A stretch of DNA of 64,000 nt from positions 319,294 to 383,293 of the forward strand of contig JAUIJE010000002.1 in the NCBI GenBank assembly GCA_030431455.1. The letters run 5' to 3'. The notes beneath the pieces were generated by a model. The model did no database searches, was not told the DNA's origin, and saw only the letters and a list, made by a program, of their open reading frames with translations. Shown in pieces: positions 1 to 64,000 of the stretch. Numbering within the stretch: position 1 is the stretch's first letter; each line of letters opens with the position of its first letter. Source of the stretch: a bacterium (GTDB taxonomy: Bacteria; Myxococcota; UBA727; JAUIJE01). Made by a program: the position numbers and the translations under genes.

Positions 1-157
1 CCACCGGGCGCGGCGCGGCCGGGGCGGCCTTTTCGGCGCGGGGCATCACCGCCCGGGCGGCGGGGTCCTCCACGTACAGCATGGTGTCCGCGGCGGCGCA
101 GCCGCAGGCCGCGGTCAGGGCGAAGGACAGGGCAAGGCAAAGGGGGGGCGTGGGCAT
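1..157 (-). CDS. Lipoprotein, 5' part only (runs off the window)
   Basis: The first 52 codons of a gene reading leftward off the window start. The ATG at 157-155 is preceded by AAGGAG at good spacing. The N-terminus is a short hydrophobic signal peptide ending in LTAAC, which fits a lipobox with the lipidated Cys at about residue 18. The mature part begins Gly-Cys-Ala and becomes rich in Ala, Pro and Arg. The rest is missing, so no function can be given. I infer an envelope lipoprotein. It is divergent from the RRM gene at 393. Confidence 0.6.
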   Translation of the reverse strand, partial: MPTPPLCLALSFALTAACGCAAADTMLYVEDPAARAVMPRAEKAAPAAPRPV

Positions 158-392
158 GCAGGGCTCCTTTTCTGGGCCCCACTGTGCCCGGCCCCGGGCG
201 CGGGCACGCCATGGGCGCGGCATGCCTTGGTCACGAAACGGGCACGAACGGCGAATTGCCTATCTATTCTCGGTCCAGCCGATACCGTGGCCAGGCCGGA
301 AGTCCCGGTCGACGATGGAAAAGAGTGATCCATCGGTTTGTTTAGAGGTCGGTGGTATCCGCTTGCGGCTCGCCGACCCGGAAGTAGTCAAG

Positions 393-683
393 ATGAGCAA
401 GAAGCTTTTTGTCGGCTCGCTGAGCTGGAACGTTGATGACCACCAACTGCGCACCGCCTTCGAACCCTTCGGAGAGGTGACCGACGCCAAGGTCATCAAC
501 GACCGCGAAACCGGCCGCTCCCGCGGTTTTGGTTTTGTCACCTTTGCCGACGCCCAAGCGGGCAACGCCGCCATCGAACAGATGAACGGCCAGAGCCTCG
601 ACGGTCGCACCATCAACGTCAACGAAGCGCAAGAGCGTGCGCCTCGTGGCGGTGGCGGCGGCGGTGGTCGCGGTCGCTGGTAA
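393..683 (+). CDS. RRM-type RNA-binding protein, Gly-rich tail
   Basis: A 96-residue protein made of one RNA-recognition motif plus a short glycine/arginine tail. RNP2 is LFVGSL (residues 5-10) and RNP1 is RGFGFVTF (44-51), with the usual aromatic residues. Residues 86-96 are Gly-rich and end GRGRW. Such small bacterial RRM proteins bind single-stranded RNA and are often cold-induced (family knowledge). I start at MSKKLF because the RRM begins there; the frame is open upstream but that part looks non-coding. No clear ribosome-binding site is visible. A bidirectional-looking hairpin follows 32 nt after the stop. The 235-bp leader (158-392) has an AT-rich stretch near 250-270 that could hold a promoter. 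Confidence 0.9.
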   Translation: MSKKLFVGSLSWNVDDHQLRTAFEPFGEVTDAKVINDRETGRSRGFGFVTFADAQAGNAAIEQMNGQSLDGRTINVNEAQERAPRGGGGGGGRGRW

Positions 684-715
684 GCCCCGCCACCGGTCGC
701 CCGACCGGTGAACGG

Positions 716-745
716 AAAATGCCCCGCTTCGGCGGGGCATTTTTG
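716..745. terminator. Bidirectional terminator between the RRM and response-regulator genes
   Basis: A hairpin with stem TGCCCCGC/GCGGGGCA and a TTCG loop, flanked by AAAA on the left and TTTTT on the right. It lies between two convergent genes and can stop transcription from either side. Confidence 0.9.
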
Positions 746-766
746 TGTCTGGCGATCGCCGCGGGG

Positions 767-1171
767 TCAGGCCGCGCCGTCGCTGAAGTGTTCTCCGATG
801 ATGCGCGCCACCGACGGGCCGGTCAGGGGCTTGCTGAAAAAGCTGCTCACCAGCCCGCGGGCCTCGGCCGCGGCCCGGTCCGCGGGGTTGAGCGAGGTGG
901 TGAGCATCACCACCACCACCTTGGCCTGCTTTTCCGGAGGCAGCGTTTCGAACTCGTCGAGAAACTCCCACCCGTTCATGCCCGGCATGTTGATGTCCAG
1001 GAACAACAGGTCGGGGGGGGCGTCGGCTTGCTCCAAATAGCGCAGGGCCGCGGGTCCGCTGACCGCGACCTCGATGTGCTCGGCGCAGTCCATCTCGTCG
1101 AGGACCATGCGGTGCAAGTAGTTGTCCGCGTCGTAGTCGTCGACGAGCAGAATCGAGTGCAGCTTTTTCAC
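767..1171 (-). CDS. Single-domain response regulator (CheY/Rcp1-like)
   Basis: A 134-residue receiver domain without an output domain. The acidic pair D11-D12 is in LLVDDY, the phospho-acceptor is D59 in LFLDINMPGMNG, and the conserved Lys is in FFSKPL near the end. The GTG start at 1171-1169 lies one base after the stop of the upstream kinase gene, so the two are almost certainly co-transcribed and translationally coupled. The protein resembles the stand-alone regulators that partner phytochrome-type kinases. It probably acts by protein contact or relays phosphate onward; the target is not visible here. Confidence 0.88.
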   Translation of the reverse strand: MKKLHSILLVDDYDADNYLHRMVLDEMDCAEHIEVAVSGPAALRYLEQADAPPDLLFLDINMPGMNGWEFLDEFETLPPEKQAKVVVVMLTTSLNPADRAAAEARGLVSSFFSKPLTGPSVARIIGEHFSDGAA

Positions 1172-1172
1172 G

Positions 1173-3041
1173 TCATGGCTCCCGCAATACAAAACACACG
1201 TTGGTCCCCCCGAGGGGGGATTCGTCGATCCAGATGCGACCCCGGTGCAGGTCGACGATCTTACGGCACTCGGCGAGGCCGATCCCGGTGCCCCCGAAGC
1301 GGTCCCGGGGGTGCAGCCGCTGGAACATCCCGAACACCTTGTCGCGTTGGTGCTCCGGTATCCCAATGCCATTGTCGGAGACCGTGATGCGCCACCCGCC
1401 GGCCACCGCCTCGGCCCGCACCCGCACCCGGGGGGGGACGCCTTCGGTCACGAACTTGAGGGCGTTGGCGATGATGTTCTGGAACAGCCGGCGGAGCTCC
1501 ACCGGGTGGCCGGGCAGGGTGGGCAGCGGGCCCACGTCGAGCTCGGCCCCGCGGTCCCGAATCGTGGCGTCGAGATCGACCAGGGCCGCGTCCACCACGT
1601 CCTCGAGGTCCACCGACGCCACCGCGGGGTTGTGGCCCAGCCGGCTGTATTCGAGCAGGCTGTGCACCAATTCCGTCATGCGTGCGGACGCTTCGCGGAT
1701 GTACTGGAGCGATTGGCGCACCGCCGGGTCACCGCTGTCCCCCAATTGGCGGTCGATGAGCTGGGAGAAGCTCGACATCGTGCGCAGGGGCTCTTGGAGA
1801 TCGTGCGAGGTGATGTAGTTGAACTGCTCCAGTTCGCGGTTTTTGCGTTCGAGCTCGTCTTGGCGCCGGCCGAGCGCGGCGATGGCCGTGCTCAGGGCCC
1901 GGCCCAGCTCCGCCGCCTCCCCGCTGAGGTCGTCGGGGAGGGCCAACGCCGGGGCGGCGGGGTCGATGTCCGATGCCGCGTGGGCGAGCTGCTCGAGTGG
2001 CCGGGTGAAGCGGCGGACCAACCAGAATGCCAATGCCAATGCAACCAGAACGAGGGCGGTGGCCATCACCGTGAGCCGGCCGAGGATGCGGGCCACCACC
2101 GCGGTGACATCGTCGAACGAGGCCGTGCCCACGAACACCAACGGGGGCGCGCCCCCTTCGGGCCCGGGGCTGCGGCGGGCGGCCACCACCCGCCGGGCCG
2201 CGGGGTTGATCGCGGTCTGGGCGGGGGAGGTCCCCTGGAGCACGCCGCGCACCTCGGGGAAGTCGCGGTCCGCGCTGGCCGGCGCGCCGCGCTCGAACGC
2301 AAACGCCCGGGCCGGGTCGGGATGGTGCAGGTAGTCGCCGTGCCCGTTGAGCAAAAAGCGCGGGCGGTCGTCGGGGGGGAACACGTCGCGGAGCAGGCGG
2401 GTGGCGTCGAGGTTGACCACCACCAGGGCGTAGGGGGCGCCCGCCTCGTCCTCGACCAGCACGGTGGCGCGCAGCATGGGGCGGCCCGGGGCCTCGATCT
2501 GACCTTGCTCGCGGTTGAGGGAAAAGGCCGAGACCCGGGGCTCGCCCGCGGGCCCGGCCCGGCCTTCGACAAAATAGGGCTCGCCCCCTTTGGCCTGCAG
2601 CTCGTCCTCGGGGGTGCGCCAGGGCCGGCCGTCGGGCAAGCGCTCCACCCGGACCAGCTCCCGCCCGTGGTCGGCCAGCCCGATCAGGCGAATTTGGGCA
2701 TAGCTGGCCTTGCTGTACAGCATCTCTTCGAAAATCGTGGAGAGCCGGTCTTTCCACTGTTCGGTGCTCGACCCGTCGAAGGGGTCGATCCCCCCTTGGT
2801 CCAACGCCCGGGCCAAGCCGCGGATGGGCGGGGTGCCGGCCAAAAAGCGGGTGTCGTTGGTGAGCCCGTCCACCTCGTGGGTCAGGTTGGCCTCTCGCAG
2901 GGCCAGGTCCTGGGCCAACGCGCGGGCCGCTTCATCGAGCAGGACCCGGTTGGCTTCGCGGCTCAACAGCAGCGCGGCCCCCGCCGCGGTGAACACGATG
3001 AGCGACACGAGCACGAGGGCGATGCGGGTTTGGAGACTCAC
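1173..3041 (-). CDS. Membrane sensor histidine kinase with periplasmic Cache-like domain
   Basis: A 622-residue kinase from a GTG start. It has an N-terminal membrane helix (about 5-27), then roughly 300 residues of probable periplasmic sensor that includes LLNGHGDYLHHPDP, typical of double-Cache/PDC domains. A second membrane helix (about 315-335) and a HAMP-like segment follow. The HisKA box is SHDLQEPLR with phospho-acceptor H413. The HATPase domain has an N box (FQNIIANALKF), VSDNGIGI and GGTGIGL. It belongs to the EPLR class that pairs with single-domain regulators, such as the one encoded directly downstream. The ligand is unknown. Translation is open further upstream, so the start is a choice based on where the first helix begins. 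Confidence 0.88.
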   Translation of the reverse strand: MSLQTRIALVLVSLIVFTAAGAALLLSREANRVLLDEAARALAQDLALREANLTHEVDGLTNDTRFLAGTPPIRGLARALDQGGIDPFDGSSTEQWKDRLSTIFEEMLYSKASYAQIRLIGLADHGRELVRVERLPDGRPWRTPEDELQAKGGEPYFVEGRAGPAGEPRVSAFSLNREQGQIEAPGRPMLRATVLVEDEAGAPYALVVVNLDATRLLRDVFPPDDRPRFLLNGHGDYLHHPDPARAFAFERGAPASADRDFPEVRGVLQGTSPAQTAINPAARRVVAARRSPGPEGGAPPLVFVGTASFDDVTAVVARILGRLTVMATALVLVALALAFWLVRRFTRPLEQLAHAASDIDPAAPALALPDDLSGEAAELGRALSTAIAALGRRQDELERKNRELEQFNYITSHDLQEPLRTMSSFSQLIDRQLGDSGDPAVRQSLQYIREASARMTELVHSLLEYSRLGHNPAVASVDLEDVVDAALVDLDATIRDRGAELDVGPLPTLPGHPVELRRLFQNIIANALKFVTEGVPPRVRVRAEAVAGGWRITVSDNGIGIPEHQRDKVFGMFQRLHPRDRFGGTGIGLAECRKIVDLHRGRIWIDESPLGGTNVCFVLREP

Positions 3042-3208
3042 GGAGCCGGCCGGGAACGAAATAAGCGGGGGCTTAATGACTAGTCCGAATCCGGCACCGC
3101 CGCGAGGGAAATGTCGCCGGCTCCCGTGCCGCGCACCCGGGGGCGGGGGATCGGCACAACCGCCCGATGTAGGACACGATACTACCCTCACACACCCCAG
3201 GAGCGCTC
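3042..3208. promoter_or_regulatory. Divergent promoter region with a CCTACATC element
   Basis: A 167-bp gap between the leftward kinase operon and the rightward gene at 3209. On the minus strand, 3176-3164 reads TGTCCTACATCGG, which matches 12 of 13 bases of an element that also occurs at 4368-4380 and 48559-48571. In that orientation it lies about 123 nt before the kinase start. No clear -35/-10 pair is visible. Confidence 0.4.
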
Positions 3209-3979
3209 ATGACCACCCTCAAAGGCATCACCCCGACCCCCGCCCAGGCGGCCCAAGCCTACGCCGATCGTTTCGGCGCCGTAATCGACACCGCGGGGGG
3301 CAAAGACGGGCGCATCAGCCGGGCCTCGGCCGAGCGCCTCGCCGAGCGCGGCGACGCCGGCGCGTTGGTGTCCGACAACCTCGTCAACTACCTCGACGCC
3401 ACCGGACAAAAGTCGGTCAGCGCCAACAAGTTCAAGGCCGTGGTCCAGGACTACGTCGCCGCCACCGCGTCGGCCGCGGCGGGGGCCAACCAGAAGCTCT
3501 CCCTCCTCGAGATCCGCAACCTGCCCGCCGACCTCCAGGCCGACCTCAAACACCTGCGGGGCAAAGACGACCTCGCGTTGTTCCCCACCGTCACCTTCGA
3601 CGAGAACTTCCTGTACCCCTTCCTCCAGACCTGGACCGCCACCGCGTCCGTCGACGGTGGCTTTGTCTCCCGGGACAGCACGGGCACGCAGTTTTCCGGG
3701 TTGCCGGACATGGGGCCGTGGCGAGGGGTCGCCGAGGACGCCCTCGACCACATCTGGGACAACGTGCTCATCTACCGCAGCTGGCCCGAAGGCAGCCCGG
3801 TCGAGCTCGGCCGCAACCGCGCCGGGACCCTCGACATCGGCGAAGCCATCGACGAAGCCACCGGCAAGCCGGGCCTGCTCGTCCACTGGAAAGACATCGA
3901 TGACGCGAGCTTCGCGTGGTTCTACGAGAAAAAGGACGACGGCACGTACACCCGCGGCCCGGACGTGTTCCTCAACTGA
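3209..3979 (+). CDS. Protein of unknown function
   Basis: A 256-residue soluble protein with no signal peptide or membrane helix. AGGAG lies 8 bases before the ATG and a strong terminator follows, so this is a real single-gene unit. The first half is Ala-rich and helical, beginning MTTLKGITPTPAQAAQAYAD. The segment AGGKDGRISRASAERLAERG resembles a calcium-binding or EF-hand-like helix-loop region. The second half is rich in Trp, Phe and Asp and looks like a compact beta domain. I recognise no family. It is divergent from a two-component system that might control it, but nothing proves that. Confidence 0.75.
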   Translation: MTTLKGITPTPAQAAQAYADRFGAVIDTAGGKDGRISRASAERLAERGDAGALVSDNLVNYLDATGQKSVSANKFKAVVQDYVAATASAAAGANQKLSLLEIRNLPADLQADLKHLRGKDDLALFPTVTFDENFLYPFLQTWTATASVDGGFVSRDSTGTQFSGLPDMGPWRGVAEDALDHIWDNVLIYRSWPEGSPVELGRNRAGTLDIGEAIDEATGKPGLLVHWKDIDDASFAWFYEKKDDGTYTRGPDVFLN

Positions 3980-4003
3980 AGCCCCGCGCGGACCGTGATG
4001 CCG

Positions 4004-4031
4004 AAAGCCACCGGGAGACCGGTGGCTTTTT
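4004..4031 (+). terminator. Rho-independent terminator after the unknown gene
   Basis: Stem AAAGCCACCGG/CCGGTGGCTTT with a short GAGA loop and a T-run, 24 nt after the stop codon at 3979. Confidence 0.9.
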
Positions 4032-4461
4032 GGTGCGGGGCCTGATCCGTGCGCCGCGCCCAATGGACAAGCCTTTGTTTTGACGGGGTTTTTGCGGGCC
4101 CGTGGGCGACCGTCCGCAACCGCGCGGCCCGGCCTCCGGATGTCATGCAGAGGGTCGATCGCGTCCGGGTCCGGGCTGGGCGGCGATCGGTGCCAAAACT
4201 GCGGCGCCTTTCGCATCGGCGAAGGGCCGGACCCGTGTGTCCGCCGAGGGGGCCGTGGCGGTGGCGGGGGTGGGCCCTCGGGGAAGGTCACGTAACATCC
4301 TGAAATTGTTAATGTTTCCGACAACCGACGACATGGGCCACCCGACCGATGAGATATTTCACCACATTGTCCTACATCTGTTGACATCGGAGCACATCTA
4401 GGCGAGATCACCCGGGTCAACGGCGCTTTGCCGTCATCTTTGAACCCCTAGGAGTTTTGTC
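4032..4461. other. 430-bp non-coding stretch with a hairpin and an AT-rich promoter zone
   Basis: No convincing gene. A 9-bp hairpin (4206-4214 with 4219-4227, ATCG loop, one G-U pair) could belong to a small RNA. From about 4296 the base composition becomes AT-rich. It holds TGTCCTACATCTG at 4368-4380, identical to 48559-48571. Around 4372-4398 the word ACATC occurs three times, and TTGACA lies at 4381. This is probably the promoter of the small membrane protein at 4462, about 80 nt downstream. Confidence 0.45.
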
Positions 4462-4674
4462 ATGACCGCTGGTGTGATCACGTTCGTCGTCAGCTTTTTT
4501 GTCCCCTTCGCCTACTGGGCGATCATGGGCTACCTCTTCGACCGCACCATCAACGTGCGCGCGGTCGAGCACACCGAGGAGCGCATCGAGCAGCAAGGCC
4601 TGCACACCACCCCCGCGGTGGTGGTCCAGCTCCCCACCGTGGGCCAAGAGCCGGCGCTGCCCAAAGCGGCCTGA
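4462..4674 (+). CDS. Small single-helix membrane protein
   Basis: A 70-residue protein with TAGGAG before its ATG and a strong terminator 17 nt after its stop, so expression is likely. Residues about 5-27 form one hydrophobic helix rich in Phe and Val, followed by a polar tail with acidic and Gln residues. The tail's second half is Pro/Val-rich. I recognise no family. The long AT-rich upstream region suggests regulated expression. Possible roles include a membrane-complex accessory subunit, but nothing in the sequence decides this. Confidence 0.7.
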   Translation: MTAGVITFVVSFFVPFAYWAIMGYLFDRTINVRAVEHTEERIEQQGLHTTPAVVVQLPTVGQEPALPKAA

Positions 4675-4690
4675 GTTTCGCTTGAGCCCC

Positions 4691-4719
4691 AAAAGCCCCG
4701 CTTCGTGCGGGGCTTTTTT
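4691..4719 (+). terminator. Rho-independent terminator
   Basis: AAAAGCCCCGC, a TTCGT-type loop, then GCGGGGCTTTTTT, directly after the small membrane protein gene. Confidence 0.93.
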
Positions 4720-4781
4720 GTGGGCCCGCCGAGATCGCCCGCGGATTGGCCCCGGTGTCGGCGGAAGCGTACGATCGGGTT

Positions 4782-6167
4782 GTGCGCGCTTGGTTGTTCC
4801 CGCTGTGTGTGATCGCGATGTGGGGCCCCGCCTGCGCGGGCCCCGAAGGCCCGCCGGGCGAAGAGGGCCAACGGGGCGCGCAGGGTCTGCAGGGCATCCC
4901 CGGTCCCGCCGGCCCCGCGGGCCAGGTTCCCGCCGCGATCTCCGCGGTCCAGCCGCTGTCGGTGTTCGCCGGCCGGGTGGTCAGCGTGCTCATCTCCGGC
5001 ACCGGCACGCAGTTCGACCAGACCACGGTGGTCGATTTCGGCGCGGACATCGACGTCGACTCCGTCGTGGTCGCGTCCCCGGCCGCCCTCTCGGTCAGCC
5101 TGTTCGTGCGGCCCACCGCCGCCCTCGGGCCCCGCGACATCCTGGTCCAGACCGGCGAGGACGACCCGCTGACCTTCGCCGGGGCCTTCACCCTCGCCGC
5201 CCCGGTCTCGTTGTTGGCCGACCCGCCGGAGGTGCCCCAGGGCAGCCACGTCGACGTGACGGTGGTGATGCATGACCCCGACACGCCGTTCTCGGCGCTG
5301 TCGCCGCCCACCGTGGGCCTGGGCGCAGGCTCATTGGGGGAGGTGCTGGCGGTGTCCGCCCAGACCGTGGACGTGCGGCTTTACGCCGACGTCCTGGCCG
5401 CCACGGGTCCAGTGGCATTGTCGCTGTCCGCCCCCTTGGGCGACGGGACCAGCGAGTCCTTGTTGCCCGAGGCGGTGACCATCGCGCCCCGGGTGCCCAC
5501 CGAGCTGACCGCGGGCGTGCCCGTGTCGGCGACGCTGCCCGCCGACGGGGGCAACCATGTGTACGCGCTGAGCGCCCCGGTGGGCACCGCGGTGCACGCC
5601 GCGCTCCCCGCCGGCACCGGGGCGAGCGTGCGGTTGCTCGACGACAGCGGCCGATTCGACACCGCCACCCCCGCGGGGCTGACCGCCTCGCGCCCCACCC
5701 CCGACACCGGCACGGTGTACGCGGTGGTCGAAGACACCACCGGGCTCGGGGGCCCCGCCTACACGCTCAACACCGCCGCGCTCAACTTGGTCGCGGAGCA
5801 AGAGCCCAACAACGACCTGGGCAGCGCGCAGGTCATCACCGGGCCGGCCTTGCTCACCGGCGCGATCGACGCAGCCGGAGACGGCGACTTCTTCAGCCTC
5901 AACCACGCCGGCGGCGCGCTCACCGTCAGCACCCTCGCCACCGACGACGAGGCGTGCGGGCCCGACGGGCCCATCGACACCTACATCGAGTTGCTCGACG
6001 AGCAAGGCACGCCCATCGCCACCAACGAAGACGCGGGTGGCAACTGGTGCTCCTCGGTGATGTTCCCCAGCCTCGAGGCCGGGACCTACGTGGTGTGGGT
6101 GGTGGCTTCGCCCACCTACTGTCCCGCGTGCGCCTTTGGCTATCGGCTTTCGGTCATCAGTGAATAG
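4782..6167 (+). CDS. Lipoprotein with collagen-like stretch and PPC domain
   Basis: A 461-residue exported protein from a GTG start, with GGAAG upstream. The signal peptide ends WGPAC, giving a lipidated Cys at about residue 18. Directly after it come about nine Gly-X-Y triplets (GPEGPPGEEGQRG and on), a short collagen-like stalk. The middle is beta-rich with repeated Ala/Val/Asp segments, like Ig-type or IPT/TIG folds. The C-terminal third starts EQEPNNDLGSAQ and continues with GDGDFF, characteristic of bacterial pre-peptidase C-terminal (PPC) domains, which bind surfaces or substrates. No catalytic domain is visible, so I infer a surface-exposed adhesive or scaffolding protein. Confidence 0.8.
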   Translation: MRAWLFPLCVIAMWGPACAGPEGPPGEEGQRGAQGLQGIPGPAGPAGQVPAAISAVQPLSVFAGRVVSVLISGTGTQFDQTTVVDFGADIDVDSVVVASPAALSVSLFVRPTAALGPRDILVQTGEDDPLTFAGAFTLAAPVSLLADPPEVPQGSHVDVTVVMHDPDTPFSALSPPTVGLGAGSLGEVLAVSAQTVDVRLYADVLAATGPVALSLSAPLGDGTSESLLPEAVTIAPRVPTELTAGVPVSATLPADGGNHVYALSAPVGTAVHAALPAGTGASVRLLDDSGRFDTATPAGLTASRPTPDTGTVYAVVEDTTGLGGPAYTLNTAALNLVAEQEPNNDLGSAQVITGPALLTGAIDAAGDGDFFSLNHAGGALTVSTLATDDEACGPDGPIDTYIELLDEQGTPIATNEDAGGNWCSSVMFPSLEAGTYVVWVVASPTYCPACAFGYRLSVISE

Positions 6168-6176
6168 CGGTCGTGG

Positions 6177-7655
6177 TCAACGCCATGACCACTCCACCAT
6201 CACCGGTGCGCTGGTGCGCACGGTGGCGATCATCGCCGGCTCGATGGACTGACCCGGCACCATCTTGGCTTCGGCGCGCTGGGCGATCATCGCGAGCAGC
6301 AACACCGATTCAAACAGGGAAAAGGTGTTGCCAATGCACACGCGTTGCCCCGCGGAGAACGGCACGTAGGCCCAGTTGTCGCGGCCTTTGCTGTTCTCGG
6401 GCAAGAAGCGGTCCGGCCAGAACTCGTCGGGGCGTTCCCAGAAGTCCGGGTGACGGTGCACCCCGTAGAAATAGGGCATAATCCGGTCGCCCTTGTTGAT
6501 CTTGAACCCCAGGATGTTGTCGTCGGCGACGGCGTCGCGCGCCACCACCGCCACCGGGCCCCGCAAGCGCAAGACCTCGTCGACGACCGCGCGGGTGTAC
6601 TGGAGCTTGGCCAGGTCCTCGAAGGTGGGCACCCGGTCCCCGAGGACCGCGGCCGCCTCCGCCCGCAGGCGGTCCCACACGTCTTCGCGCCCCTCGAGCA
6701 GGGTGAACATCCAGGTCATGGTCAGCGCGGTGGTCTCGTGCCCGGCCACGAACAGGGTGAGCAGCTCGTCGCGGATCATCTTGTCGGGCAGCGGCCGCCC
6801 GGTGTCGGCGTCGACCGCATCCAGCAACATCCCGAGCAATGTGCCGTCGGGCTCGTCGGGGTGCGCGGCCTTTTTCGCCCGGGCCTTCTCGATGATGGTG
6901 TGGATGACCGCGTCGAGCTCGGCCAGCACCCGCTTGAACTTCAGGTTGCCCGGGGTCGGGATCGCCAGCGGCACCGGCACCCCGTTGGAGCGGTCGCCCA
7001 CCAGCTCCAAGGTCGCGACCACGGTCTCGTATTTGACGTCCGCGGCGCTGACCAACCCGGTGCCGAACATCGCGTTGATGACCACGTCGAGCGTCACCTT
7101 GGTCATCTCCCGGTGGATGTCGATCACCCCGCCGCCGGGTTTTCGGGACTGAAAGTCCTCGAAGTAGTCCTGGGCCGACTGCACCATGGAGTCGACGAGG
7201 GCGCCGAGGCCCATGCGGTGAAAGCTCGGCTGCATCAACGTGCGTTGTTTGCGCCACTGCATGCCGGTGGCGGCGATGATGCCCTGGCCGAGGATGTCGC
7301 GCAGGCCGTCGTAGGTCTTGCCCTTGATGTAGTTTTCTTTGTGGCTGGCGAGCACCCGCTCGATGCCGTCGGGGTGGGCCACGATCACGCTCGGCGACGG
7401 CCCGATCATCAGCCGGAACACGTCGCCTTGTTTTTTCCACTCCTCGTCGATGACCTGCACCAAGCCTTGTTTGCGAATGCGCGGGATGACCCCGAGCACG
7501 GGCCAGCCTTTCACCGTGGGCATGGGCCGCGCCGGGCTGGAGTGCGACTTGGCCCGCGCGGCGGCGCTGCGGCCGGCGGGTTCGCCCAGGGCCCGGGGGG
7601 GCGTCTCGGCGGCGGGCGGGGCAGGGGGCGGGGGGAGTTTTTGCGGCGCGTTCAT
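6177..7655 (-). CDS. Cytochrome P450 (1)
   Basis: A 492-residue P450 with all signature elements: I-helix AGHETT (304-309), the K-helix ExxR pair E360/R363 in EVLRL, and heme loop FSAGQRVCIG with the cysteine ligand C440. The first about 45 residues are Pro/Ala-rich and poorly conserved, with no membrane anchor. The K-helix and heme loop resemble CYP4/CYP102-like fatty-acid or hydrocarbon hydroxylases (family knowledge). The substrate is unknown, and no ferredoxin or reductase gene is adjacent. A TetR gene lies upstream in the same direction, with a perfect palindrome 12 bp before this start codon. The P450 is therefore probably repressed by that protein and induced by a ligand. Confidence 0.92.
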   Translation of the reverse strand: MNAPQKLPPPPAPPAAETPPRALGEPAGRSAAARAKSHSSPARPMPTVKGWPVLGVIPRIRKQGLVQVIDEEWKKQGDVFRLMIGPSPSVIVAHPDGIERVLASHKENYIKGKTYDGLRDILGQGIIAATGMQWRKQRTLMQPSFHRMGLGALVDSMVQSAQDYFEDFQSRKPGGGVIDIHREMTKVTLDVVINAMFGTGLVSAADVKYETVVATLELVGDRSNGVPVPLAIPTPGNLKFKRVLAELDAVIHTIIEKARAKKAAHPDEPDGTLLGMLLDAVDADTGRPLPDKMIRDELLTLFVAGHETTALTMTWMFTLLEGREDVWDRLRAEAAAVLGDRVPTFEDLAKLQYTRAVVDEVLRLRGPVAVVARDAVADDNILGFKINKGDRIMPYFYGVHRHPDFWERPDEFWPDRFLPENSKGRDNWAYVPFSAGQRVCIGNTFSLFESVLLLAMIAQRAEAKMVPGQSIEPAMIATVRTSAPVMVEWSWR

Positions 7656-7666
7656 GGGCTCGTTTT

Positions 7667-7684
7667 ACTTGCCGGCCGGCAAGT
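7667..7684. promoter_or_regulatory. Perfect 18-bp palindrome, probable TetR operator
   Basis: ACTTGCCGG followed by its exact reverse complement, centred 20 bp upstream of the P450 start codon at 7655. Its position just upstream of the P450 and immediately downstream of a tetR gene fits a classical TetR-family operator that blocks P450 transcription. Confidence 0.75.
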
Positions 7685-7740
7685 CATCAACCACATCTCG
7701 ATCTGGACCAGGCGCGGGCGGCGAGGACAGGACCGGCCGG

Positions 7741-8388
7741 TCATTGTCCCTCCTCGTCGAGCCCGAGCGAGCTTTTGACCACCAGGCGGCGGGCCGCCTT
7801 CTGGATCCGGGTGCGCAACACGTCGAGGTGATCGATCTCGTCCCCGACCACGAACAGCGCGTTGAGGCTGAGCAACAGGGCCGAGACCACGACCAGGTGG
7901 GCTTCGGCGTCGATGCCCTCCGGCTGCCGGCCCTTGCCCTCGGTGCGTTCTTGGGCCCGGCGCACGGTGTCGAACCACGGGGCGCCTTGGGCCACCAGCC
8001 AGCGCAAGGTCTGGTCGGGGTCGTCGAGCAGCTCGCGCACGATGAAGCGCGTGACCACCGGGTGGGCCTCGAAGAGGTCGGCGCCGTTTTCGACGATGGC
8101 GGTGATGTCGGTGTTGGAGCTGAGGGTGTCGATGGCGGGGCCGATCATCGCGTGCACCGCGCGCCAGCGCTCGGCCAGGCTCTCGTACACCGCCGCCCGC
8201 AGGTCGTCCTTGGTCGCGTAATGATGCTGCAACGCCTGCTTGGACAACCCAGCCTGCTCCGCCACCCGGGCCGCGGAGGTGGCCGCCACCCCGCGCTCGG
8301 CGAACAGCTGCAGGGCCGCGCTCAAAATGCGCTCTTTGGTCTCGGTGGCGATGGGCCGCCCAGGGCGGCGGGGAGCGTCGGCGGACAC
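7741..8388 (-). CDS. TetR/AcrR-family repressor next to P450 (1)
   Basis: A 215-residue regulator. The N-terminal helix-turn-helix starts PGRPIATETKERIL and continues through ATSAARVAEQAGLSKQALQHHYATKDDL, the classic TetR DNA-binding signature. The C-terminal helices (about 70-210) form the variable ligand pocket and dimer interface. It precedes the P450 gene in the same direction, 85 bp away, with an 18-bp palindrome between them. I infer that it represses the P450 and responds to a substrate-like small molecule. Autoregulation is not obvious because no matching palindrome lies upstream of this gene. Confidence 0.9.
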   Translation of the reverse strand: MSADAPRRPGRPIATETKERILSAALQLFAERGVAATSAARVAEQAGLSKQALQHHYATKDDLRAAVYESLAERWRAVHAMIGPAIDTLSSNTDITAIVENGADLFEAHPVVTRFIVRELLDDPDQTLRWLVAQGAPWFDTVRRAQERTEGKGRQPEGIDAEAHLVVVSALLLSLNALFVVGDEIDHLDVLRTRIQKAARRLVVKSSLGLDEEGQ

Positions 8389-8544
8389 ACCTCACCCTGC
8401 CCCATCGAACGCGGAGCCGGCAATGGCTTTTGGTGGCCAGATGCAGCGGAGGGAGTTGGTTGCGGGTCATATCGTCGGGTCCCTAAAGACCGGAACGAAC
8501 ATGGACGAGTCGACAACCTGAAAACCTGCTGAAGGCCATGGCAT

Positions 8545-8579
8545 CGCGGATCCGACGGCCGAAGGGCGAAGGATCCGCG
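8545..8579 (-). terminator. Inverted repeat downstream of the 78-residue gene
   Basis: CGCGGATCC (8545-8553) pairs with GGATCCGCG (8571-8579) across a 17-nt loop. It lies 29 nt past the stop of the leftward gene at 8608. There is no T-run, so it may be a rho-dependent end, an mRNA stabiliser or an operator. Nothing else is seen in the 8389-8607 gap. Confidence 0.4.
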
Positions 8580-8607
8580 TTGTGCAGTAGGATTACAGCG
8601 GTCGCGA

Positions 8608-8844
8608 TCAGCGCACGAAGATGTCCTGGCCGGTCCAAGCGCGCAGGAAGTTGGCGTCCCAGGGGTTGGTGGCGGCGGCGATCATCGCGCTGGCGGCCCC
8701 CATGTGCGCGGCCACCGCGGACGACTGGGCGTCGATGATGGCCTTGGTGGGGTCGAGGGAGGGCATGCCGCGCGGCACGGACGCATCGAACCACATGCGC
8801 GAGTAGGATTTCATGGCGTCCGCGTAGAGGGTGAACGGGTTCAT
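8608..8844 (-). CDS. 78-residue helical protein of unknown function
   Basis: A small protein starting MNPFTLYADAMKSYSRM, with a GAGGTCC ribosome-binding site just upstream. It is predicted to be all helical and Ala/Met-rich, with no signal peptide or membrane segment. The composition recalls small phasin-like or granule-associated proteins, but that is only a resemblance. The upstream gap to the divergent methyltransferase (8845-8998) contains alternating purine/pyrimidine repeats (GTGAGTGAGTGTGTACGTATG) that could hold a promoter or operator. Confidence 0.55.
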   Translation of the reverse strand: MNPFTLYADAMKSYSRMWFDASVPRGMPSLDPTKAIIDAQSSAVAAHMGAASAMIAAATNPWDANFLRAWTGQDIFVR

Positions 8845-8998
8845 GGGGACCTCGTGGTGGGTGAGTGAGTGTGTACGTATGTTTCGGACCCACATGTAGG
8901 TGGTTGTGTGGATCCGCAGGCCACAACCCGGGGAGCGCCCCGCGGGCGGCCGAACCCCGGCACCCGGTGCGCGCGCGAATCGGGCAGACTCGCGCCCG

Positions 8999-9607
8999 AT
9001 GGCCGTCCGCCTCGCGCCCCGTGTGTGGTCCCTGTCCCCCGGCGAAGCCGCGCCGGCGGATGCGCCCCCCGGCGCTTTTTGTTTTGTGCAGCATCCCGCG
9101 CGGGCGTTTGGGGACGGCTCACACCCGACCACGCGGATGTGCGCCCGGGCGGTGGACCTTCTGTGCCGCCAACACCAGCCCCGGGCGGTGCTCGACGTGG
9201 GCTGCGGCACCGCCATCCTCGCGCGCATCGCGCGGGCCCACGGCGCGGCGCGGGTGATGGGCACCGACATCGATCCAGAGGCATTGAAAAGCGCGCGCGC
9301 CAATGTGGCTGAAGATGGGTCGGCCGTGCCCATCGCGCTCACCGACGCGGCCCCCGACGCGCAGGGCCCGGTGTTCGACCTGGTGGTGGCGAACATTCTC
9401 GAAGGCCCGTTGCTCGACCTCGCCCCCGCCCTGGCCGGCGCGCTGGCCCCGAAAGGCGCGCTTTTGTTGAGCGGCTTTTTGGCCCCACAGGCCCCCGCGC
9501 TCGTCGTGCGCTTCGAAGCGCTCGGTCTTGTGCACAAGAGCACGTCGACGAGCGAGGGCTGGGCGCTGGTGCACCTCGTGCGCGCCGCGCGTGCAAAGGG
9601 CCCCTAG
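8999..9607 (+). CDS. PrmA-like protein methyltransferase, short form
   Basis: A 202-residue SAM-dependent methyltransferase. FGDGSHPTTRMC matches the PrmA hallmark F-G-T-G-x-H-P-T-T. The SAM-binding motif I is VLDVGCGTAILA, motif II is GTDIDPEAL, and VVANIL matches the PrmA active-site NIL. PrmA trimethylates ribosomal protein L11. This protein is about 100 residues shorter than typical PrmA and lacks most of the N-terminal substrate-recognition domain, so the real substrate may differ (inference). Its stop codon overlaps the stop of the convergent tetR gene in a shared CTAG. Confidence 0.82.
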   Translation: MAVRLAPRVWSLSPGEAAPADAPPGAFCFVQHPARAFGDGSHPTTRMCARAVDLLCRQHQPRAVLDVGCGTAILARIARAHGAARVMGTDIDPEALKSARANVAEDGSAVPIALTDAAPDAQGPVFDLVVANILEGPLLDLAPALAGALAPKGALLLSGFLAPQAPALVVRFEALGLVHKSTSTSEGWALVHLVRAARAKGP

Positions 9608-10197
9608 GCCAGGAGCAGCGGCAGGCACCGGTCGACGAACGTGGCCAGGCCGCGGGCGCTGGTCCCGGCCCGGGCCCGCACCGAGAGCCCGTGCACCACG
9701 CTGGCGGTGAGCGCGGCGCGGGCCGCGGCATCGGGCGTGGCCGGGACGTGCCCGTCGCGCCCCCCTTGGGCGAATCTTCTGCGCAACGCGGCGTCGAGGT
9801 CCGCCAACGCCTTGGCCACCGCGGCGCGCGCGTCTTCGTCGTCGACAGCCGCGGCCGCCGCCACCAAGAAGACCAGGCAGCCACGGCCTTGGCCCCCCGG
9901 GCGGTAAAGTTCGATCAACCCCGCGAACAGCCCGCGCAAGGCACACGCCAGGTCGGGGTGGGCGAGGGCCGTTTGTGCGTGGGCGCGCAGCCGGCCGGTG
10001 AAGTGGTCCATCGCGGCGGTGAACAAGGCCCGCTTGTCCCCAAAGGCGGCGTAGAGACTCGGGCGGTTCATCTTCATGGCCGCGGCGAGCCGGGACAGCG
10101 ACGCGCCCTCGTAGCCGTGGGTCCAAAAGGTGAACAGCGCCGCGTCGAGGGCGCGGTCTCGATCGTAGGTGCGCGGCCGGCCGCGGGTCTGGGTCAT
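9604..10197 (-). CDS. TetR-family repressor beside a 28-bp palindrome
   Basis: A 197-residue regulator with an N-terminal TetR helix-turn-helix: RGRPRTYDRDRAL, then ASLSRLAAAMKMNRPSLYAAFGDKRALF. The SLYAAFG signature places it with short-ligand-domain TetR proteins. The remaining about 130 residues are the ligand-binding helices. Its start codon lies 2 bp from a perfect 28-bp palindrome in the gap shared with a divergent membrane-protein gene. I infer autorepression plus repression of that gene and the one after it. Its 3' end overlaps the prmA-like gene by 4 bp. Confidence 0.9.
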   Translation of the reverse strand: MTQTRGRPRTYDRDRALDAALFTFWTHGYEGASLSRLAAAMKMNRPSLYAAFGDKRALFTAAMDHFTGRLRAHAQTALAHPDLACALRGLFAGLIELYRPGGQGRGCLVFLVAAAAAVDDEDARAAVAKALADLDAALRRRFAQGGRDGHVPATPDAAARAALTASVVHGLSVRARAGTSARGLATFVDRCLPLLLA

Positions 10198-10199
10198 GT

Positions 10200-10227
10200 T
10201 ATTTTTGTACCATATGGTACAAAAATA
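10200..10227. promoter_or_regulatory. Perfect 28-bp palindromic operator between divergent genes
   Basis: The left half is TATTTTTGTACCAT and the right half is its exact complement, ATGGTACAAAAATA. It is strikingly AT-rich for this genome and fills most of the 46-bp space between the tetR start (10197) and the membrane-protein start (10244). Long perfect palindromes in this position are typical TetR operators, and this one would control both directions. Confidence 0.88.
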
Positions 10228-10243
10228 GGCTAGCCTCCCGGGC

Positions 10244-11029
10244 ATGAACCGATTGCGCGTGGGGTGGGCCGTTCTGATCGTGGCCGGGCTGGTCGGGGCC
10301 ATCGTCTTGGTGTGGCGCAGCGACGTGCTCCTGTCCGCGCTCGACCCCGGCCCGCTCGGCACCGCCGAGGACGTACAGGTCTGGACCGCGGAGGTGGCCC
10401 GGGTGCACGGCACGCGCGCCGACTGGTTGGCCCCAGGCGAAATCGAGCTGCACACCCGGGGGCGGCTCGTGTTTGCCCCGCTGCGGGTCATGTTCGGCAC
10501 CGCGTGGGCCGACCCCGTGGTCGACCTCACGCTGGTGTTCCGGCCGGACACCCACGGCCCCTACCGCTACACGCTGCGCCAGGGCGAATCTGTGACAAGC
10601 GGCCGCGTCGACACCCGCGCCGACCGGGACGGGCGCGGCTTCCTGCTCGACTCCGTGCGCCACCTGTTCGAGCTGCCGTGGTCGGTGCCGGCGGTGCCCT
10701 ACCGACGGGGGCTCGCCCCCCGCGACGGGCTCGCGGGCGTGTTCGCCACCTGGGGGGACGACCCGCGCCCGACCCGCGCCCACGACCAAATCGCGGTGTG
10801 GGCGCGCAACGGCCACGTCGTCCGGCTCGACACCACCGGGCGCGATGTCGCGCCCTTCATCGTCGCGCGGGTGGACTACACCGGAGAGTTGCCGTTCGAG
10901 GGGTTGCGCCTGCCCCAGCGCGCGGTGGTGCGCGACACGAAGGGCAAGATTGTGCACGAATGGGAGCTGCTCGCGGTCCGCCGCCCGGGGTTGCCCCCCG
11001 AAGATGCGCCCGCGACCATGCCGCGATGA
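10244..11029 (+). CDS. Membrane-anchored protein of unknown function, TetR-controlled
   Basis: A 261-residue protein with one N-terminal membrane helix (about 6-25, VGWAVLIVAGLVGAIVLVW). The rest is probably extracytoplasmic and beta-rich, with many Arg, Asp and Trp residues. I cannot assign a family. The start lies 17 bp after the 28-bp palindrome, so expression is probably repressed by the divergent TetR protein and induced by its ligand. The stop overlaps the next start (ATGA), so the two form an operon. Confidence 0.75.
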   Translation: MNRLRVGWAVLIVAGLVGAIVLVWRSDVLLSALDPGPLGTAEDVQVWTAEVARVHGTRADWLAPGEIELHTRGRLVFAPLRVMFGTAWADPVVDLTLVFRPDTHGPYRYTLRQGESVTSGRVDTRADRDGRGFLLDSVRHLFELPWSVPAVPYRRGLAPRDGLAGVFATWGDDPRPTRAHDQIAVWARNGHVVRLDTTGRDVAPFIVARVDYTGELPFEGLRLPQRAVVRDTKGKIVHEWELLAVRRPGLPPEDAPATMPR

Positions 11030-11400
11030 CGACCCCGTCGCAAAAGACCGCCGCGTGGCTGTGCCTGCTGGTGGCGTGCGCCGACTTTGCCCAGCCGTTG
11101 TTGCTCGATTGGCGGCCCAAGTTTGTGGGGGCGCTTTTGGGAGGCGCGCTGTACCTCGCCGCCTCCCTGAGCATGGGGCGCGGGGTGCGGCTTTTGGCCT
11201 ATGTGGTGGCGGTGATGCCGCTCGTCCCGGTGACGGTGCTGTCGCTGTTTGCGCTGGGGGTGCCGCTCCCGGTGGCGCCGGATGTGGCCATGGTGGTGGT
11301 GCTGGTGGGCCAGTTGGGCGCGGCCGCGGCCTGCATCAGCTGGCTGCGCGCAGGGCGCGCCGGGTCGCTTGGCATAGATTCCCGCGCCGGCCCACGCTGA
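11026..11400 (+). CDS. Small four-helix membrane protein
   Basis: A 124-residue, very hydrophobic protein with about four membrane helices. It overlaps the preceding gene by ATGA, so it is translationally coupled to it and shares its TetR control. No motif points to a function. DUF-type integral membrane proteins of this size often accompany a larger envelope protein. Its 3' end overlaps the end of the opposite-strand glycosylase gene by 65 bp, a long convergent overlap in this window. Confidence 0.65.
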   Translation: MTTPSQKTAAWLCLLVACADFAQPLLLDWRPKFVGALLGGALYLAASLSMGRGVRLLAYVVAVMPLVPVTVLSLFALGVPLPVAPDVAMVVVLVGQLGAAAACISWLRAGRAGSLGIDSRAGPR

Positions 11401-12526
11401 CCTCGTCGAGGTCGAGCCAACCGGCCATCTCACGCAGGCTTTGGGCCAGCTCGGGCGCGACGCGATCGGGGTCGTGGCCGGGCTCGAGGTGCACCGCCTT
11501 GGCCCGCAAGGTGTTGGCTTTGCGGTCGGCCTTGAGGTCCACCCGGCCCACGAGCTGGTCGTCGAGCAAAAACGGCAACACGTAGTAGCCGTGCTGTCGC
11601 TTTTGTTCGGGCACGTAGATTTCGATGCGGTACCGAAAGTCGAACAAACGCTCGGTCCGCGGTCGGCACCACACCACGGGATCGAACGGGCTGAGCAGCG
11701 CCCGGGCGCGCACGCGGCGCGGGCGCTTGGCCTCAGAATGGAGATACGCGGGGTCGCGCCAGCCCTCGACGCGGACCTCGACGAGTTCGCCGGCGGCGAC
11801 AAGGTCTTGCAGCAAGGGCCGACAGTCTTTGGCCTTGAGCCGAAAGTAGTCCGCGAGGTCTTTTTCCGTGCCGATCCCCAAGCTCCGCGCCGCGAGCCGC
11901 AACAGGCCCCGACGGGCCTGGTCCTCGTCGAGCCCGGGGCCGGTTCGGTGCTTTTTCGGCACCACGCGGTCGGGCAAATCATAGCGGGTGAGGAACGTGT
12001 CGGTGCGCTCGGCGATGCAAAGCTCGCCCGCGCGGTAGAGCACCTCGAGGGCGATTTTGCCCTTGGACCAGCCCCACCACGGGCCGGTGCGCGCGCCGGC
12101 CTCGGAGAGCTCTTTGACCGAGAGGGGGCCGCGGCGTTTGATCTCGGCTTTGACCGCCTCCAGGTAGTCGGGGTGCTCGGCGCGAAAGCGGCGCAACGAC
12201 TTCCACTGGGGGGCGGTGAGCTTGTGTTGCAACAGGGGATAGTGGTCCATCTTGGTGATGGACGCCTCGTGGCCGAGCGACTCGTGATTTTCCCCCGAGC
12301 GCCACAGCCAATCGTCGAGTCGGGCGCGGTCGTAGGCCCCGAGCCGGGCAAAAAAGGGCAAGAAGTGAGAGCGGCAGAGCACGTTGACCGCGTCCAGCTG
12401 CACAATGCTCATGTGGTCAAGCGCGCGCCGGAAGTGGCGCACGTCGGTGCGCGCGGGGCGCTTGTCGGCAAAACCCTGGGCGGCGAGGGCGATGCGGCGG
12501 GCAGCGGCGAGCGAAAGGGTGTTCAC
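11336..12526 (-). CDS. AlkX/YcaQ-type DNA glycosylase (winged-helix, DUF1006 family)
   Basis: A 396-residue protein matching the YcaQ/AlkX family in length and order of conserved blocks. The catalytic loop is SIVQLDAVNVL with the Q43-x-D45 motif. A central winged-helix region carries GPLSVKELSEAG and a Trp-rich stretch (GPWWGWSKGK). The C-terminal block includes LLSPFDPVVWCRPR, LFDFRYRIEIYVP and RQHGYYVLPFL. These enzymes unhook interstrand crosslinks and remove N-alkylated bases (family knowledge). The GTG start at 12526 leaves 32 bp to the upstream regulator gene, so the two could be co-transcribed. Confidence 0.88.
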   Translation of the reverse strand: MNTLSLAAARRIALAAQGFADKRPARTDVRHFRRALDHMSIVQLDAVNVLCRSHFLPFFARLGAYDRARLDDWLWRSGENHESLGHEASITKMDHYPLLQHKLTAPQWKSLRRFRAEHPDYLEAVKAEIKRRGPLSVKELSEAGARTGPWWGWSKGKIALEVLYRAGELCIAERTDTFLTRYDLPDRVVPKKHRTGPGLDEDQARRGLLRLAARSLGIGTEKDLADYFRLKAKDCRPLLQDLVAAGELVEVRVEGWRDPAYLHSEAKRPRRVRARALLSPFDPVVWCRPRTERLFDFRYRIEIYVPEQKRQHGYYVLPFLLDDQLVGRVDLKADRKANTLRAKAVHLEPGHDPDRVAPELAQSLREMAGWLDLDEVSVGRRGNLCQATRRALRAAS

Positions 12527-12558
12527 CGCCGCGAGTGTGAAGCGCAAACCCGCGCAGC

Positions 12559-14004
12559 TCAACTCCCGCTGGCGTAAAAGCTCGAGCGGCGGAGGTTCTC
12601 GTCGACGCGCAACGGGGCCGAGAGCGAGGGCACCGCGCGCTGGATGCAGCGGTTGCGTTCGCACAACCGACACGTGACCCCCACGGGCACGATGTGGTCC
12701 TGGTCGTCGAGCCGGAGCCCATCGGCGTACACCAACTTGTGCGCGTGGCTCACGTCGCAACCGAGCCCCACCGCGTGCACGACGTGGGGTGCGTGGTAGC
12801 CGCGCGCTTCGTTGCTCACGGTGCGGGCCACGCAGAAAAAGCGCTGGCCGTCTTCCATCTCGCTCACCTGGATGCGGAACCGCCCGGGGGTGGCGAAGGC
12901 CGAGAACACGTTCCAGCGCGGGCACGCGCCGCTGAACCGTGCAAAGCGAATGCCCGAGCCCGAAAACCGTTTGGAGATGTTGCCCGCGACGTCGACGCGG
13001 ATGAAGTGAAAGGGCACGCCCTCTTGCCCGGGCCGCGAAAGATTGGTCAGCCGGTGACACACCTGCTCAAAGCTCACACGAAACCGGTGGCCCAAAAGCT
13101 CGATGTCGTAGCGCAGGTCTTCGGCCGCTTTTTGGAACGCCTCGTAGGGCATGAGCACCGCGCCCGCGAAATAGTTGGCCAGGGCCACCTTACCCAGCGC
13201 GCGGGACTCGGGCGAAATCACCGCCGAGCTCTGGGCGAGCTCGTCGAGCAGGGTCTTGTGTTCGAGCAATGCCACTTGATGGGCCATCTGAAAGTGACGC
13301 GACCGGGGCGCGAGCTGCTCGGACAGGCGCAGGGTGTGTGACTTCTGATCGAAGTGCCGTAAGGGTTGGTCTGGCCCCCGCGAAATCACGGTCTCGACCC
13401 CGAGGTGGTCGGCGAGGTGGGCCTTCAAGGTCTCGAACAGCCGGTCGGAGTCGAGGTCGGCCTTGTGCCAGAGGTCCTCGGCGGCTTGTTCGAGCGCGGC
13501 GAAGTGATTGCGCTGCTCTTGCAAAAAGTCCGAGACCTCCTCGGACGGGACCGTGGCCCGGGTGGCGACGGGGGCGGCGTCGCCGAGCAGGCGGGTGGCC
13601 AGGGCCTGATTCTGTGCGCGGGCGGCGTCGAGGTGACGGTACAGACTGAGCACCGCGCGGGCCGCGGCGGGGGCGGACTGGGCGAGCTCGCGCACGTCGA
13701 CGTTGGAGATCGCATCGTCCTCGAGGGCGGGGTCGGAAAAGACCTCCATCAGGTCCGAGACCAGGGCCGCGTCCTCTTGTTCGGAAAAGGCCGAGAGGTC
13801 GACATCCAGGGTCTGGCTCAGGCGCACGAGCAGCTTGGCGGTGAGCGGGCGCCGGTCGTTTTCGATGAGGTTGAGGTAGCTTGGCGAAATCTCGAGCCGG
13901 ACCGCGAGCTCTTTTTGGGTCAGGCCCTCCCGGCGGCGGAGGGCGCGCAGCTTGCCCCCCCACCGGGCGGTTTGGCTGTCTTTTCGGGGGTCTGCAGGGG
14001 GCAT
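12559..14004 (-). CDS. ScfR/RamB-like XRE regulator of acetate and short-chain acyl metabolism
   Basis: A 481-residue regulator. The XRE helix-turn-helix (about 15-70) contains LTQKELAVRLEISPSYLNLIENDRRPL. A middle domain of the ImmA/IrrE-like type and a Cys-rich C-terminal DUF2083 region (CRLCERNRC near the end) complete the architecture of RamB, MccR and ScfR. In actinobacteria and alpha-proteobacteria these sense acyl-CoA or acetate status and control isocitrate lyase and malate synthase genes (family knowledge). Here the gene is divergent from exactly those two genes, so local control of the glyoxylate shunt is very likely. The start MPPADPRKD has GAGAGG upstream. Confidence 0.88.
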   Translation of the reverse strand: MPPADPRKDSQTARWGGKLRALRRREGLTQKELAVRLEISPSYLNLIENDRRPLTAKLLVRLSQTLDVDLSAFSEQEDAALVSDLMEVFSDPALEDDAISNVDVRELAQSAPAAARAVLSLYRHLDAARAQNQALATRLLGDAAPVATRATVPSEEVSDFLQEQRNHFAALEQAAEDLWHKADLDSDRLFETLKAHLADHLGVETVISRGPDQPLRHFDQKSHTLRLSEQLAPRSRHFQMAHQVALLEHKTLLDELAQSSAVISPESRALGKVALANYFAGAVLMPYEAFQKAAEDLRYDIELLGHRFRVSFEQVCHRLTNLSRPGQEGVPFHFIRVDVAGNISKRFSGSGIRFARFSGACPRWNVFSAFATPGRFRIQVSEMEDGQRFFCVARTVSNEARGYHAPHVVHAVGLGCDVSHAHKLVYADGLRLDDQDHIVPVGVTCRLCERNRCIQRAVPSLSAPLRVDENLRRSSFYASGS

Positions 14005-14199
14005 GGCGGGGCCTCTCGCACGGTGTTCGCGAACAAGTAAATTTACAATCTTTACAAGTTTACACCTTTGGCCTTGCAGCACAACACACGGCTAACTGTC
14101 CGAAACTGAACAGATCAGTGGTCCGCGCGGACAATCCGGTTAGTTTACAACGCAGGGTGTCATGCACCCGCCCCGTTGTGACCTGACCAGGAGTTTTTG
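14005..14199. promoter_or_regulatory. Divergent control region with TTTACAA repeats
   Basis: TTTACAA occurs at 14042-14048, 14051-14057 and 14144-14150, with TTTACAC at 14059-14065. The first three are spaced 8-9 bp apart. GTAAATTTAC just before them is a palindrome, and GTCCGCGCGGAC (14121-14132) is a perfect 12-bp palindrome. These AT-rich direct repeats between the regulator and aceB are the best candidates for ScfR/RamB-like binding sites. GACCAGGAG near 14185 is the aceB ribosome-binding site. Confidence 0.6.
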
Positions 14200-15816
<1,617 letters not shown>

Positions 15817-15927
15817 GTCCCCCAGGGGGGAAAGTCCCTTCCCCCCTCGTGCGCGGCGCGCGTGTCGCCTCGCACTCACCCGCAACCCTTCTTCCTCGCC
15901 CTCGCTATCCCCCAAAGGAGTACGCCC

Positions 15928-17199
<1,272 letters not shown>

Positions 17200-17256
17200 G
17201 CCGGCCCCACCGCCGAGACATTGTCATAGACATTGTTGGCCACGGTTTTGGTCTCG

Positions 17257-17287
17257 AAGACCCGCGCCCGGTGCGCGGGTCTTTTTG
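17257..17287 (+). terminator. Rho-independent terminator after aceA
   Basis: Stem AAGACCCGCGC/GCGCGGGTCTT with a CCGGT loop, then TTTTT. Just upstream, GACATTG occurs twice (17217-17223 and 17229-17235). Confidence 0.92.
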
Positions 17288-17339
17288 TGGGGGCGAGGGC
17301 GGATTTGTCGCGCGGTGGCCAGTCGCGCTATCAAGAACG

Positions 17340-18818
17340 ATGCACAGCGTGGTTGACCTGATGAGGGAGGCCGGCCCCTGGGGCCTGGGGGTGGTGCTGG
17401 CCGCCGGGCTCGGCGCGGTCACGGCCCTGGTGGGGTTGCTGCTCGCGCTCGGCGGCAAGGTGCCGGCGGCGGTGTTGGTCGGCCCCCCGGTCCTGGTGCT
17501 CCTGGTGGGGGGCGTGGGCGCGTACCTCGCGCACGACCAAGGGGTGGCGGTGATGCACGCCGCCCCCGCCGATCAGATCGTGCCATTGGCATTGGCAGTG
17601 ATGGCGATCGGCGACCACGCCTTGCTGCTGGCGTGCCTGTTGGCGTGGCCGGCCGCGGGGCTGTCCGCGCTCGGCGCGTTGGTGCTCGCCCGGCGCCGAG
17701 AGGAGGCCGGTCTCGACGACGCGCTGGCCACAATGCTCCTGGGGGCGCTGGTGTTGGCCTGCCCCGCGGGGGCCTGGTGGCAATGGGCCCAGTGGGAGGT
17801 CCTCGACGCGTTGGCCCACGCGCCCGCCGATACTCACCCCGCGCTGGTGGCGGCGGCCAAGGACGTGTGGGGCACCCGCACGCTGGTGCTCGTGGTCGCC
17901 ACCTTGCTCGGGGCCGCCGGGGGCGCGCTCGCGTTTGTTGGGGTGAGCAAACAGGCCGGCGCCGCGCTGTCCCGGCGGGTGACTCCGGCGGGGCTCGTGC
18001 TCGGCGCGGCCGTGGCCCTGGTCGCTGCAGTGGCATTGCCGCAGCGCGGTGAAGCCAACCTGCGCACCACCGTGGCCGCCCGCGGGGTGGCCCCGCCCAC
18101 GCCGGGGACGCCCCCCACCAGCACCAGCCGCGCGCGACCGCAAGACGACCGGCCGTGGCTGGTCCTCGACGGCGAGACCCTGCGGGTCCGCGGCGACGAC
18201 CGCCCCTGGGAGGACGTGCTCGCCGCGGCGTTCGACCTTGACGCGAACCTTCCCGTCAACCGCGGGGGCGGCCTGCGCGGGCTCATCCAGAAAGACCCCG
18301 CGGCCTTGCCCGCGCCCCGCCGCGCCGGGGGCCCGGTGATGCTGGTCGTCGACAAAGACGCGACCTGGGGCACGCTGGGGCCGGCCTTGGCCGCGCTGCA
18401 CCTCGGCGGAGCCGGCCCGGTGTCGCTGCTCTGCCAAGGGCCGGACGCGGTGAAGGGCCTGACCCTGAAGGGCCTGCCCCTGGGCGAACAACCCTGCGCC
18501 CTGGCGCTCTTCCCCGCCCGGCGCGGCCCGCCGGCCGACGGGGAGGACACGGTGGTGGCCGCCACCGTCCGCGGCGACACCGTGACCTTCTCCGCGCGAC
18601 AGGGCGAACCGGTCGTCGTGCCGCGCGCGGCGTTCTCCCAGAAGCTCGTGGAGCTCAAGCGGGTGTTCCCCCGCGCGTTTCGGCTTCGGGTCACCGCCCC
18701 CGACGACATGACCGTGCAGCAGCTCGTCACCCTGGCGGACGAAGCCCGCGAGACCAAGGACGGTCACGAGCTGTTTCCGGTGATGTCACTGGCGGTGTTT
18801 GACGCCGCGGGCCCGTGA
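17340..18818 (+). CDS. Polytopic membrane protein with large soluble C-terminal domain
   Basis: A 492-residue protein. Residues about 1-230 hold five or six membrane helices, and a Pro/Thr-rich linker follows near 240-260. The remaining about 230 residues are soluble. Part of the soluble domain (PVMLVVDKDATWGTLGPALAAL) resembles the ExbD/TolR periplasmic fold, in which a beta strand is followed by DKxxxxG. This, together with several N-terminal helices, suggests an ExbB-ExbD-like energy-transducing or sensor protein, but the match is weak. I do not recognise the family. It stands alone between the aceA terminator and a convergent gene. Confidence 0.6.
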   Translation: MHSVVDLMREAGPWGLGVVLAAGLGAVTALVGLLLALGGKVPAAVLVGPPVLVLLVGGVGAYLAHDQGVAVMHAAPADQIVPLALAVMAIGDHALLLACLLAWPAAGLSALGALVLARRREEAGLDDALATMLLGALVLACPAGAWWQWAQWEVLDALAHAPADTHPALVAAAKDVWGTRTLVLVVATLLGAAGGALAFVGVSKQAGAALSRRVTPAGLVLGAAVALVAAVALPQRGEANLRTTVAARGVAPPTPGTPPTSTSRARPQDDRPWLVLDGETLRVRGDDRPWEDVLAAAFDLDANLPVNRGGGLRGLIQKDPAALPAPRRAGGPVMLVVDKDATWGTLGPALAALHLGGAGPVSLLCQGPDAVKGLTLKGLPLGEQPCALALFPARRGPPADGEDTVVAATVRGDTVTFSARQGEPVVVPRAAFSQKLVELKRVFPRAFRLRVTAPDDMTVQQLVTLADEARETKDGHELFPVMSLAVFDAAGP

Positions 18819-18824
18819 TCGGCC

Positions 18825-19355
18825 TCAGTCCCGGAGCACCACCGAAGCGGTCGCGGGCACGCGCTGGTTGTGCCGCGCCACGATGTCGGCCAAGGCGGGG
18901 GCGAGCAGGGCATCGTCCCGCGCGCTCAGGTACGCGCTGCCCGCGGCCGCGCCCCCGGCGGCCCCGGCCACCGCCAGGCCCAGCGCGGCGGCCACCGCCG
19001 CCGCCCCCCCGATGAGCACCGGCGGCGGCGCCGCGGCCAAGGTCTGGCCCACGCGCTTTTGCAGGTCCGGTTGATATAGAGCATAGCCACCGGCGATGAG
19101 CAGAATCGACGTGGTCAGCAACACCGGGGTGGTGGCCGCGCTCACCGTGGTGAATGGCCCGACCTGCCGCGTCGGCAGGCGCCGGTCCCGCAGGGCCACG
19201 ATCTCGTCCGCGAGGTCAGCGTGCCCGGTGGCGCGAAAATGGGCCTCCAGGGTGTCGCCGTAGCTCTCGTCGGTGAGGGGCACCGGGCGGCCGCCCACCT
19301 CCCAGTGAGATTGCGCGGGGGCCACGGTGAGCAAAGCCAAGGTCAGCGCGAGCAT
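18825..19355 (-). CDS. Exported/membrane protein of unknown function
   Basis: A 176-residue protein with an N-terminal signal peptide (MLALTLALLTVAPAQS). A polar region with HFRATGHADLADEI is followed by two hydrophobic helices (about 75-92 and 110-140, the second almost pure Ala/Gly/Val). The Ala/Gly helix recalls glycine-zipper proteins. No known domain is evident. It converges with the gene ending at 18818, leaving only 6 bp, and no terminator hairpin is visible. Confidence 0.6.
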   Translation of the reverse strand: MLALTLALLTVAPAQSHWEVGGRPVPLTDESYGDTLEAHFRATGHADLADEIVALRDRRLPTRQVGPFTTVSAATTPVLLTTSILLIAGGYALYQPDLQKRVGQTLAAAPPPVLIGGAAAVAAALGLAVAGAAGGAAAGSAYLSARDDALLAPALADIVARHNQRVPATASVVLRD

Positions 19356-19478
19356 GGAAACCCCCGGGGGACGGCGCGTCGGTGCGCACCATCATGCGTA
19401 TCGTGTCCCCGGCCAGAAACGAACGAAGAGTGCCTGACGGCCCCGCTTGAACGTGTCGCCCATCACCGCCCCGGGCGG

Positions 19479-19823
19479 TCAGTCGCCGCGTGGCTCGTGC
19501 AGGTCGACCACGGTCGCGCCCCACCCGCCGCCGTCCATGCCCGCGAGCTTGAACGACTTCACCTTCGGGTTGCGCGACAGCAGCGCGTGCACCGACTTGC
19601 GCAAGGCGCCCGTGCCCTTGCCGTGAATGATGCGCAAGGCATAGATGCCGCGCTTTTCACACTCGTCGATGTAGTCGGGCACCAAGGTGCGCAGGTCTTT
19701 GGGCGAGAACCAGTGCAGGTCGAGCACGCCGTCGATGGGGATCTCCACCGGCTGGGCAGGGTCGGGCAGGCCTTCGTCCGAATCGTCCACGCCTCCCCTG
19801 TAGCAGCCCGGGCGGTCGCGCAC
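19479..19823 (-). CDS. Smr-domain protein
   Basis: A protein of 103-114 residues consisting of one Smr (small MutS-related) domain. DGVLDLHWFSPKDL carries the conserved DLH, and IIHGKGTGALRKSVHALL carries HGKG and the following helix. Smr domains nick or cleave nucleic acids, and stand-alone versions act on RNA or stalled ribosomes (family knowledge). The start is uncertain. GTG at 19823 gives 114 residues. GTG at 19790 gives 103 residues but sits only one base from GGGGAGG, too close to be efficient. The gene is divergent from the SDR gene at 19883. Confidence 0.85.
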   Translation of the reverse strand: MRDRPGCYRGGVDDSDEGLPDPAQPVEIPIDGVLDLHWFSPKDLRTLVPDYIDECEKRGIYALRIIHGKGTGALRKSVHALLSRNPKVKSFKLAGMDGGGWGATVVDLHEPRGD

Positions 19824-19882
19824 ACGGCGTTGGGCGTGCTGCGTAAAAGTGGCTACAACCTTGGCCAGGGGAGGGTCGCAGG

Positions 19883-20608
19883 ATGCAGCAGGTGTTGGTG
19901 ACGGGGGCCGCGCGCGGCCTGGGCTTGGAGTTTGTGAAGCAATACCTCGCCGACGGGGCCACGGTGTACGCCGGGGTGCGCAGCCCGTGGCGCGCGGACG
20001 AGCTGACCACCTTGGCGGAAAAGAGCGACGGCCGCCTGCACATCGTGGCCTTGGACGTGAGCGACGAGAGCTCCATCGACGCGTGTCTGTCCGAGGTCGC
20101 GGGCAAGACCGACCACCTCGACATCCTGGTGAACAACGCGGGCATCAACTCGAAGAGCCGCGGCATCGAGGACAAGCAACGCAATGTCACGTTTGGGCGG
20201 CTGGAGCCGAGCGGCATCCTCGAGATGGCCCGGGTCAACGCGGTGGCCCCGGTGCTGCTCACCCAGCGCGCCCGCGATTTGCTAGAGGCCGCGGAGGGCG
20301 CCAAGGTGGTGAACATCTCGTCGTGGCTGGGCTCTTGTACGATCAAGGAGAGCGGCGGCAACTATGGCTATGGGGCGAGCAAGGCGATGCTCAACTTCAT
20401 GGGCCGGGCCCTGGCCGGCGACCTCAAAGACAAAGGCATTGTGGTGCTCTTGTTCAACCCCGGCTGGGTCCAGACCGACATGGGGGGGCAGCGCGCGCAG
20501 CTCACCCCCGCGGAGTCGGTGGGCGGCATCCGCGCCGCCGCCGCGCGGGCGACGCTGGCGGACACGGGTTCGTTTTGGAACCACGACGGTTCGGTCCACC
20601 CGTTCTAG
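19883..20608 (+). CDS. Short-chain dehydrogenase/reductase, C-factor/sniffer-like
   Basis: A 241-residue classical SDR. The NAD(P) loop is TGAARGLG (8-15), LVNNAG is intact, and Ser is in NISSWLGS. The catalytic Y163-x-x-x-K167 is in YGYGASK. The overall layout, with a long NVTFGRLEP insert before the active site and WVQTDMGG after it, matches the carbonyl-reductase sniffer/C-factor group, which includes the Myxococcus CsgA protein. GGGGAGG lies upstream of the ATG. The substrate is unknown; a signalling role would be speculative. A structured repeat starts 6 bp after its stop. Confidence 0.9.
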   Translation: MQQVLVTGAARGLGLEFVKQYLADGATVYAGVRSPWRADELTTLAEKSDGRLHIVALDVSDESSIDACLSEVAGKTDHLDILVNNAGINSKSRGIEDKQRNVTFGRLEPSGILEMARVNAVAPVLLTQRARDLLEAAEGAKVVNISSWLGSCTIKESGGNYGYGASKAMLNFMGRALAGDLKDKGIVVLLFNPGWVQTDMGGQRAQLTPAESVGGIRAAAARATLADTGSFWNHDGSVHPF

Positions 20609-20613
20609 CCTTC

Positions 20614-20748
20614 GGGAGGGGATGTCCCATCCCCTCCCCCGCTCACGCTTCGCAAGCTCAGCGAATCGCGGGGCCCCCTCCCAATGTCACTGCTCCAGGC
20701 GGCTCCGCCGCGTCGCAGCTGGTTGCATCCGATGGATGCAACCAGCTG
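20614..20748 (+). repeat. Structured repeat, copy A
   Basis: The order is: hairpin 1 (20614-20638, an 11-bp stem GGGAGGGGATG with a TCC loop), constant box 1 (20642-20668, beginning CTCACGCTTCGC), a spacer holding one CAGTGACATTG site on the minus strand, constant box 2 (20693-20715, beginning CTCCAGGCGG), then hairpin 2 (20716-20748, a perfect 15-bp stem CAGCTGGTTGCATCC with a GAT loop). Copy B at 23115-23240 is inverted. It matches box 1 at 27 of 27 and box 2 at 22 of 23 positions, but has different stems. Confidence 0.85.
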
Positions 20749-20996
20749 AGCCTTTGGTGTGCCTTCGCTTTCGAGCCGGGCGTTCTTCGCAGGGCTTGGC
20801 TTTGATGGAAGTCTGTTCGTTCGGCGTCCACGCCGCCTCACCAGCGTCAAGAGCTTGCGCCATTTGGCTGGACAATGTGGTTTGATCCCATGCCGAGTGG
20901 CATCAGCAACGTAAGCGTTGCCATGTATACGGCCCGCTTAGGTTCAGATGCACAGGCATTTTCGGCGGGGGAATCCCTCCCCCTCAAGAATGAGGC
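20749..20996. other. 248-bp non-coding region rich in small hairpins
   Basis: No gene is supported. Two consecutive hairpins occur: ATGCC/GGCAT at 20890-20903 and GCAACG/CGTTGC at 20906-20921. A GGGGG/CCCCC pair near 20969-20986 could help end def transcription on the minus strand. CAGCTGAGCCT at 20743-20753 recurs inverted at 20994-21004 over the def stop, bounding the region with an 11-bp inverted repeat. Confidence 0.5.
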
Positions 20997-21575
20997 TCAG
21001 CTGCCGTATTTCTCGACGATGGTTTTGACCTCTTTGGCGAACTGCGCTTCCTGGTAGCGCGCGAAGTTCTTCCAGGTGCACAACGTGGTGCGGTCCTCGA
21101 CCCGGTCCAGGAAGAGTTTGCCCTCGAGGTGGTCGACCTCGTGCTGGAAGGTGCCCGCGGTGATGCCGCTGACGGTCTTTTCGTGCGCTTCCCCGTCGCG
21201 ATCGAGGTAGCTGACCTTGATGCGGGCGGCGCGGGTCACGCGGCCGCGCATGTCGGGCACAGACAGGCAGCCCTCGTAGTTTTCGAAGGTCTCGTCGCCG
21301 ATGGGCACGATGCGCGGATTGACCAACACCGTGAGGGGGATGGCCGGCTTGTAGGGATAGCGCGGGTTGTTGGGCCGCACGCAGATGGCGCAGATGCGCA
21401 CGCTCTCGTAGACCTGGTTGGCGGCCAATCCAGCCCCATTGGCATCGAACATGGTCTCGATGAGGTCATCGATGAACCCTTGCCACTTTTCGGTCTGCAG
21501 CTCGACCACGCTCAGCTCGCGGGTGGGTTGGCGCAGCACCGGGGCCCCGACCTGGGCGATCGCGCGGATGGTCAT
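20997..21575 (-). CDS. def: Peptide deformylase
   Basis: A 192-residue metalloenzyme that removes the N-formyl group from nascent proteins. Motif 1 is GAGLAANQ (47-54), motif 2 is EGCLSVP with the metal ligand C103, and motif 3 is QHEVDHLEG with H145, H149 and catalytic E146. A short insert after motif 1 (PNNPRYPYKP) is seen in type III-like enzymes. There is no fmt gene next to it, which is unusual. It follows the aldehyde dehydrogenase gene with only 4 bp between them, so they are co-transcribed, and the pair is flanked by inverted structured repeats. Confidence 0.95.
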   Translation of the reverse strand: MTIRAIAQVGAPVLRQPTRELSVVELQTEKWQGFIDDLIETMFDANGAGLAANQVYESVRICAICVRPNNPRYPYKPAIPLTVLVNPRIVPIGDETFENYEGCLSVPDMRGRVTRAARIKVSYLDRDGEAHEKTVSGITAGTFQHEVDHLEGKLFLDRVEDRTTLCTWKNFARYQEAQFAKEVKTIVEKYGS

Positions 21576-21579
21576 GTGT

Positions 21580-23007
21580 TCACTCCCGACGAAACAGAAA
21601 GCTCGCGATCGATTTTACCTTCTCTCCGCTTTTTCCGTAGAGGGTGCGCATTCCGGCGCGCAAGGCGCGGACCCGGTCGTCGGTGTAGGGGTACCAAAAG
21701 GGCTCTTTGTCGAGGCGGACGGGGACCTGTTCGTAGCTGGTGAACAGCGCCTGGCAGTACTGCCGGAGCCCTTCGGCGCTGTGCGTCACGCCCATCGCGG
21801 ACTGCGCGCCGCCGCCCCAGGGGGCTTCGGGCATGCCGTAGGTCCAGAGCACATCATTTTCCATCACCGTGCTGGCGCGCAGCTGGTCGCGCAGGTGCTT
21901 GGTGCGGCCGGCCTTGGCGAACACGTAGCCGATGAGATCGCCCGGCCCCGCGTTGCAAGCGCGCACCGCGTGTTCGACATCGGGCACTGTGCACACCGCG
22001 GCCACGGGACCAAAACACTCCTCGCGAAAGATGCGCGCGTCTTGGTCATCGCAGGCCAGCAACACCGCGCGCACGTCGTCGCGCCGCTTCTCGACGAGGA
22101 CGCGCCCGCCCCGCGACAAGGCATCGTCGACAAAGGCGTCCACTTCGGCGCGCGCGGCCGGGCTCACCACCGGCGCGAGGTCGCGGGCCTCGTCGATGTC
22201 GCGCGCGGCTTGTTCGATCGCGGACAAGAGCGCGTCCTGTGCCGCGTCCTCGACGAACACCCGCTGCACCCCCGCGCAGACCTGGCCGCCGCCCATGAAC
22301 GCCCCCCACAAGATGCCGCGCGCCGCGCGCCCCATGGGCGCGTCTTTGGTCACGAGGGCCGCGGCCTTGCCCCCGAGCTCGGCCCGGTAGGGCACGCCCG
22401 CGTCGATGCAGAGCTTGGCCACCTCGCGCCCCGCCTGCGTCGAGCCCACGAAGGTCACGTAGTCCACGCCGGCTTTGATCAGGGCCTGGGTGTGTTGTGC
22501 GTCCCCGGTCTCGACCTGCACCAGGTGGGGCGGAAAGCCGGCCTCGGTGAGCCACTCGACGAGCTTGTACGCAGCCTCCACCCGGTGGGGCGACGGCTTG
22601 AGCACCACCGCGTTCTGCGCGGCGATGGCGAACAGGATCTCAGACCCCGCGATGGAGAGCGGAAAGTTGAACGGGGCGATGAGCAAGACCACCCCGCGCG
22701 GCCGGTATACAGTGACATGCCGCTTGTGCGGGGCCACCGCGACCTTGAGCGGCTGGTCCTGCAAAATCTCCGCGGTCTTGTGCATCACAAACCGCGCGCA
22801 CTCCAAAAGCGGCAACAGCTCCGCGGACAGGGCCTCGGCTTCGGGCTTGTGCACCAGCGAAGCGACCTCGCCCACGTCGTGGGTGTGGGCGAGCACGACC
22901 TCGATGAACCGTGCATAGCGAGCGTCCATCTCCGCGCGCGGGGCCGCGGCCCAGAGCCGCTGCGAACCGCGCGCCCGGGCCAACAACTCGTCAAACCCCG
23001 CGCTCAT
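21580..23007 (-). CDS. Aldehyde dehydrogenase family protein
   Basis: A 475-residue NAD(P)-dependent aldehyde dehydrogenase. The general base is E210 in ELGGK and the nucleophile is C244 in GGGQVCAGVQR, at the expected 34-residue spacing. The coenzyme segment IAPFNFPLS and the FVGSTQAGR loop are present, as is EECFGPV. The substrate cannot be read from sequence; the closest style is succinate-semialdehyde or betaine-aldehyde type. It is placed directly upstream of def. Copy B of the structured repeat begins about 108 bp upstream of its start codon. Confidence 0.92.
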   Translation of the reverse strand: MSAGFDELLARARGSQRLWAAAPRAEMDARYARFIEVVLAHTHDVGEVASLVHKPEAEALSAELLPLLECARFVMHKTAEILQDQPLKVAVAPHKRHVTVYRPRGVVLLIAPFNFPLSIAGSEILFAIAAQNAVVLKPSPHRVEAAYKLVEWLTEAGFPPHLVQVETGDAQHTQALIKAGVDYVTFVGSTQAGREVAKLCIDAGVPYRAELGGKAAALVTKDAPMGRAARGILWGAFMGGGQVCAGVQRVFVEDAAQDALLSAIEQAARDIDEARDLAPVVSPAARAEVDAFVDDALSRGGRVLVEKRRDDVRAVLLACDDQDARIFREECFGPVAAVCTVPDVEHAVRACNAGPGDLIGYVFAKAGRTKHLRDQLRASTVMENDVLWTYGMPEAPWGGGAQSAMGVTHSAEGLRQYCQALFTSYEQVPVRLDKEPFWYPYTDDRVRALRAGMRTLYGKSGEKVKSIASFLFRRE

Positions 23008-23114
23008 CCCCCGTGTCTACCACGCCCACCCCGCGGGTGGTCCAGCGACCTCCGAGGCTTGGCCACAAGCGGATCGAACCTCGAAGCCAGAGCGCATTTC
23101 AGAATCGATGGTGT

Positions 23115-23240
23115 GTCGTATGCGACTGCATACGACCCGGACCGACGCGGCGGAGCCGCTTGGAGGACCGTCTCGGGGGTGAGGCCCGATTCGCTGAGCT
23201 TGCGAAGCGTGAGGGCCGAGGGGGGAGGAACTCCCCCCTC
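23115..23240 (-). repeat. Structured repeat, copy B (inverted)
   Basis: Read on the minus strand, the order is the same as copy A: hairpin 1 (23240-23218, 10-bp stem GAGGGGGGAG with a 3-nt loop), box 1 (23213-23187, identical to copy A over 27 bases), box 2 (23165-23143, one mismatch), and hairpin 2 (23136-23115, 9-bp stem GTCGTATGC with a 4-nt loop). Both stems differ from copy A but remain perfectly paired. The two copies face each other around the ALDH-def pair. Confidence 0.85.
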
Positions 23241-23253
23241 AAAAGGCAGGTAC

Positions 23254-24999
23254 TCAGAAGGCGACCCGTTGTTCGTCGACAATGGTCTGCACCCGATCCG
23301 TGGGCTGCTTCGGCGGGTTCTGGGTGGTGGCGTCGACGATCTTTTTGAACGTCTCTTCCGCCTGCGCCTTCACCTTCTCCTCGGTGGGACCACACCTTTT
23401 CGCCAGGGCGGCCTCGAGCTTCTCTTCGATCGCTTCGAGCTTGGCCTCGGCCTTTTCCTTTTTGTCCTCGTCGTCGCCGGCCTTTTCCACCTTGGCCTCG
23501 GCGCGGCGGATCTTGCTCGCGTAGCTCTTTTCGAGCTTGCTGACGCATTTTTTGAGCTTCTTCACGTTCTTGTCGGTGGGCTTTTCGTCCTCGCCGCAGC
23601 CCTTCCACTTGAACGTCGGCGCGGGGGTCACCTCACTCGACGGGTTGACCAGCGCGTCCTTGCGCACATCGACCAGCGACCCGTCGAGCTTCATGAGCTG
23701 CATCTTGTCGTCGGTGGGGGGCGTGACCCGCGTGATCAGGTGCGTCTCGCCGGCAAACATCGCGAGGCTGCCCGGAATCGGGTTGGTGAACACCGACTCG
23801 CTCCACTCGAACGCGCACCGGCTTGGCGGCAAAACCCCCATGTACGTGGTCACGAACTTGGGCACGTCCGCGCGCGGCCAGCCCACGGTGGTGTAGCGCA
23901 GGGCGTTGCGCGCCGACTTCCCGCTGAACTTGATCGTGCCTTTGACCGTCGACTTCTCCGTCGTGCACACCCCTTCGAGCCGGTACAGCCCAGGGGCGTC
24001 GGGGCCGACGGAGAAGGGCTGCACGACCTTCTTTCGTTTTTCGCTCCAGGACACGTCCTTGACCGCGGTGTCCGACGGGGACACGTCGCGCAGCACCACC
24101 GCGTAGCACCAGTTCGGCTCGGCTTTGATCGTCACCGCGAGCTTGTTCTTCTTGACCACCCCGTCCTTGACGAACCCGGCCTCGAGGCGGGCGGCGACCT
24201 TCTCGCCCCGGCCCTTTTTGTCCTCCAAGAACGCGTTGGCCACCCGGAGGTGGCGTGAGGTCCGCAAGTACGCCCCCGACAGCACCGCGTCCTGGGCCGC
24301 CATGTCGTTGGCCGCGGCGATCAAGTCCGCGAACGCCTCGTCGGGGAGCGGGTCCTCGGCGCCCTTGAGCTTCTCGAACAACAGCTTCCGGCTCGCGTTG
24401 CCTTTGTCGATCGCGGCCTTGAGCGCTTCGGATTTCGCCGCCGCCTCGGCCGCGGCTTTGCGCTCGGCCGCGATCTTCTCCGCCTTCTTCTGGTGCTCGC
24501 GCCACATCTTGGCCTTGTCCGAGAAGAACGTCAGCACCGGTTGCCACCCCGGCCCCGCCCCCGCGGAGAAGTCCGCCATCGCCTTGTCGTGTGCGATCCA
24601 GTCAGATTGGCTCGCTGGCTCTCCACGGTTCAGCTTGTCACGAATCAACGCTTGGGCCGCGGACACCGCCTGGGCCTTCTCCGCCACCGCGATCTGCCCG
24701 TTGAGCCGGGCGATGTTGGCCTGGACCTTGGAGAACGCATCCCCCGCCGACTTGTGCTTGCCGGTGAGATCGCCCACCACCCCGTCGACGAGGGAGCGGG
24801 ACTTGTCGATGTTGTTCTTCTCCTCGGCGGGGTCGGCGCCGTACCGCTTGGGCAGGACGTCGTACGCTTCTTTGAGCTTCTCGTTGAGCTCTTTGAGCTT
24901 GGCCTCGGCGTCGTCGGCGGACATCTCTTGGCCGGTGGCGGCGGGGCTGAGCCCAAACACCAGCAACGCGACAAGAACGGATCGGATCGTAGCTGCCAT
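23254..24999 (-). CDS. Exported coiled-coil protein of unknown function
   Basis: A 581-residue protein. A signal peptide (MAATIRSVLVALLVFGLSPAATG) is followed by about 200 residues of charged helix rich in Ala, Lys and Glu, such as DDAEAKLKELNEKLKEAYD, which should form coiled coils. The middle (about 280-460) is beta-rich with a few cysteines (NWCYAVVL, CTTEKST, SRCAFEW). The C-terminal 110 residues are again Lys/Glu-rich helix. This is an envelope protein by its signal peptide. It has no recognisable enzymatic motif; a structural or periplasm-spanning role is only inference. Confidence 0.72.
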   Translation of the reverse strand: MAATIRSVLVALLVFGLSPAATGQEMSADDAEAKLKELNEKLKEAYDVLPKRYGADPAEEKNNIDKSRSLVDGVVGDLTGKHKSAGDAFSKVQANIARLNGQIAVAEKAQAVSAAQALIRDKLNRGEPASQSDWIAHDKAMADFSAGAGPGWQPVLTFFSDKAKMWREHQKKAEKIAAERKAAAEAAAKSEALKAAIDKGNASRKLLFEKLKGAEDPLPDEAFADLIAAANDMAAQDAVLSGAYLRTSRHLRVANAFLEDKKGRGEKVAARLEAGFVKDGVVKKNKLAVTIKAEPNWCYAVVLRDVSPSDTAVKDVSWSEKRKKVVQPFSVGPDAPGLYRLEGVCTTEKSTVKGTIKFSGKSARNALRYTTVGWPRADVPKFVTTYMGVLPPSRCAFEWSESVFTNPIPGSLAMFAGETHLITRVTPPTDDKMQLMKLDGSLVDVRKDALVNPSSEVTPAPTFKWKGCGEDEKPTDKNVKKLKKCVSKLEKSYASKIRRAEAKVEKAGDDEDKKEKAEAKLEAIEEKLEAALAKRCGPTEEKVKAQAEETFKKIVDATTQNPPKQPTDRVQTIVDEQRVAF

Positions 25000-25123
25000 G
25001 GGCGGGAGCTTTGCACATCGACGGGGCCCAGAAAAAGAAACGGGGTTCGTCGACGACCAGCCCCGCCCGGCCACCGGTGGCGCCACGTGGCCCCCACCGG
25101 CGACAATGCTCACGCGGCCCGGG

Positions 25124-25510
25124 TCAAGGGCGGGCCATGCGCTGAAAAAACGTCGCCAACGCGGCCCGGGCGGCCTCGCGTTGCACCCGCCGCCGGGCCC
25201 GCGCGTCGGCGGCCGCCACCCGCTGCCGGCTGGTGTCGATCCAGACCTCGTGTTCGCCCGCGTCGACGGGGGGCGCGCCTTCGCGCACGGTGATGCGCCG
25301 CGCGCCCGGGCCTGGGCCTGGGCCGGCGGTTGCCCCTGGCGCGGACAGGTGCACCTCGGCGAGCACCGCGCGGGTGTCGTCGTCGAGCACGAGCGCGCGG
25401 TCGGCGGTCACCCGGTAGGGGCGCGGGCACATGCGCGCGGCCATGCTCACCACCAGGCCGACCACGTCGTCGTCGTCCCCGGCGAACACCAGCCACGGCC
25501 CCGCGGGCAT
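25124..25510 (-). CDS. Small protein of unknown function, downstream of pdxH
   Basis: A 128-residue protein whose ATG follows the pdxH stop by one base, so it is translationally coupled to pdxH. It begins MPAGPWLVFAGDDDDVVGLV, then has a beta-rich middle with a Gly/Pro run and an Arg/Ala-rich C-terminal helix. No family is recognised. Its real-gene status rests on coupling and length only; the composition is compatible with coding sequence in this genome. Confidence 0.5.
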   Translation of the reverse strand: MPAGPWLVFAGDDDDVVGLVVSMAARMCPRPYRVTADRALVLDDDTRAVLAEVHLSAPGATAGPGPGPGARRITVREGAPPVDAGEHEVWIDTSRQRVAAADARARRRVQREAARAALATFFQRMARP

Positions 25511-25511
25511 G

Positions 25512-26096
25512 TCAGGGGTTCAGCAGCCGCTGGGTCCAGCCGTCCGCGGTCCGGTCGAACCGGCAACGTTCGTGCAGCCGGTGGTCGCGGTTGTGCCAAA
25601 ACTCGAACTCCTCGGGCACGAGGCGAAAGCCCCCCCAGTGCGCGGGCCGGGGGATGTCGCGCCCGGCGTATTCGGCTTCGATCGCCGCCACCCGGTCGAC
25701 GAGGTCCTGCCGCGCGCCGAGGGTTTCGCTTTGGTGCGAGGCGTGCGCGCCGACTTGGCTCTCCCGGGCCCGGCTTTGCCAGTAGGCGTCCGACTCGGCC
25801 GCGTCGATCGGCCCCACCGGGCCGCGCGCGCGGATTTGTCGCCCCACCGCGAACAGGTCGAAGCACAGCGCGGCCTGGGGGTTGGCCAGCATCTCTTGGC
25901 CCTTGCGCGATTTGTGGTTGGTGAAAAACACCAAGCCGCGCTCGTCGTGCTGCTTGAGCAACACGATGCGGGCGCTGGGGCGCCCTTGTTCGTCGGCGGT
26001 GGCGAGACACACGCGGGTGGGTTCGGCCACGGCTTTTTGGTCAAGCCAGTCCCGCCACCACGCGTCGAACCAAGTCCAAGGGTCGTCGTAGGTCAT
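25512..26096 (-). CDS. pdxH: Pyridoxamine 5'-phosphate oxidase
   Basis: A 194-residue FMN flavoenzyme that oxidises pyridoxamine or pyridoxine 5'-phosphate to pyridoxal 5'-phosphate, the last step of PLP supply. The FMN-binding blocks RIVLLK and FFTNHKSRKG are present. The central ARESQVGAHASHQS matches the family R-x-S-Q-x-G-x-x-A-S-x-Q-S. HWGGFRLVP and FWHNRDHRLHER carry the substrate and FMN contacts, and the protein ends near a WTQRLLNP block as usual. The length is slightly below the typical 200-220. Confidence 0.95.
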   Translation of the reverse strand: MTYDDPWTWFDAWWRDWLDQKAVAEPTRVCLATADEQGRPSARIVLLKQHDERGLVFFTNHKSRKGQEMLANPQAALCFDLFAVGRQIRARGPVGPIDAAESDAYWQSRARESQVGAHASHQSETLGARQDLVDRVAAIEAEYAGRDIPRPAHWGGFRLVPEEFEFWHNRDHRLHERCRFDRTADGWTQRLLNP

Positions 26097-26168
26097 GCCC
26101 GGCCTCTACCCCACCGGCAAAGGCGAGACAAACAGCCCCCGCGGCCGGCCCCGGGGTACGCTCAAGCC

Positions 26169-28709
26169 ATGTTGCGCGCGTTGTGTGGGGTGCTCGTCGC
26201 GGCCGCGATGCTGCTGGTGACGTCCGGTTGTTCGTTCTTTTTGTTGGTCGGGCCTTCTTGCCCGGACGACTGCCCCGCGGCCGCGTGCCGCGACGACGGG
26301 ACCTGTGCCCCCGGTGACGGGGACGGTGACGGCGACGGTGACGGTGACGGGGATGGTGACGGCGACGGGGATGGTGACGGTGACGGCGACGGCGACGGGG
26401 ATGGTGACGGTGACGGGGATGGTGACGGCGACGGTGACGGCGACGGCGACGGCGACGGGGACGGGGACGGGGATGGCGACGGCGACGGGGATGGTGACGG
26501 GGACGGGGATGGCGACGGCGACGGGTTTTGTGATGCGGGCGCGGTGTGCCCGCTGAACGGGGTGTTTGATCCGGCGCTGGCCCGGGTGGCGTCGGATGCC
26601 CCGTTCGCGACCGGCCTGTTGATCGACCCCGGCGACCGGTTGGTCGTCGACCAAGGGCCGGCGTTGACCGGCACGTTCAGCCAGACCGTGGACACCCGCC
26701 AAGGCACGCTGATCGCGTGGATGACCCCGCTGAGCCCGGTGGCGGACCTGAGCGCGCCGACGGTGTTGTTCGACCTCGCGGGGGGGCTTTTGGTGACCAT
26801 CCAGCCAGGCGGCGGCCTCGAGGTCAGCGTCAACGGCGCGCCCGTCGCCCTGTGGAACAACGTGCTCGCCACCCTGGTGCCGGGCGCCGACCGGCTCATC
26901 ATCCTGCGGTGGAACGCGCGCGCACCCGTGCTCGGCAGCGCGCACCTCAGCCTCACGGTCGGGGGCACCGGGCCCAACGCCCCCGACGAGTTCGGCACCA
27001 CCGCGTGGGTCCCGCCCGCGCCGGCCGGTCCGGTGGTGATCGGCGATGCCAACGGCACCGTGAGTTATGTGGTCGAGGGCCTCACCCTGTACCGGCGGGT
27101 ACTGTACCACGCGGCCACGGACTCGGGCACCGACGTGCGCGGCGATGAGATAGGCCCCCTGATCAACAACGGCAACGTCGACCCCGTCGACGTGACCGGG
27201 TCCTGGGACGTCACGTTGGCGTTGCCGCTCGACACGCTCGTGGGCCGGGACGACCAAAGCGCGCCCGACGCGTGGACCCATCCCCACGCGCAGACCATCA
27301 CCCCCGGCGCGCCGTTTCTGGGCAGCGGCGGCGGGGCCTGGGAAGCGTTCGACACCGCCACGATCACCGACGCCCCCGAGGCCGACAACCTGTACGGCAC
27401 GTCGGTGGTGCTCACCGTGCCCACTGGCGATCAGGGCGACGCCGGGCTCCGGTACGAACGCCCGGCCGAGGCGGGTCAAAGCTACGTCGCGCGGGCGGTG
27501 ATGCACGGGCTCAACGGGGTGCGGCCGGCGTTGAGCATGTTCTACGTGTCGCCGGGCGGGGACGTCGACGAGCTCGATCGCTGGGTGGCGGACACCCCCG
27601 GCAGCCTCGAGCACCCGGTCGAGATCTTGATCGCGGACGACATCATCGTCGACACCGGCACGGTGGAGTTCTGGATCGACGGCAACCAGCCCGGCGACGT
27701 CGTGGTCCACCACGCCGCGGTCTACGCCAATCGCCTGACCGACCCCGGCTTCGAGGGCGACGGCCAGGGCTGGACCGCGCAGGACACGTCCAACGACTAC
27801 GGCATCGAAGGCACCGCCCAGTCGGGCAACGTCCTCATCGGATACCAGTCGTGGCGGGTCGAGTGCTTCGACGCCGACAGCCAGTGCAGCATGCGCCAAG
27901 CCCCGAGCGGCCTGGTCGACGGGCGGTTCTATGGCGTGGGCGGCTTTTTGCAGGCCCTCCCCGGGGCCCAAGCCGGCTTTGTGGTGACCAACGGCTCGCT
28001 CTTTCGCCAGACCTTGCCCTACGGCACCGAGGCCAAGATCGGCGTGCTCGGCACCGCCACGACCTGGCGGCACCGCACCACCGTCGGCCGCCGCCGGATG
28101 TCCCCCGCGCTCAACGCCCACAACGACAACATCCTGTTCGGCGCGCCCCAGTTCGACGCCCAGAGCGCCGGCGCGTACATCGACAACACCTACGTGGTGG
28201 CCCTCGACGACGTCACCCTCGACGAGCAGCCCGCGCCCGCCGGCGACACCGGGCCCGGCGCGTTCGTCTTCGTCGACGGCGCGGACGAACTTGTGTTCCC
28301 CGTGAGCGGCCGCTTCGAGATGGAGCTGCAAAACGGCCGCGGTCCCTCGGACCCCGCGGGCCGCTGCGGGTTGGCCCACGACTTCGTGCGCCTGGTGGAC
28401 GACCTCGCCGCCCCCACCCAAGGCCTGTTGCTCGAGATCCGCGCCGGGGGCGCCCTGCGCTTCACTGACGTCGCCACCCTCGCCAACACCGCCACCAACC
28501 AGACCATCGCCACCGGCGACATCGCGCGGCTGCGCATCGACCTGACCGGCAACAACGTCGTGGTCGCGCTCCCCGCCCAGGGATACTCCCAGTCGGTCCC
28601 CCTCCAGGGCGCGGCGACCGCCCTGACCGCCGCCGTCATCACCCGCCGCACCGATCCCGGGGATTGCCCCGTCGGGGTCCGGCGCCCGGGCGTGGTGCCG
28701 CTGCCCTGA
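26169..28709 (+). CDS. Large lipoprotein with (Gly-Asp)35 linker
   Basis: An 846-residue protein. The signal peptide ends LVTSGC with lipidated C21, followed by a short Cys-rich segment (CPDDCPAAACRDDGTC). Then comes an uninterrupted 71-residue Gly-Asp tract. The remaining about 725 residues are beta-rich, with repeated jelly-roll-like stretches typical of LamG/carbohydrate-binding modules (for example GTLIAWMTPLSP and LTDPGFEGDGQGW), and no catalytic motif. It is surface-anchored by inference; the acidic linker would be extended and could bind calcium. A second lipoprotein with the same layout is at 41226. Confidence 0.8.
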   Translation: MLRALCGVLVAAAMLLVTSGCSFFLLVGPSCPDDCPAAACRDDGTCAPGDGDGDGDGDGDGDGDGDGDGDGDGDGDGDGDGDGDGDGDGDGDGDGDGDGDGDGDGDGDGDGDGDGDGDGFCDAGAVCPLNGVFDPALARVASDAPFATGLLIDPGDRLVVDQGPALTGTFSQTVDTRQGTLIAWMTPLSPVADLSAPTVLFDLAGGLLVTIQPGGGLEVSVNGAPVALWNNVLATLVPGADRLIILRWNARAPVLGSAHLSLTVGGTGPNAPDEFGTTAWVPPAPAGPVVIGDANGTVSYVVEGLTLYRRVLYHAATDSGTDVRGDEIGPLINNGNVDPVDVTGSWDVTLALPLDTLVGRDDQSAPDAWTHPHAQTITPGAPFLGSGGGAWEAFDTATITDAPEADNLYGTSVVLTVPTGDQGDAGLRYERPAEAGQSYVARAVMHGLNGVRPALSMFYVSPGGDVDELDRWVADTPGSLEHPVEILIADDIIVDTGTVEFWIDGNQPGDVVVHHAAVYANRLTDPGFEGDGQGWTAQDTSNDYGIEGTAQSGNVLIGYQSWRVECFDADSQCSMRQAPSGLVDGRFYGVGGFLQALPGAQAGFVVTNGSLFRQTLPYGTEAKIGVLGTATTWRHRTTVGRRRMSPALNAHNDNILFGAPQFDAQSAGAYIDNTYVVALDDVTLDEQPAPAGDTGPGAFVFVDGADELVFPVSGRFEMELQNGRGPSDPAGRCGLAHDFVRLVDDLAAPTQGLLLEIRAGGALRFTDVATLANTATNQTIATGDIARLRIDLTGNNVVVALPAQGYSQSVPLQGAATALTAAVITRRTDPGDCPVGVRRPGVVPLP
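26313..26525 (+). repeat. Gly-Asp dipeptide tract, 213 bp
   Basis: Thirty-five GGN-GAY units plus a final GGG inside the lipoprotein gene. Third bases vary (GGT, GGC, GGG; mostly GAC). All seven GAT codons follow GGG, which suggests expansion by duplication of longer units as well as six-base slippage. Confidence 0.9.
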
Positions 28710-28891
28710 TCGTTGCTGCGCGGCAAAAGAGCGCATTCGCTGTGGCAACTGGCCGCACACCGTCGAGGGGAAAAAGCGCTTGGGAAAGCGCGCTTGCCCG
28801 CGGTCGGCGCATTGACACCCCCCCGCGTCGGGGTTACCGCGAAGCCGCAAATCCGGCCCGATCTTTGATCGGTAGGGGATGGAGCCGCGCC

Positions 28892-29314
28892 ATGGAACTG
28901 AACGCGACGTTTTTGCTGCAACTTTTTACGTTTCTCATCCTGTTGGCGTTCTTCTCGAAGGTCCTCTTCCCGCCGATGCTGCGGTTGTTCGAAGAGCGCG
29001 AGCGCCGCATCGATGGGGCGGCGAAAGAAGCCTCCCGCTTGGCCCAAAAAGCCGACCAGGCCGCGTCCACCATCGACGTGAAGATGGCCGAAGCGTCCGC
29101 CGACGCCCGCCAGGTGCTCTCTGAGCTGCGGGCCCAGGGCCAGAAGCGCGAGCAGGAACTCATCGACAAAGCCCGCGGCGAAGCCCGGGCCACCCTCGAA
29201 AAAGCCCGCCAAGACCTCGCCGCCACCACCGAGACGGTGCGCAGCAACCTGTCCGCGGACGCGGACAAGCTCGCGGGCGACATCGTGGAAAAGATCATCG
29301 GCCGGGCCGCGTAG
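28892..29314 (+). CDS. atpF': ATP synthase subunit b'
   Basis: A 140-residue peripheral-stalk subunit of F1Fo-ATP synthase. One N-terminal membrane helix (about 5-25, LLQLFTFLILLAFFSKVLF) is followed by a long charged helix with coiled-coil periodicity, ending in DIVEKIIGRAA. It lacks the N-terminal extension of the next gene product and is therefore the b' form. It is the first gene of the cluster. The 182-bp upstream gap must contain the operon promoter, but I cannot place it with confidence. Confidence 0.88.
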   Translation: MELNATFLLQLFTFLILLAFFSKVLFPPMLRLFEERERRIDGAAKEASRLAQKADQAASTIDVKMAEASADARQVLSELRAQGQKREQELIDKARGEARATLEKARQDLAATTETVRSNLSADADKLAGDIVEKIIGRAA

Positions 29315-29324
29315 GAGAATGAAT

Positions 29325-29957
29325 ATGCACAAGACCAGTCACACCATCCTGCGCTTGCTCGTCGCCGCCACCCCCGTGCTTCTGGTGGGCGCGGCGCTGG
29401 CCGTCCCCGGCGGCGAAGGCGGCCACGGGGGCGAACACCACGCCCACATCGCCAACTGGTGGAGCCTCGACTCCGAGATCAACAGCCACGCCCCCGCGCT
29501 GGGCCACGTGATCATCACGTTCCTGGCGTTCGTCGGGTTGCTGTTCATGTTTGTGAAAAAGCCGCTGTCCAACTTCCTGATCTCGCGCAGCGAGCAGGTC
29601 GAGCGCGCGATCCGCGAAGCCGAGATCGCCAAGAAGGCGGCCGAGGAAAAGCAGCGCGAGTACGAAGAGAAGCTGCGTTCGCTCGACGACGAGGTCGAGA
29701 CCATGCGCCAAGAGTTCAAGACCCGGGGCGAAGAAGAGCGGCGCCGCATGGAGCAAGCCGGGGAGCGGGCCGCCGAGCGGGTGCTCAAGGACGCCCAGGA
29801 CACCATCGCGGCCGAGCTCGAGCGCGCCCAACAAGCGCTCAAAGAAGAAGCCGCCCGCCTCGCGCTCCAGACCGCCGAGGACCGGATCAAGAAGGCCATC
29901 AACGACGACGACGAAGCCCGGTTGCGCAAAGACTTCCTGGCCCAGATCGCCGGATAG
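29325..29957 (+). CDS. atpF: ATP synthase subunit b
   Basis: A 210-residue subunit b of the F1Fo peripheral stalk. I start at the ATG at 29325 because the GGAG at 29314-29317 is correctly spaced for it but touches the earlier ATG at 29319. The first about 30 residues look like a signal peptide, followed by a His/Gly-rich stretch (GGEGGHGGEHHAHI). A single membrane helix (about 62-80) and a long Glu/Arg-rich coiled coil to the C-terminus follow. Such N-terminally extended b subunits are known in delta-proteobacteria. Confidence 0.88.
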   Translation: MHKTSHTILRLLVAATPVLLVGAALAVPGGEGGHGGEHHAHIANWWSLDSEINSHAPALGHVIITFLAFVGLLFMFVKKPLSNFLISRSEQVERAIREAEIAKKAAEEKQREYEEKLRSLDDEVETMRQEFKTRGEEERRRMEQAGERAAERVLKDAQDTIAAELERAQQALKEEAARLALQTAEDRIKKAINDDDEARLRKDFLAQIAG

Positions 29958-29971
29958 TTTCGGAGGACGAG

Positions 29972-30526
29972 ATGGAAGAAGGCACCATCGGACGACGCTG
30001 GGCACGGGCCCTGGCCGACACCCTCTCCGAGGGAAAAACCGACGCGGCCGTGCTCGGCCAGGTCGAAGCCGAGCTCTCGGCGCTGGCCAAGGTGTTCGCG
30101 GACAAGCAAGGCGACTTTCGCCAGGCCATGCTCGACCCGTCGTTCACCATTGAGCAGCGCTCGTCGGTGCTCAAAGAGATCGCCGAGAGCAACAAGTTTC
30201 ACGAGGTGAGCGGCAAGTTCTTGCAGCTGCTCGTGGCCCAAGACCGGGTGCGTTACCTGGGCGACATCGCCAAGGCGTTCCAGCACGAGGTCGACGAGCG
30301 CACCGGGCGTGTGCGCGCGGTGCTGACCTCGGCCAAGCCACTGTCCGACGGCATCCAAAAGGACATTGTGTCCGCCCTCGAGAAGCGCACCGGCAAGACC
30401 GTGCTCGCCGAGGTCAACGTCGACGAGAGTGTGATCAGCGGGGTGCGCGCCCAGATCGGCGGCACGGTGTTCGACGGCACGGTGCGGGCCCAGCTCGACC
30501 GGCTGCGGGGCAGCCTGGCCACCTGA
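29972..30526 (+). CDS. atpH: ATP synthase subunit delta (OSCP)
   Basis: A 184-residue subunit that links the b stalk to the top of F1. The N-terminal helical domain starts GTIGRRWARALADTL. The family motif region FLQLLVAQDRVRYL is present, and the C-terminal domain ends VRAQIGGTVFDGTVRAQLDRL, matching the conserved G-x-x-x-x-D-G-S/T region. CGGAGG lies 7 bases before the ATG. It is 14 bp after atpF in the same operon. Confidence 0.92.
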   Translation: MEEGTIGRRWARALADTLSEGKTDAAVLGQVEAELSALAKVFADKQGDFRQAMLDPSFTIEQRSSVLKEIAESNKFHEVSGKFLQLLVAQDRVRYLGDIAKAFQHEVDERTGRVRAVLTSAKPLSDGIQKDIVSALEKRTGKTVLAEVNVDESVISGVRAQIGGTVFDGTVRAQLDRLRGSLAT

Positions 30527-30621
30527 GGATTCTTTTGCCGCACCGCGGCTATGCACTGTTTAGAAGGTTTTCGGACCGATTTTGGTTTCAGGCCCACGCG
30601 GCCGCACGAGGATGAGACATC

Positions 30622-32202
<1,581 letters not shown>

Positions 32203-32265
32203 TCCGCCGCGGGGCCGAGGGGCCCCGCGTTCTTCGTCGACCCGCAGCCCTTTGAGGATCAAGAC

Positions 32266-33116
<851 letters not shown>

Positions 33117-33120
<4 letters not shown>

Positions 33121-33719
33121 CGCGCGCCCTCGTCGCGGCGCTGTTCGCCATCGTCGTCGTCGGCTGCGCCACCGACAAGGGCGCCGGCAACACCAACCCG
33201 CCCGAGCGCGAGGCGGACGCCACCCCGGCGGACCCCGCCCCGGCCCCGCCCGAGGCGCAGGCTCCGCCGGTGGAGCAAGCGCTCAAAAACGGCGTGGCCC
33301 ACGACGGGTACTACACCGGCGGCCAGCCCGATGCAGCGGCATTGGACGCGGCCCAGGCCGCGGGGGTCAAGACCGTGATCAGCTTTCGGGCCGCGGACGA
33401 GACCCCGGACTTTGACGAACAGGCCGCGGTCGAGCAGCGGGGCATGACCTTTGTGCGCATCCCGGTGGCGGGGGCGGGCGGGCTGACCAAAGACAACGTG
33501 CTCGCCTTTGACCAAGCGCTCCAGGCCGCGCAGGGCCAGCCCTACGTGGCCCACTGCGGCAGCGGCAACCGCGCCGGCGCGATGTACGCGCTGCACGCGT
33601 TTTGGCTGGGGTCCCAAGACCGGGACGCGGCCTTGGCCACCGGCAAGGCCCATGGGCTGACCAAGCTCGAGCCCGCGGTGGTCGAGCTGCTCGACAAAAA
33701 GCCCCCGCAGGGACATTGA
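33117..33719 (+). CDS. Lipoprotein with a Cys-phosphatase-like domain (DUF442/BLH type)
   Basis: A 200-residue lipoprotein with lipidated C17 in VVVGC and a Pro/Ala-rich linker to about residue 55. The domain begins DGYYTGGQPDAAALDAA, continues with VKTVISFRAADE, and ends with the active-site loop HCGSGNR (C147 to R152). CX4R loops with YxxGQP upstream are typical of the beta-lactamase-hydrolase-like phosphatase family (DUF442). Its start overlaps the atpG stop by four bases, so it is translated with the ATP synthase operon. That is a surprising neighbour, and a functional link is not established. The stop codon is part of a CAGGGACATTG site. Confidence 0.78.
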
Positions 33720-33723
33720 CCGG

Positions 33724-34314
33724 TCAGGCGCGCCGGGCGCGCCGCCGGTAGGCGCTGAACAGCACCAGGCAAAGAGCGAGCGCGCCGAACCCCGGCGCGC
33801 TTTTTTTCGTGTGGACCGCGCGGCACCCGCCGGCGCCTTCGGCGCACACCCAGCGCTCGGCGGCGGAGTATTCGCACGTGAAGCCATCGTCGCAGTTGTC
33901 GAGCTCGCGACAGGACGCGGCGCGACAGATGCCCCCGGGGGCGATGTCCTCATCGCAATCGTATCCGCCGGGGCAGGGCTGGTAATCGCACGGGTGGGTG
34001 CACACCCCGTTGAGGCAAAGCCCGCCGTAGCAGTCGAGGTCGACCTCGCACAACGAATACAGGGGCAGGTCTCCGTGGGCATTGGGTTCGCACGCGCCGC
34101 GCCCGGTGCCGCGGTCGTAGTCCACGCACCCGGTGCCGTCGGGGCAGTCAAAGTTGCCGAGGGACAGGTCGCAGCCGCGGTCGGGGTCGTCGAACGGCGA
34201 ACCGCCATCGAGCGCGGCGCGGTGAATGGTGGGTGCGCGCACGTCAAGGTCGGTGTTCATGCTACATCCGACGACGAGAACTGACACGGCGCAGGCGAAC
34301 ACACCACGACACAC
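33724..34314 (-). CDS. Cys-rich surface protein with lipobox and MYXO-CTERM-like tail
   Basis: About 196 residues from a GTG start. A signal peptide ends LVVGC. The body has many cysteines in short loops (CYGGLCLNGVCTHPC, CPGGYDCDED, CDDGFTCEY), as in disulfide-rich extracellular repeat proteins. The C-terminus has GGC, then a hydrophobic helix (APGFGALALCLVLF) and finally RRRARRA. This three-part tail matches the layout of the MYXO-CTERM sorting signal. Having both a lipobox and such a tail is unusual. It converges on the phosphatase-like gene with 4 bp between. Confidence 0.7.
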   Translation of the reverse strand: MCRGVFACAVSVLVVGCSMNTDLDVRAPTIHRAALDGGSPFDDPDRGCDLSLGNFDCPDGTGCVDYDRGTGRGACEPNAHGDLPLYSLCEVDLDCYGGLCLNGVCTHPCDYQPCPGGYDCDEDIAPGGICRAASCRELDNCDDGFTCEYSAAERWVCAEGAGGCRAVHTKKSAPGFGALALCLVLFSAYRRRARRA

Positions 34315-34466
34315 GCCACCAGCATCGGTTGGTTTTGATCCGGTGGCAAGCGGTGACGACAGTCGAAGCCAGCCGCGGCCGTCCGATTGCTTGATCTGAC
34401 GGCGGTCTGGCAAAATCATGGACCCCCGTGACCCGCGTCAGGGCTCACGCGTACCAAGAGGGGAAG

Positions 34467-35072
34467 ATGGGTACGTCAAAGATTACGAACAAGCGCCGCA
34501 CGTGTGTGCCCCGCCGCCGGCTCTCGGGGATGACCCTGATCGAGACCATGGCCGCGGTGGCGATCGTGGGCCTGTTGGCCGCGCTGGCGGTGCCCGCGGT
34601 GGGCGACTTGTCCGCGGGCTACCGGGCCAAGAGCGCGGCGATGGAGGTCCTGAGCGCGGTGCGCGCCGGGCGTGACTATTCACAAAAGCTCAACGCGGTG
34701 ATCCAAGTGCGTTGGGACGGCTCGGCGGTGGTCCTCGACGCCCAAGACATCGACGAGGTCGCCAACTCAGAAGCATTGGTGAAGGTGGTCAACAACGGCA
34801 ACTGGATCGAGATCCGGCGCTACCCGGTGTCGTCGGTGGTCTCGATGGTCACGTTCCCCACCCAGATCTACTTCTGTCCCACGTCGGAGGGCCGGTACCG
34901 CATGGGCACCGCCGACGGCACCGCCACGTGCGCCATCGGCAACATCGCGCAGATCGCCCCATCCAACACCGGCACCGCTGACGCCAAAATCACGTTCAAG
35001 GCCTTGGGCAAGACCTACTCCATCACGGTGGCCAGCGCGGTCGGCACCGCCAAAATCAAATCGGGGACATGA
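34467..35072 (+). CDS. Type IV minor pilin / pseudopilin (GspH/FimT-like)
   Basis: A 201-residue prepilin. After a 20-residue basic leader, the peptidase site G-MTLIE is followed by the hydrophobic helix TMAAVAIVGLLAALAVPAV, with the Glu at +5 needed for assembly. The globular part contains YSQKLNAVIQVRWDG, GspH-like in layout. AAGAGGGG precedes the ATG. It is the first of four overlapping or adjacent prepilin genes and probably part of the initiation complex of type IV pili or a related secretion pilus. Confidence 0.85.
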   Translation: MGTSKITNKRRTCVPRRRLSGMTLIETMAAVAIVGLLAALAVPAVGDLSAGYRAKSAAMEVLSAVRAGRDYSQKLNAVIQVRWDGSAVVLDAQDIDEVANSEALVKVVNNGNWIEIRRYPVSSVVSMVTFPTQIYFCPTSEGRYRMGTADGTATCAIGNIAQIAPSNTGTADAKITFKALGKTYSITVASAVGTAKIKSGT

Positions 35073-35572
35073 TGCGCAGAGCCCAGCCCGCCGGCTTCAC
35101 CTTGATCGAGACCATGATCAGCCTCGCCATGGCCGGTCTGGTGGTGGCCACCGCGGTGGTCACGTACAACGCCGCCCAACGACAAACCAAGAACCAAAAA
35201 GGCGAGTGGCTCGCGTTCACCATCGCGCAACAGCAGCTCGAGATGTTCGGCTCCATGCCCAGCGAGGCCCCGGTGCTCGCCGACAGCCAAGCCGACGGCG
35301 TGTCCGACACATTGTTCGGCACCCCCGCGGACGCGGACTGCAGCGTGGGGGTCGATGGGGGCTTGACCGGGGACTACAAGGTCAATGAGCTGGGCCGCGC
35401 CGATCCCAGCGGGCTGTACCGCCTGTGCTGGAAGATCACCGACGGCAGCCCCCAAGGCACCCTCAAGAACATCCGCGTCATCGCCGGGTACCCCACCATC
35501 AGCGCCGCCCTCACCGAAGGCAACGCCACCGTCCAGGGGATGGACTATGTCATTCTTCAGCTCATCCGCTAG
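35069..35572 (+). CDS. Minor pilin, PilV-like
   Basis: A 167-residue prepilin with a short 8-residue leader, cleavage site G-FTLIE and a 20-residue hydrophobic helix. The rest is a small soluble domain. Its start overlaps the preceding gene by ATGA. The position between a FimT-like and a PilW-like gene is the classic order fimT-pilV-pilW-pilX. Processing needs PilD, and assembly needs the PilB/C motor; neither is in the window. Confidence 0.82.
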   Translation: MMRRAQPAGFTLIETMISLAMAGLVVATAVVTYNAAQRQTKNQKGEWLAFTIAQQQLEMFGSMPSEAPVLADSQADGVSDTLFGTPADADCSVGVDGGLTGDYKVNELGRADPSGLYRLCWKITDGSPQGTLKNIRVIAGYPTISAALTEGNATVQGMDYVILQLIR

Positions 35573-36611
35573 GCGCCCGGGCCCGCGCCGTCGACGTGTC
35601 GCCCTGCGCCCCGCGCGCGGCTTCACCTTGATCGAGCTGTTCGTCAGCCAGGCCATCGTCGGGGTCATGGCCGCCGCGATCTTTGCGCTCATCGCCGCGC
35701 AGACCAAGAGTTTCCACACCAGCTGGAGCACCTCCGAGGCGCAGATCCGATTGCGCGAATCGACCCACCTGTTGTTGCGCGACCTGCAGGGGATCGGCAG
35801 CGACCAAGACCTGCCCGGCCAGCTGCTCGGCTTCACCGACGGGGGCACCGGGGGCAGTGACGCGGTGGTGGTGTTCCGGCAGGACGCGGCCATCTGCACC
35901 GGCGCGTTGGGCATCGACTCCATCGACCACTCCGCCGAGACCATCACCCTCGAGCTCGTCGACCACGACGCCAACGCCGGCACCGCCAACGTCTGCCCCA
36001 TGGGCAACATCGTCGGCTGCTCCGCCGCGACGGTGAGCGGGCGGGTGGCCCACGTGCGGGGCGACCTCCGCGCCGGGTTTTTCTACGTCTCGTCCGCCGA
36101 CGAGACCAACTGCACCCTCAGCGTGCCCACCGGCGACAACGCCGACTACATCACCAACTACGAAAGCCAGAACGACGTCACCGCGTCGAGCATGACCAAC
36201 ATCCTCAACCCCGGCCAGGCCAACGGCCTGGGCAGCCCGGTGGGGGTGCTGTTCGGCAGCTCCATCGCCTTCTCCGTCGACGACGCCCGCGAGGTGTTGC
36301 AGCGGTCGGTCAACGGCCTGCCCCCCACCGACGTCATCGACGACGTGCGCGACCTGCAGATCGAGCTCGCCCACGACCTCGACCTTGACGGGGTCATCGA
36401 CGCCGGCGAGTGGAACACCACCGGCACCCTGGCCGGCGCCACCCCGGCCAACTTCCGCGCCGTGCGCCTCGGCCTGATGACCTTCGCCTCGTCCAAGGAC
36501 AACATCGTGGCCCGCCCGCCGAGCGTGTTCGGCAACCGCAACCACACCACCGCGCCCGACGGGCGCCGGTACCGCTATTCATTTGTGCTCGCCGCCGCGC
36601 GCAACCGATAG
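35547..36611 (+). CDS. Minor pilin, PilW-like
   Basis: A 354-residue prepilin. The Arg-rich leader (RRPGPRRRRVALRPARG) ends before FTLIELFVSQAIVGVM. A long soluble domain with STHLLLRDLQGIGSD and a C-terminal block RLGLMTFASSKDN is typical of PilW. It starts 26 bp inside the preceding gene, so it is translationally coupled. PilW helps start pilus assembly together with PilV, PilX and PilY1 (family knowledge). Confidence 0.84.
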   Translation: MSFFSSSARRPGPRRRRVALRPARGFTLIELFVSQAIVGVMAAAIFALIAAQTKSFHTSWSTSEAQIRLRESTHLLLRDLQGIGSDQDLPGQLLGFTDGGTGGSDAVVVFRQDAAICTGALGIDSIDHSAETITLELVDHDANAGTANVCPMGNIVGCSAATVSGRVAHVRGDLRAGFFYVSSADETNCTLSVPTGDNADYITNYESQNDVTASSMTNILNPGQANGLGSPVGVLFGSSIAFSVDDAREVLQRSVNGLPPTDVIDDVRDLQIELAHDLDLDGVIDAGEWNTTGTLAGATPANFRAVRLGLMTFASSKDNIVARPPSVFGNRNHTTAPDGRRYRYSFVLAAARNR

Positions 36612-36618
36612 GAGCCGC

Positions 36619-39537
36619 ATGCAACGCTCGACCCCACCCCGCGGCTATGCCCTGTTGATCGTGATGGTCGCGGGCATCGTGCTCGCGGCCTTGTCCGTGG
36701 CCATGCTCACCGCCGCCGGGGCCGACCGCCGCGGCAACCGCATCCAAATGAACAGCGTGAAGGCGCTGTACGCGGCCGAGTCCGCGGTCGCCTTCGCCGT
36801 CGACGAGCTCGGCAACCGCCTCGAGGGCTCGGTGGACCCAAGCTTCACCGGCATCGGCGCGCCCAACCTCCCGGGGGCCACCTACCCGAAGTTCGACATC
36901 AGCTACGTCAACCCCAACAACGGCTACACGTCGACCAAAGACGAGGGGTCGTGCACCGACGACACCGACTGCACCGGGGGGGTCGCCGGTTCGTGTTCGG
37001 CCAATGGCTATTGCCGCTTCTCCAGCGTCGCCACCCTCACCGCCGGGGACTACGCCGGCCTCACCGCGTTGCAGACCCCGATCCAGGTGCTGGTCACCGC
37101 CAGCGTGGGCTCGTCGCTCGCGTCCATCGGCGACGTGGTCAAGCTCAACCTCATCCCCATTTTCCAGTTCGGCCTGTTCTTCGACGGCGACCTCGAGTTC
37201 TACACCCCCCCGACGATGACCATCTCCGGCCGGGTCCACACCAACGGCAACTTCCACCCCATTCGGCCCGGCGGCTCCAGCCTCACCTTCGACGACGCCA
37301 TCACCGTGGCCGGCTACCAGCACCGTTGCGCGATCCACAACACCGGCTCGTGCTTCAGCCCCGGCAACAGCAACGTGGTCGTCGACGGGGACATCCTCGA
37401 CGAAGGCCGCGAAGACCACCCCAGTGACATTGATCAGGCCGCCTACCACGGCCAGTCCAAGTTCAACGGGCAAATCAAGGACCGCGCCAGCGGGGTGGTC
37501 CGGCTCAACCCCCCGATCCCGCTCAGCGTGACCCGCCCCGACGTGGTGTCGCGGCCCGACACCTGCGGCAACAAGACCTCGGCCGGCTCCGCGTCCTTCG
37601 AGCAGGGCGTGGGCATCCACATCATCCGCCGCCCCAACGCGCTGGTGAGCACCACCAACTACCCCAACATGGCGGCCTCGGACCGGGCCTACACCGAGAA
37701 GTACGGCCCCTCCCCGGCCAGTACCATTGTGGGGGCCTGGAGCGGCGACGCGCCCTTCACCAACTGCAGCGCCGCCTCCCACGGCGCCCACTGCCAAAAC
37801 CTGAACGCCAAGGTCCCGGTGGTGATTCACAGCCAAGCCGCCGACGACCAAGCGGTGGCGGGCGAGCGCATGTACTGGAAAGCGCACATCCGCATCATCG
37901 ACGGCATCTGGTACGACAGCGACAACAACGTCATCTTCAACCCCGAGACCTGGAACCTCAACGTCGGCGCCGCCACCGGGGCCGCCGCCGCGCTGTCCGA
38001 CCACGTCAAGCGGGGCTACGCCTTCGCCCGGGTGTTGCGCTACGGGTGGTTCTGGGACGCCCGCGAAAACCGCGTGTACGACTCGTCGATCGACGGCAGC
38101 TTCGCGTCGACGATGTACCACCGTGGGCTGCAGATGCGCACCACCGACGTCGACTTGTTCGCTTTCCACCAATTGTTGCAGGACCCGGGCGCGGTCAGCG
38201 CGATCTTTGGCGCGGGCGGCGTCCCCACCGGTGGCATCATCCTCTACGTGTCCGAGACGTTCGACCCGTGGTTCGAAGACCGCAACACCACCACCGAGCG
38301 CAAGACCAACGTGCGCAACTTCCTCAACTTCCACTCGCTCGACGGCACCGACACCGCCACCGACGCCGAGGCCTGCCTCGAGTATGCCCAGTCCGTGCCC
38401 AACCCCGCGGCCGACGACTACCCGCCCTGTGCGCTGGGCTGGCACCCCTACTACCTCTGGGGACCCGGCGCGACCGCGATGCTCGGCGGCGACGACTGGG
38501 CCGAGTCCATCGTGCGCGGCGGGGCCGATGACCCCGACCAGGGCATCATGGAGACCCCCGCGCCCGCCTCCAACCTCGGCTTCACCGCGTCGCCCAACTG
38601 CTACAACCCCATCGACCGCGACTCGCCGGTGTACGACCCCACCGATCCGCTCCCCCCGTGTCAGCTGCCCGTCGCCCGGCCGGTGGGACCGGAGAACGCG
38701 GTGCGGCTCATCCGCGCCCAACACCTTCCGCGCATCTCCGGCGACCCGCCCGAGGGCCTGACCATCGCGAGCGACAACCGCTTCTATCTCTACGGCGACG
38801 TCAACGTGAAGAGCAACGGCGACCAAGAGCTGCCCGGTCGGGTGGCGTTCATCGTGGACTCGATCTCGCTCATGAGCCAAGCGTTCAGCGACTTCATCAT
38901 GCAGCGCGGCGCCATGAACAACGACAGCTACTGGCTGACCCCGTCGCTGTACAGCACCTTCGGCCAACAGGCGGCCGCGCCCATGCCCCACGTGACCGCG
39001 CCGGCGTTTGACGGCGACGGTGCAGGGGCATTGCCTCCGTACGCCTTCGGGGACGCGCCCAACCTGTGCAACGCCTGGAACGACTACGGCGGCGAGAGCC
39101 GGCGCAAAGGGGTTGAGCTCCGCATCAACGCTTCGTTGATGATGGGGGACGTGCCCGCGTGCGAAGACTCCTTCGTCAAAGACGGCGACGGCTCGACCTC
39201 GGGCGGGGTCAACAACTTCCCCCGATTTGTCGAGAACCTCGACGGCCGGGCGGTGCGCATCAAAGGCTCGATCGTGAGCTTGTTCCGCTCCGAGCAGGGC
39301 AACGCCCGCTGGCTGGCCCACCACGGCAACAACAGCGCCAACGAAGACCAGTGGGCGCCCACCGTGGCCAGCACCCCGACCGCGTCGTCGTACGACAACG
39401 ACCAAAACCGCGGCTGCGTGTACAGCGCGCCCTACCGCTACTGGGGTTTTGACACCGCGCTGTCCAATCCCGACAACCTCCCGCCGGGGACGCCGCGGCT
39501 GGTCAACGTCTCGCGGGTGCGGTGGGTCCGGCGGTGA
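36619..39537 (+). CDS. Very large PilX-type minor pilin
   Basis: A 972-residue protein with a PilX-like N-terminus: RGYALLIVMVAGIVLAALSVAML, then LYAAESAVAFAVDEL. Most PilX proteins have 150-200 residues. Here about 900 residues of extracellular domain follow, including a Cys-rich loop (DDTDCTGGVAGSCSANGYC), many Asn/Asp/Tyr-rich segments and repeated beta strands (ISGRVHTNGNFHP). The helix is degenerate (LLIVMV instead of FTLIE), as is usual for PilX. AGGAG precedes the ATG. It may take over the tip-adhesin role normally played by PilY1, which is absent here (inference). Confidence 0.8.
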   Translation: MQRSTPPRGYALLIVMVAGIVLAALSVAMLTAAGADRRGNRIQMNSVKALYAAESAVAFAVDELGNRLEGSVDPSFTGIGAPNLPGATYPKFDISYVNPNNGYTSTKDEGSCTDDTDCTGGVAGSCSANGYCRFSSVATLTAGDYAGLTALQTPIQVLVTASVGSSLASIGDVVKLNLIPIFQFGLFFDGDLEFYTPPTMTISGRVHTNGNFHPIRPGGSSLTFDDAITVAGYQHRCAIHNTGSCFSPGNSNVVVDGDILDEGREDHPSDIDQAAYHGQSKFNGQIKDRASGVVRLNPPIPLSVTRPDVVSRPDTCGNKTSAGSASFEQGVGIHIIRRPNALVSTTNYPNMAASDRAYTEKYGPSPASTIVGAWSGDAPFTNCSAASHGAHCQNLNAKVPVVIHSQAADDQAVAGERMYWKAHIRIIDGIWYDSDNNVIFNPETWNLNVGAATGAAAALSDHVKRGYAFARVLRYGWFWDARENRVYDSSIDGSFASTMYHRGLQMRTTDVDLFAFHQLLQDPGAVSAIFGAGGVPTGGIILYVSETFDPWFEDRNTTTERKTNVRNFLNFHSLDGTDTATDAEACLEYAQSVPNPAADDYPPCALGWHPYYLWGPGATAMLGGDDWAESIVRGGADDPDQGIMETPAPASNLGFTASPNCYNPIDRDSPVYDPTDPLPPCQLPVARPVGPENAVRLIRAQHLPRISGDPPEGLTIASDNRFYLYGDVNVKSNGDQELPGRVAFIVDSISLMSQAFSDFIMQRGAMNNDSYWLTPSLYSTFGQQAAAPMPHVTAPAFDGDGAGALPPYAFGDAPNLCNAWNDYGGESRRKGVELRINASLMMGDVPACEDSFVKDGDGSTSGGVNNFPRFVENLDGRAVRIKGSIVSLFRSEQGNARWLAHHGNNSANEDQWAPTVASTPTASSYDNDQNRGCVYSAPYRYWGFDTALSNPDNLPPGTPRLVNVSRVRWVRR

Positions 39538-39540
39538 CGC

Positions 39541-41166
39541 TCACAGGACCTCGTCGGCGTACTCGCGAAAAAACATATACGCGATGACCGCGTTGCCGAT
39601 GAGACCGGCGAACATCACCGACAAGGCCCCCACCGGGCCCGCCTGCAGGCTGATCAACACGTAGTTGATGCCCACCGCGGTGCACAGGCTCACGGTGAAC
39701 ACCAGGGGCATGGCCAGGCGGGTCCCGTAGATGTGCATCATGCCGCGGGCGTCGTGCAGGTAGCGCAGCGACACAAAGATGAACACGGTCATCGAGAAAA
39801 ACGACAGGCCACCGCCGAGCAGGCGCGAGGTGAGCAGGTAGTCGTACAGGCCGTGGAGCACCACCATGGTGAAAAATGTGGTGGTGAAGTTCATCCACTC
39901 TTCGCCGCCTTTGTCGAGGGCGCGCACCAGGGCATAGCCGGTCAAGCCGGTGAGCGAGAGGTGAAAGAAGTTCGCGGTGAGGAAACGGGCGATCATCACC
40001 GGGCCGCCTTCGCTCGCGAAGTACACGGCGTTCTCTTGGGCCGCGAAGCCGAGCCCGACGAGGGACGCGATGATCAACCGCTCCATGGGCACCGCTTTGA
40101 TCAGCAGGGGGGCCAAGGGCAAGAAGAACAGAAGCTTGATCAGCTCCTCCCGAAAGCCGACCCCGAGCACGAAGTAGGTGAGCAGGTAGCCCTCGGTGGG
40201 CGCACGTTCGGCGTGGCCGATGACGTCGTCCTGCAGGACCGCCACCGCGAGGGTCACGATCGCCGCCGCCACCCCCAAGCCCAGGGCCAACAGGGCATAG
40301 CCGCGCCGCCGCCGCGGCCAGCTCGGGACCTCCCCGAGGAAAAACAAGAACAGGAACCAACAGAGCGCGGACCCGGCCACCGCCACCCCGATGGCGGGGC
40401 TGAACTTGGCGAGGTCCTCGCGGGTCAGGCGCACCACGAGCTCGACGAGGTCGCGCCGGTGGAGCGCGTCGTCGATCAACACCTGCTCGGACGCGTGCGC
40501 CCGCTGGTGGGGGGACCGCAACCGCTCCGACAGCGCGTCAAACCGACGCAGGTGGCTCAAGGTATCGAGCAGGCCGCCCACCACCGCGGGGTCGTCGCGA
40601 AACACCGTCTCCGCCTGCTGATAATAGGCGAGCGCGGTCTCGTACCGGCCGACGTGGTGGGCCATCTCCGCGGCCTCCACCAGGTCGTTGGGGTCGGGCG
40701 GGAGTTCGCGAAACAACGCGTCCAGCCCGTCGTCGAGGTCGTCGGACGCGCACAAGCGGTACCACGCGCGCAGCACGTAGGGCGGGATGACCCGCGCCTG
40801 GTCGACGAACGCCAAGAACGTCGCCTCGTCGGGCACATCCTCGGCCCCCGCGGGGGCTTGGCCGAGGCCCCCCGGCGCCCCCCCCAGCACCTCGGCGAAC
40901 TGGGTCCGCTGCCGCTCGAACTGGCCGCGCCGCTCGACGAGCACGCGCCAGGCCTCGGCGTCCTGCGGGTGGGTGCGCAGATGGGCCATGACGTGGCGTT
41001 CGCCCGCGGCGTAGCCTTGGCGGTCGTACACCTGGGCCACGGCCTCGGGCGTCGCCGCGGGGGGGCGCTGGGCCAAGCCCGTGGCGAGCAAAAAGGCCCC
41101 AAACAGAATCGTCCCGGCGACAAAAAACAACGTCTGGCGGGACACGCGGCGGCTGGTGCGGGGCAT
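39541..41166 (-). CDS. PrsW-family intramembrane protease with TPR-like N-terminus
   Basis: A 541-residue membrane protein. One N-terminal helix is followed by about 220 residues of TPR-like helices (GRYETALAYYQQAETVFRDD), then about nine membrane helices. The second half has the PrsW motifs: FREELIKLL (EExxK), FAAQENAVYF (the second acidic motif), and histidines in FFHLSLTGLTGYAL and VVLHGLYDYLL. PrsW proteases cleave membrane proteins such as anti-sigma factors (family knowledge). I choose MPRTSRR as the start; an upstream start at 41235 would overlap the divergent gene. Confidence 0.85.
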   Translation of the reverse strand: MPRTSRRVSRQTLFFVAGTILFGAFLLATGLAQRPPAATPEAVAQVYDRQGYAAGERHVMAHLRTHPQDAEAWRVLVERRGQFERQRTQFAEVLGGAPGGLGQAPAGAEDVPDEATFLAFVDQARVIPPYVLRAWYRLCASDDLDDGLDALFRELPPDPNDLVEAAEMAHHVGRYETALAYYQQAETVFRDDPAVVGGLLDTLSHLRRFDALSERLRSPHQRAHASEQVLIDDALHRRDLVELVVRLTREDLAKFSPAIGVAVAGSALCWFLFLFFLGEVPSWPRRRRGYALLALGLGVAAAIVTLAVAVLQDDVIGHAERAPTEGYLLTYFVLGVGFREELIKLLFFLPLAPLLIKAVPMERLIIASLVGLGFAAQENAVYFASEGGPVMIARFLTANFFHLSLTGLTGYALVRALDKGGEEWMNFTTTFFTMVVLHGLYDYLLTSRLLGGGLSFFSMTVFIFVSLRYLHDARGMMHIYGTRLAMPLVFTVSLCTAVGINYVLISLQAGPVGALSVMFAGLIGNAVIAYMFFREYADEVL

Positions 41167-41225
41167 GCCCCACCCTGCCCCGACGACGAGGGGGCAGCAA
41201 CCCGTGCTTGGGGTACACTCAGGGC

Positions 41226-42074
41226 ATGTGGACAATGACGCGTACCCCGGCGCGACGGGGCCTGTTCTGGATGTGGCTGTCTCTTGTGTGGTTGGCGCTG
41301 GCGGTGGCCGGCTGCCCCACCGATCCCCCGGTGACCGACGCGGGCGGTGACGGCGACGGCGATGGTGACGGCGACGGGGATGGTGATGGGGACGGCGACG
41401 GGGACGGGGACGGTGATGGGGACGGTGATGGAGACGGCGACGGTGATGGGGACGGGGACGGTGATGGCGACGGCGACGGTGACGGCGACGGTGACGGTGA
41501 CGGTGATGGGGACGGCGACGGGGACGGGGATGGGGACGGCGACGGGGACGGCGACGGAGACGTGGACGCGGGTCCGGGGACCGACGCGGGGCCGGGGACC
41601 GACGCGGGTGTCGACGCGGGGCCCCTGTTTGAGGTGCCGGACGGCGGCTTTTTTGGGCCCGATGGGGGCTTCATCTACGACGCGGGGTTGTCCGACTACG
41701 TGGGAGAGGCCGAGGACGGCACGGTGTGCGCGGATCAGACCTGCGCGGTGGGCAACGCGTGCTGCGTGAGCCTGTTCGGCTATGGGTGCAATACCATTGC
41801 GGACTGTCCTGGCACCGGGGGCACGCCCTTTTCGTGCGACGGTCCCGAGGACTGCGGCACCGGCGAGATGTGCTGCGCGCACCTCGACGCCCAAGCTTTC
41901 GACGGCAACAGCCAGTGCCAACCTGACGACGGCTCGTGCTACGCGGCCGGGGACTTCGATGTGTGCGTCACCGCCGCGGACTGTGAGATCGGGGCCGCGT
42001 GTTGCGGCATCAGCGGGCAGCTGCCCTTCCCGGTCCCGGTGGACTTCGGGGTCTGCCTGCTCAGCTGTGAATAG
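41226..42074 (+). CDS. Lipoprotein with (Gly-Asp)36 linker and Cys-rich domain
   Basis: A 282-residue protein. A long signal peptide ends LAVAGC with lipidated C30. A 72-residue Gly-Asp tract follows, then PGTDAG-type repeats and a C-terminal domain with about 16 cysteines in pairs (CAVGNACCVS, GEMCCAH, GAACCGI). The Cys-rich part resembles small disulfide-knotted extracellular domains seen in many myxobacterial surface lipoproteins. It is divergent from the PrsW gene. Start codons at 41226 and 41235 are both possible. Confidence 0.78.
   Translation: MWTMTRTPARRGLFWMWLSLVWLALAVAGCPTDPPVTDAGGDGDGDGDGDGDGDGDGDGDGDGDGDGDGDGDGDGDGDGDGDGDGDGDGDGDGDGDGDGDGDGDGDGDGDGDVDAGPGTDAGPGTDAGVDAGPLFEVPDGGFFGPDGGFIYDAGLSDYVGEAEDGTVCADQTCAVGNACCVSLFGYGCNTIADCPGTGGTPFSCDGPEDCGTGEMCCAHLDAQAFDGNSQCQPDDGSCYAAGDFDVCVTAADCEIGAACCGISGQLPFPVPVDFGVCLLSCE
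41346..41561 (+). repeat. Gly-Asp dipeptide tract, 216 bp
   Basis: Thirty-six GGN-GAY units. Here GAT follows GGC, GGG or GGT, unlike the tract at 26313 where GAT only follows GGG, so the two tracts seem to have expanded independently. Confidence 0.9.
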
Positions 42075-42091
42075 CCGGGCGGGGGCGCGTC

Positions 42092-42123
42092 AAAAACGCC
42101 CCGCCGCGTGGGCGGGCGGGGCG
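42092..42123. terminator. Hairpin between the Gly-Asp lipoprotein and lnt
   Basis: CGCCCCGCC (42097-42105) pairs with GGCGGGGCG (42115-42123). AAAAA precedes the stem, so a T-run exists only on the minus strand. On the plus strand it may be a weak terminator or a pause between the two genes. Confidence 0.5.
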
Positions 42124-42143
42124 CAACCTGCTAGAGGCAGGGC

Positions 42144-43715
42144 ATGTCTGCGTTTGTGACCCGGCTGTTGCCCGACCAGGAGGGGGCGGTGCGCCTGGGC
42201 CTGGCTGGGCTCAGCGGGGTGATGTGGCTGTTCGCGTTCGCGCCGTACGGGGGGTGGCCGCTGGCCTGGGGGGCGATGGTCCCCCTCCTGTTCGCCTGCC
42301 ACCAACAGCCGGGCCGGCGCGTGTTTGGCTACGGGCTGATCGCGGGCTTCATCGCTTGGGCCTTCGGCTATCCCTGGATCGCGCTGATGGCCGACCGGTT
42401 CATGGGCATCCCGTACCCCGCCGGCCATCTCGTCACAGCGTTTCACGGCCTCGTCGTCGGCGCCTTGTTCGGCGCGTGCCTGTGGGCCGGGCACCGCTTG
42501 CACCGCGCCACCCGCGTGCCCCTTGCCTATACATTGCCGGTGGCGTTTGTGGCGGTGTGGTCGACGGCGCCCAACGTCTTTTTCTGCAACCTCGGCCACG
42601 CCACCTGGCGGTTTCCGTTGGTGCTGCAACCCATCGAACTGTTCGGCACCTATTCACTCGATTTTGTGCTCGTGCTGTTCGGCGGGCTGGGGTTCGACCT
42701 TGTGCGCCACGCCCAACGCCGCGACCCCAAGACCCTGCTGGGCTCGGTCCCGGGCCTTTTGCTGGTGGTCGCCTGGCTGGTGGCCGGGGCCGTGCTCCAA
42801 TCGCATTGGGAGACACACGTCGACACCTTGCCCACAAAGCGCATCGGCATCGTGCAGCCCCACCGCCCGAGCAGCTTCCGGGTGGCCCCGCCCGAGCCCG
42901 GCTACACCCGGACCCGGCCCTTCGAGATGGCGCTGTCCGAGCCACTGGCCGCCCAAGGGGCGGAGCTCATCGTGTGGCCCGAGGGGCACAGCTATTTCTT
43001 CACCCGCAGCGAGCGGGTGCGCGGGGCCTTCGAGGAGCAGGTCGCGCAGATGGGCGTGCCGCTGATGATGCACGACAAGGGCCCGGACTTTTTTGAGCAC
43101 GCCCTCGACGGCTCGGTGAACAGCTCGATTCTGATCACCCCCGACCAAGGGGTGGCGGGGGTGAGCCACAAGCGCATGCTCGTGCCCTTCGGGGAGTACT
43201 ACCCGTTCACCAATGAGTACACATGGCTGAAGCCCTACCGCATGCGGGGGGGCATCACCGCCGGCCGCCGGCCCCGGGTGTTCGAGACCGCGGGCATGCG
43301 CGTCCAGCCGGTGATCTGCTACGAAATGCAATTTGGTCGTTTCGTGGCCGACGCGGTGGGGGCCGACGGGGTGGGCAAGATCGTCATCGCCCAGACCAAC
43401 GACGGGTGGTTCGGCGGGGATCAGGTCTTTCAACACAACAGCTCCAACATCCTGCGCGCGATCGAAAACCGCGTGCCGGTGGTGCACGTGGTCAACGACG
43501 GGCCGAGCGAGGCCTGGGACGCGGCCGGTCGCCTGGTGATGCGCACCCCGCACCTCGAGCGCGGCGCCTACGTCGCGGACGTGCCCTACGACGCGCACGG
43601 GGGGGGCACGTTCTTCTCCGCCCACCCCGACCTGTTCGTGAACGCGGTGCGGGCGGTGTTCTTGGCCCTGGCCGCGTGGGCGTTTGCCCGCCGTCGTCGA
43701 GAACCAGCGGCATGA
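42144..43715 (+). CDS. lnt: Apolipoprotein N-acyltransferase
   Basis: A 523-residue inner-membrane enzyme that adds the third acyl chain to lipoproteins. Residues about 15-225 contain six or seven membrane helices. The nitrilase-like domain (about 235-490) has the catalytic triad E280 (VWPEGH), K343 (HKRMLVPFGEYYPF) and C392 (VICYEMQFG). NDGWFGGDQVFQHNSSNILRAIENRVPVV is the conserved C-terminal block. The many lipoproteins in this window need this activity. It overlaps the next gene by ATGA. Confidence 0.95.
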   Translation: MSAFVTRLLPDQEGAVRLGLAGLSGVMWLFAFAPYGGWPLAWGAMVPLLFACHQQPGRRVFGYGLIAGFIAWAFGYPWIALMADRFMGIPYPAGHLVTAFHGLVVGALFGACLWAGHRLHRATRVPLAYTLPVAFVAVWSTAPNVFFCNLGHATWRFPLVLQPIELFGTYSLDFVLVLFGGLGFDLVRHAQRRDPKTLLGSVPGLLLVVAWLVAGAVLQSHWETHVDTLPTKRIGIVQPHRPSSFRVAPPEPGYTRTRPFEMALSEPLAAQGAELIVWPEGHSYFFTRSERVRGAFEEQVAQMGVPLMMHDKGPDFFEHALDGSVNSSILITPDQGVAGVSHKRMLVPFGEYYPFTNEYTWLKPYRMRGGITAGRRPRVFETAGMRVQPVICYEMQFGRFVADAVGADGVGKIVIAQTNDGWFGGDQVFQHNSSNILRAIENRVPVVHVVNDGPSEAWDAAGRLVMRTPHLERGAYVADVPYDAHGGGTFFSAHPDLFVNAVRAVFLALAAWAFARRRREPAA

Positions 43716-44965
43716 ACACCAAAAGCGCGGTCTTTCTCGTGGTCGCGACCATGATCGGGGTCGGGGTGTTCACCACCTCCGGCTATGCCCTAAAAGACCT
43801 CGGCGACCCCCGGTGGGTGTTGCTCGCGTGGGTGCTCGGCGGGGGCCAGGCCCTGCTCGGGGCGCTCAGCTACGGGGCGCTGGCCCGGGCCATCGGCCGC
43901 TCGGGGGGCGAGTACGTGTACCTGCGCGAGGCCCTTCACCCCGCGGCGGGGGCGGTGGCGGGGTGGGTGTCCTTTCTCGCCGGGTTCGCCGCCCCCATCG
44001 CGGCGTCTGCGTTGACATTGTCGGCGTACCTCGGCTTCGCCGAGGACATCCGGGGCAAGGCGGTGGCGTCGGCCGCGGTGCTCGGGGCGGGGCTTCTGCA
44101 CGGGCTCAAGGCCAAGGCCGGGGTCGCGCTGCAGGACGTGGCGGTGGGCGGCAAGTTGGTGGCGCTGTTTGCGTTTGTGGGCTTGGGGCTGTTTTCGTTG
44201 CCAAGCTTGGCCCCCGCCGCGGCCGCGGCCGCGCCCCTCGACGTGGGCGCGTTCGCGGTGACGTTGGTGTGGGTGTCGTTCAGCTATTCCGGGTGGAACG
44301 CGGCCGCCTACGTCACCGCCGAGGTGAGCGGGGGCGGCCACAAGGTGGAGCGGGCGCTGGTGGGGGGCACGGTGCTGGTCACGGTGCTCTACGTCGCGCT
44401 CAACGCGGTGTTTGTGTATGCCGCGCCGGTGTCGACCTTGGCCGGGCAGGCCGACATCGGGGCGGTTGCTGCAGGCGCATTGGCAGGGCCCGCCGGCCGC
44501 CTCGCGCTCACCGGGATCGTGGTGGTGGCGCTTTTGACCTCGGTGAGCTCGATGGTGTTGGCGGGGCCGCGGGTGTTGGTGGAGATGGCCAAAGACCGCG
44601 CGCTCCCCGCCGCGCTGGTGCCCCAAGGCGAATCGCCCACGGTGGCGGTGGTGATGCAGGTGGGGGTCTCGCTCGTGCTCTGTTGGGTGAGCAGCCTGCG
44701 CGAGCTGTTGTCGATGGTGGGCTTTTTGCTCGGCCTGTGCGCGGCGGCCACGGTGGCGGGCCTGTTGTGGCTACAGCGCCAAAAACGCACCACCGAAAAG
44801 GTATGGGGGGGGTCTTTGGTGCCCTGGACATTTGTGGGCAGCACCCTGCTCATCTCGGGGTTCCTCGTGGTCAAAGAACCCCAGGCCCTGGTGGTGGGGG
44901 TGGTGCTGGTGCTCGCGGGCATCCTGTCCCATGTGTGGCACGCCCGCCGGCCGACCCCGTCCTGA
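43712..44965 (+). CDS. APC-superfamily amino-acid permease
   Basis: A 417-residue transporter with about 12 hydrophobic segments. The N-terminal TM1 substrate-site motif is MIGVGVFTTSGYAL. The block GGEYVYLREALHP matches the APC/LAT consensus G-G-x-Y-x-Y-L. SYSGWNAAAYVTAEV is the TM6 signature. It likely takes up neutral amino acids, but specificity cannot be read. It is translationally coupled to lnt (ATGA overlap), an uncommon pairing. Confidence 0.87.
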   Translation: MNTKSAVFLVVATMIGVGVFTTSGYALKDLGDPRWVLLAWVLGGGQALLGALSYGALARAIGRSGGEYVYLREALHPAAGAVAGWVSFLAGFAAPIAASALTLSAYLGFAEDIRGKAVASAAVLGAGLLHGLKAKAGVALQDVAVGGKLVALFAFVGLGLFSLPSLAPAAAAAAPLDVGAFAVTLVWVSFSYSGWNAAAYVTAEVSGGGHKVERALVGGTVLVTVLYVALNAVFVYAAPVSTLAGQADIGAVAAGALAGPAGRLALTGIVVVALLTSVSSMVLAGPRVLVEMAKDRALPAALVPQGESPTVAVVMQVGVSLVLCWVSSLRELLSMVGFLLGLCAAATVAGLLWLQRQKRTTEKVWGGSLVPWTFVGSTLLISGFLVVKEPQALVVGVVLVLAGILSHVWHARRPTPS

Positions 44966-44974
44966 CCCGCGCGC

Positions 44975-45004
44975 AAAAAAGACGCCCCGGGTCTCCCCGG
45001 GGCG
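44975..45004 (-). terminator. Rho-independent terminator for the metallopeptidase gene
   Basis: Stem CGCCCCGGG/CCCGGGGCG with a TCTC loop. The AAAAAA at 44975-44980 becomes a T-run on the minus strand. It sits about 40 bp past the stop of the leftward gene at 45046 and may also stop the permease transcript. Confidence 0.85.
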
Positions 45005-45045
45005 CCTGGGCGTGACACGCCACAATGAACCGGGACCGCGCGGGC

Positions 45046-47181
45046 CTACTCGACCGCGAAACACCCGGCGATTTGTTCGCCTTCGGCCGCGGTGCCGCGC
45101 GGGTTGGGCATCCCGCACTGCAGGAGCATCCAGGGGTCGATGGCGAAGCCCGCGGCCGGGGTCATGTCCTCGATGCGGGCGAGGTAATCGGTCTGCCCGA
45201 CGAGGTAGCCGAGGATCTGGGTGCCCCACTGGGCGCGGATTTGGGCCTCGTCGAGGCCGGGGCCGGACAGGCCGTAGCCCGCGGCCACGTCCGCGGCGAA
45301 CTCGAGCATGTTGCCCTTGCCGTCGTCACAGCTCTCGCGGTTGATGAGGCCCAAGGTCGCGCCGGTGATGCCGAAGCGGCGGGCGTCGCCCACCGACAAC
45401 GACGCGACCCAGAAGCCGCGGTCTTGTTCGGGCACGAAGGTGGCGAAGAAGTCGGGGGTGACCATGCGCTCGGTGAGCGAGGCGGCGCCTTCCCAGCCGA
45501 GGCCCTCGATGGTGAAGGACGCGCCGAAGCTCGCCGCGTGGTGGGCTTCGTGGATCAAGATCGCGTACACGTAGGCGAGGTTGTAGGGGGTGCCGAGGCC
45601 GAACTCGATGTACGACGGCTCGCCCGCTTGGGTGTAGATCGAGGTGCCGAGGGTGGTGGTCACGGTGGTGGGCAGGCTCTGCTCGAGGTGGAGCAGGTCG
45701 CTGTCGTAGGTGTCGATCAAGTAGGTGCGCACCTCGGTCCACATCGTTTGCAGGAGGGCGTCGTCCTCGGCGGGCACGGCCTCGACGTCGTCCCCGTAGC
45801 CCCCCACGGTGCCGATGTTGTCGAACGCGGCGGTGATGCGATCGGCCAACGCCTGCTCGCCGGTGATGTCGGCGATGGCGGTGGGGGCGAGGGAGGTGAG
45901 GTTGCCGAAGTTGAGCTCGGCGTCGAAACGATCTTGCAGGGTGGTGAACTCCGCTTCGCTCAGCTCATCCACGGTGTAGAGCGCGCGCACGCTGTCGAGC
46001 AGGGCGGTCTTGAAGTTGCCGGTGAAGATGTCGCTGGCTTGGTTGAGGTTTTGCTCGAGCACGCCGAAGTTGTTCTCGAGGTTCTTGTCGAACAGGCTGT
46101 CCCCCGCGAACGCTTCGTACATCTGGTTGCGTTGGGTCTGGCTGTAGATGGTGCAGGCCTTCTCCGCGTCCGCCGAGGCCGCGAGGCGCTCGACGTACCA
46201 GGTGGTGAGCAAGGTGATGGCCCGGGCCGCGTCGCTCTCGGCGGGGTCGCCGTAGGCGAAGGCGATGAAGCCGGGGTCAAACACGATGGGGGCGAGGAAC
46301 TCTTCCATCAGGGCCACGGTCCCGACGTTGACGTAGATGTGCTCGGGCATGAGCATGGCGTTGAGCTGGCTCAAGTACGCCTCGTCGTTTTCGTAAATGG
46401 CATTGCCGACCTCGGCCGAGCCCAAGTAGACGACGTCGCCGGCCCAGATCGCGCGGCCCCAGGGGGTCTCGAGATCGGCGCCGCCGTAGGCGAAGCCGAG
46501 CGAACCGGCGGCGAGCTGGTGGGCCACAAAGAGCGCCTTTTCGTGCAGCTGGGCCTCGGCCTCGGGCAGGGCGGTCGCGTCGATGGCGGTGAGGTCGGCG
46601 ACCAGCGACCGGCCGTAGGCTTCGTGGTCTTTGCGGGTGTCGCCCTCGGGGAGGGGGAACTGGTATTGGGTGGTCTCGCCGTCCCAGGTGGTCTCACTCG
46701 CGCCGGGGGCGAGCCACCACATCATGTACTGCGCTGCAGAGACATTGGCGATGTAGGCTTTTTGCAGCGCCGCGAGCAGGGCGGGGCTGGTCACGTCGGT
46801 GCTGGCGGTGAAGTCGGGGTTGGCCCCGAAGCGCTCTTGCACAAAGAGGTCAAAGTTGGCGGTCATCGCCGCGGTGGGCTCTTCGGTGAGCACGCGCTCT
46901 TTTTCCTCCAGGCCGGCCTGGTTCCACTTTTGGGCATAGGCGGCGAGGGTGAGGTCGGCGGACACCTCGAGCTCGGCCTTTTTGGCTTCGTCGAGGTCGG
47001 CCCACGCGGTGCCGAGCTCCACCCCCTCGAGGATCTCGAGGATGGGGGTGGCGGTGACGGTGGGTTCGGGTTCGGGATCGCCGTCCGGGCTGGGGCAGCC
47101 GGCGGCGAGGGCGAGGGCGAACGGGAGCGAACAGGCGGCGCCGCGGGTCAACGCGGTGCGCACGACAACAGGCAAATACAT
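45046..47181 (-). CDS. Lipoprotein with HExxH zinc-protease motif
   Basis: A 711-residue lipoprotein whose signal peptide ends LALAAGC and is followed by a short Pro/Glu/Asp linker. The large helical domain contains LIHEAHHAASFG, an HExxH motif at H544-E545-A-H-H548. An acidic residue further along (MLEFAAD) could be the third zinc ligand. The mainly helical character fits gluzincin-type exopeptidases, but I cannot place it in a named family. It should be anchored in the envelope and may degrade peptides. The promoter lies in the region shared with the divergent hemF-like gene. Confidence 0.72.
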   Translation of the reverse strand: MYLPVVVRTALTRGAACSLPFALALAAGCPSPDGDPEPEPTVTATPILEILEGVELGTAWADLDEAKKAELEVSADLTLAAYAQKWNQAGLEEKERVLTEEPTAAMTANFDLFVQERFGANPDFTASTDVTSPALLAALQKAYIANVSAAQYMMWWLAPGASETTWDGETTQYQFPLPEGDTRKDHEAYGRSLVADLTAIDATALPEAEAQLHEKALFVAHQLAAGSLGFAYGGADLETPWGRAIWAGDVVYLGSAEVGNAIYENDEAYLSQLNAMLMPEHIYVNVGTVALMEEFLAPIVFDPGFIAFAYGDPAESDAARAITLLTTWYVERLAASADAEKACTIYSQTQRNQMYEAFAGDSLFDKNLENNFGVLEQNLNQASDIFTGNFKTALLDSVRALYTVDELSEAEFTTLQDRFDAELNFGNLTSLAPTAIADITGEQALADRITAAFDNIGTVGGYGDDVEAVPAEDDALLQTMWTEVRTYLIDTYDSDLLHLEQSLPTTVTTTLGTSIYTQAGEPSYIEFGLGTPYNLAYVYAILIHEAHHAASFGASFTIEGLGWEGAASLTERMVTPDFFATFVPEQDRGFWVASLSVGDARRFGITGATLGLINRESCDDGKGNMLEFAADVAAGYGLSGPGLDEAQIRAQWGTQILGYLVGQTDYLARIEDMTPAAGFAIDPWMLLQCGMPNPRGTAAEGEQIAGCFAVE

Positions 47182-47496
47182 GGGACACTCCAGCCGCGCG
47201 GGCCGGGAACGGCCGGCGCGGGGAAAGAAAAAAGGGATAAAAAACAGGCCATTACGGTACAAGATGTAGGTCTGCCGCACACATGTCCGGACATGACCGA
47301 CATGTGGGGTGTACCCAAGGGCGCGCCGCTGTCCCCCTTTGAACTCCTGAAATGTGCTGACGGGGACCTGAACCGCCGCGCGCGCCCGATGGCAGGCGGC
47401 GCGCGCCGGCGGTCTCAGAAATTTGTCGCCGCCGGGGCGCGCCGCGGCCGACGGGCGGGACCCGAAAACGATTTCGCGCGGGGGTATGCTCGCCCC
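47182..47496. promoter_or_regulatory. Divergent promoter region with ACATG repeats
   Basis: CATGTCCGGACATG (47282-47295) is a perfect 14-bp palindrome. ACATG also starts at 47281, 47291 and 47300, about one helical turn apart. On the minus strand 47270-47262 reads CCTACATCT, the core of the element found at 3164, 4368 and 48559, about 80 nt before the leftward start. A GC-rich inverted repeat lies near 47370-47415. No other gene is visible. Confidence 0.5.
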
Positions 47497-48537
47497 ATGT
47501 CGATGACCTACGCCCCCACCGAGAACGCCCGCGCCGCGCTGCGGTTGATCACCTCGCTGCAGGCCCGCTTCGCCCAGCGCTTGGCCTTGATCGTTCAGGC
47601 CCGCGGCGATGACCGGCCATTGGCATTGGCCGCGTGGGTCCGGGACGAGGGCCGGCACGGGGGGGGCTCACGCTTTTACGCGGCCGAGACCGCGACCTTC
47701 AACCGCGCCGCGATCAACATCTCCCAGGTGCACTACACCGATCAACCCGACAAGCGCCTCGCCTCCGCCACCGCGCTGTCCACCATCATCCACCCCGCCC
47801 ACCCCCGTGCGCCGTCGGTGCATATGCATTTTTCGTTCACAGAGATGCGCGACGGCAAGGGCACCTGGCGGCTGATGGCCGATCTCAACCCGTCCATCCC
47901 CCACGACGAGGACACCCGCCGGTTCGAGGCCGCCATCGCCGGCGCCGACCCCGCGCACGCGGCCGCGGCCAAGGCCCAAGGGGCCAAGTATTTCTACATC
48001 CCCAGCCTCGACCGCCACCGGGGTGTCTACCACTACTACCTGGAGAGTTTTTCCTCCGGGGACTTTGACGCCGATTTTGCCCTCACCCAGACGGTGGCCG
48101 AGACCGGCATCGACACCTACAGTGACATTCTGGCCCAAGCCCTTGGCGCGGCCCACGCCCCCCCCACCGACGAGCAAAAGCAGGCGCAGCTCGCCTACCA
48201 TTCGCTCTACCTCTTGCAGGTGCTCACCCTCGACCGGGGCACCACCTCGGGCTTGATGGTGCACAACCAAAACGACGTGGGCATCATGGGCAGCCTGCCC
48301 GCGGTGGTCGATCGCGACCTGCTCGCGTCCTGGATCGCGCGGCAGACCGCGCCCCAAGACGAGCTGTTGCGCGCCATTGTCGACACCCTGCCAGCAAAAA
48401 ACCCGGCCCCGGTGGACAACCCCACGCGGCAAAAGCTCGCCGAGGTGGTCCGCGCGCACTACCGGGCGCACCCCGGGGCCCTGGATCTGCAGGCCAAGGG
48501 CGACGTCGTGCCCCCCACGGTACAGAACCACCGCTGA
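47497..48537 (+). CDS. HemF-like oxygen-dependent coproporphyrinogen III oxidase
   Basis: A 346-residue protein related to HemF, which oxidatively decarboxylates coproporphyrinogen III in heme synthesis. SQVHYTDQP, ALSTIIHPAHPRAPSVHMHFSFTEM and LTLDRGTTSGLMVHNQNDVGIMGSLP correspond to conserved HemF blocks: the metal-binding His region, the N-terminal sheet, and the YDRGTxFGL region. The match is clear in order but divergent in detail, and the protein is longer than usual. It may therefore be a distant homologue with another role. It is divergent from the lipoprotein peptidase gene. Confidence 0.75.
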   Translation: MSMTYAPTENARAALRLITSLQARFAQRLALIVQARGDDRPLALAAWVRDEGRHGGGSRFYAAETATFNRAAINISQVHYTDQPDKRLASATALSTIIHPAHPRAPSVHMHFSFTEMRDGKGTWRLMADLNPSIPHDEDTRRFEAAIAGADPAHAAAAKAQGAKYFYIPSLDRHRGVYHYYLESFSSGDFDADFALTQTVAETGIDTYSDILAQALGAAHAPPTDEQKQAQLAYHSLYLLQVLTLDRGTTSGLMVHNQNDVGIMGSLPAVVDRDLLASWIARQTAPQDELLRAIVDTLPAKNPAPVDNPTRQKLAEVVRAHYRAHPGALDLQAKGDVVPPTVQNHR

Positions 48538-48662
48538 GCGCGCGGGCGGGCCGGGTGCTGTCCTACATCTGACTTCACCGCCGCCGCCTGGCCCCCGTCG
48601 GGGCCGGCGCGCGCCCGGTCCGCAAATGGCACCCGGGGCCGTTTCGTGATGAAGTCCCGGTC
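48538..48662 (+). promoter_or_regulatory. Promoter region of the transporter-ATPase operon
   Basis: TGTCCTACATCTG at 48559-48571 is identical over 13 bases to 4368-4380 and lies about 90 nt before the start codon. No conventional -35 sequence is visible 17 bp upstream. Confidence 0.45.
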
Positions 48663-51600
48663 ATGGCGAAGTCGAACAAGTTCGGCACGTTCGGCGGGGT
48701 GTTCACCCCGTCGGTCCTGACCATCCTCGGCGTGATCATGTACCTGCGCTTGCCGTGGGTGGTGGGCAACGGCGGGCTGTGGATTTCGCTCGGCATCATC
48801 CTGGCCGCCCACATCATCTCGGTGACCACCGGCTTGTCCATCTCGTCGATCGCCACCGACAAGAAGGTGGGCGCGGGGGGACCCTATTACATTGTGTCCC
48901 GCTCGATGGGTCTGCCCATCGGGGGCACCCTCGGCTTGGCCCTGTTTATCGGCCTGAGCTTCTCCATCAGCCTGTACGTCATCGGCTTTTGCGAAAGCAT
49001 GCTCCAGACCCTCGAGCCCTACACCGGCATCGAGATCACAAAGAACGCGGTCCGGGTCGCGGGCACCGCCACCATCGTGATGCTCACCGCCATCACCCTC
49101 ATCTCGTCCGCGTTCGCGATCAAGATCCAATACGTGATCATGGCCCTCATCGGCGCGTCGCTGGTGAGCATCCTCCTCGGCACCGGCACCGCCTCGCCCG
49201 AGACCGGCCCCCAACTGCTCGCCCCCGAGGGGGGCGCGGGCATCACCACGTTGTTCGGCATCTTCTTTCCCGCCGTCACCGGCTTCACCGCCGGGGTGAA
49301 CATGTCCGGCGACCTCAAGGACCCGAAGCGCTCCTTGCCCCGGGGCACGTTGCTCGCCATCGGCACCGGCCTCATCGTGTACGTCGGGCTGGCGGTGTTT
49401 TTGGCCTACCGCATCGACGGTGACCAGCTGCGCAACAGCCAGACCGTGCTGCAAGACATGGCGCTGTTCGGCCCCGCGGTGGTGGCCGGCATCTGGGGCG
49501 CGACCTTGTCGTCGGGCATCGGCTCGATCATGGGGGCCCCGCGCATTCTGCAGGCGCTGTCCGGCGACGGGGTCACCCCCCGCTTTTTCGCCAAGGGCGC
49601 GGGCCCGAGCAATGAGCCGCGGCGGGCGCTGATCCTCGCGTTCCTCATCGGGGAAGCGGGCATCCTCATCGGTGAGCTCGACGTCATCGCCGCCATCGTG
49701 TCGATGTTCTTCATCGCCACCTACGGCTTTTTGAACCTCAGCTGCGCCATCGAGAGCTGGGCCTCCACCGACTTCCGCCCCGATTTCAAGATCCCCCGCT
49801 GGGTGTCGGTGGTGGGCGCGATCACGTGTTTCGTGATCATGATCTACCTCGACCTCGCGGCCATGCTCGGGGCCACCGCGTTGTTCGTGGCCTGCTTTTT
49901 TTACCTCAAGCGGCGCGAGCTCACCCTCTCTTCCGGCGACACCTGGGAAGGGGTGTGGTCGAGCTTGGTCCGGCTGGGGCTCAATCACCTCGCGCGGTCG
50001 GAAGACGCCAGCACCTACCGCTGGCGACCCAATGTATTGGCATTGCGCACCGCGGGCATCACCGAGCGCGCCGCGCTGCTCGACTTTGGCCAGGTGTTGA
50101 TCCGCGACCGCGGGGTGCTCACCGACCTGGCGTTGGGGGTCGACGACCTCGACGAGGCCCGGTCCCGGGAAGAGATCGACGGGGTGTTCCACCGGGCGGT
50201 GGCGGTGGACCAGGAAGACCCCTTCGTGGAGATGCGCAACGCGGTTCGCTACAGCGGCTTTCGCGGCATCGAGCCCAACGCGATTCTGCTCGACTGGAGC
50301 GAACACAAGCGCGACGGGGAAGGCTTCTTGTCCCTGTGCGACGACCTGGAAAAGCGTGAGCTCAATTTGCTCGTCTACCACCCGGGAGAGGACAAGCGCG
50401 ATGCCCACGCCCGGGTCGACATCTGGTGGCATCCCGAGCGCGACTCATTGGCATTGGCGATGAGCCTGGTGCGCTACCTGACGTCTTCGCACGAGTACGC
50501 GGGCGCGGACGTGCGCTTTTTGTTCGTCAACGACGACAACACCCGCGCCGACACCCTCATCCGCACCACCACCCGCTTGCTCGACGACGCGCGCATGATC
50601 GCCCGGGTCCAGGTGCTCGACAACTCCCTCGACGCCAAGCCCCTGGAGGACTGGGTCGAGCGCGAGTCGGCCGACGCCGCCCTCACCATCTTGGCCCTCC
50701 CCCAGAACAAAGATCAGCTCGCGCGCACCACCGCGACGGTCAAGACCCTCGGGCCGGCGCTGCTGTTGCGCGGGGCCAAGGAGTTTCGGTCGAGCTTCGG
50801 GGGCGGGGCCTTGGCCCGCTGGAGCAAGAGCCCGCACCTCGACGACAAGACCCCGGTGGGCGACGGCGACGACCTGCCCCCGGTGGGCTCGGTGCCCCTC
50901 ACCGGGCACGAGACCCTGGTGGACGCGGTGCGGCCCATCGCCTTGTCCCACGACGAGATTCTGCGCGGCTTTCACGAGCGCTGCCTCGAGCCGCTGTACA
51001 TCCGGCTCGCCGGGGTGGCGGATCGGTTCTCGGCGCTGATCATGAAAGAGCTGACCCAGCTCGAAAAGAACCTCGAGAAACAGAGCGCGCCCCGGCACGC
51101 GAAGTTTTTGTCCGGGGCCCGGGGGCGGTTTTTGCATCAGGCCCGCAAGACCCTCGATGTATTCGAGCAAGAAGACCTGCCGATGCTGCGCGACACCTTG
51201 GAGGGTCGGCTCGAGGCGGTGCGCGAAGAGCTCGACCAGCTGGTGGTGGGCCTGCCCAAGACCGTGACCGCGGTGCGGCTGCGCGAGGACTTTGTCCTCG
51301 AGGAGAGCGATGACCGGGCGGTGCGCGGGGCCAAACGCCGGCTGCGCTGGCGGGCGGGCATCCGGGGCAAGCGGGCCAAGGACAAGGTCCCGTTCTTGAA
51401 GGTCGCGACCCACATGGTCCAGGTCGAGAGCCGGGACTTGGTCAGTGACATTGTCCAGGACGCGGCCCGGGACGCCTACAACGCCACCCGCCACATCGGG
51501 CGCACCCTCGAGGGCCTGCGGCGCGACCTCGCGGAGTTGGCCCAGCGGTCCCAGGAGGGCATCGATCCTGCCCTGGTGGCCGAGCGCAAAGACCGCGCCC

Positions 51601-53801
51601 TGGCCGAGCTCGGTCAGCTCGCCGACGCGCACTACGCCCGGGCGAAAAAGTCCAAGGCCCGGCTGGTGCACGGCGGACGCGACCTCGCGCTCAACATGTT
51701 CCACGACGTCAACCGCATCGACGCGAAGGCCCACGCCAAGAAGGCGCGCCGGGTCTACGGCCCCGCGCTGGCCGAGGTCAACGCCGGGCTCGACGCGGCC
51801 AGCCGCGCGTTCGGCAAGAACCAATCCGCGCTCCTGCGCCGGGTCGAGCTGCAGCTGGTGCAAGCCGCGCTGCAACACCGGGTGCGCACGGTGGCGCTCA
51901 AGAGCGCGACCCGGGTCAAGACCGCGCTCAACGCCGGCATCGAGGGCGAGTACGTGCGCATCCTCGACAGCCTGGCCAAGCTCGCGGAGACCAAAAGCCG
52001 CACCGACACCGACGACGTGAAGGTCCCGGCCGACATCAAGGTGCGCACCGAGCCCGCGCGCATCATGGAGGAGCTCCAGCGCGACGTGGAGCGGGCGCTG
52101 GCCGACGACCTCGTGACCGAAGCGGAGAGCGTCGACGACGAAGCCATCCTGCGCATGGAAGAAAACCCCTTCGAGGTCGTCGAGCCGGTCACCGTGCCCA
52201 TCGAGCGGGCCACCCGGGCCCTGCTCGAAGCGGAGCTGATGGGGCCGTTGGAGATCGCGTTGTCGCGGTTGGCGGACGAGGAGGAGCGCGCCATCGGCAC
52301 CGTCCAGGACGTGAGCCGGCTGCTGTCGTTCCACCTCAGCGACGCCACCGACGAAGCCGACGACGACGAGTCGGTGGCCAACGTCGAGACCATCTACGAA
52401 AACGCCCAGGCCCGGCTGCAAAAAGGCCGCGACGAACTGAGCGCGGCCGCCGACGCGGTGCGCGCGGCGGTGGACAGCGGCCTGCGCAGCCTGGGCGACG
52501 GCACCGACGCGTTGATTCACGGCGGGGACGAGCGCGCCCTGCGCCGGGGCAGCGGCCAGGTCCCGCGCAACCGGGCCCGTCGTCGCATTTTGGGCGCGTA
52601 CGAAACCGCCCGCACCCGGGCCTCGCGCACCGTGGTGCAGGGGCTTTACCGGTGGGCCACCGGCCGGGTGTTGCAGCGGCAGTTTCACCGGCCGCGCGCG
52701 ACCGCGGACGCGGGGGCCGAGGGTGTGCTCCCCATGGTCGACGTGTGCACGCCCAAGGACGCGGTGATGACGCAGCTGCCGTTTCACTACCAGCAGCCGT
52801 TCTTGAGCTCGGGGCGCGCGGGGGCGGACTTTTTTGTGGGCCGCGAGCGTGAGATCGCCTCGGCCAAAGCCGCGGTCTCGGCCTGGCGCAAGGGGGCGCG
52901 GGGGGCGCTGTTTGTCGTCGGGGACCGGCTCTCGGGCAAGAGCGCCCTGTGCCGGGCGATCCTGCGCAAGCACCTGCCCAAGGCCAAAGCCATCCACCTC
53001 GCCGCCCCCGCGGGGGGGGCCGGCGGGGTATCCACATTTGACCGGCGCCTGGCCACCGAGATCGGCGCCCGGGGCACGGTGGACGACGTGTTGCGCACCT
53101 TGCCCGAGGGCTCCTGCGTGGTGCTGCACGACCTCGAGCTGTGGTGGACCCGGTCCGACACCGGGGGCGAGGTCGTCGACCACATCTCGCGCCTGATCGA
53201 ACGACACGGTGAGCGGCTGTTCTTCGTGATCAACATGGGCCGGCACGCCTATCGCCTGCTCTCGCGCATCACCCGCATCACCGAGCGGGCGCTGACCGTG
53301 GTCGAGTGCGGCCCGATGGACGCAGAGACATTGCAAGAGGCGGTGCTGCAACGCCATCGCACCACCGGCTTTGTGTACGAGCTGGACGGGCGGACCGAGC
53401 AGGACCTCGCGGCCTGGACCGTGGCCCGGCTGTTCACCCGGATGTTCGACTACGCCGACGGGCGGGTGGGGGCGGCCCTGCTCGGCTGGGTCGCGCACAT
53501 CGACCGGGTGAGCAACAACCGCATCATCATGCGACCGGCCAAGGCCCCCAGCACCGACCCCATCGGTGAGCTCTCCACAGATTTGCTGGCGATCGTGGTC
53601 GAGCTCTTGCTGCACAAGCAGATGACCCGGCCCCGCCTCATCGAGGTCACCCGCATGACCCCCGCGGGCTTGTCCGGCGCGCTGGGGACGTTGATGCGCA
53701 GCGGGCTGGTCACCGAGTCCAACCAGGGCGCGCTCGAGGTCAACCGCTTCGTGGATCACATCGTGGCCCAACACCTGATCAAGCAAGGGGTGCTGTCATG
53801 A
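48663..53801 (+). CDS. SLC12-type cation-chloride cotransporter fused to a P-loop ATPase
   Basis: A 1712-residue fusion. Residues about 10-430 form a 12-helix transporter with the cation-chloride-cotransporter hallmarks GGPYYIVSRSMG (from G72), TGFTAGVNMSGDLKDPKRS (around N213) and GAPRILQALSGDG. About 430-700 resembles the cytosolic domain of such transporters (RWRPNVLAL). About 700-1390 is long, charged and helical. The C-terminal part is a P-loop NTPase: Walker A GDRLSGKS (1420-1427) and Walker B VVLHD (1486-1490), followed by a winged-helix-like end. I infer ATP-dependent or ATP-sensing control of ion cotransport. The stop overlaps the MscS-type gene. Confidence 0.88.
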   Translation: MAKSNKFGTFGGVFTPSVLTILGVIMYLRLPWVVGNGGLWISLGIILAAHIISVTTGLSISSIATDKKVGAGGPYYIVSRSMGLPIGGTLGLALFIGLSFSISLYVIGFCESMLQTLEPYTGIEITKNAVRVAGTATIVMLTAITLISSAFAIKIQYVIMALIGASLVSILLGTGTASPETGPQLLAPEGGAGITTLFGIFFPAVTGFTAGVNMSGDLKDPKRSLPRGTLLAIGTGLIVYVGLAVFLAYRIDGDQLRNSQTVLQDMALFGPAVVAGIWGATLSSGIGSIMGAPRILQALSGDGVTPRFFAKGAGPSNEPRRALILAFLIGEAGILIGELDVIAAIVSMFFIATYGFLNLSCAIESWASTDFRPDFKIPRWVSVVGAITCFVIMIYLDLAAMLGATALFVACFFYLKRRELTLSSGDTWEGVWSSLVRLGLNHLARSEDASTYRWRPNVLALRTAGITERAALLDFGQVLIRDRGVLTDLALGVDDLDEARSREEIDGVFHRAVAVDQEDPFVEMRNAVRYSGFRGIEPNAILLDWSEHKRDGEGFLSLCDDLEKRELNLLVYHPGEDKRDAHARVDIWWHPERDSLALAMSLVRYLTSSHEYAGADVRFLFVNDDNTRADTLIRTTTRLLDDARMIARVQVLDNSLDAKPLEDWVERESADAALTILALPQNKDQLARTTATVKTLGPALLLRGAKEFRSSFGGGALARWSKSPHLDDKTPVGDGDDLPPVGSVPLTGHETLVDAVRPIALSHDEILRGFHERCLEPLYIRLAGVADRFSALIMKELTQLEKNLEKQSAPRHAKFLSGARGRFLHQARKTLDVFEQEDLPMLRDTLEGRLEAVREELDQLVVGLPKTVTAVRLREDFVLEESDDRAVRGAKRRLRWRAGIRGKRAKDKVPFLKVATHMVQVESRDLVSDIVQDAARDAYNATRHIGRTLEGLRRDLAELAQRSQEGIDPALVAERKDRALAELGQLADAHYARAKKSKARLVHGGRDLALNMFHDVNRIDAKAHAKKARRVYGPALAEVNAGLDAASRAFGKNQSALLRRVELQLVQAALQHRVRTVALKSATRVKTALNAGIEGEYVRILDSLAKLAETKSRTDTDDVKVPADIKVRTEPARIMEELQRDVERALADDLVTEAESVDDEAILRMEENPFEVVEPVTVPIERATRALLEAELMGPLEIALSRLADEEERAIGTVQDVSRLLSFHLSDATDEADDDESVANVETIYENAQARLQKGRDELSAAADAVRAAVDSGLRSLGDGTDALIHGGDERALRRGSGQVPRNRARRRILGAYETARTRASRTVVQGLYRWATGRVLQRQFHRPRATADAGAEGVLPMVDVCTPKDAVMTQLPFHYQQPFLSSGRAGADFFVGREREIASAKAAVSAWRKGARGALFVVGDRLSGKSALCRAILRKHLPKAKAIHLAAPAGGAGGVSTFDRRLATEIGARGTVDDVLRTLPEGSCVVLHDLELWWTRSDTGGEVVDHISRLIERHGERLFFVINMGRHAYRLLSRITRITERALTVVECGPMDAETLQEAVLQRHRTTGFVYELDGRTEQDLAAWTVARLFTRMFDYADGRVGAALLGWVAHIDRVSNNRIIMRPAKAPSTDPIGELSTDLLAIVVELLLHKQMTRPRLIEVTRMTPAGLSGALGTLMRSGLVTESNQGALEVNRFVDHIVAQHLIKQGVLS

Positions 53802-54520
53802 ACATCTCCAGCGGCATTGGGGTGATCGTGCTCGGGGTGCTCAGCTTTGCCCTGTTGCGGGCGGCGGCCTGGGGCCTGCGCCTCCTGGTGGTGGACGCGT
53901 CGGGCCGGGCCCGGCTGCGGCGGGTGATGACGGTGGCGGAGGCCGCGGCCCTCTCTGCCTACCTGTTTTTTGTGGTGCCGTTTGTGTTCGGCAACGACCA
54001 GGTATTCGCCCCCATCGCCGAGATCGTGCTCGTGATCATGGTCGCGGCCGCGGCGTGGTTTTCCCTGCGCGATCTCGCCGCGGGGTTTGTGATCCGGGCC
54101 GGGGACACGTTGCGCCCCGGCGACCGGTTCGAGGCGGGGGAGGTCAAGGGCACGGTGCGCCGGCTCGGATACCGGGTGCTGGTCCTCGAGAGCGAGGCCG
54201 GTGAAGAGGTTTTTGTGCCCTACTCGGTGGTGCAGTCAGCCACCGTGACCCGGGTGCCGCGCAGCTTCGGCGCGTTTGGCCACGCCTTTGCATTGACATT
54301 GCCGGAGGGGGTGTCGGCCGCGGACAGCGCCCGCACCATTCGCCGGGCGGCCTTGCTCAGCCACTGGCACTCCCCGGTCAAAGACGTGCAGCTCGACCCC
54401 ACCCGCAAGGGCAAGGTCATCGTCCGGGTGTTCGCCCTCGACCCACTCTACGGGGCCGAGATCGAAGCCCAGGTCCGGGCCGCGATCGAGCAGATCGCCC
54501 CCGCCCGGCCCGCGGCCTGA
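53798..54520 (+). CDS. MscS-family mechanosensitive ion channel protein
   Basis: A 240-residue protein with three membrane helices in the first about 95 residues. A pore-lining segment follows (LVIMVAAAAWFSLRDLAAGFVIR), then the MscS beta domain with TLRPGDRFEAGEVKGTVRRLGYRVLVLE and VFVPYSVVQSATV. The C-terminal domain is short. Small MscS-like channels release ions under membrane tension. It overlaps the cotransporter-ATPase stop by ATGA, so both proteins are made together, which strongly suggests a shared role in osmotic or ionic balance. Confidence 0.88.
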   Translation: MNISSGIGVIVLGVLSFALLRAAAWGLRLLVVDASGRARLRRVMTVAEAAALSAYLFFVVPFVFGNDQVFAPIAEIVLVIMVAAAAWFSLRDLAAGFVIRAGDTLRPGDRFEAGEVKGTVRRLGYRVLVLESEAGEEVFVPYSVVQSATVTRVPRSFGAFGHAFALTLPEGVSAADSARTIRRAALLSHWHSPVKDVQLDPTRKGKVIVRVFALDPLYGAEIEAQVRAAIEQIAPARPAA

Positions 54521-54594
54521 CCCGGCGAATTTTGTCCCCGCCGCGACGGGGCCGAGAATAGAAAACCGCCGGCCACGCTGGTATTCGGCCTGTC

Positions 54595-56058
54595 GTGACC
54601 CCCGAGCAACAGCCCCCGCGTCCGGTTCGTCTTGTGCCCGCCCTGCTCCTCGGGCTCGTCGGGGTGGGGCTGGGGCTTTTTTACGTGTCGCGCGCCCCGG
54701 CCCCGGCGGACCCGGGGGTGCCGGCCCCGCCGAACCCGGTCCTGGCCCCGGACACCATCGCCCCCCCCGCCGACGCGCCCTCGGCCGACGCGCCCCCCCC
54801 GTGGTCGCGCCAGGCCGCCCCCCGCAACCCGCGCACAGAGACATTGTTGGCCCTGGGCCAGAGCCTGCGCATGCCCGGCCAGGCCCTCGAGGTGCCGTGT
54901 CGCGCCGTGGCCGCGGACGGCACCTGCACCGCCCACGCCCTGGATTCGTTTTTCGCCGCGCTCGACCAAGCCGCGCAGAAAAAGGGCCAAGCCCGTATCA
55001 CGGTGTTCGGCAACTCTCTGATCATCTCCGACCGCATCGTGGACGTGTGGCGCGAAGCCTTGCAGCAACGGTTCGGCGACGCCGGGCGCGGCTTTTTGTA
55101 CGCCGACCGCCAGGCCAACTACGGGGCGCGCAGCCGCACCGCGGACGAGGCGAACGGCCTGTCGTCGTTCAACGTGGTGTGGGGCGAGCGGGGCCGCCAC
55201 CCGCACGGCATCGGCGGCGCTTTGCACGTGGCCGACCGCGACGCCCAATCGGTGTTTGTGCTCGACGGGGCCACCCGCGCGCGGCTTTTTTTCCTCGACC
55301 ACAAACGGTCCGCGGATCTGACCGTCACCTTCGACGACCGCGCGCCGCAGGTTGTGGCCGCGACCCACGAAGGCCCGCGCGTCGTGCCCGTGCCCGTGCC
55401 CGCGGGCGCCGCGCGCATGACCGTGCGGTGGCCGGCCGGGAGCGTGGCCTACGGGGTGAGCGTGGAGCGGCCGTCGCCGGGCATCATCCTCGACAACATC
55501 TCGATCATCGGCGCGGACAGCACGCGCTATCTGCGCATCGACGAGGACATCTTCCGCGCGCAGCTGCCCGCGCTGTCGCCCCAGCTTGTCACCATTTTGC
55601 TCGGGGGCAACGAGGTCAAGCGCGTGGCCTGGGGGGGCAGCACCCTGCCGCGGGTCAAGCGCGACCTCGCCAAGTTCTTGCAGCGCATTCAAGAGACATT
55701 GCCGGGGGTGCCCTGCCTGGTCACCGGCCCGTTGGAAAACGTACAGGGCGCGCAGCCCACCAAGGAAAAGAACCCCGAGCCGGTGGCCCATCCCTGGAAA
55801 AAGCGTTGGCAGACCGACGCGGTGCGCGAGGTCATGCACGAGGTGGCCGTCGCCGCGGGGTGCGCGTACTTCGATACCTTCGCGGCCATGGGCGGCGATG
55901 GGGCGTTGCGCCGGCTGAACGATAAACGCCTGCTCAACGAGGACATGATTCACCCCCAGGGGGACGGCCTCGATCTGCTCGGCGCGCTTTTGCACGACGC
56001 GCTGCTCGACGAATACGAACAGGGAACAGCCGCGCCCACGACGGAGACCGCGCCATGA
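54595..56058 (+). CDS. SGNH/GDSL-type hydrolase, membrane-anchored
   Basis: A 487-residue protein from a GTG start. One N-terminal membrane helix (about 12-32) is followed by a Pro/Ala-rich linker to about 80. The hydrolase domain has FGNSLI (S141, a GNS variant of the GDS block), a Gly-Asn block LGGNE, and D450-x-x-H453 in EDMIHPQG. The fold resembles exported SGNH esterases that remove acetyl groups from peptidoglycan or polysaccharides. It overlaps the dienoyl-CoA isomerase gene by ATGA. Confidence 0.8.
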   Translation: MTPEQQPPRPVRLVPALLLGLVGVGLGLFYVSRAPAPADPGVPAPPNPVLAPDTIAPPADAPSADAPPPWSRQAAPRNPRTETLLALGQSLRMPGQALEVPCRAVAADGTCTAHALDSFFAALDQAAQKKGQARITVFGNSLIISDRIVDVWREALQQRFGDAGRGFLYADRQANYGARSRTADEANGLSSFNVVWGERGRHPHGIGGALHVADRDAQSVFVLDGATRARLFFLDHKRSADLTVTFDDRAPQVVAATHEGPRVVPVPVPAGAARMTVRWPAGSVAYGVSVERPSPGIILDNISIIGADSTRYLRIDEDIFRAQLPALSPQLVTILLGGNEVKRVAWGGSTLPRVKRDLAKFLQRIQETLPGVPCLVTGPLENVQGAQPTKEKNPEPVAHPWKKRWQTDAVREVMHEVAVAAGCAYFDTFAAMGGDGALRRLNDKRLLNEDMIHPQGDGLDLLGALLHDALLDEYEQGTAAPTTETAP

Positions 56059-56876
56059 CCGACTACGCTTCGCTTCAGATCGAACACCACGGCCCCGTGA
56101 GCGAGGTCGTGCTCACCGGCCCCGGCAAGGGCAATGCCATGGGACCGGACTTTTGGCGGGAGGCCCCGCTCGCCTTCGCCGAACTCGACGCGCGGGCCGA
56201 GACCCGGGTGGTGTTGCTCCGCGGCGCGGGCAAGAACTTCTGCTACGGCCTCGACCTCATGGCCATGGCCGGCGACCTCGCGCCCCTGTTGGGCGAGCCC
56301 CAAATCGCGCCCGGCCGCACCGACTTTTACGAACTCGTGCTGCGCATGCAGCGCGCACCGGGGGCGGTGGCGGCCTGCAAAAAGCCCGTGGTCGCCGCCG
56401 TGCAGGGACATTGTATCGGGGCCGGCCTGGACGTGATCGCCGCGTGTGACGTGCGGGTGTGCAGCGCGGACGCGTCCTTTTCCCTCCGGGAGGTCAAGGT
56501 CGCGATGGTCGCGGACATGGGCAGCCTCCAGCGGCTGCCCGCGCTCATCGGCGAAGGGCCCACGCGCCACCTCGCGCTCACCGGGGCGGACATCCCCGCC
56601 GCCGACGCGCTCCGGCTCGGCCTGGTCACCGCGGTGTACGACGACCATGACACGCTGCTGGAGAAGGCCCGGGCCCTGGCCAACGAGATCGCGCACAACC
56701 CGCCGCTGGTGGTGCAGGGCATCAAGCGGGTCATGAACCAGCGCATCGCGGCCGAGCAGGCCACGGGCCTCGACTACGTCGCGGTCTGGAACGCGGCCTT
56801 TTTGCAGTCCGAGGACCTGCAGGAAGCGATCGCCGCCTTCGCCGAGCGCCGCCCCCCCGCGTTCAAAGGCCGCTGA
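56055..56876 (+). CDS. Dienoyl-CoA isomerase-like crotonase
   Basis: A 273-residue crotonase-fold enzyme. FCYGLDL and GHCIGAGLDVIAACDVRVCS form the oxyanion hole and CoA site. The acidic pair E146 and D154 (LREVKVAMVADMGSLQRLP), eight residues apart, matches the catalytic Glu/Asp of delta-3,5-delta-2,4-dienoyl-CoA isomerase (ECH1) rather than the two Glu of enoyl-CoA hydratase. This isomerase handles odd-position double bonds in fatty-acid oxidation. Coupling to an exported SGNH hydrolase is unexplained. Confidence 0.88.
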   Translation: MTDYASLQIEHHGPVSEVVLTGPGKGNAMGPDFWREAPLAFAELDARAETRVVLLRGAGKNFCYGLDLMAMAGDLAPLLGEPQIAPGRTDFYELVLRMQRAPGAVAACKKPVVAAVQGHCIGAGLDVIAACDVRVCSADASFSLREVKVAMVADMGSLQRLPALIGEGPTRHLALTGADIPAADALRLGLVTAVYDDHDTLLEKARALANEIAHNPPLVVQGIKRVMNQRIAAEQATGLDYVAVWNAAFLQSEDLQEAIAAFAERRPPAFKGR

Positions 56877-56936
56877 GGGCCCGCCCGGCCCGCGCGAAAA
56901 CCTGACACGCCCCGTCGGGCGGGCTAATTTTAGGCC

Positions 56937-58817
56937 GTGCGTTGGCTGGTGCTCGCCCTGTTCACCGGCGCCGCGGCATTCGCCGCGGCCGAGACCGACG
57001 TGTCCGCCCCCGCCCTCGCCGAGCGCGCGGTGGCGGTGGCCGCGCCCAAACCCGCAAGCCCCCCGGCGACCTCGCCGCCCGCCCGGGCCCCGGCCCCGCG
57101 CCAAGTGGCGTTGACCCTCGACGGTGACGCCCTCGTGCTCCACGACGCAGACGGCCAGGCGGTGCTGCGTTTGCCCCCCGCCCCGGTGGTGTCCTACCCG
57201 CGCCACCGGGGCGAAATCCAGGCACATTGGGAGACGACCCCGGACGGGTACCGGGCCGAGGGCTCACACCCGGCGGTGAAGAGCCTGGTCACGGTCACGG
57301 CCCGGCCGGACGACCCCCGCATCGAGGTCGTGCTCACCCTCACCTACCAAAGCGCCGTGCACGTGGCGCACGAGAGCTATCCCCTGTTGCTCGGCAAAGG
57401 CGTGCGCGGTGAGGCCTTGGACCGCGCCTACCAAATGAAGCCGGTCAAACGACGCGACAAGCTCTTCATCGACCGCTGGACCCCCCGGGTGGGGGCCTGG
57501 TCGACCCAGGCCGGCCCCGCGTTTGGTCTCATCGGCCAGGACACGATGCAGGGACTTTGGGTCACGGCCGAGCGCCTCACCTTCGAGCTCGACCACAAGC
57601 TCAACCACGAACACTCGGTGTACCCGGCGTGTTTCGAGACCTACGAACGGCACCGGCCGCGGGACGACATGTCCATGACCTTGCGGCGGGCGGGCGACGT
57701 CGTGACCTATGCGTTGACATTGGTGGCGGGCGAGACCCACCCCCCGCGGTTGCGCCGCTGGCCGGACGGGGCCCGGGCGGCGTTTGCCATCGTCGATCAC
57801 GCGGACGGGGCCAACAGCAAAAATCTGCGCGCCCTGATGTACGGCTCGTCCAAGCGCCACCGCCCGAGCCGCAACCGACGCGACACCCAAGGGGTGGTGG
57901 GGCACGGGCTGCCGCTCACCAAGACGGTGTTCTCGACGTCGTACCAGTTGAAAAACCCCTACTTCAAAAAGCTCGCGCACAAGTTGGCCGCGGCGGGGGC
58001 GGAGATCGCCCCCCACTCGATCACCCCGTTCAAGGACTCGAGCCGGGTCATCGCCAAGGAGATGGCGAGCACGTTCAAGGAGTTTGCGCCCTTGACCTGG
58101 GTCGATCACCAACCGGACACCAACTGCGAAGCCCTCAACAACGAAGGGGGCCGGCCCGGTCACGCCAAAAACACGGTCAAGACCTTGCTCGACGCCGGCC
58201 TGCGTTATTTCTGGGAGGCGCCGGACTTCCGCGGTTGGCGCGGGCTCAACCTGTGGCGCCCGCACCGCCGGAGCGAACGGGTGAGCTTCTTCTATCCCGG
58301 CATGTCACTGCAGAAGGACGGCCAGGTCCCGTGGCTGTTCCGTTCGGCGTGGCTCTTTTTGCCCCGCGACACGGTGACCGCGCGGCTGCAGCCCAAGAAG
58401 CTGAACGCCCTGGAGTGGGCCCACGGGATGTTCATCGCGCACACCTACTTTGGGGCCACCAAGACGGCCAAGGACGAGGACGGCCGCTCGGTGTTCGAGG
58501 AGCTCGACGACGGCACGCTGTTGCTGCGGCCGGCGTTCGACGAGGTGTTCGGCGATTTGGCCAAGCGCCGCAAGAAGGGGACGATGTTTGTCGCCACCAT
58601 GGGCGAGCTCGGCCAATGGATGGAGCGCTGGGCCGCGTCGCGGTTGACCTTCGACGGGCCCACCACGGTCAGGGTGTCGGTGCCGGACACGATGCGGCCG
58701 GACCAGGCCTACACCCTGCGGGTGGCGGACAAGCAAGACGTGAACGTGGCCGCGGGAGAGGCAGTGACATTGCCGAGACCGGTGTGGGAGACCGACCTCG
58801 GCATCCGCACGCGCTGA
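56937..58817 (+). CDS. Exported NodB-like polysaccharide-deacetylase-fold protein
   Basis: A 626-residue protein from a GTG start with a signal peptide (RWLVLALFTGAAAFAAA) and a Pro/Ala-rich linker to about 55. After a beta-rich region (about 55-280) the segments AAFAIVDHADGANSKN, IAPHSITPFKD and WVDHQPDTN resemble the metal-binding D/H motifs of NodB deacetylases. The spacing is unusual, so activity is uncertain. It may act on an envelope polysaccharide. It stands alone, 60 bp after the isomerase gene. Confidence 0.72.
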   Translation: MRWLVLALFTGAAAFAAAETDVSAPALAERAVAVAAPKPASPPATSPPARAPAPRQVALTLDGDALVLHDADGQAVLRLPPAPVVSYPRHRGEIQAHWETTPDGYRAEGSHPAVKSLVTVTARPDDPRIEVVLTLTYQSAVHVAHESYPLLLGKGVRGEALDRAYQMKPVKRRDKLFIDRWTPRVGAWSTQAGPAFGLIGQDTMQGLWVTAERLTFELDHKLNHEHSVYPACFETYERHRPRDDMSMTLRRAGDVVTYALTLVAGETHPPRLRRWPDGARAAFAIVDHADGANSKNLRALMYGSSKRHRPSRNRRDTQGVVGHGLPLTKTVFSTSYQLKNPYFKKLAHKLAAAGAEIAPHSITPFKDSSRVIAKEMASTFKEFAPLTWVDHQPDTNCEALNNEGGRPGHAKNTVKTLLDAGLRYFWEAPDFRGWRGLNLWRPHRRSERVSFFYPGMSLQKDGQVPWLFRSAWLFLPRDTVTARLQPKKLNALEWAHGMFIAHTYFGATKTAKDEDGRSVFEELDDGTLLLRPAFDEVFGDLAKRRKKGTMFVATMGELGQWMERWAASRLTFDGPTTVRVSVPDTMRPDQAYTLRVADKQDVNVAAGEAVTLPRPVWETDLGIRTR

Positions 58818-58835
58818 GCCCGGCCCGGTCTGCGA

Positions 58836-59402
58836 TCAGGGGTCGTCGTCGTCGATCACGGCTTGGGTCTGGCGGGCCAGCCACCGGTGGGTGGCCCGCA
58901 GGGTCTTGGCGTCGCGGGGGTGAAACGGGATGAGCTTGCTGCTCACGAGGTAGCCCGACCACAAAATCGCGATGCGGAGCGCGCGCTGTTTGGCCTTGGG
59001 GGGGCCGAGCCAACGCACCAAGGGCTGCATCGCCCGGCGCTCGAGCACCTGGAGGATGAGCTCGCCCGCGTCGGGGGCGGAGGCGGAGAGGATGAGGAGC
59101 TGAAAGGGGCTGCCTTTTTCCGTGCCCACGATGAGGGCCTCAACGAGGGCGGTGCCGGCGTCTTCGTGTCCCCGGTCGAGCAGGGCGGAGAGGTCGAGCA
59201 CCTGGTCCAGGCAGGCTTCGAACAGGCCGAGCTTCGAGCCGAAGTAGCGAGCGACCAGCGCGGTGTTGACCCCCGCGTCGTCGGCCACGTCGCGCACCCC
59301 CACGTTGGGGTAGCCGCGCTCGGAGAACAGCCGCAGGGCTGATTCCAGGATCGCTTGGGCGGTGCGCTCGGCATCGCGCGGCCTTGGTGCGGTGGTGCCC
59401 AC
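58836..59402 (-). CDS. TetR-family repressor divergent from P450 (2)
   Basis: A 188-residue regulator from a GTG start with GGAG upstream. The HTH has RDAERTAQAILESAL, YPNVGVRDVADDAGVNTALVARYFGSKLGLF. The C-terminal helices bind an unknown ligand. The gene is divergent from the P450 at 59494 across 91 bp, so it very likely represses that gene and itself. Confidence 0.9.
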   Translation of the reverse strand: MGTTAPRPRDAERTAQAILESALRLFSERGYPNVGVRDVADDAGVNTALVARYFGSKLGLFEACLDQVLDLSALLDRGHEDAGTALVEALIVGTEKGSPFQLLILSASAPDAGELILQVLERRAMQPLVRWLGPPKAKQRALRIAILWSGYLVSSKLIPFHPRDAKTLRATHRWLARQTQAVIDDDDP

Positions 59403-59493
59403 AAATGTCTCCGATCGATCTTGCCCCCTGGAGTGTAGATAAGTAAACAGTCGTGTACAACCGCCTTGTCCCCCGGGGGCAAAGGGAGATCCC
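59403..59493. promoter_or_regulatory. Divergent tetR/P450 control region
   Basis: The imperfect palindrome GTAAAC-AGTC-GTGTAC (59443-59458, one mismatch) lies mid-gap and is the best operator candidate. TTGCCCCC (59421-59428) and the near-palindrome TTGTCCCCCGGGGGCAA (about 59465-59481) form a second repeated pair. Confidence 0.5.
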
Positions 59494-60876
59494 ATGTCTG
59501 CAGCGCCCGAACCGACCCCGCGCGTCGCCCTGCGCGAGTACGCGCCCTCCGCGTTTGAGCTGATGGTCAACATCCGCCGGGAGGGGGGCTTTTTGGGCTT
59601 TCTGCTGAAGGTGTGGCGCGAGCACGGCGATCTGGTGATGTTGAAGATCGGCGGGCGTTCGGTGTTGCTCGTGGCCGACCCCGACCTGGTCCAGCACATC
59701 AACGTCACCGGCCGGGACAAATGGGACAAGGGGGCGAGCTACGACGGCCTGCGCGACAAGTTGCTCGGCGACGGCATCGTCACCGCCACCGGCGTCAGTT
59801 GGCGACGACAGCGCAAGTTGATGGCCCCGTTTTTTACCCCCAAGGGCATCGCGAAGTATTTCCCCATCTTTGTCGCCGACACCGAGCGCATGATGGAGCG
59901 GTGGCGTGCGGGGTGCGCGGGCACGGGGAAGCCGGTGGAAATCCTCGACGAGATGATGGGGGTGACCGCGTCGGTGATCCTGCACGCGGTGTTCTCGACC
60001 GAGTCGGGCCCCACCCTCGACAAGGTCCGTCACAACATCGAGTTCTTGGTCACCGAGAGCGCAAAAGGGCAAAGCCGACCGGTGTCGTTGCCGAGCTGGG
60101 TGCCGACGCCCAACAATGTCAAATACAAGCGCGCCTACCGTGAAGTCACCGACTACATCCGCGAACTCATCAACCAGCGCCAGGCGATTCCGCAGGACCA
60201 GTGGCCCGACGACCTGCTCACCGACCTCATGGTCACCAAAGAGGAAGAGACCAACACCACCATGGCCGAGCAGTTGCTCGTCGACAACGGCCTCACCATG
60301 TTCGCGGCCGGCCACGAGACCACCGCGCGGACCTTGTCCTTTTTGTGGTACGCGCTGTCGCAAAATCCCGAGGTCGAAGCCCGCCTGCACGCCGAGGTGG
60401 ACGAGGTGCTCGGCGACGAGGCGCCCACCCTCGAGGCGATGAAGCAGCTGCCCTACACCCTGCGCGTGGTGCGCGAGGTGTTGCGCCTCTACCCGGCCGC
60501 TCCCCTCTACGCCCGGGACGCCATCGAGGACGATGTGCTCGCGGGGGTGCCGATTCCGAAGGGCACGCCCTCGCTCCCCTTCGCCTACGCCACGCACCGG
60601 CACCCGGCGGTGTGGCAAGACCCCGAGCGGTTCGACCCCGACCGTTGGTTGCCCGAGCGCGAGGCCGAACGGCCGGCGAGCAGCTTTCACGCGTTCGCGA
60701 CCGGCCCGCGCATTTGTCTCGGCAGTCACTTTTCGCTGCTCGAGACGCACATCATGACCGCGATGATCGCGCGGCGGTTCAGGATTCGGAACAAGCCGGG
60801 CCACGTGCCGCACGTGGAGTTTTTCGGCACCTTGGGCTCGAAAAATGGCCTGCCGATGTTGATCGAAGAGCGCTGA
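59494..60876 (+). CDS. Cytochrome P450 (2)
   Basis: A 460-residue P450. I-helix AGHETT is at 272-277, K-helix E328/R331 in EVLRL, and the heme loop FATGPRICLG has the ligand C408. The N-terminus REYAPSAFELMVNIRREGG lacks a membrane anchor. It is related to P450 (1) in this window by the same I-helix and heme-loop style but is not a close duplicate. The substrate is unknown. GGGAG precedes the ATG. Control by the divergent TetR protein is likely. Confidence 0.92.
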   Translation: MSAAPEPTPRVALREYAPSAFELMVNIRREGGFLGFLLKVWREHGDLVMLKIGGRSVLLVADPDLVQHINVTGRDKWDKGASYDGLRDKLLGDGIVTATGVSWRRQRKLMAPFFTPKGIAKYFPIFVADTERMMERWRAGCAGTGKPVEILDEMMGVTASVILHAVFSTESGPTLDKVRHNIEFLVTESAKGQSRPVSLPSWVPTPNNVKYKRAYREVTDYIRELINQRQAIPQDQWPDDLLTDLMVTKEEETNTTMAEQLLVDNGLTMFAAGHETTARTLSFLWYALSQNPEVEARLHAEVDEVLGDEAPTLEAMKQLPYTLRVVREVLRLYPAAPLYARDAIEDDVLAGVPIPKGTPSLPFAYATHRHPAVWQDPERFDPDRWLPEREAERPASSFHAFATGPRICLGSHFSLLETHIMTAMIARRFRIRNKPGHVPHVEFFGTLGSKNGLPMLIEER

Positions 60877-61126
60877 CGGACTCCACGCGCGGCGCGCACC
60901 CGAGCGACCGACACGCCATCTCACCCGACGTGGGTGTGGCAAACGACCGGGTCTGGCCGGCGGAAGCCGCGACATTTGGCCGCAGGGGCCACACCTTCGT
61001 GGTCGTCGAGCGCGGCGTGCTCACGCGTGAATTGTCATCGTTTCGGCATTTGTCTTGCTGTGCCGTATTCGCTACCCGCGAGATGTTCTATCTCTGGGTT
61101 GTTCACGCGATGTGAAGGAGTTTTTG

Positions 61127-61600
61127 ATGCGTACTGTGTTCATGATCGCCGCCTTGGCCTTGGCCCTGACCGGCTGCGAAGACAAGAAGGCCGCGCCCGC
61201 GGCGGAAAAGCCCACCGCGGAAGCCAAGCCGGCGGCCGCCGAAAAGCCGGCGGACAAAGCCGCCGCCGCCACCGAAAAGCCGGCGGACGCCACCGCGACG
61301 GCGACGGCGACGGGGCCTGCGGCCGAGGCGCGCAAGTTGTTCGATACCTTGTGCGTGACCTGCCACGGCACCTCGGGCAAAGGCGACGGCGCGGCCGCGG
61401 CCAACCTGAACCCCAAGCCGCGCGACTACACGGACAAAGCGTGGCAAGCCAAAGTCACCGACGAGAAGCTCGCGCAAGCCATCGTCGGGGGCGGCCCCGC
61501 GGTGGGCCTCAGCCCGCTCATGCCGCCGAACCCGGGGCTGAAGGAAAAGCCCGAGGTCGTGGCCGAGCTTGTGAAAATCATTCGCGCCTTCGGCAAGTGA
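61127..61600 (+). CDS. Mono-heme cytochrome c lipoprotein
   Basis: A 157-residue protein. The signal peptide ends LALTGC, giving a lipidated Cys, and about 50 residues of Glu-Lys-Pro-Ala repeats form a flexible tether. The cytochrome c domain has heme motif CVTCH (76-80) and the distal Met in GLSPLMPPN. GAAGGAG lies before the ATG. It is a membrane-tethered electron carrier, and the repeated EKPA linker would let the heme domain swing. It is 7 bp before the DUF4349 gene, so they form an operon. Confidence 0.92.
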   Translation: MRTVFMIAALALALTGCEDKKAAPAAEKPTAEAKPAAAEKPADKAAAATEKPADATATATATGPAAEARKLFDTLCVTCHGTSGKGDGAAAANLNPKPRDYTDKAWQAKVTDEKLAQAIVGGGPAVGLSPLMPPNPGLKEKPEVVAELVKIIRAFGK

Positions 61601-61607
61601 GGTCCTG

Positions 61608-62930
61608 ATGCGTTCGTTGGCGGTGCTCGTGGTCACGTGGGGATTGTGCGGCTGCGCTGGCGTGGATCACGCCAGGGCCGAGCCCAGCTATACACAGTCC
61701 ACCGCCTACGATTTCCGCGACGAAGACATCAGCGGCGACCTCGACACGCCCGACGGCGCGTACCTGATGAACGAAGCCGCCGCCGACGAGCGCGGCGGCA
61801 CCGCCACCCTGTCCGCGGGCGGGGTGGTCCTCGACGGCCGCGCCCGCCGGTCGAGCAGCACCCGCTATGCCGGGTCTGCCCCCGGCGCCCCGGTGCAAAA
61901 GCCCACGCCCGCGCCCGCCGACGAGCCCGCCACCGAAACGGCCCCCTCCGGCGACGACCAGACCCCTGCGCCGCCGCAAAAACGCCTCAAGGTGTACACC
62001 GGATCGGTGCGGCTGCAGGTGGCCAACGTCGAGGCGGCCCAGACCGACGTGGTCACCGCCACCGAGGCCCTCGGGGGCTATGTCTCGGTCAAAGGCAAAG
62101 ACCGCGTGACCGTGCGCGTGCCCGCGGCGCGATTTTTTGAACTCGTCGAGCAGGTGAAAAAAATCGGCGTGCTCCTCGACGAGACCCTCGAGGCCAAGGA
62201 CGTGACCGCCCAGGCCTACGAGCTCGAGTTGCGCCTCGACACCGCACGCAAATCCCACGCCCGGCTGAGCGCGCTGCTCGAAAAGGCGGAGAAGGTCGAG
62301 GACCTGCTCAAGATCGAAGCCGAACTGCGCCGGCTCACCGAGGAGATCGAAGTGATGCAAGGCCAGCTGCGCCTGCTCATGGACCAGGTCACGATGTCGA
62401 CGCTCACGGTGATGCTCTACCGCGCGGGTCCGCCCCCGCAGCAGGCGCGCACCCAGTCCCCGTTTTCGTGGGTCAACGCGGTGGGGCCGCGCCGGGCCTG
62501 GGAGATGCCCACGTACAACCTGCCCCCGGGGCCGTTCACCGCGGCCCCCCTGGAGACCCCGGCGCGGTTTTTGGCGCTCGGGGTCGAAGATTTCGAACTG
62601 CGGGCGCTCTCCAGCGAAGAGAGCCGCCTGTGGGTGCGCACCTTCGAGGTCACGGGGGGCGCGCTCGATTTTTGGGACAAGGCGCTGCGCAAGGACTTTG
62701 AAGAAGGCCGGGGCCTGACCCTGGGCGACGGCGAAGAAGTGACATTGCACGGGCTGACCGGCCGCGCCTACATCGTGCCCACCCAGGTGGGCCAGACGGA
62801 CGTCAAATACTTCGTGGCCGTGTTCCGCCAGAGCGGGCTGTTCTCCGAGGACGTGGTCGTCGTCGAGCTGTGCAGCAAGGTCGAGCAGTTCGACGAGGAC
62901 CTGGCCGCACTGCGTCAGAGCCTGCGGTAA
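61608..62930 (+). CDS. DUF4349 lipoprotein
   Basis: A 440-residue lipoprotein (LCGC lipobox). A disordered Pro/Ala/Asp linker runs to about residue 125. A DUF4349 domain follows, with YTGSVRLQVANVEAAQTDVV, EALGGYVSVKG, VRVPAARFFEL, a coiled coil (LEKAEKVEDLLKIEAELRRLTEEIEVM) and VTMSTLTVML. DUF4349 proteins are exported and of unknown function. The C-terminal 150 residues are extra and may be a second domain. It follows the cytochrome c gene in the same operon. Confidence 0.85.
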   Translation: MRSLAVLVVTWGLCGCAGVDHARAEPSYTQSTAYDFRDEDISGDLDTPDGAYLMNEAAADERGGTATLSAGGVVLDGRARRSSSTRYAGSAPGAPVQKPTPAPADEPATETAPSGDDQTPAPPQKRLKVYTGSVRLQVANVEAAQTDVVTATEALGGYVSVKGKDRVTVRVPAARFFELVEQVKKIGVLLDETLEAKDVTAQAYELELRLDTARKSHARLSALLEKAEKVEDLLKIEAELRRLTEEIEVMQGQLRLLMDQVTMSTLTVMLYRAGPPPQQARTQSPFSWVNAVGPRRAWEMPTYNLPPGPFTAAPLETPARFLALGVEDFELRALSSEESRLWVRTFEVTGGALDFWDKALRKDFEEGRGLTLGDGEEVTLHGLTGRAYIVPTQVGQTDVKYFVAVFRQSGLFSEDVVVVELCSKVEQFDEDLAALRQSLR

Positions 62931-62975
62931 CGTTCCCCTCTGGGCGCGGGCCCGGGCCTCTGGCATGGTCGGGCC

Positions 62976-64000
62976 ATGGACGAGCGCAGCAAATCCCTGA
63001 TCGACCACATCCGCGAATCGGTCATCGGCACCGACCGCGTGATCGAGACCCCGTTTGGTCACCGCCGGGTCACCTACGCGGACTACACCGCCTCGGGCCG
63101 GTGCTTGTCGTTCATCGAGGACTACATCCGCGATGAGGTGATGCCGCTGTACGCCAACACCCACACCGAAACGTCGGGCACGGGGGCCCAGACCACGCGC
63201 TTTCGCGAAGAGGCGCGGGCCATCGTGCACGACGCGGTGGGGGGCGGCGACGACGACGTGGTCATCTTCTGTGGCTCGGGTGCCACCGGGGCGATCCACA
63301 AGCTCATCGAGTGCCTCAACCTGCGCATCCCCGCCGACCTCGACGACAAGTACGATCTGTCCCGTCACATCCCGGACAACGAACGCCCGGTGGTGTTCAT
63401 CGGGCCCTACGAGCACCACTCCAACGAGCTGCCCTGGCGGGAATCCATCGCCGACGTGGTCACCATCGACGAGGACGCCGACGGACGCATCCACCGCGCC
63501 CACCTCGAAGAGGCCCTGGAAAAGTACCGGGACCGACCCCTCAAGATCGGCAGCTTCTCCGCCGCCTCCAATGTGACTGGAATTGGTTCCGACACCTACG
63601 GGATCTCGGCGTTGCTGCACCGCTACGGGGCCCTCGCGTTCTGGGATTTCGCCGCCGCCGGTCCCTACGTGAACATGCAAATGAACCCCCCCGCGGACGA
63701 CGGGCTCGCCTACAAAGACGCGCTGTTCTTGTCCCCCCACAAGTTCGTGGGCGGGCCGGGCACGCCCGGTCTGTTGGTGGTGAAAAAACACCTCCTCAAA
63801 AATCGTGTGCCCAGTGTGCCCGGCGGCGGCACCGTGGCCTACGTCAACCCCGCCGACCACCGCTACATCGACGACCCCGCCCACCGCGAAGAGGGGGGCA
63901 CCCCGTCGATCATCGGCGCGATCCGCGCCGGTCTGGTCTTTCAACTCAAACAAGCGGTCACCGTCGAGGCCATCCAGGAGCGCGAGCGGTCCTTCATCGA
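62976..64000 (+). CDS. Class V aminotransferase / cysteine-desulfurase-like enzyme (3' truncated by window)
   Basis: At least 341 residues, running off the window end. The PLP-binding Lys is K256 in LSPHKFVGGPGTPG. FWDFAAAGPYVNMQMN supplies the PLP Asp. FCGSGATGAIHKL is the glycine loop around the phosphate. The N-terminal VTYADYTASGR and YANTHTETSGTGAQTT are typical of class V enzymes that use cysteine or related substrates. The reaction is not decided by what is visible, and the missing end prevents full comparison. Confidence 0.88.
   Translation, partial: MDERSKSLIDHIRESVIGTDRVIETPFGHRRVTYADYTASGRCLSFIEDYIRDEVMPLYANTHTETSGTGAQTTRFREEARAIVHDAVGGGDDDVVIFCGSGATGAIHKLIECLNLRIPADLDDKYDLSRHIPDNERPVVFIGPYEHHSNELPWRESIADVVTIDEDADGRIHRAHLEEALEKYRDRPLKIGSFSAASNVTGIGSDTYGISALLHRYGALAFWDFAAAGPYVNMQMNPPADDGLAYKDALFLSPHKFVGGPGTPGLLVVKKHLLKNRVPSVPGGGTVAYVNPADHRYIDDPAHREEGGTPSIIGAIRAGLVFQLKQAVTVEAIQERERSFI

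Follow-up and report, generated by a model that had tools for sequence, protein, structure and literature searches.

A probable family of dispersed, composite REP/BIME-like palindromic units at gene ends in a Myxococcota genome

The stretch of DNA analysed here (the window; 64,000 nucleotides of contig JAUIJE010000002.1) contains two inverted copies of a hairpin-rich repeat, copy A (20609-20748, + strand) and copy B (23087-23240, - strand), and the question is what these copies are and whether the pairing of their stems is maintained at the DNA or the RNA level. As stated in a preliminary description of this locus, a 27-nt box, CTCACGCTTCGCAAGCTCAGCGAATCG, is identical between A (20642-20668, +) and B (23187-23213, -), and a 23-nt box, CTCCA[G/A]GCGGCTCCGCCGCGTCG, shows a single mismatch between A (20693-20715) and B (23143-23165). 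The 23-nt core of the 27-nt box is found twice in the window with up to three mismatches, versus 0 expected from 100 shuffles. The boxes are intergenic. The hairpins that flank them are perfect, as also reported, with 11 bp (H1, 20614-20638, +) and 15 bp (H5, 20716-20748, +) in A, and 10 bp (H1, 23218-23240, -) and 9 bp (H5, 23115-23136, -) in B. Two statements require revision. The boxes were regarded as constant, but both are hairpins themselves, the 27-nt box lying within H2 and the 23-nt box within H4, and each has a stem that varies between the copies in the genome. The flanking stems were regarded as completely different in sequence; each indeed pairs, but H1 is G-rich in both copies.

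Copy A begins directly after the TAG stop codon (20606-20608, +; sequence and gene call) of an SDR gene (19883-20608, +; Pfam adh_short), which is preceded by C to give CTAG, and its H1 begins 6 nt past this stop. H2 of copy A (20638-20672, +) consists of an outer stem, an internal loop TCA/ARTC, an inner stem CGCT/AGCG and the loop TCGCAAGCTC. H4 (20690-20718, +) consists of an outer stem CTGC/GCAG, a TC/TC mismatch and an inner stem GCGGC/GCCGC, and its outer arm is overlapped by the base of H5 for 3 nt. H1 of copy B begins 13 nt past the TGA stop codon of the gene at 23254-25113 (-), which has no Pfam match. H2 of copy B (23183-23217, -) shares its loop and inner stem with H2 of A but differs in the outer stem, H4 (23140-23168, -) contains the 23-nt box, and the stem of H5 is GTCGTATGC/GCATACGAC. 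A and B represent different stem subtypes.

The 7.7-Mb genome (28 contigs), whose deformylase has its best relatives in Polyangia/Myxococcota, was searched for further copies. The core of the 27-nt box gives 11 matches and the 27-nt pattern with its stem bases left free gives 31, the reversed pattern giving 0 in either search. A covariance model of the 27-nt box hairpin H2 (model R1) gives 47 matches with E<0.02 and four partial ones; it matches H2 of A at 20635-20675 with 60.2 bits and H2 of B at 23180-23220 with 67.3 bits. The copies are dispersed at unrelated genes and are nearly all intergenic. R1 has 0 matches in 194 further genomes from this phylum, none of which belongs to the same genus or family, and no copies are found in viral contigs, plasmids and phages. 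Pattern matches in two relatives (L152 and L154) have 2 motif-breaking mismatches and were taken as chance matches.

All copies that were read follow one blueprint of ~130-160 nt, which is, from 5' to 3', H1, H2, a C-rich spacer, H4 and H5. H1 is a G-rich hairpin of the forms GGGGGGAGTTCCTCCCCCC, ..ATGTCCCAT.., ..CTGTCCCAG.. and ..CGCAGG... Family-wide, H2 consists of an outer stem, the internal loop TCA/ARTC, an inner stem CGNN/NNCG and the loop TCGCAAGCTC (variants TCGCGAGCTC and TCCTAAAGTC); H4 consists of an outer stem, the TC/TC mismatch and an inner stem with a short loop; and H5 usually has at least 9 bp and a loop of 3-6 nt. By reading, the TC/TC opposition recurs in both H2 internal loops and in H4. 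Tandem variant units at L286:4500-4900 consist of H1, the module X described below, and H4-like and H5-like hairpins without H2, so that the H2 model does not capture the whole family. We hold with moderate confidence that these units represent a dispersed, non-autonomous, composite family of REP/BIME-like palindromes, which is private to this lineage, whose mobiliser has been lost or is unrecognised, and which has been invaded by X as a nested 43-nt double-hairpin module.

Alignment of the copies confirms that their stems change and that pairing is kept, as the preliminary description had anticipated. In the ungapped alignment of H2 (26 distinct sequences), 92.3% of the cells are paired, versus 66.0% in shuffled and at most 50.9% in slid alignments, and 61 cells are changed on both sides, versus 23.1 in shuffled ones; 20 different outer arm pairs are present. 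For H4 and H5 (17 copies), 94.4% of the cells are paired, versus 76.1% (shuffled) and at most 39% (slid), and 65 cells are changed on both sides, versus 23.5 (shuffled). The stem compensation in H2, H4 and H5 is real, and the cells that carry it are not independent events, because the copies form subfamilies.

A sense-strand RNA should tolerate a G.U pair but not a C.A pair, whereas duplex DNA makes no difference between them. The aligned H2, H4, H5 and X cells comprise 951 Watson-Crick, 14 G.U, 14 C.A and 36 other pairs, the 28 G.U and C.A cells being derived from related copies. A small control on six tRNAs encoded in the loci analysed, limited to their acceptor and T stems, gives 9 G.U and 0 C.A; given 14 of 37, finding 0 C.A in 9 has a probability of ~0.007 as computed by hand. 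Because G.U and C.A are equally frequent (14:14), the pairs tolerated in RNA are not preferred, and hairpin copying at the DNA level explains the pattern no less well. This result favours maintenance of pairing at the DNA level, either by template switching or by recognition of folded single-stranded DNA. The divergence with pairing described for A and B holds genome-wide, but does not have to mean selection on structure. Compensatory changes of several bases are documented to arise when the template is switched from one hairpin arm to the other (PMC8794818), and TnpA-REP recognises folded single-stranded DNA (PMC8266576). The presence of many copies with different stems in one genome provides a natural test between RNA selection and the copying of one hairpin arm from the other in DNA; the equal counts favour arm copying, with the warning that covariation alone is no proof of RNA.

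The units may instead be structured 3'-UTR RNAs, which are bound by a protein or which stabilise or terminate transcripts, their compensatory changes reflecting selection on RNA. The predicted RNA folding is strong (z of -6.2 and -4.5), and the internal loops with conserved unpaired bases (TCA/ARTC, the constant 10-nt loop and the TC/TC mismatches) are RNA-like. In contrast, the 14:14 ratio and the absence of G.U among 216 paired cells of H2 argue against this reading, as does the absence of Rfam matches at gathering score in the window region and at nine other loci.

Gene context was examined with a codon-usage gene caller on ~458 kb around the copies. The upstream gene is on the same strand, so that the unit lies in sense 3' of the gene, for 48 of the 50 placed matches, including a weak match at C8:276933 that overlaps a gene call. 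The two exceptions are located at a contig start (C20:17) and in antisense (C18:682403). Units in co-directional gaps are 24 in sense and 1 in antisense (22:1 when each gap is counted once), and none of the 50 placed matches lies between divergent genes. The distance from the stop codon to the start of the H2 model is mostly 25-28 nt for single copies and first units, which means that H1 begins 4-8 nt past the stop (13 nt in B). The stop codons followed by a unit are TAG in 26, TGA in 13 and TAA in 1 case, versus 76, 241 and 20 for those without a unit (p ~1e-7), and CTAG is present at 19/40 stops with a unit versus 29/337 without (p ~6e-9). The tetranucleotides at the 40 unit-bearing stops include CTAG (19), CTGA (11), TTAG (4) and GTAG (3).

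The strict sense orientation and the constant distance from the stop agree with a 3'-UTR RNA. A T run, by which H1 would resemble an intrinsic terminator, is absent after H1 in both A and B, while ordinary T-tailed terminators are present elsewhere in the genome. The placement also bears on the earlier proposal that A and B, which face each other around the aldehyde dehydrogenase and def genes, together bound a single mobile segment that carries these genes. A follows the SDR gene and B follows the gene at 23254-25113 (-), so that each lies 3' of its own upstream gene like nearly all other copies; the two belong to different stem subtypes, and the other copies, which are single or arranged head-to-tail in tandem, flank no segments. 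A and B are independent copies, and it is extremely improbable that they delimit such a segment.

Two other relations to gene ends were considered. Truncation of genes by units that supply a stop codon is not favoured, the C-terminus of the SDR protein looking typical of its family by reading only. The tmRNA-like match beside the L217 copies is a 53-nt fragment and was therefore not taken to indicate targeting of tRNA ends. This fragment (L217:5282-5334, -) resembles a tmRNA 3' end, is located directly upstream of two tandem units and is perhaps the remnant of an att site.

Several arrangements of the units suggest mobility or amplification. The end of contig C6 (L243:1-445) is a perfect tandem array of identical 159-nt units, the first of which begins at a stop codon, and the start of contig C20 (L244:1-100) falls inside the same 159-nt unit, so that the array probably broke the assembly there. 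The copy at C18:320431 is flanked by exact 26-bp direct repeats ending in CTAG, and that at C18:682403 lies within a repeat of ~47 bp; target duplications are absent at most copies. Module X, a 43-nt double hairpin (TGGCCATTCCGAAGGAATGGCTTGAGCAACGCGAAGCGTTGCC and stem variants), is present in ~40 copies in this genome, with just two single near-matches in 194 other genomes, neither of them convincing. It is located inside or beside units in 29 of the 39 cases checked, at several positions in the units, once in the H5 loop (L035) and, in L022 and L237, in inverted orientation inside H1. Where paralogous units were compared by reading (L014/L024 and L017/L240), X is inserted cleanly and with no obvious duplication. 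A fixed RNA fold would hardly tolerate tandem arrays and X at several places, and a 3'-UTR RNA is a possible but rather unlikely identity for the units.

Transposition may not be involved at all, if hairpins at gene ends are copied by replication errors (template switching, slippage and palindrome recombination) and their stems are homogenised in place. The perfection of the arms despite many different stems, the unequal length of the direct repeats around the two copies mentioned above, the failure to find a mobiliser and the documented role of template switching in compensatory change are consistent with this. Site-specific insertion is suggested instead by the constant 5' start beside CTAG or CTGA stops in most copies and by the positions of X, which on reading are clean and precise, and replication error as the sole origin of the family is quite improbable.

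X is similar in architecture to double-hairpin elements of fungal mitochondria, whose stems reportedly differ with pairing kept and which are said to be inserted in other palindromes. Both consist of two short hairpins with varied, paired stems that lie within other palindromes, whereas X is bacterial and GC-rich and has one nearly constant hairpin. The fungal elements are those attributed to Paquin et al. 2000 in a citation in PMC5910586.

A mobilising enzyme was sought in the genome. Y1 transposase (PF01797) is absent, and the RAYT model NF047646 detects one ORF, below its cut-off (L283:958-1989, -; C24:128335), which, when scanned alone, scores 23.1 bits against Y1_Tnp (cut-off 23) and has a C-terminus resembling DnaA. 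Judging from its sequence, this ORF appears to have lost the His-x-His (HUH) and Tyr motifs; it is possibly a domesticated DNA-binding protein of the Y1 family. No R1 match lies near it. A RAYT-type enzyme encoded elsewhere, which the preliminary description proposed to look for, is thus not present in standard form, and the only ORF that resembles it is degenerate, distant and without neighbouring copies. An origin from a group II intron or retron was discarded, as no reverse transcriptase (RVT_1) is present in the genome, and so was an identity with integron attC sites, whose core 7-mers do not fit.

The genome does contain an IS5-family element (L262:1596-2368, -; L281; L282), whose transposase is encoded in two frames (DUF4096 and DDE_Tnp_1) and is present in two copies, and whose ends adjoin CTAG. 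A decayed left end of this family (20766-20872, +; blastn) directly follows copy A, with 76-86% identity to the genome's other copies, among them those next to the transposase ORFs. The earlier statement that no transposase is present is accordingly correct for a transposase gene, but overlooks this remnant. About 14 units, B among them, end in a sequence like the IS5-family right end; the tail of B, GATTCTGAAATGCGCTCTGG (23087-23106, -), is identical at 18/20 positions to that right end in L262 (GATTCTGAGATGCGCTCTAG), as compared by reading. A second short dispersed element of ~87 nt, CTAG|TGTCCAGCGACGAGACGCCCGATCGGGCGCTCGTCGTGGCC...GATTTTGAGATGCGCTCTAG, was observed in L261, L262, L264, L266 and L269 (~1300-1600); it is located at CTAG stop codons, is tandem in L266 and has a right end that matches that of the IS5 family.

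These similarities raise the possibility that the units are MITEs, moved in trans by the resident IS5-family transposase, which would act through the tail GRTTTTGRGATGYGCTCTAG and on targets with CTAG. CTAG adjoins the IS, its short derivative and the units alike, two transposase copies are available, and some units resemble IS5-family MITEs in having CTAG beside both ends and, in a subset, a similar right terminal sequence. Unlike such MITEs, the whole unit has no terminal inverted repeats, its left end having no match to the right, and the parent IS is matched only at the right end of a subset of copies, most units being without the tail. Mobilisation by this transposase is therefore very improbable.

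In behaviour and in placement, the family resembles REP/BIME repeats. REPs are located between co-directional or convergent genes and close to stop codons, and supply TAG stops (PMC3733652), and TnpA-REP requires stem mismatches and cuts at CT (PMC8266576). The units resemble the GTAG and CGTC superfamilies of REPs and BIMEs in being many dispersed extragenic palindromes in one genome (47 copies here), in lying in co-directional or convergent gaps within ~20 bp of stops, often touching TAG, and in having conserved stem mismatches, tandem or grouped copies and a lineage-private distribution. They differ in that each unit contains four different hairpins in ~130-160 nt, whereas a REP is one hairpin of 20-40 nt, and in their 24:1 sense orientation. 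An unpaired GTAG or CGTC tag at one end of the palindrome, in the sense of these REPs, is not apparent; the GTCG after H4 belongs to the stem that the TC/TC mismatch interrupts, and so does not stand free as a CGTC tag. GTAG-type REPs also have an intact RAYT flanked by copies (CGTC REPs have no RAYT), which is likewise absent here. As it has neither the tag nor an intact RAYT, the family is called a REP/BIME variant rather than a member. With it, the range of REP-like palindromic repeats grows to include a Myxococcota lineage, where their form is unusually complex, with four hairpins and no intact RAYT.

We propose that DNA, probably single-stranded and folded, is the form in which the units would spread, and that they would insert on the 3' side of CTAG- or CTGA-type sequences, by which the gene would be left intact. 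The complementarity of their hairpin arms would be maintained in the DNA, through template switching between the arms during replication, through recognition of single strands in folded form, or through both, and not mainly by RNA selection, and the mobilising enzyme may have been lost or may be unrecognised. H1 would be transcribed a few nucleotides past the stop, with a probable effect on the 3' ends of mRNAs or on the termination of translation. This suggestion is based on the position of H1 and on the REPs of E. coli, which, according to a summary in PMC12306157, stall ribosomes when they lie within 15 nt of stop codons; in the units, H1 begins 4-8 nt past the stop in most copies. A bolder version, which we regard as unlikely, is that the units represent a new class of single-stranded DNA hairpin element, inserted strand-specifically at C-TAG/C-TGA gene ends by a non-Y1 enzyme and recognised through the TC/TC stem mismatches and the constant loop, with the second, 43-nt double-hairpin element targeting its hairpins.

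Three other features of the window were observed. A stop-proximal G-rich hairpin at 15816-15885 (GACTAG GTCCCCCAGGGGGGAAAGTCCCTTCCCCCC), followed by a sequence that is repeated elsewhere in the genome, lacks the H2 box and is a relative of the A/B repeat family. The region 20885-20996, 3' of def (reverse strand), contains a hairpin like H1 and a palindrome like X (GGCAACGCTTACGTTGC) and is probably a diverged relative of the family in the orientation opposite to A. A long Gly-Asp (GD)n coding repeat is present at ~26290-26560 within the ORF at 26169-28709 (+).
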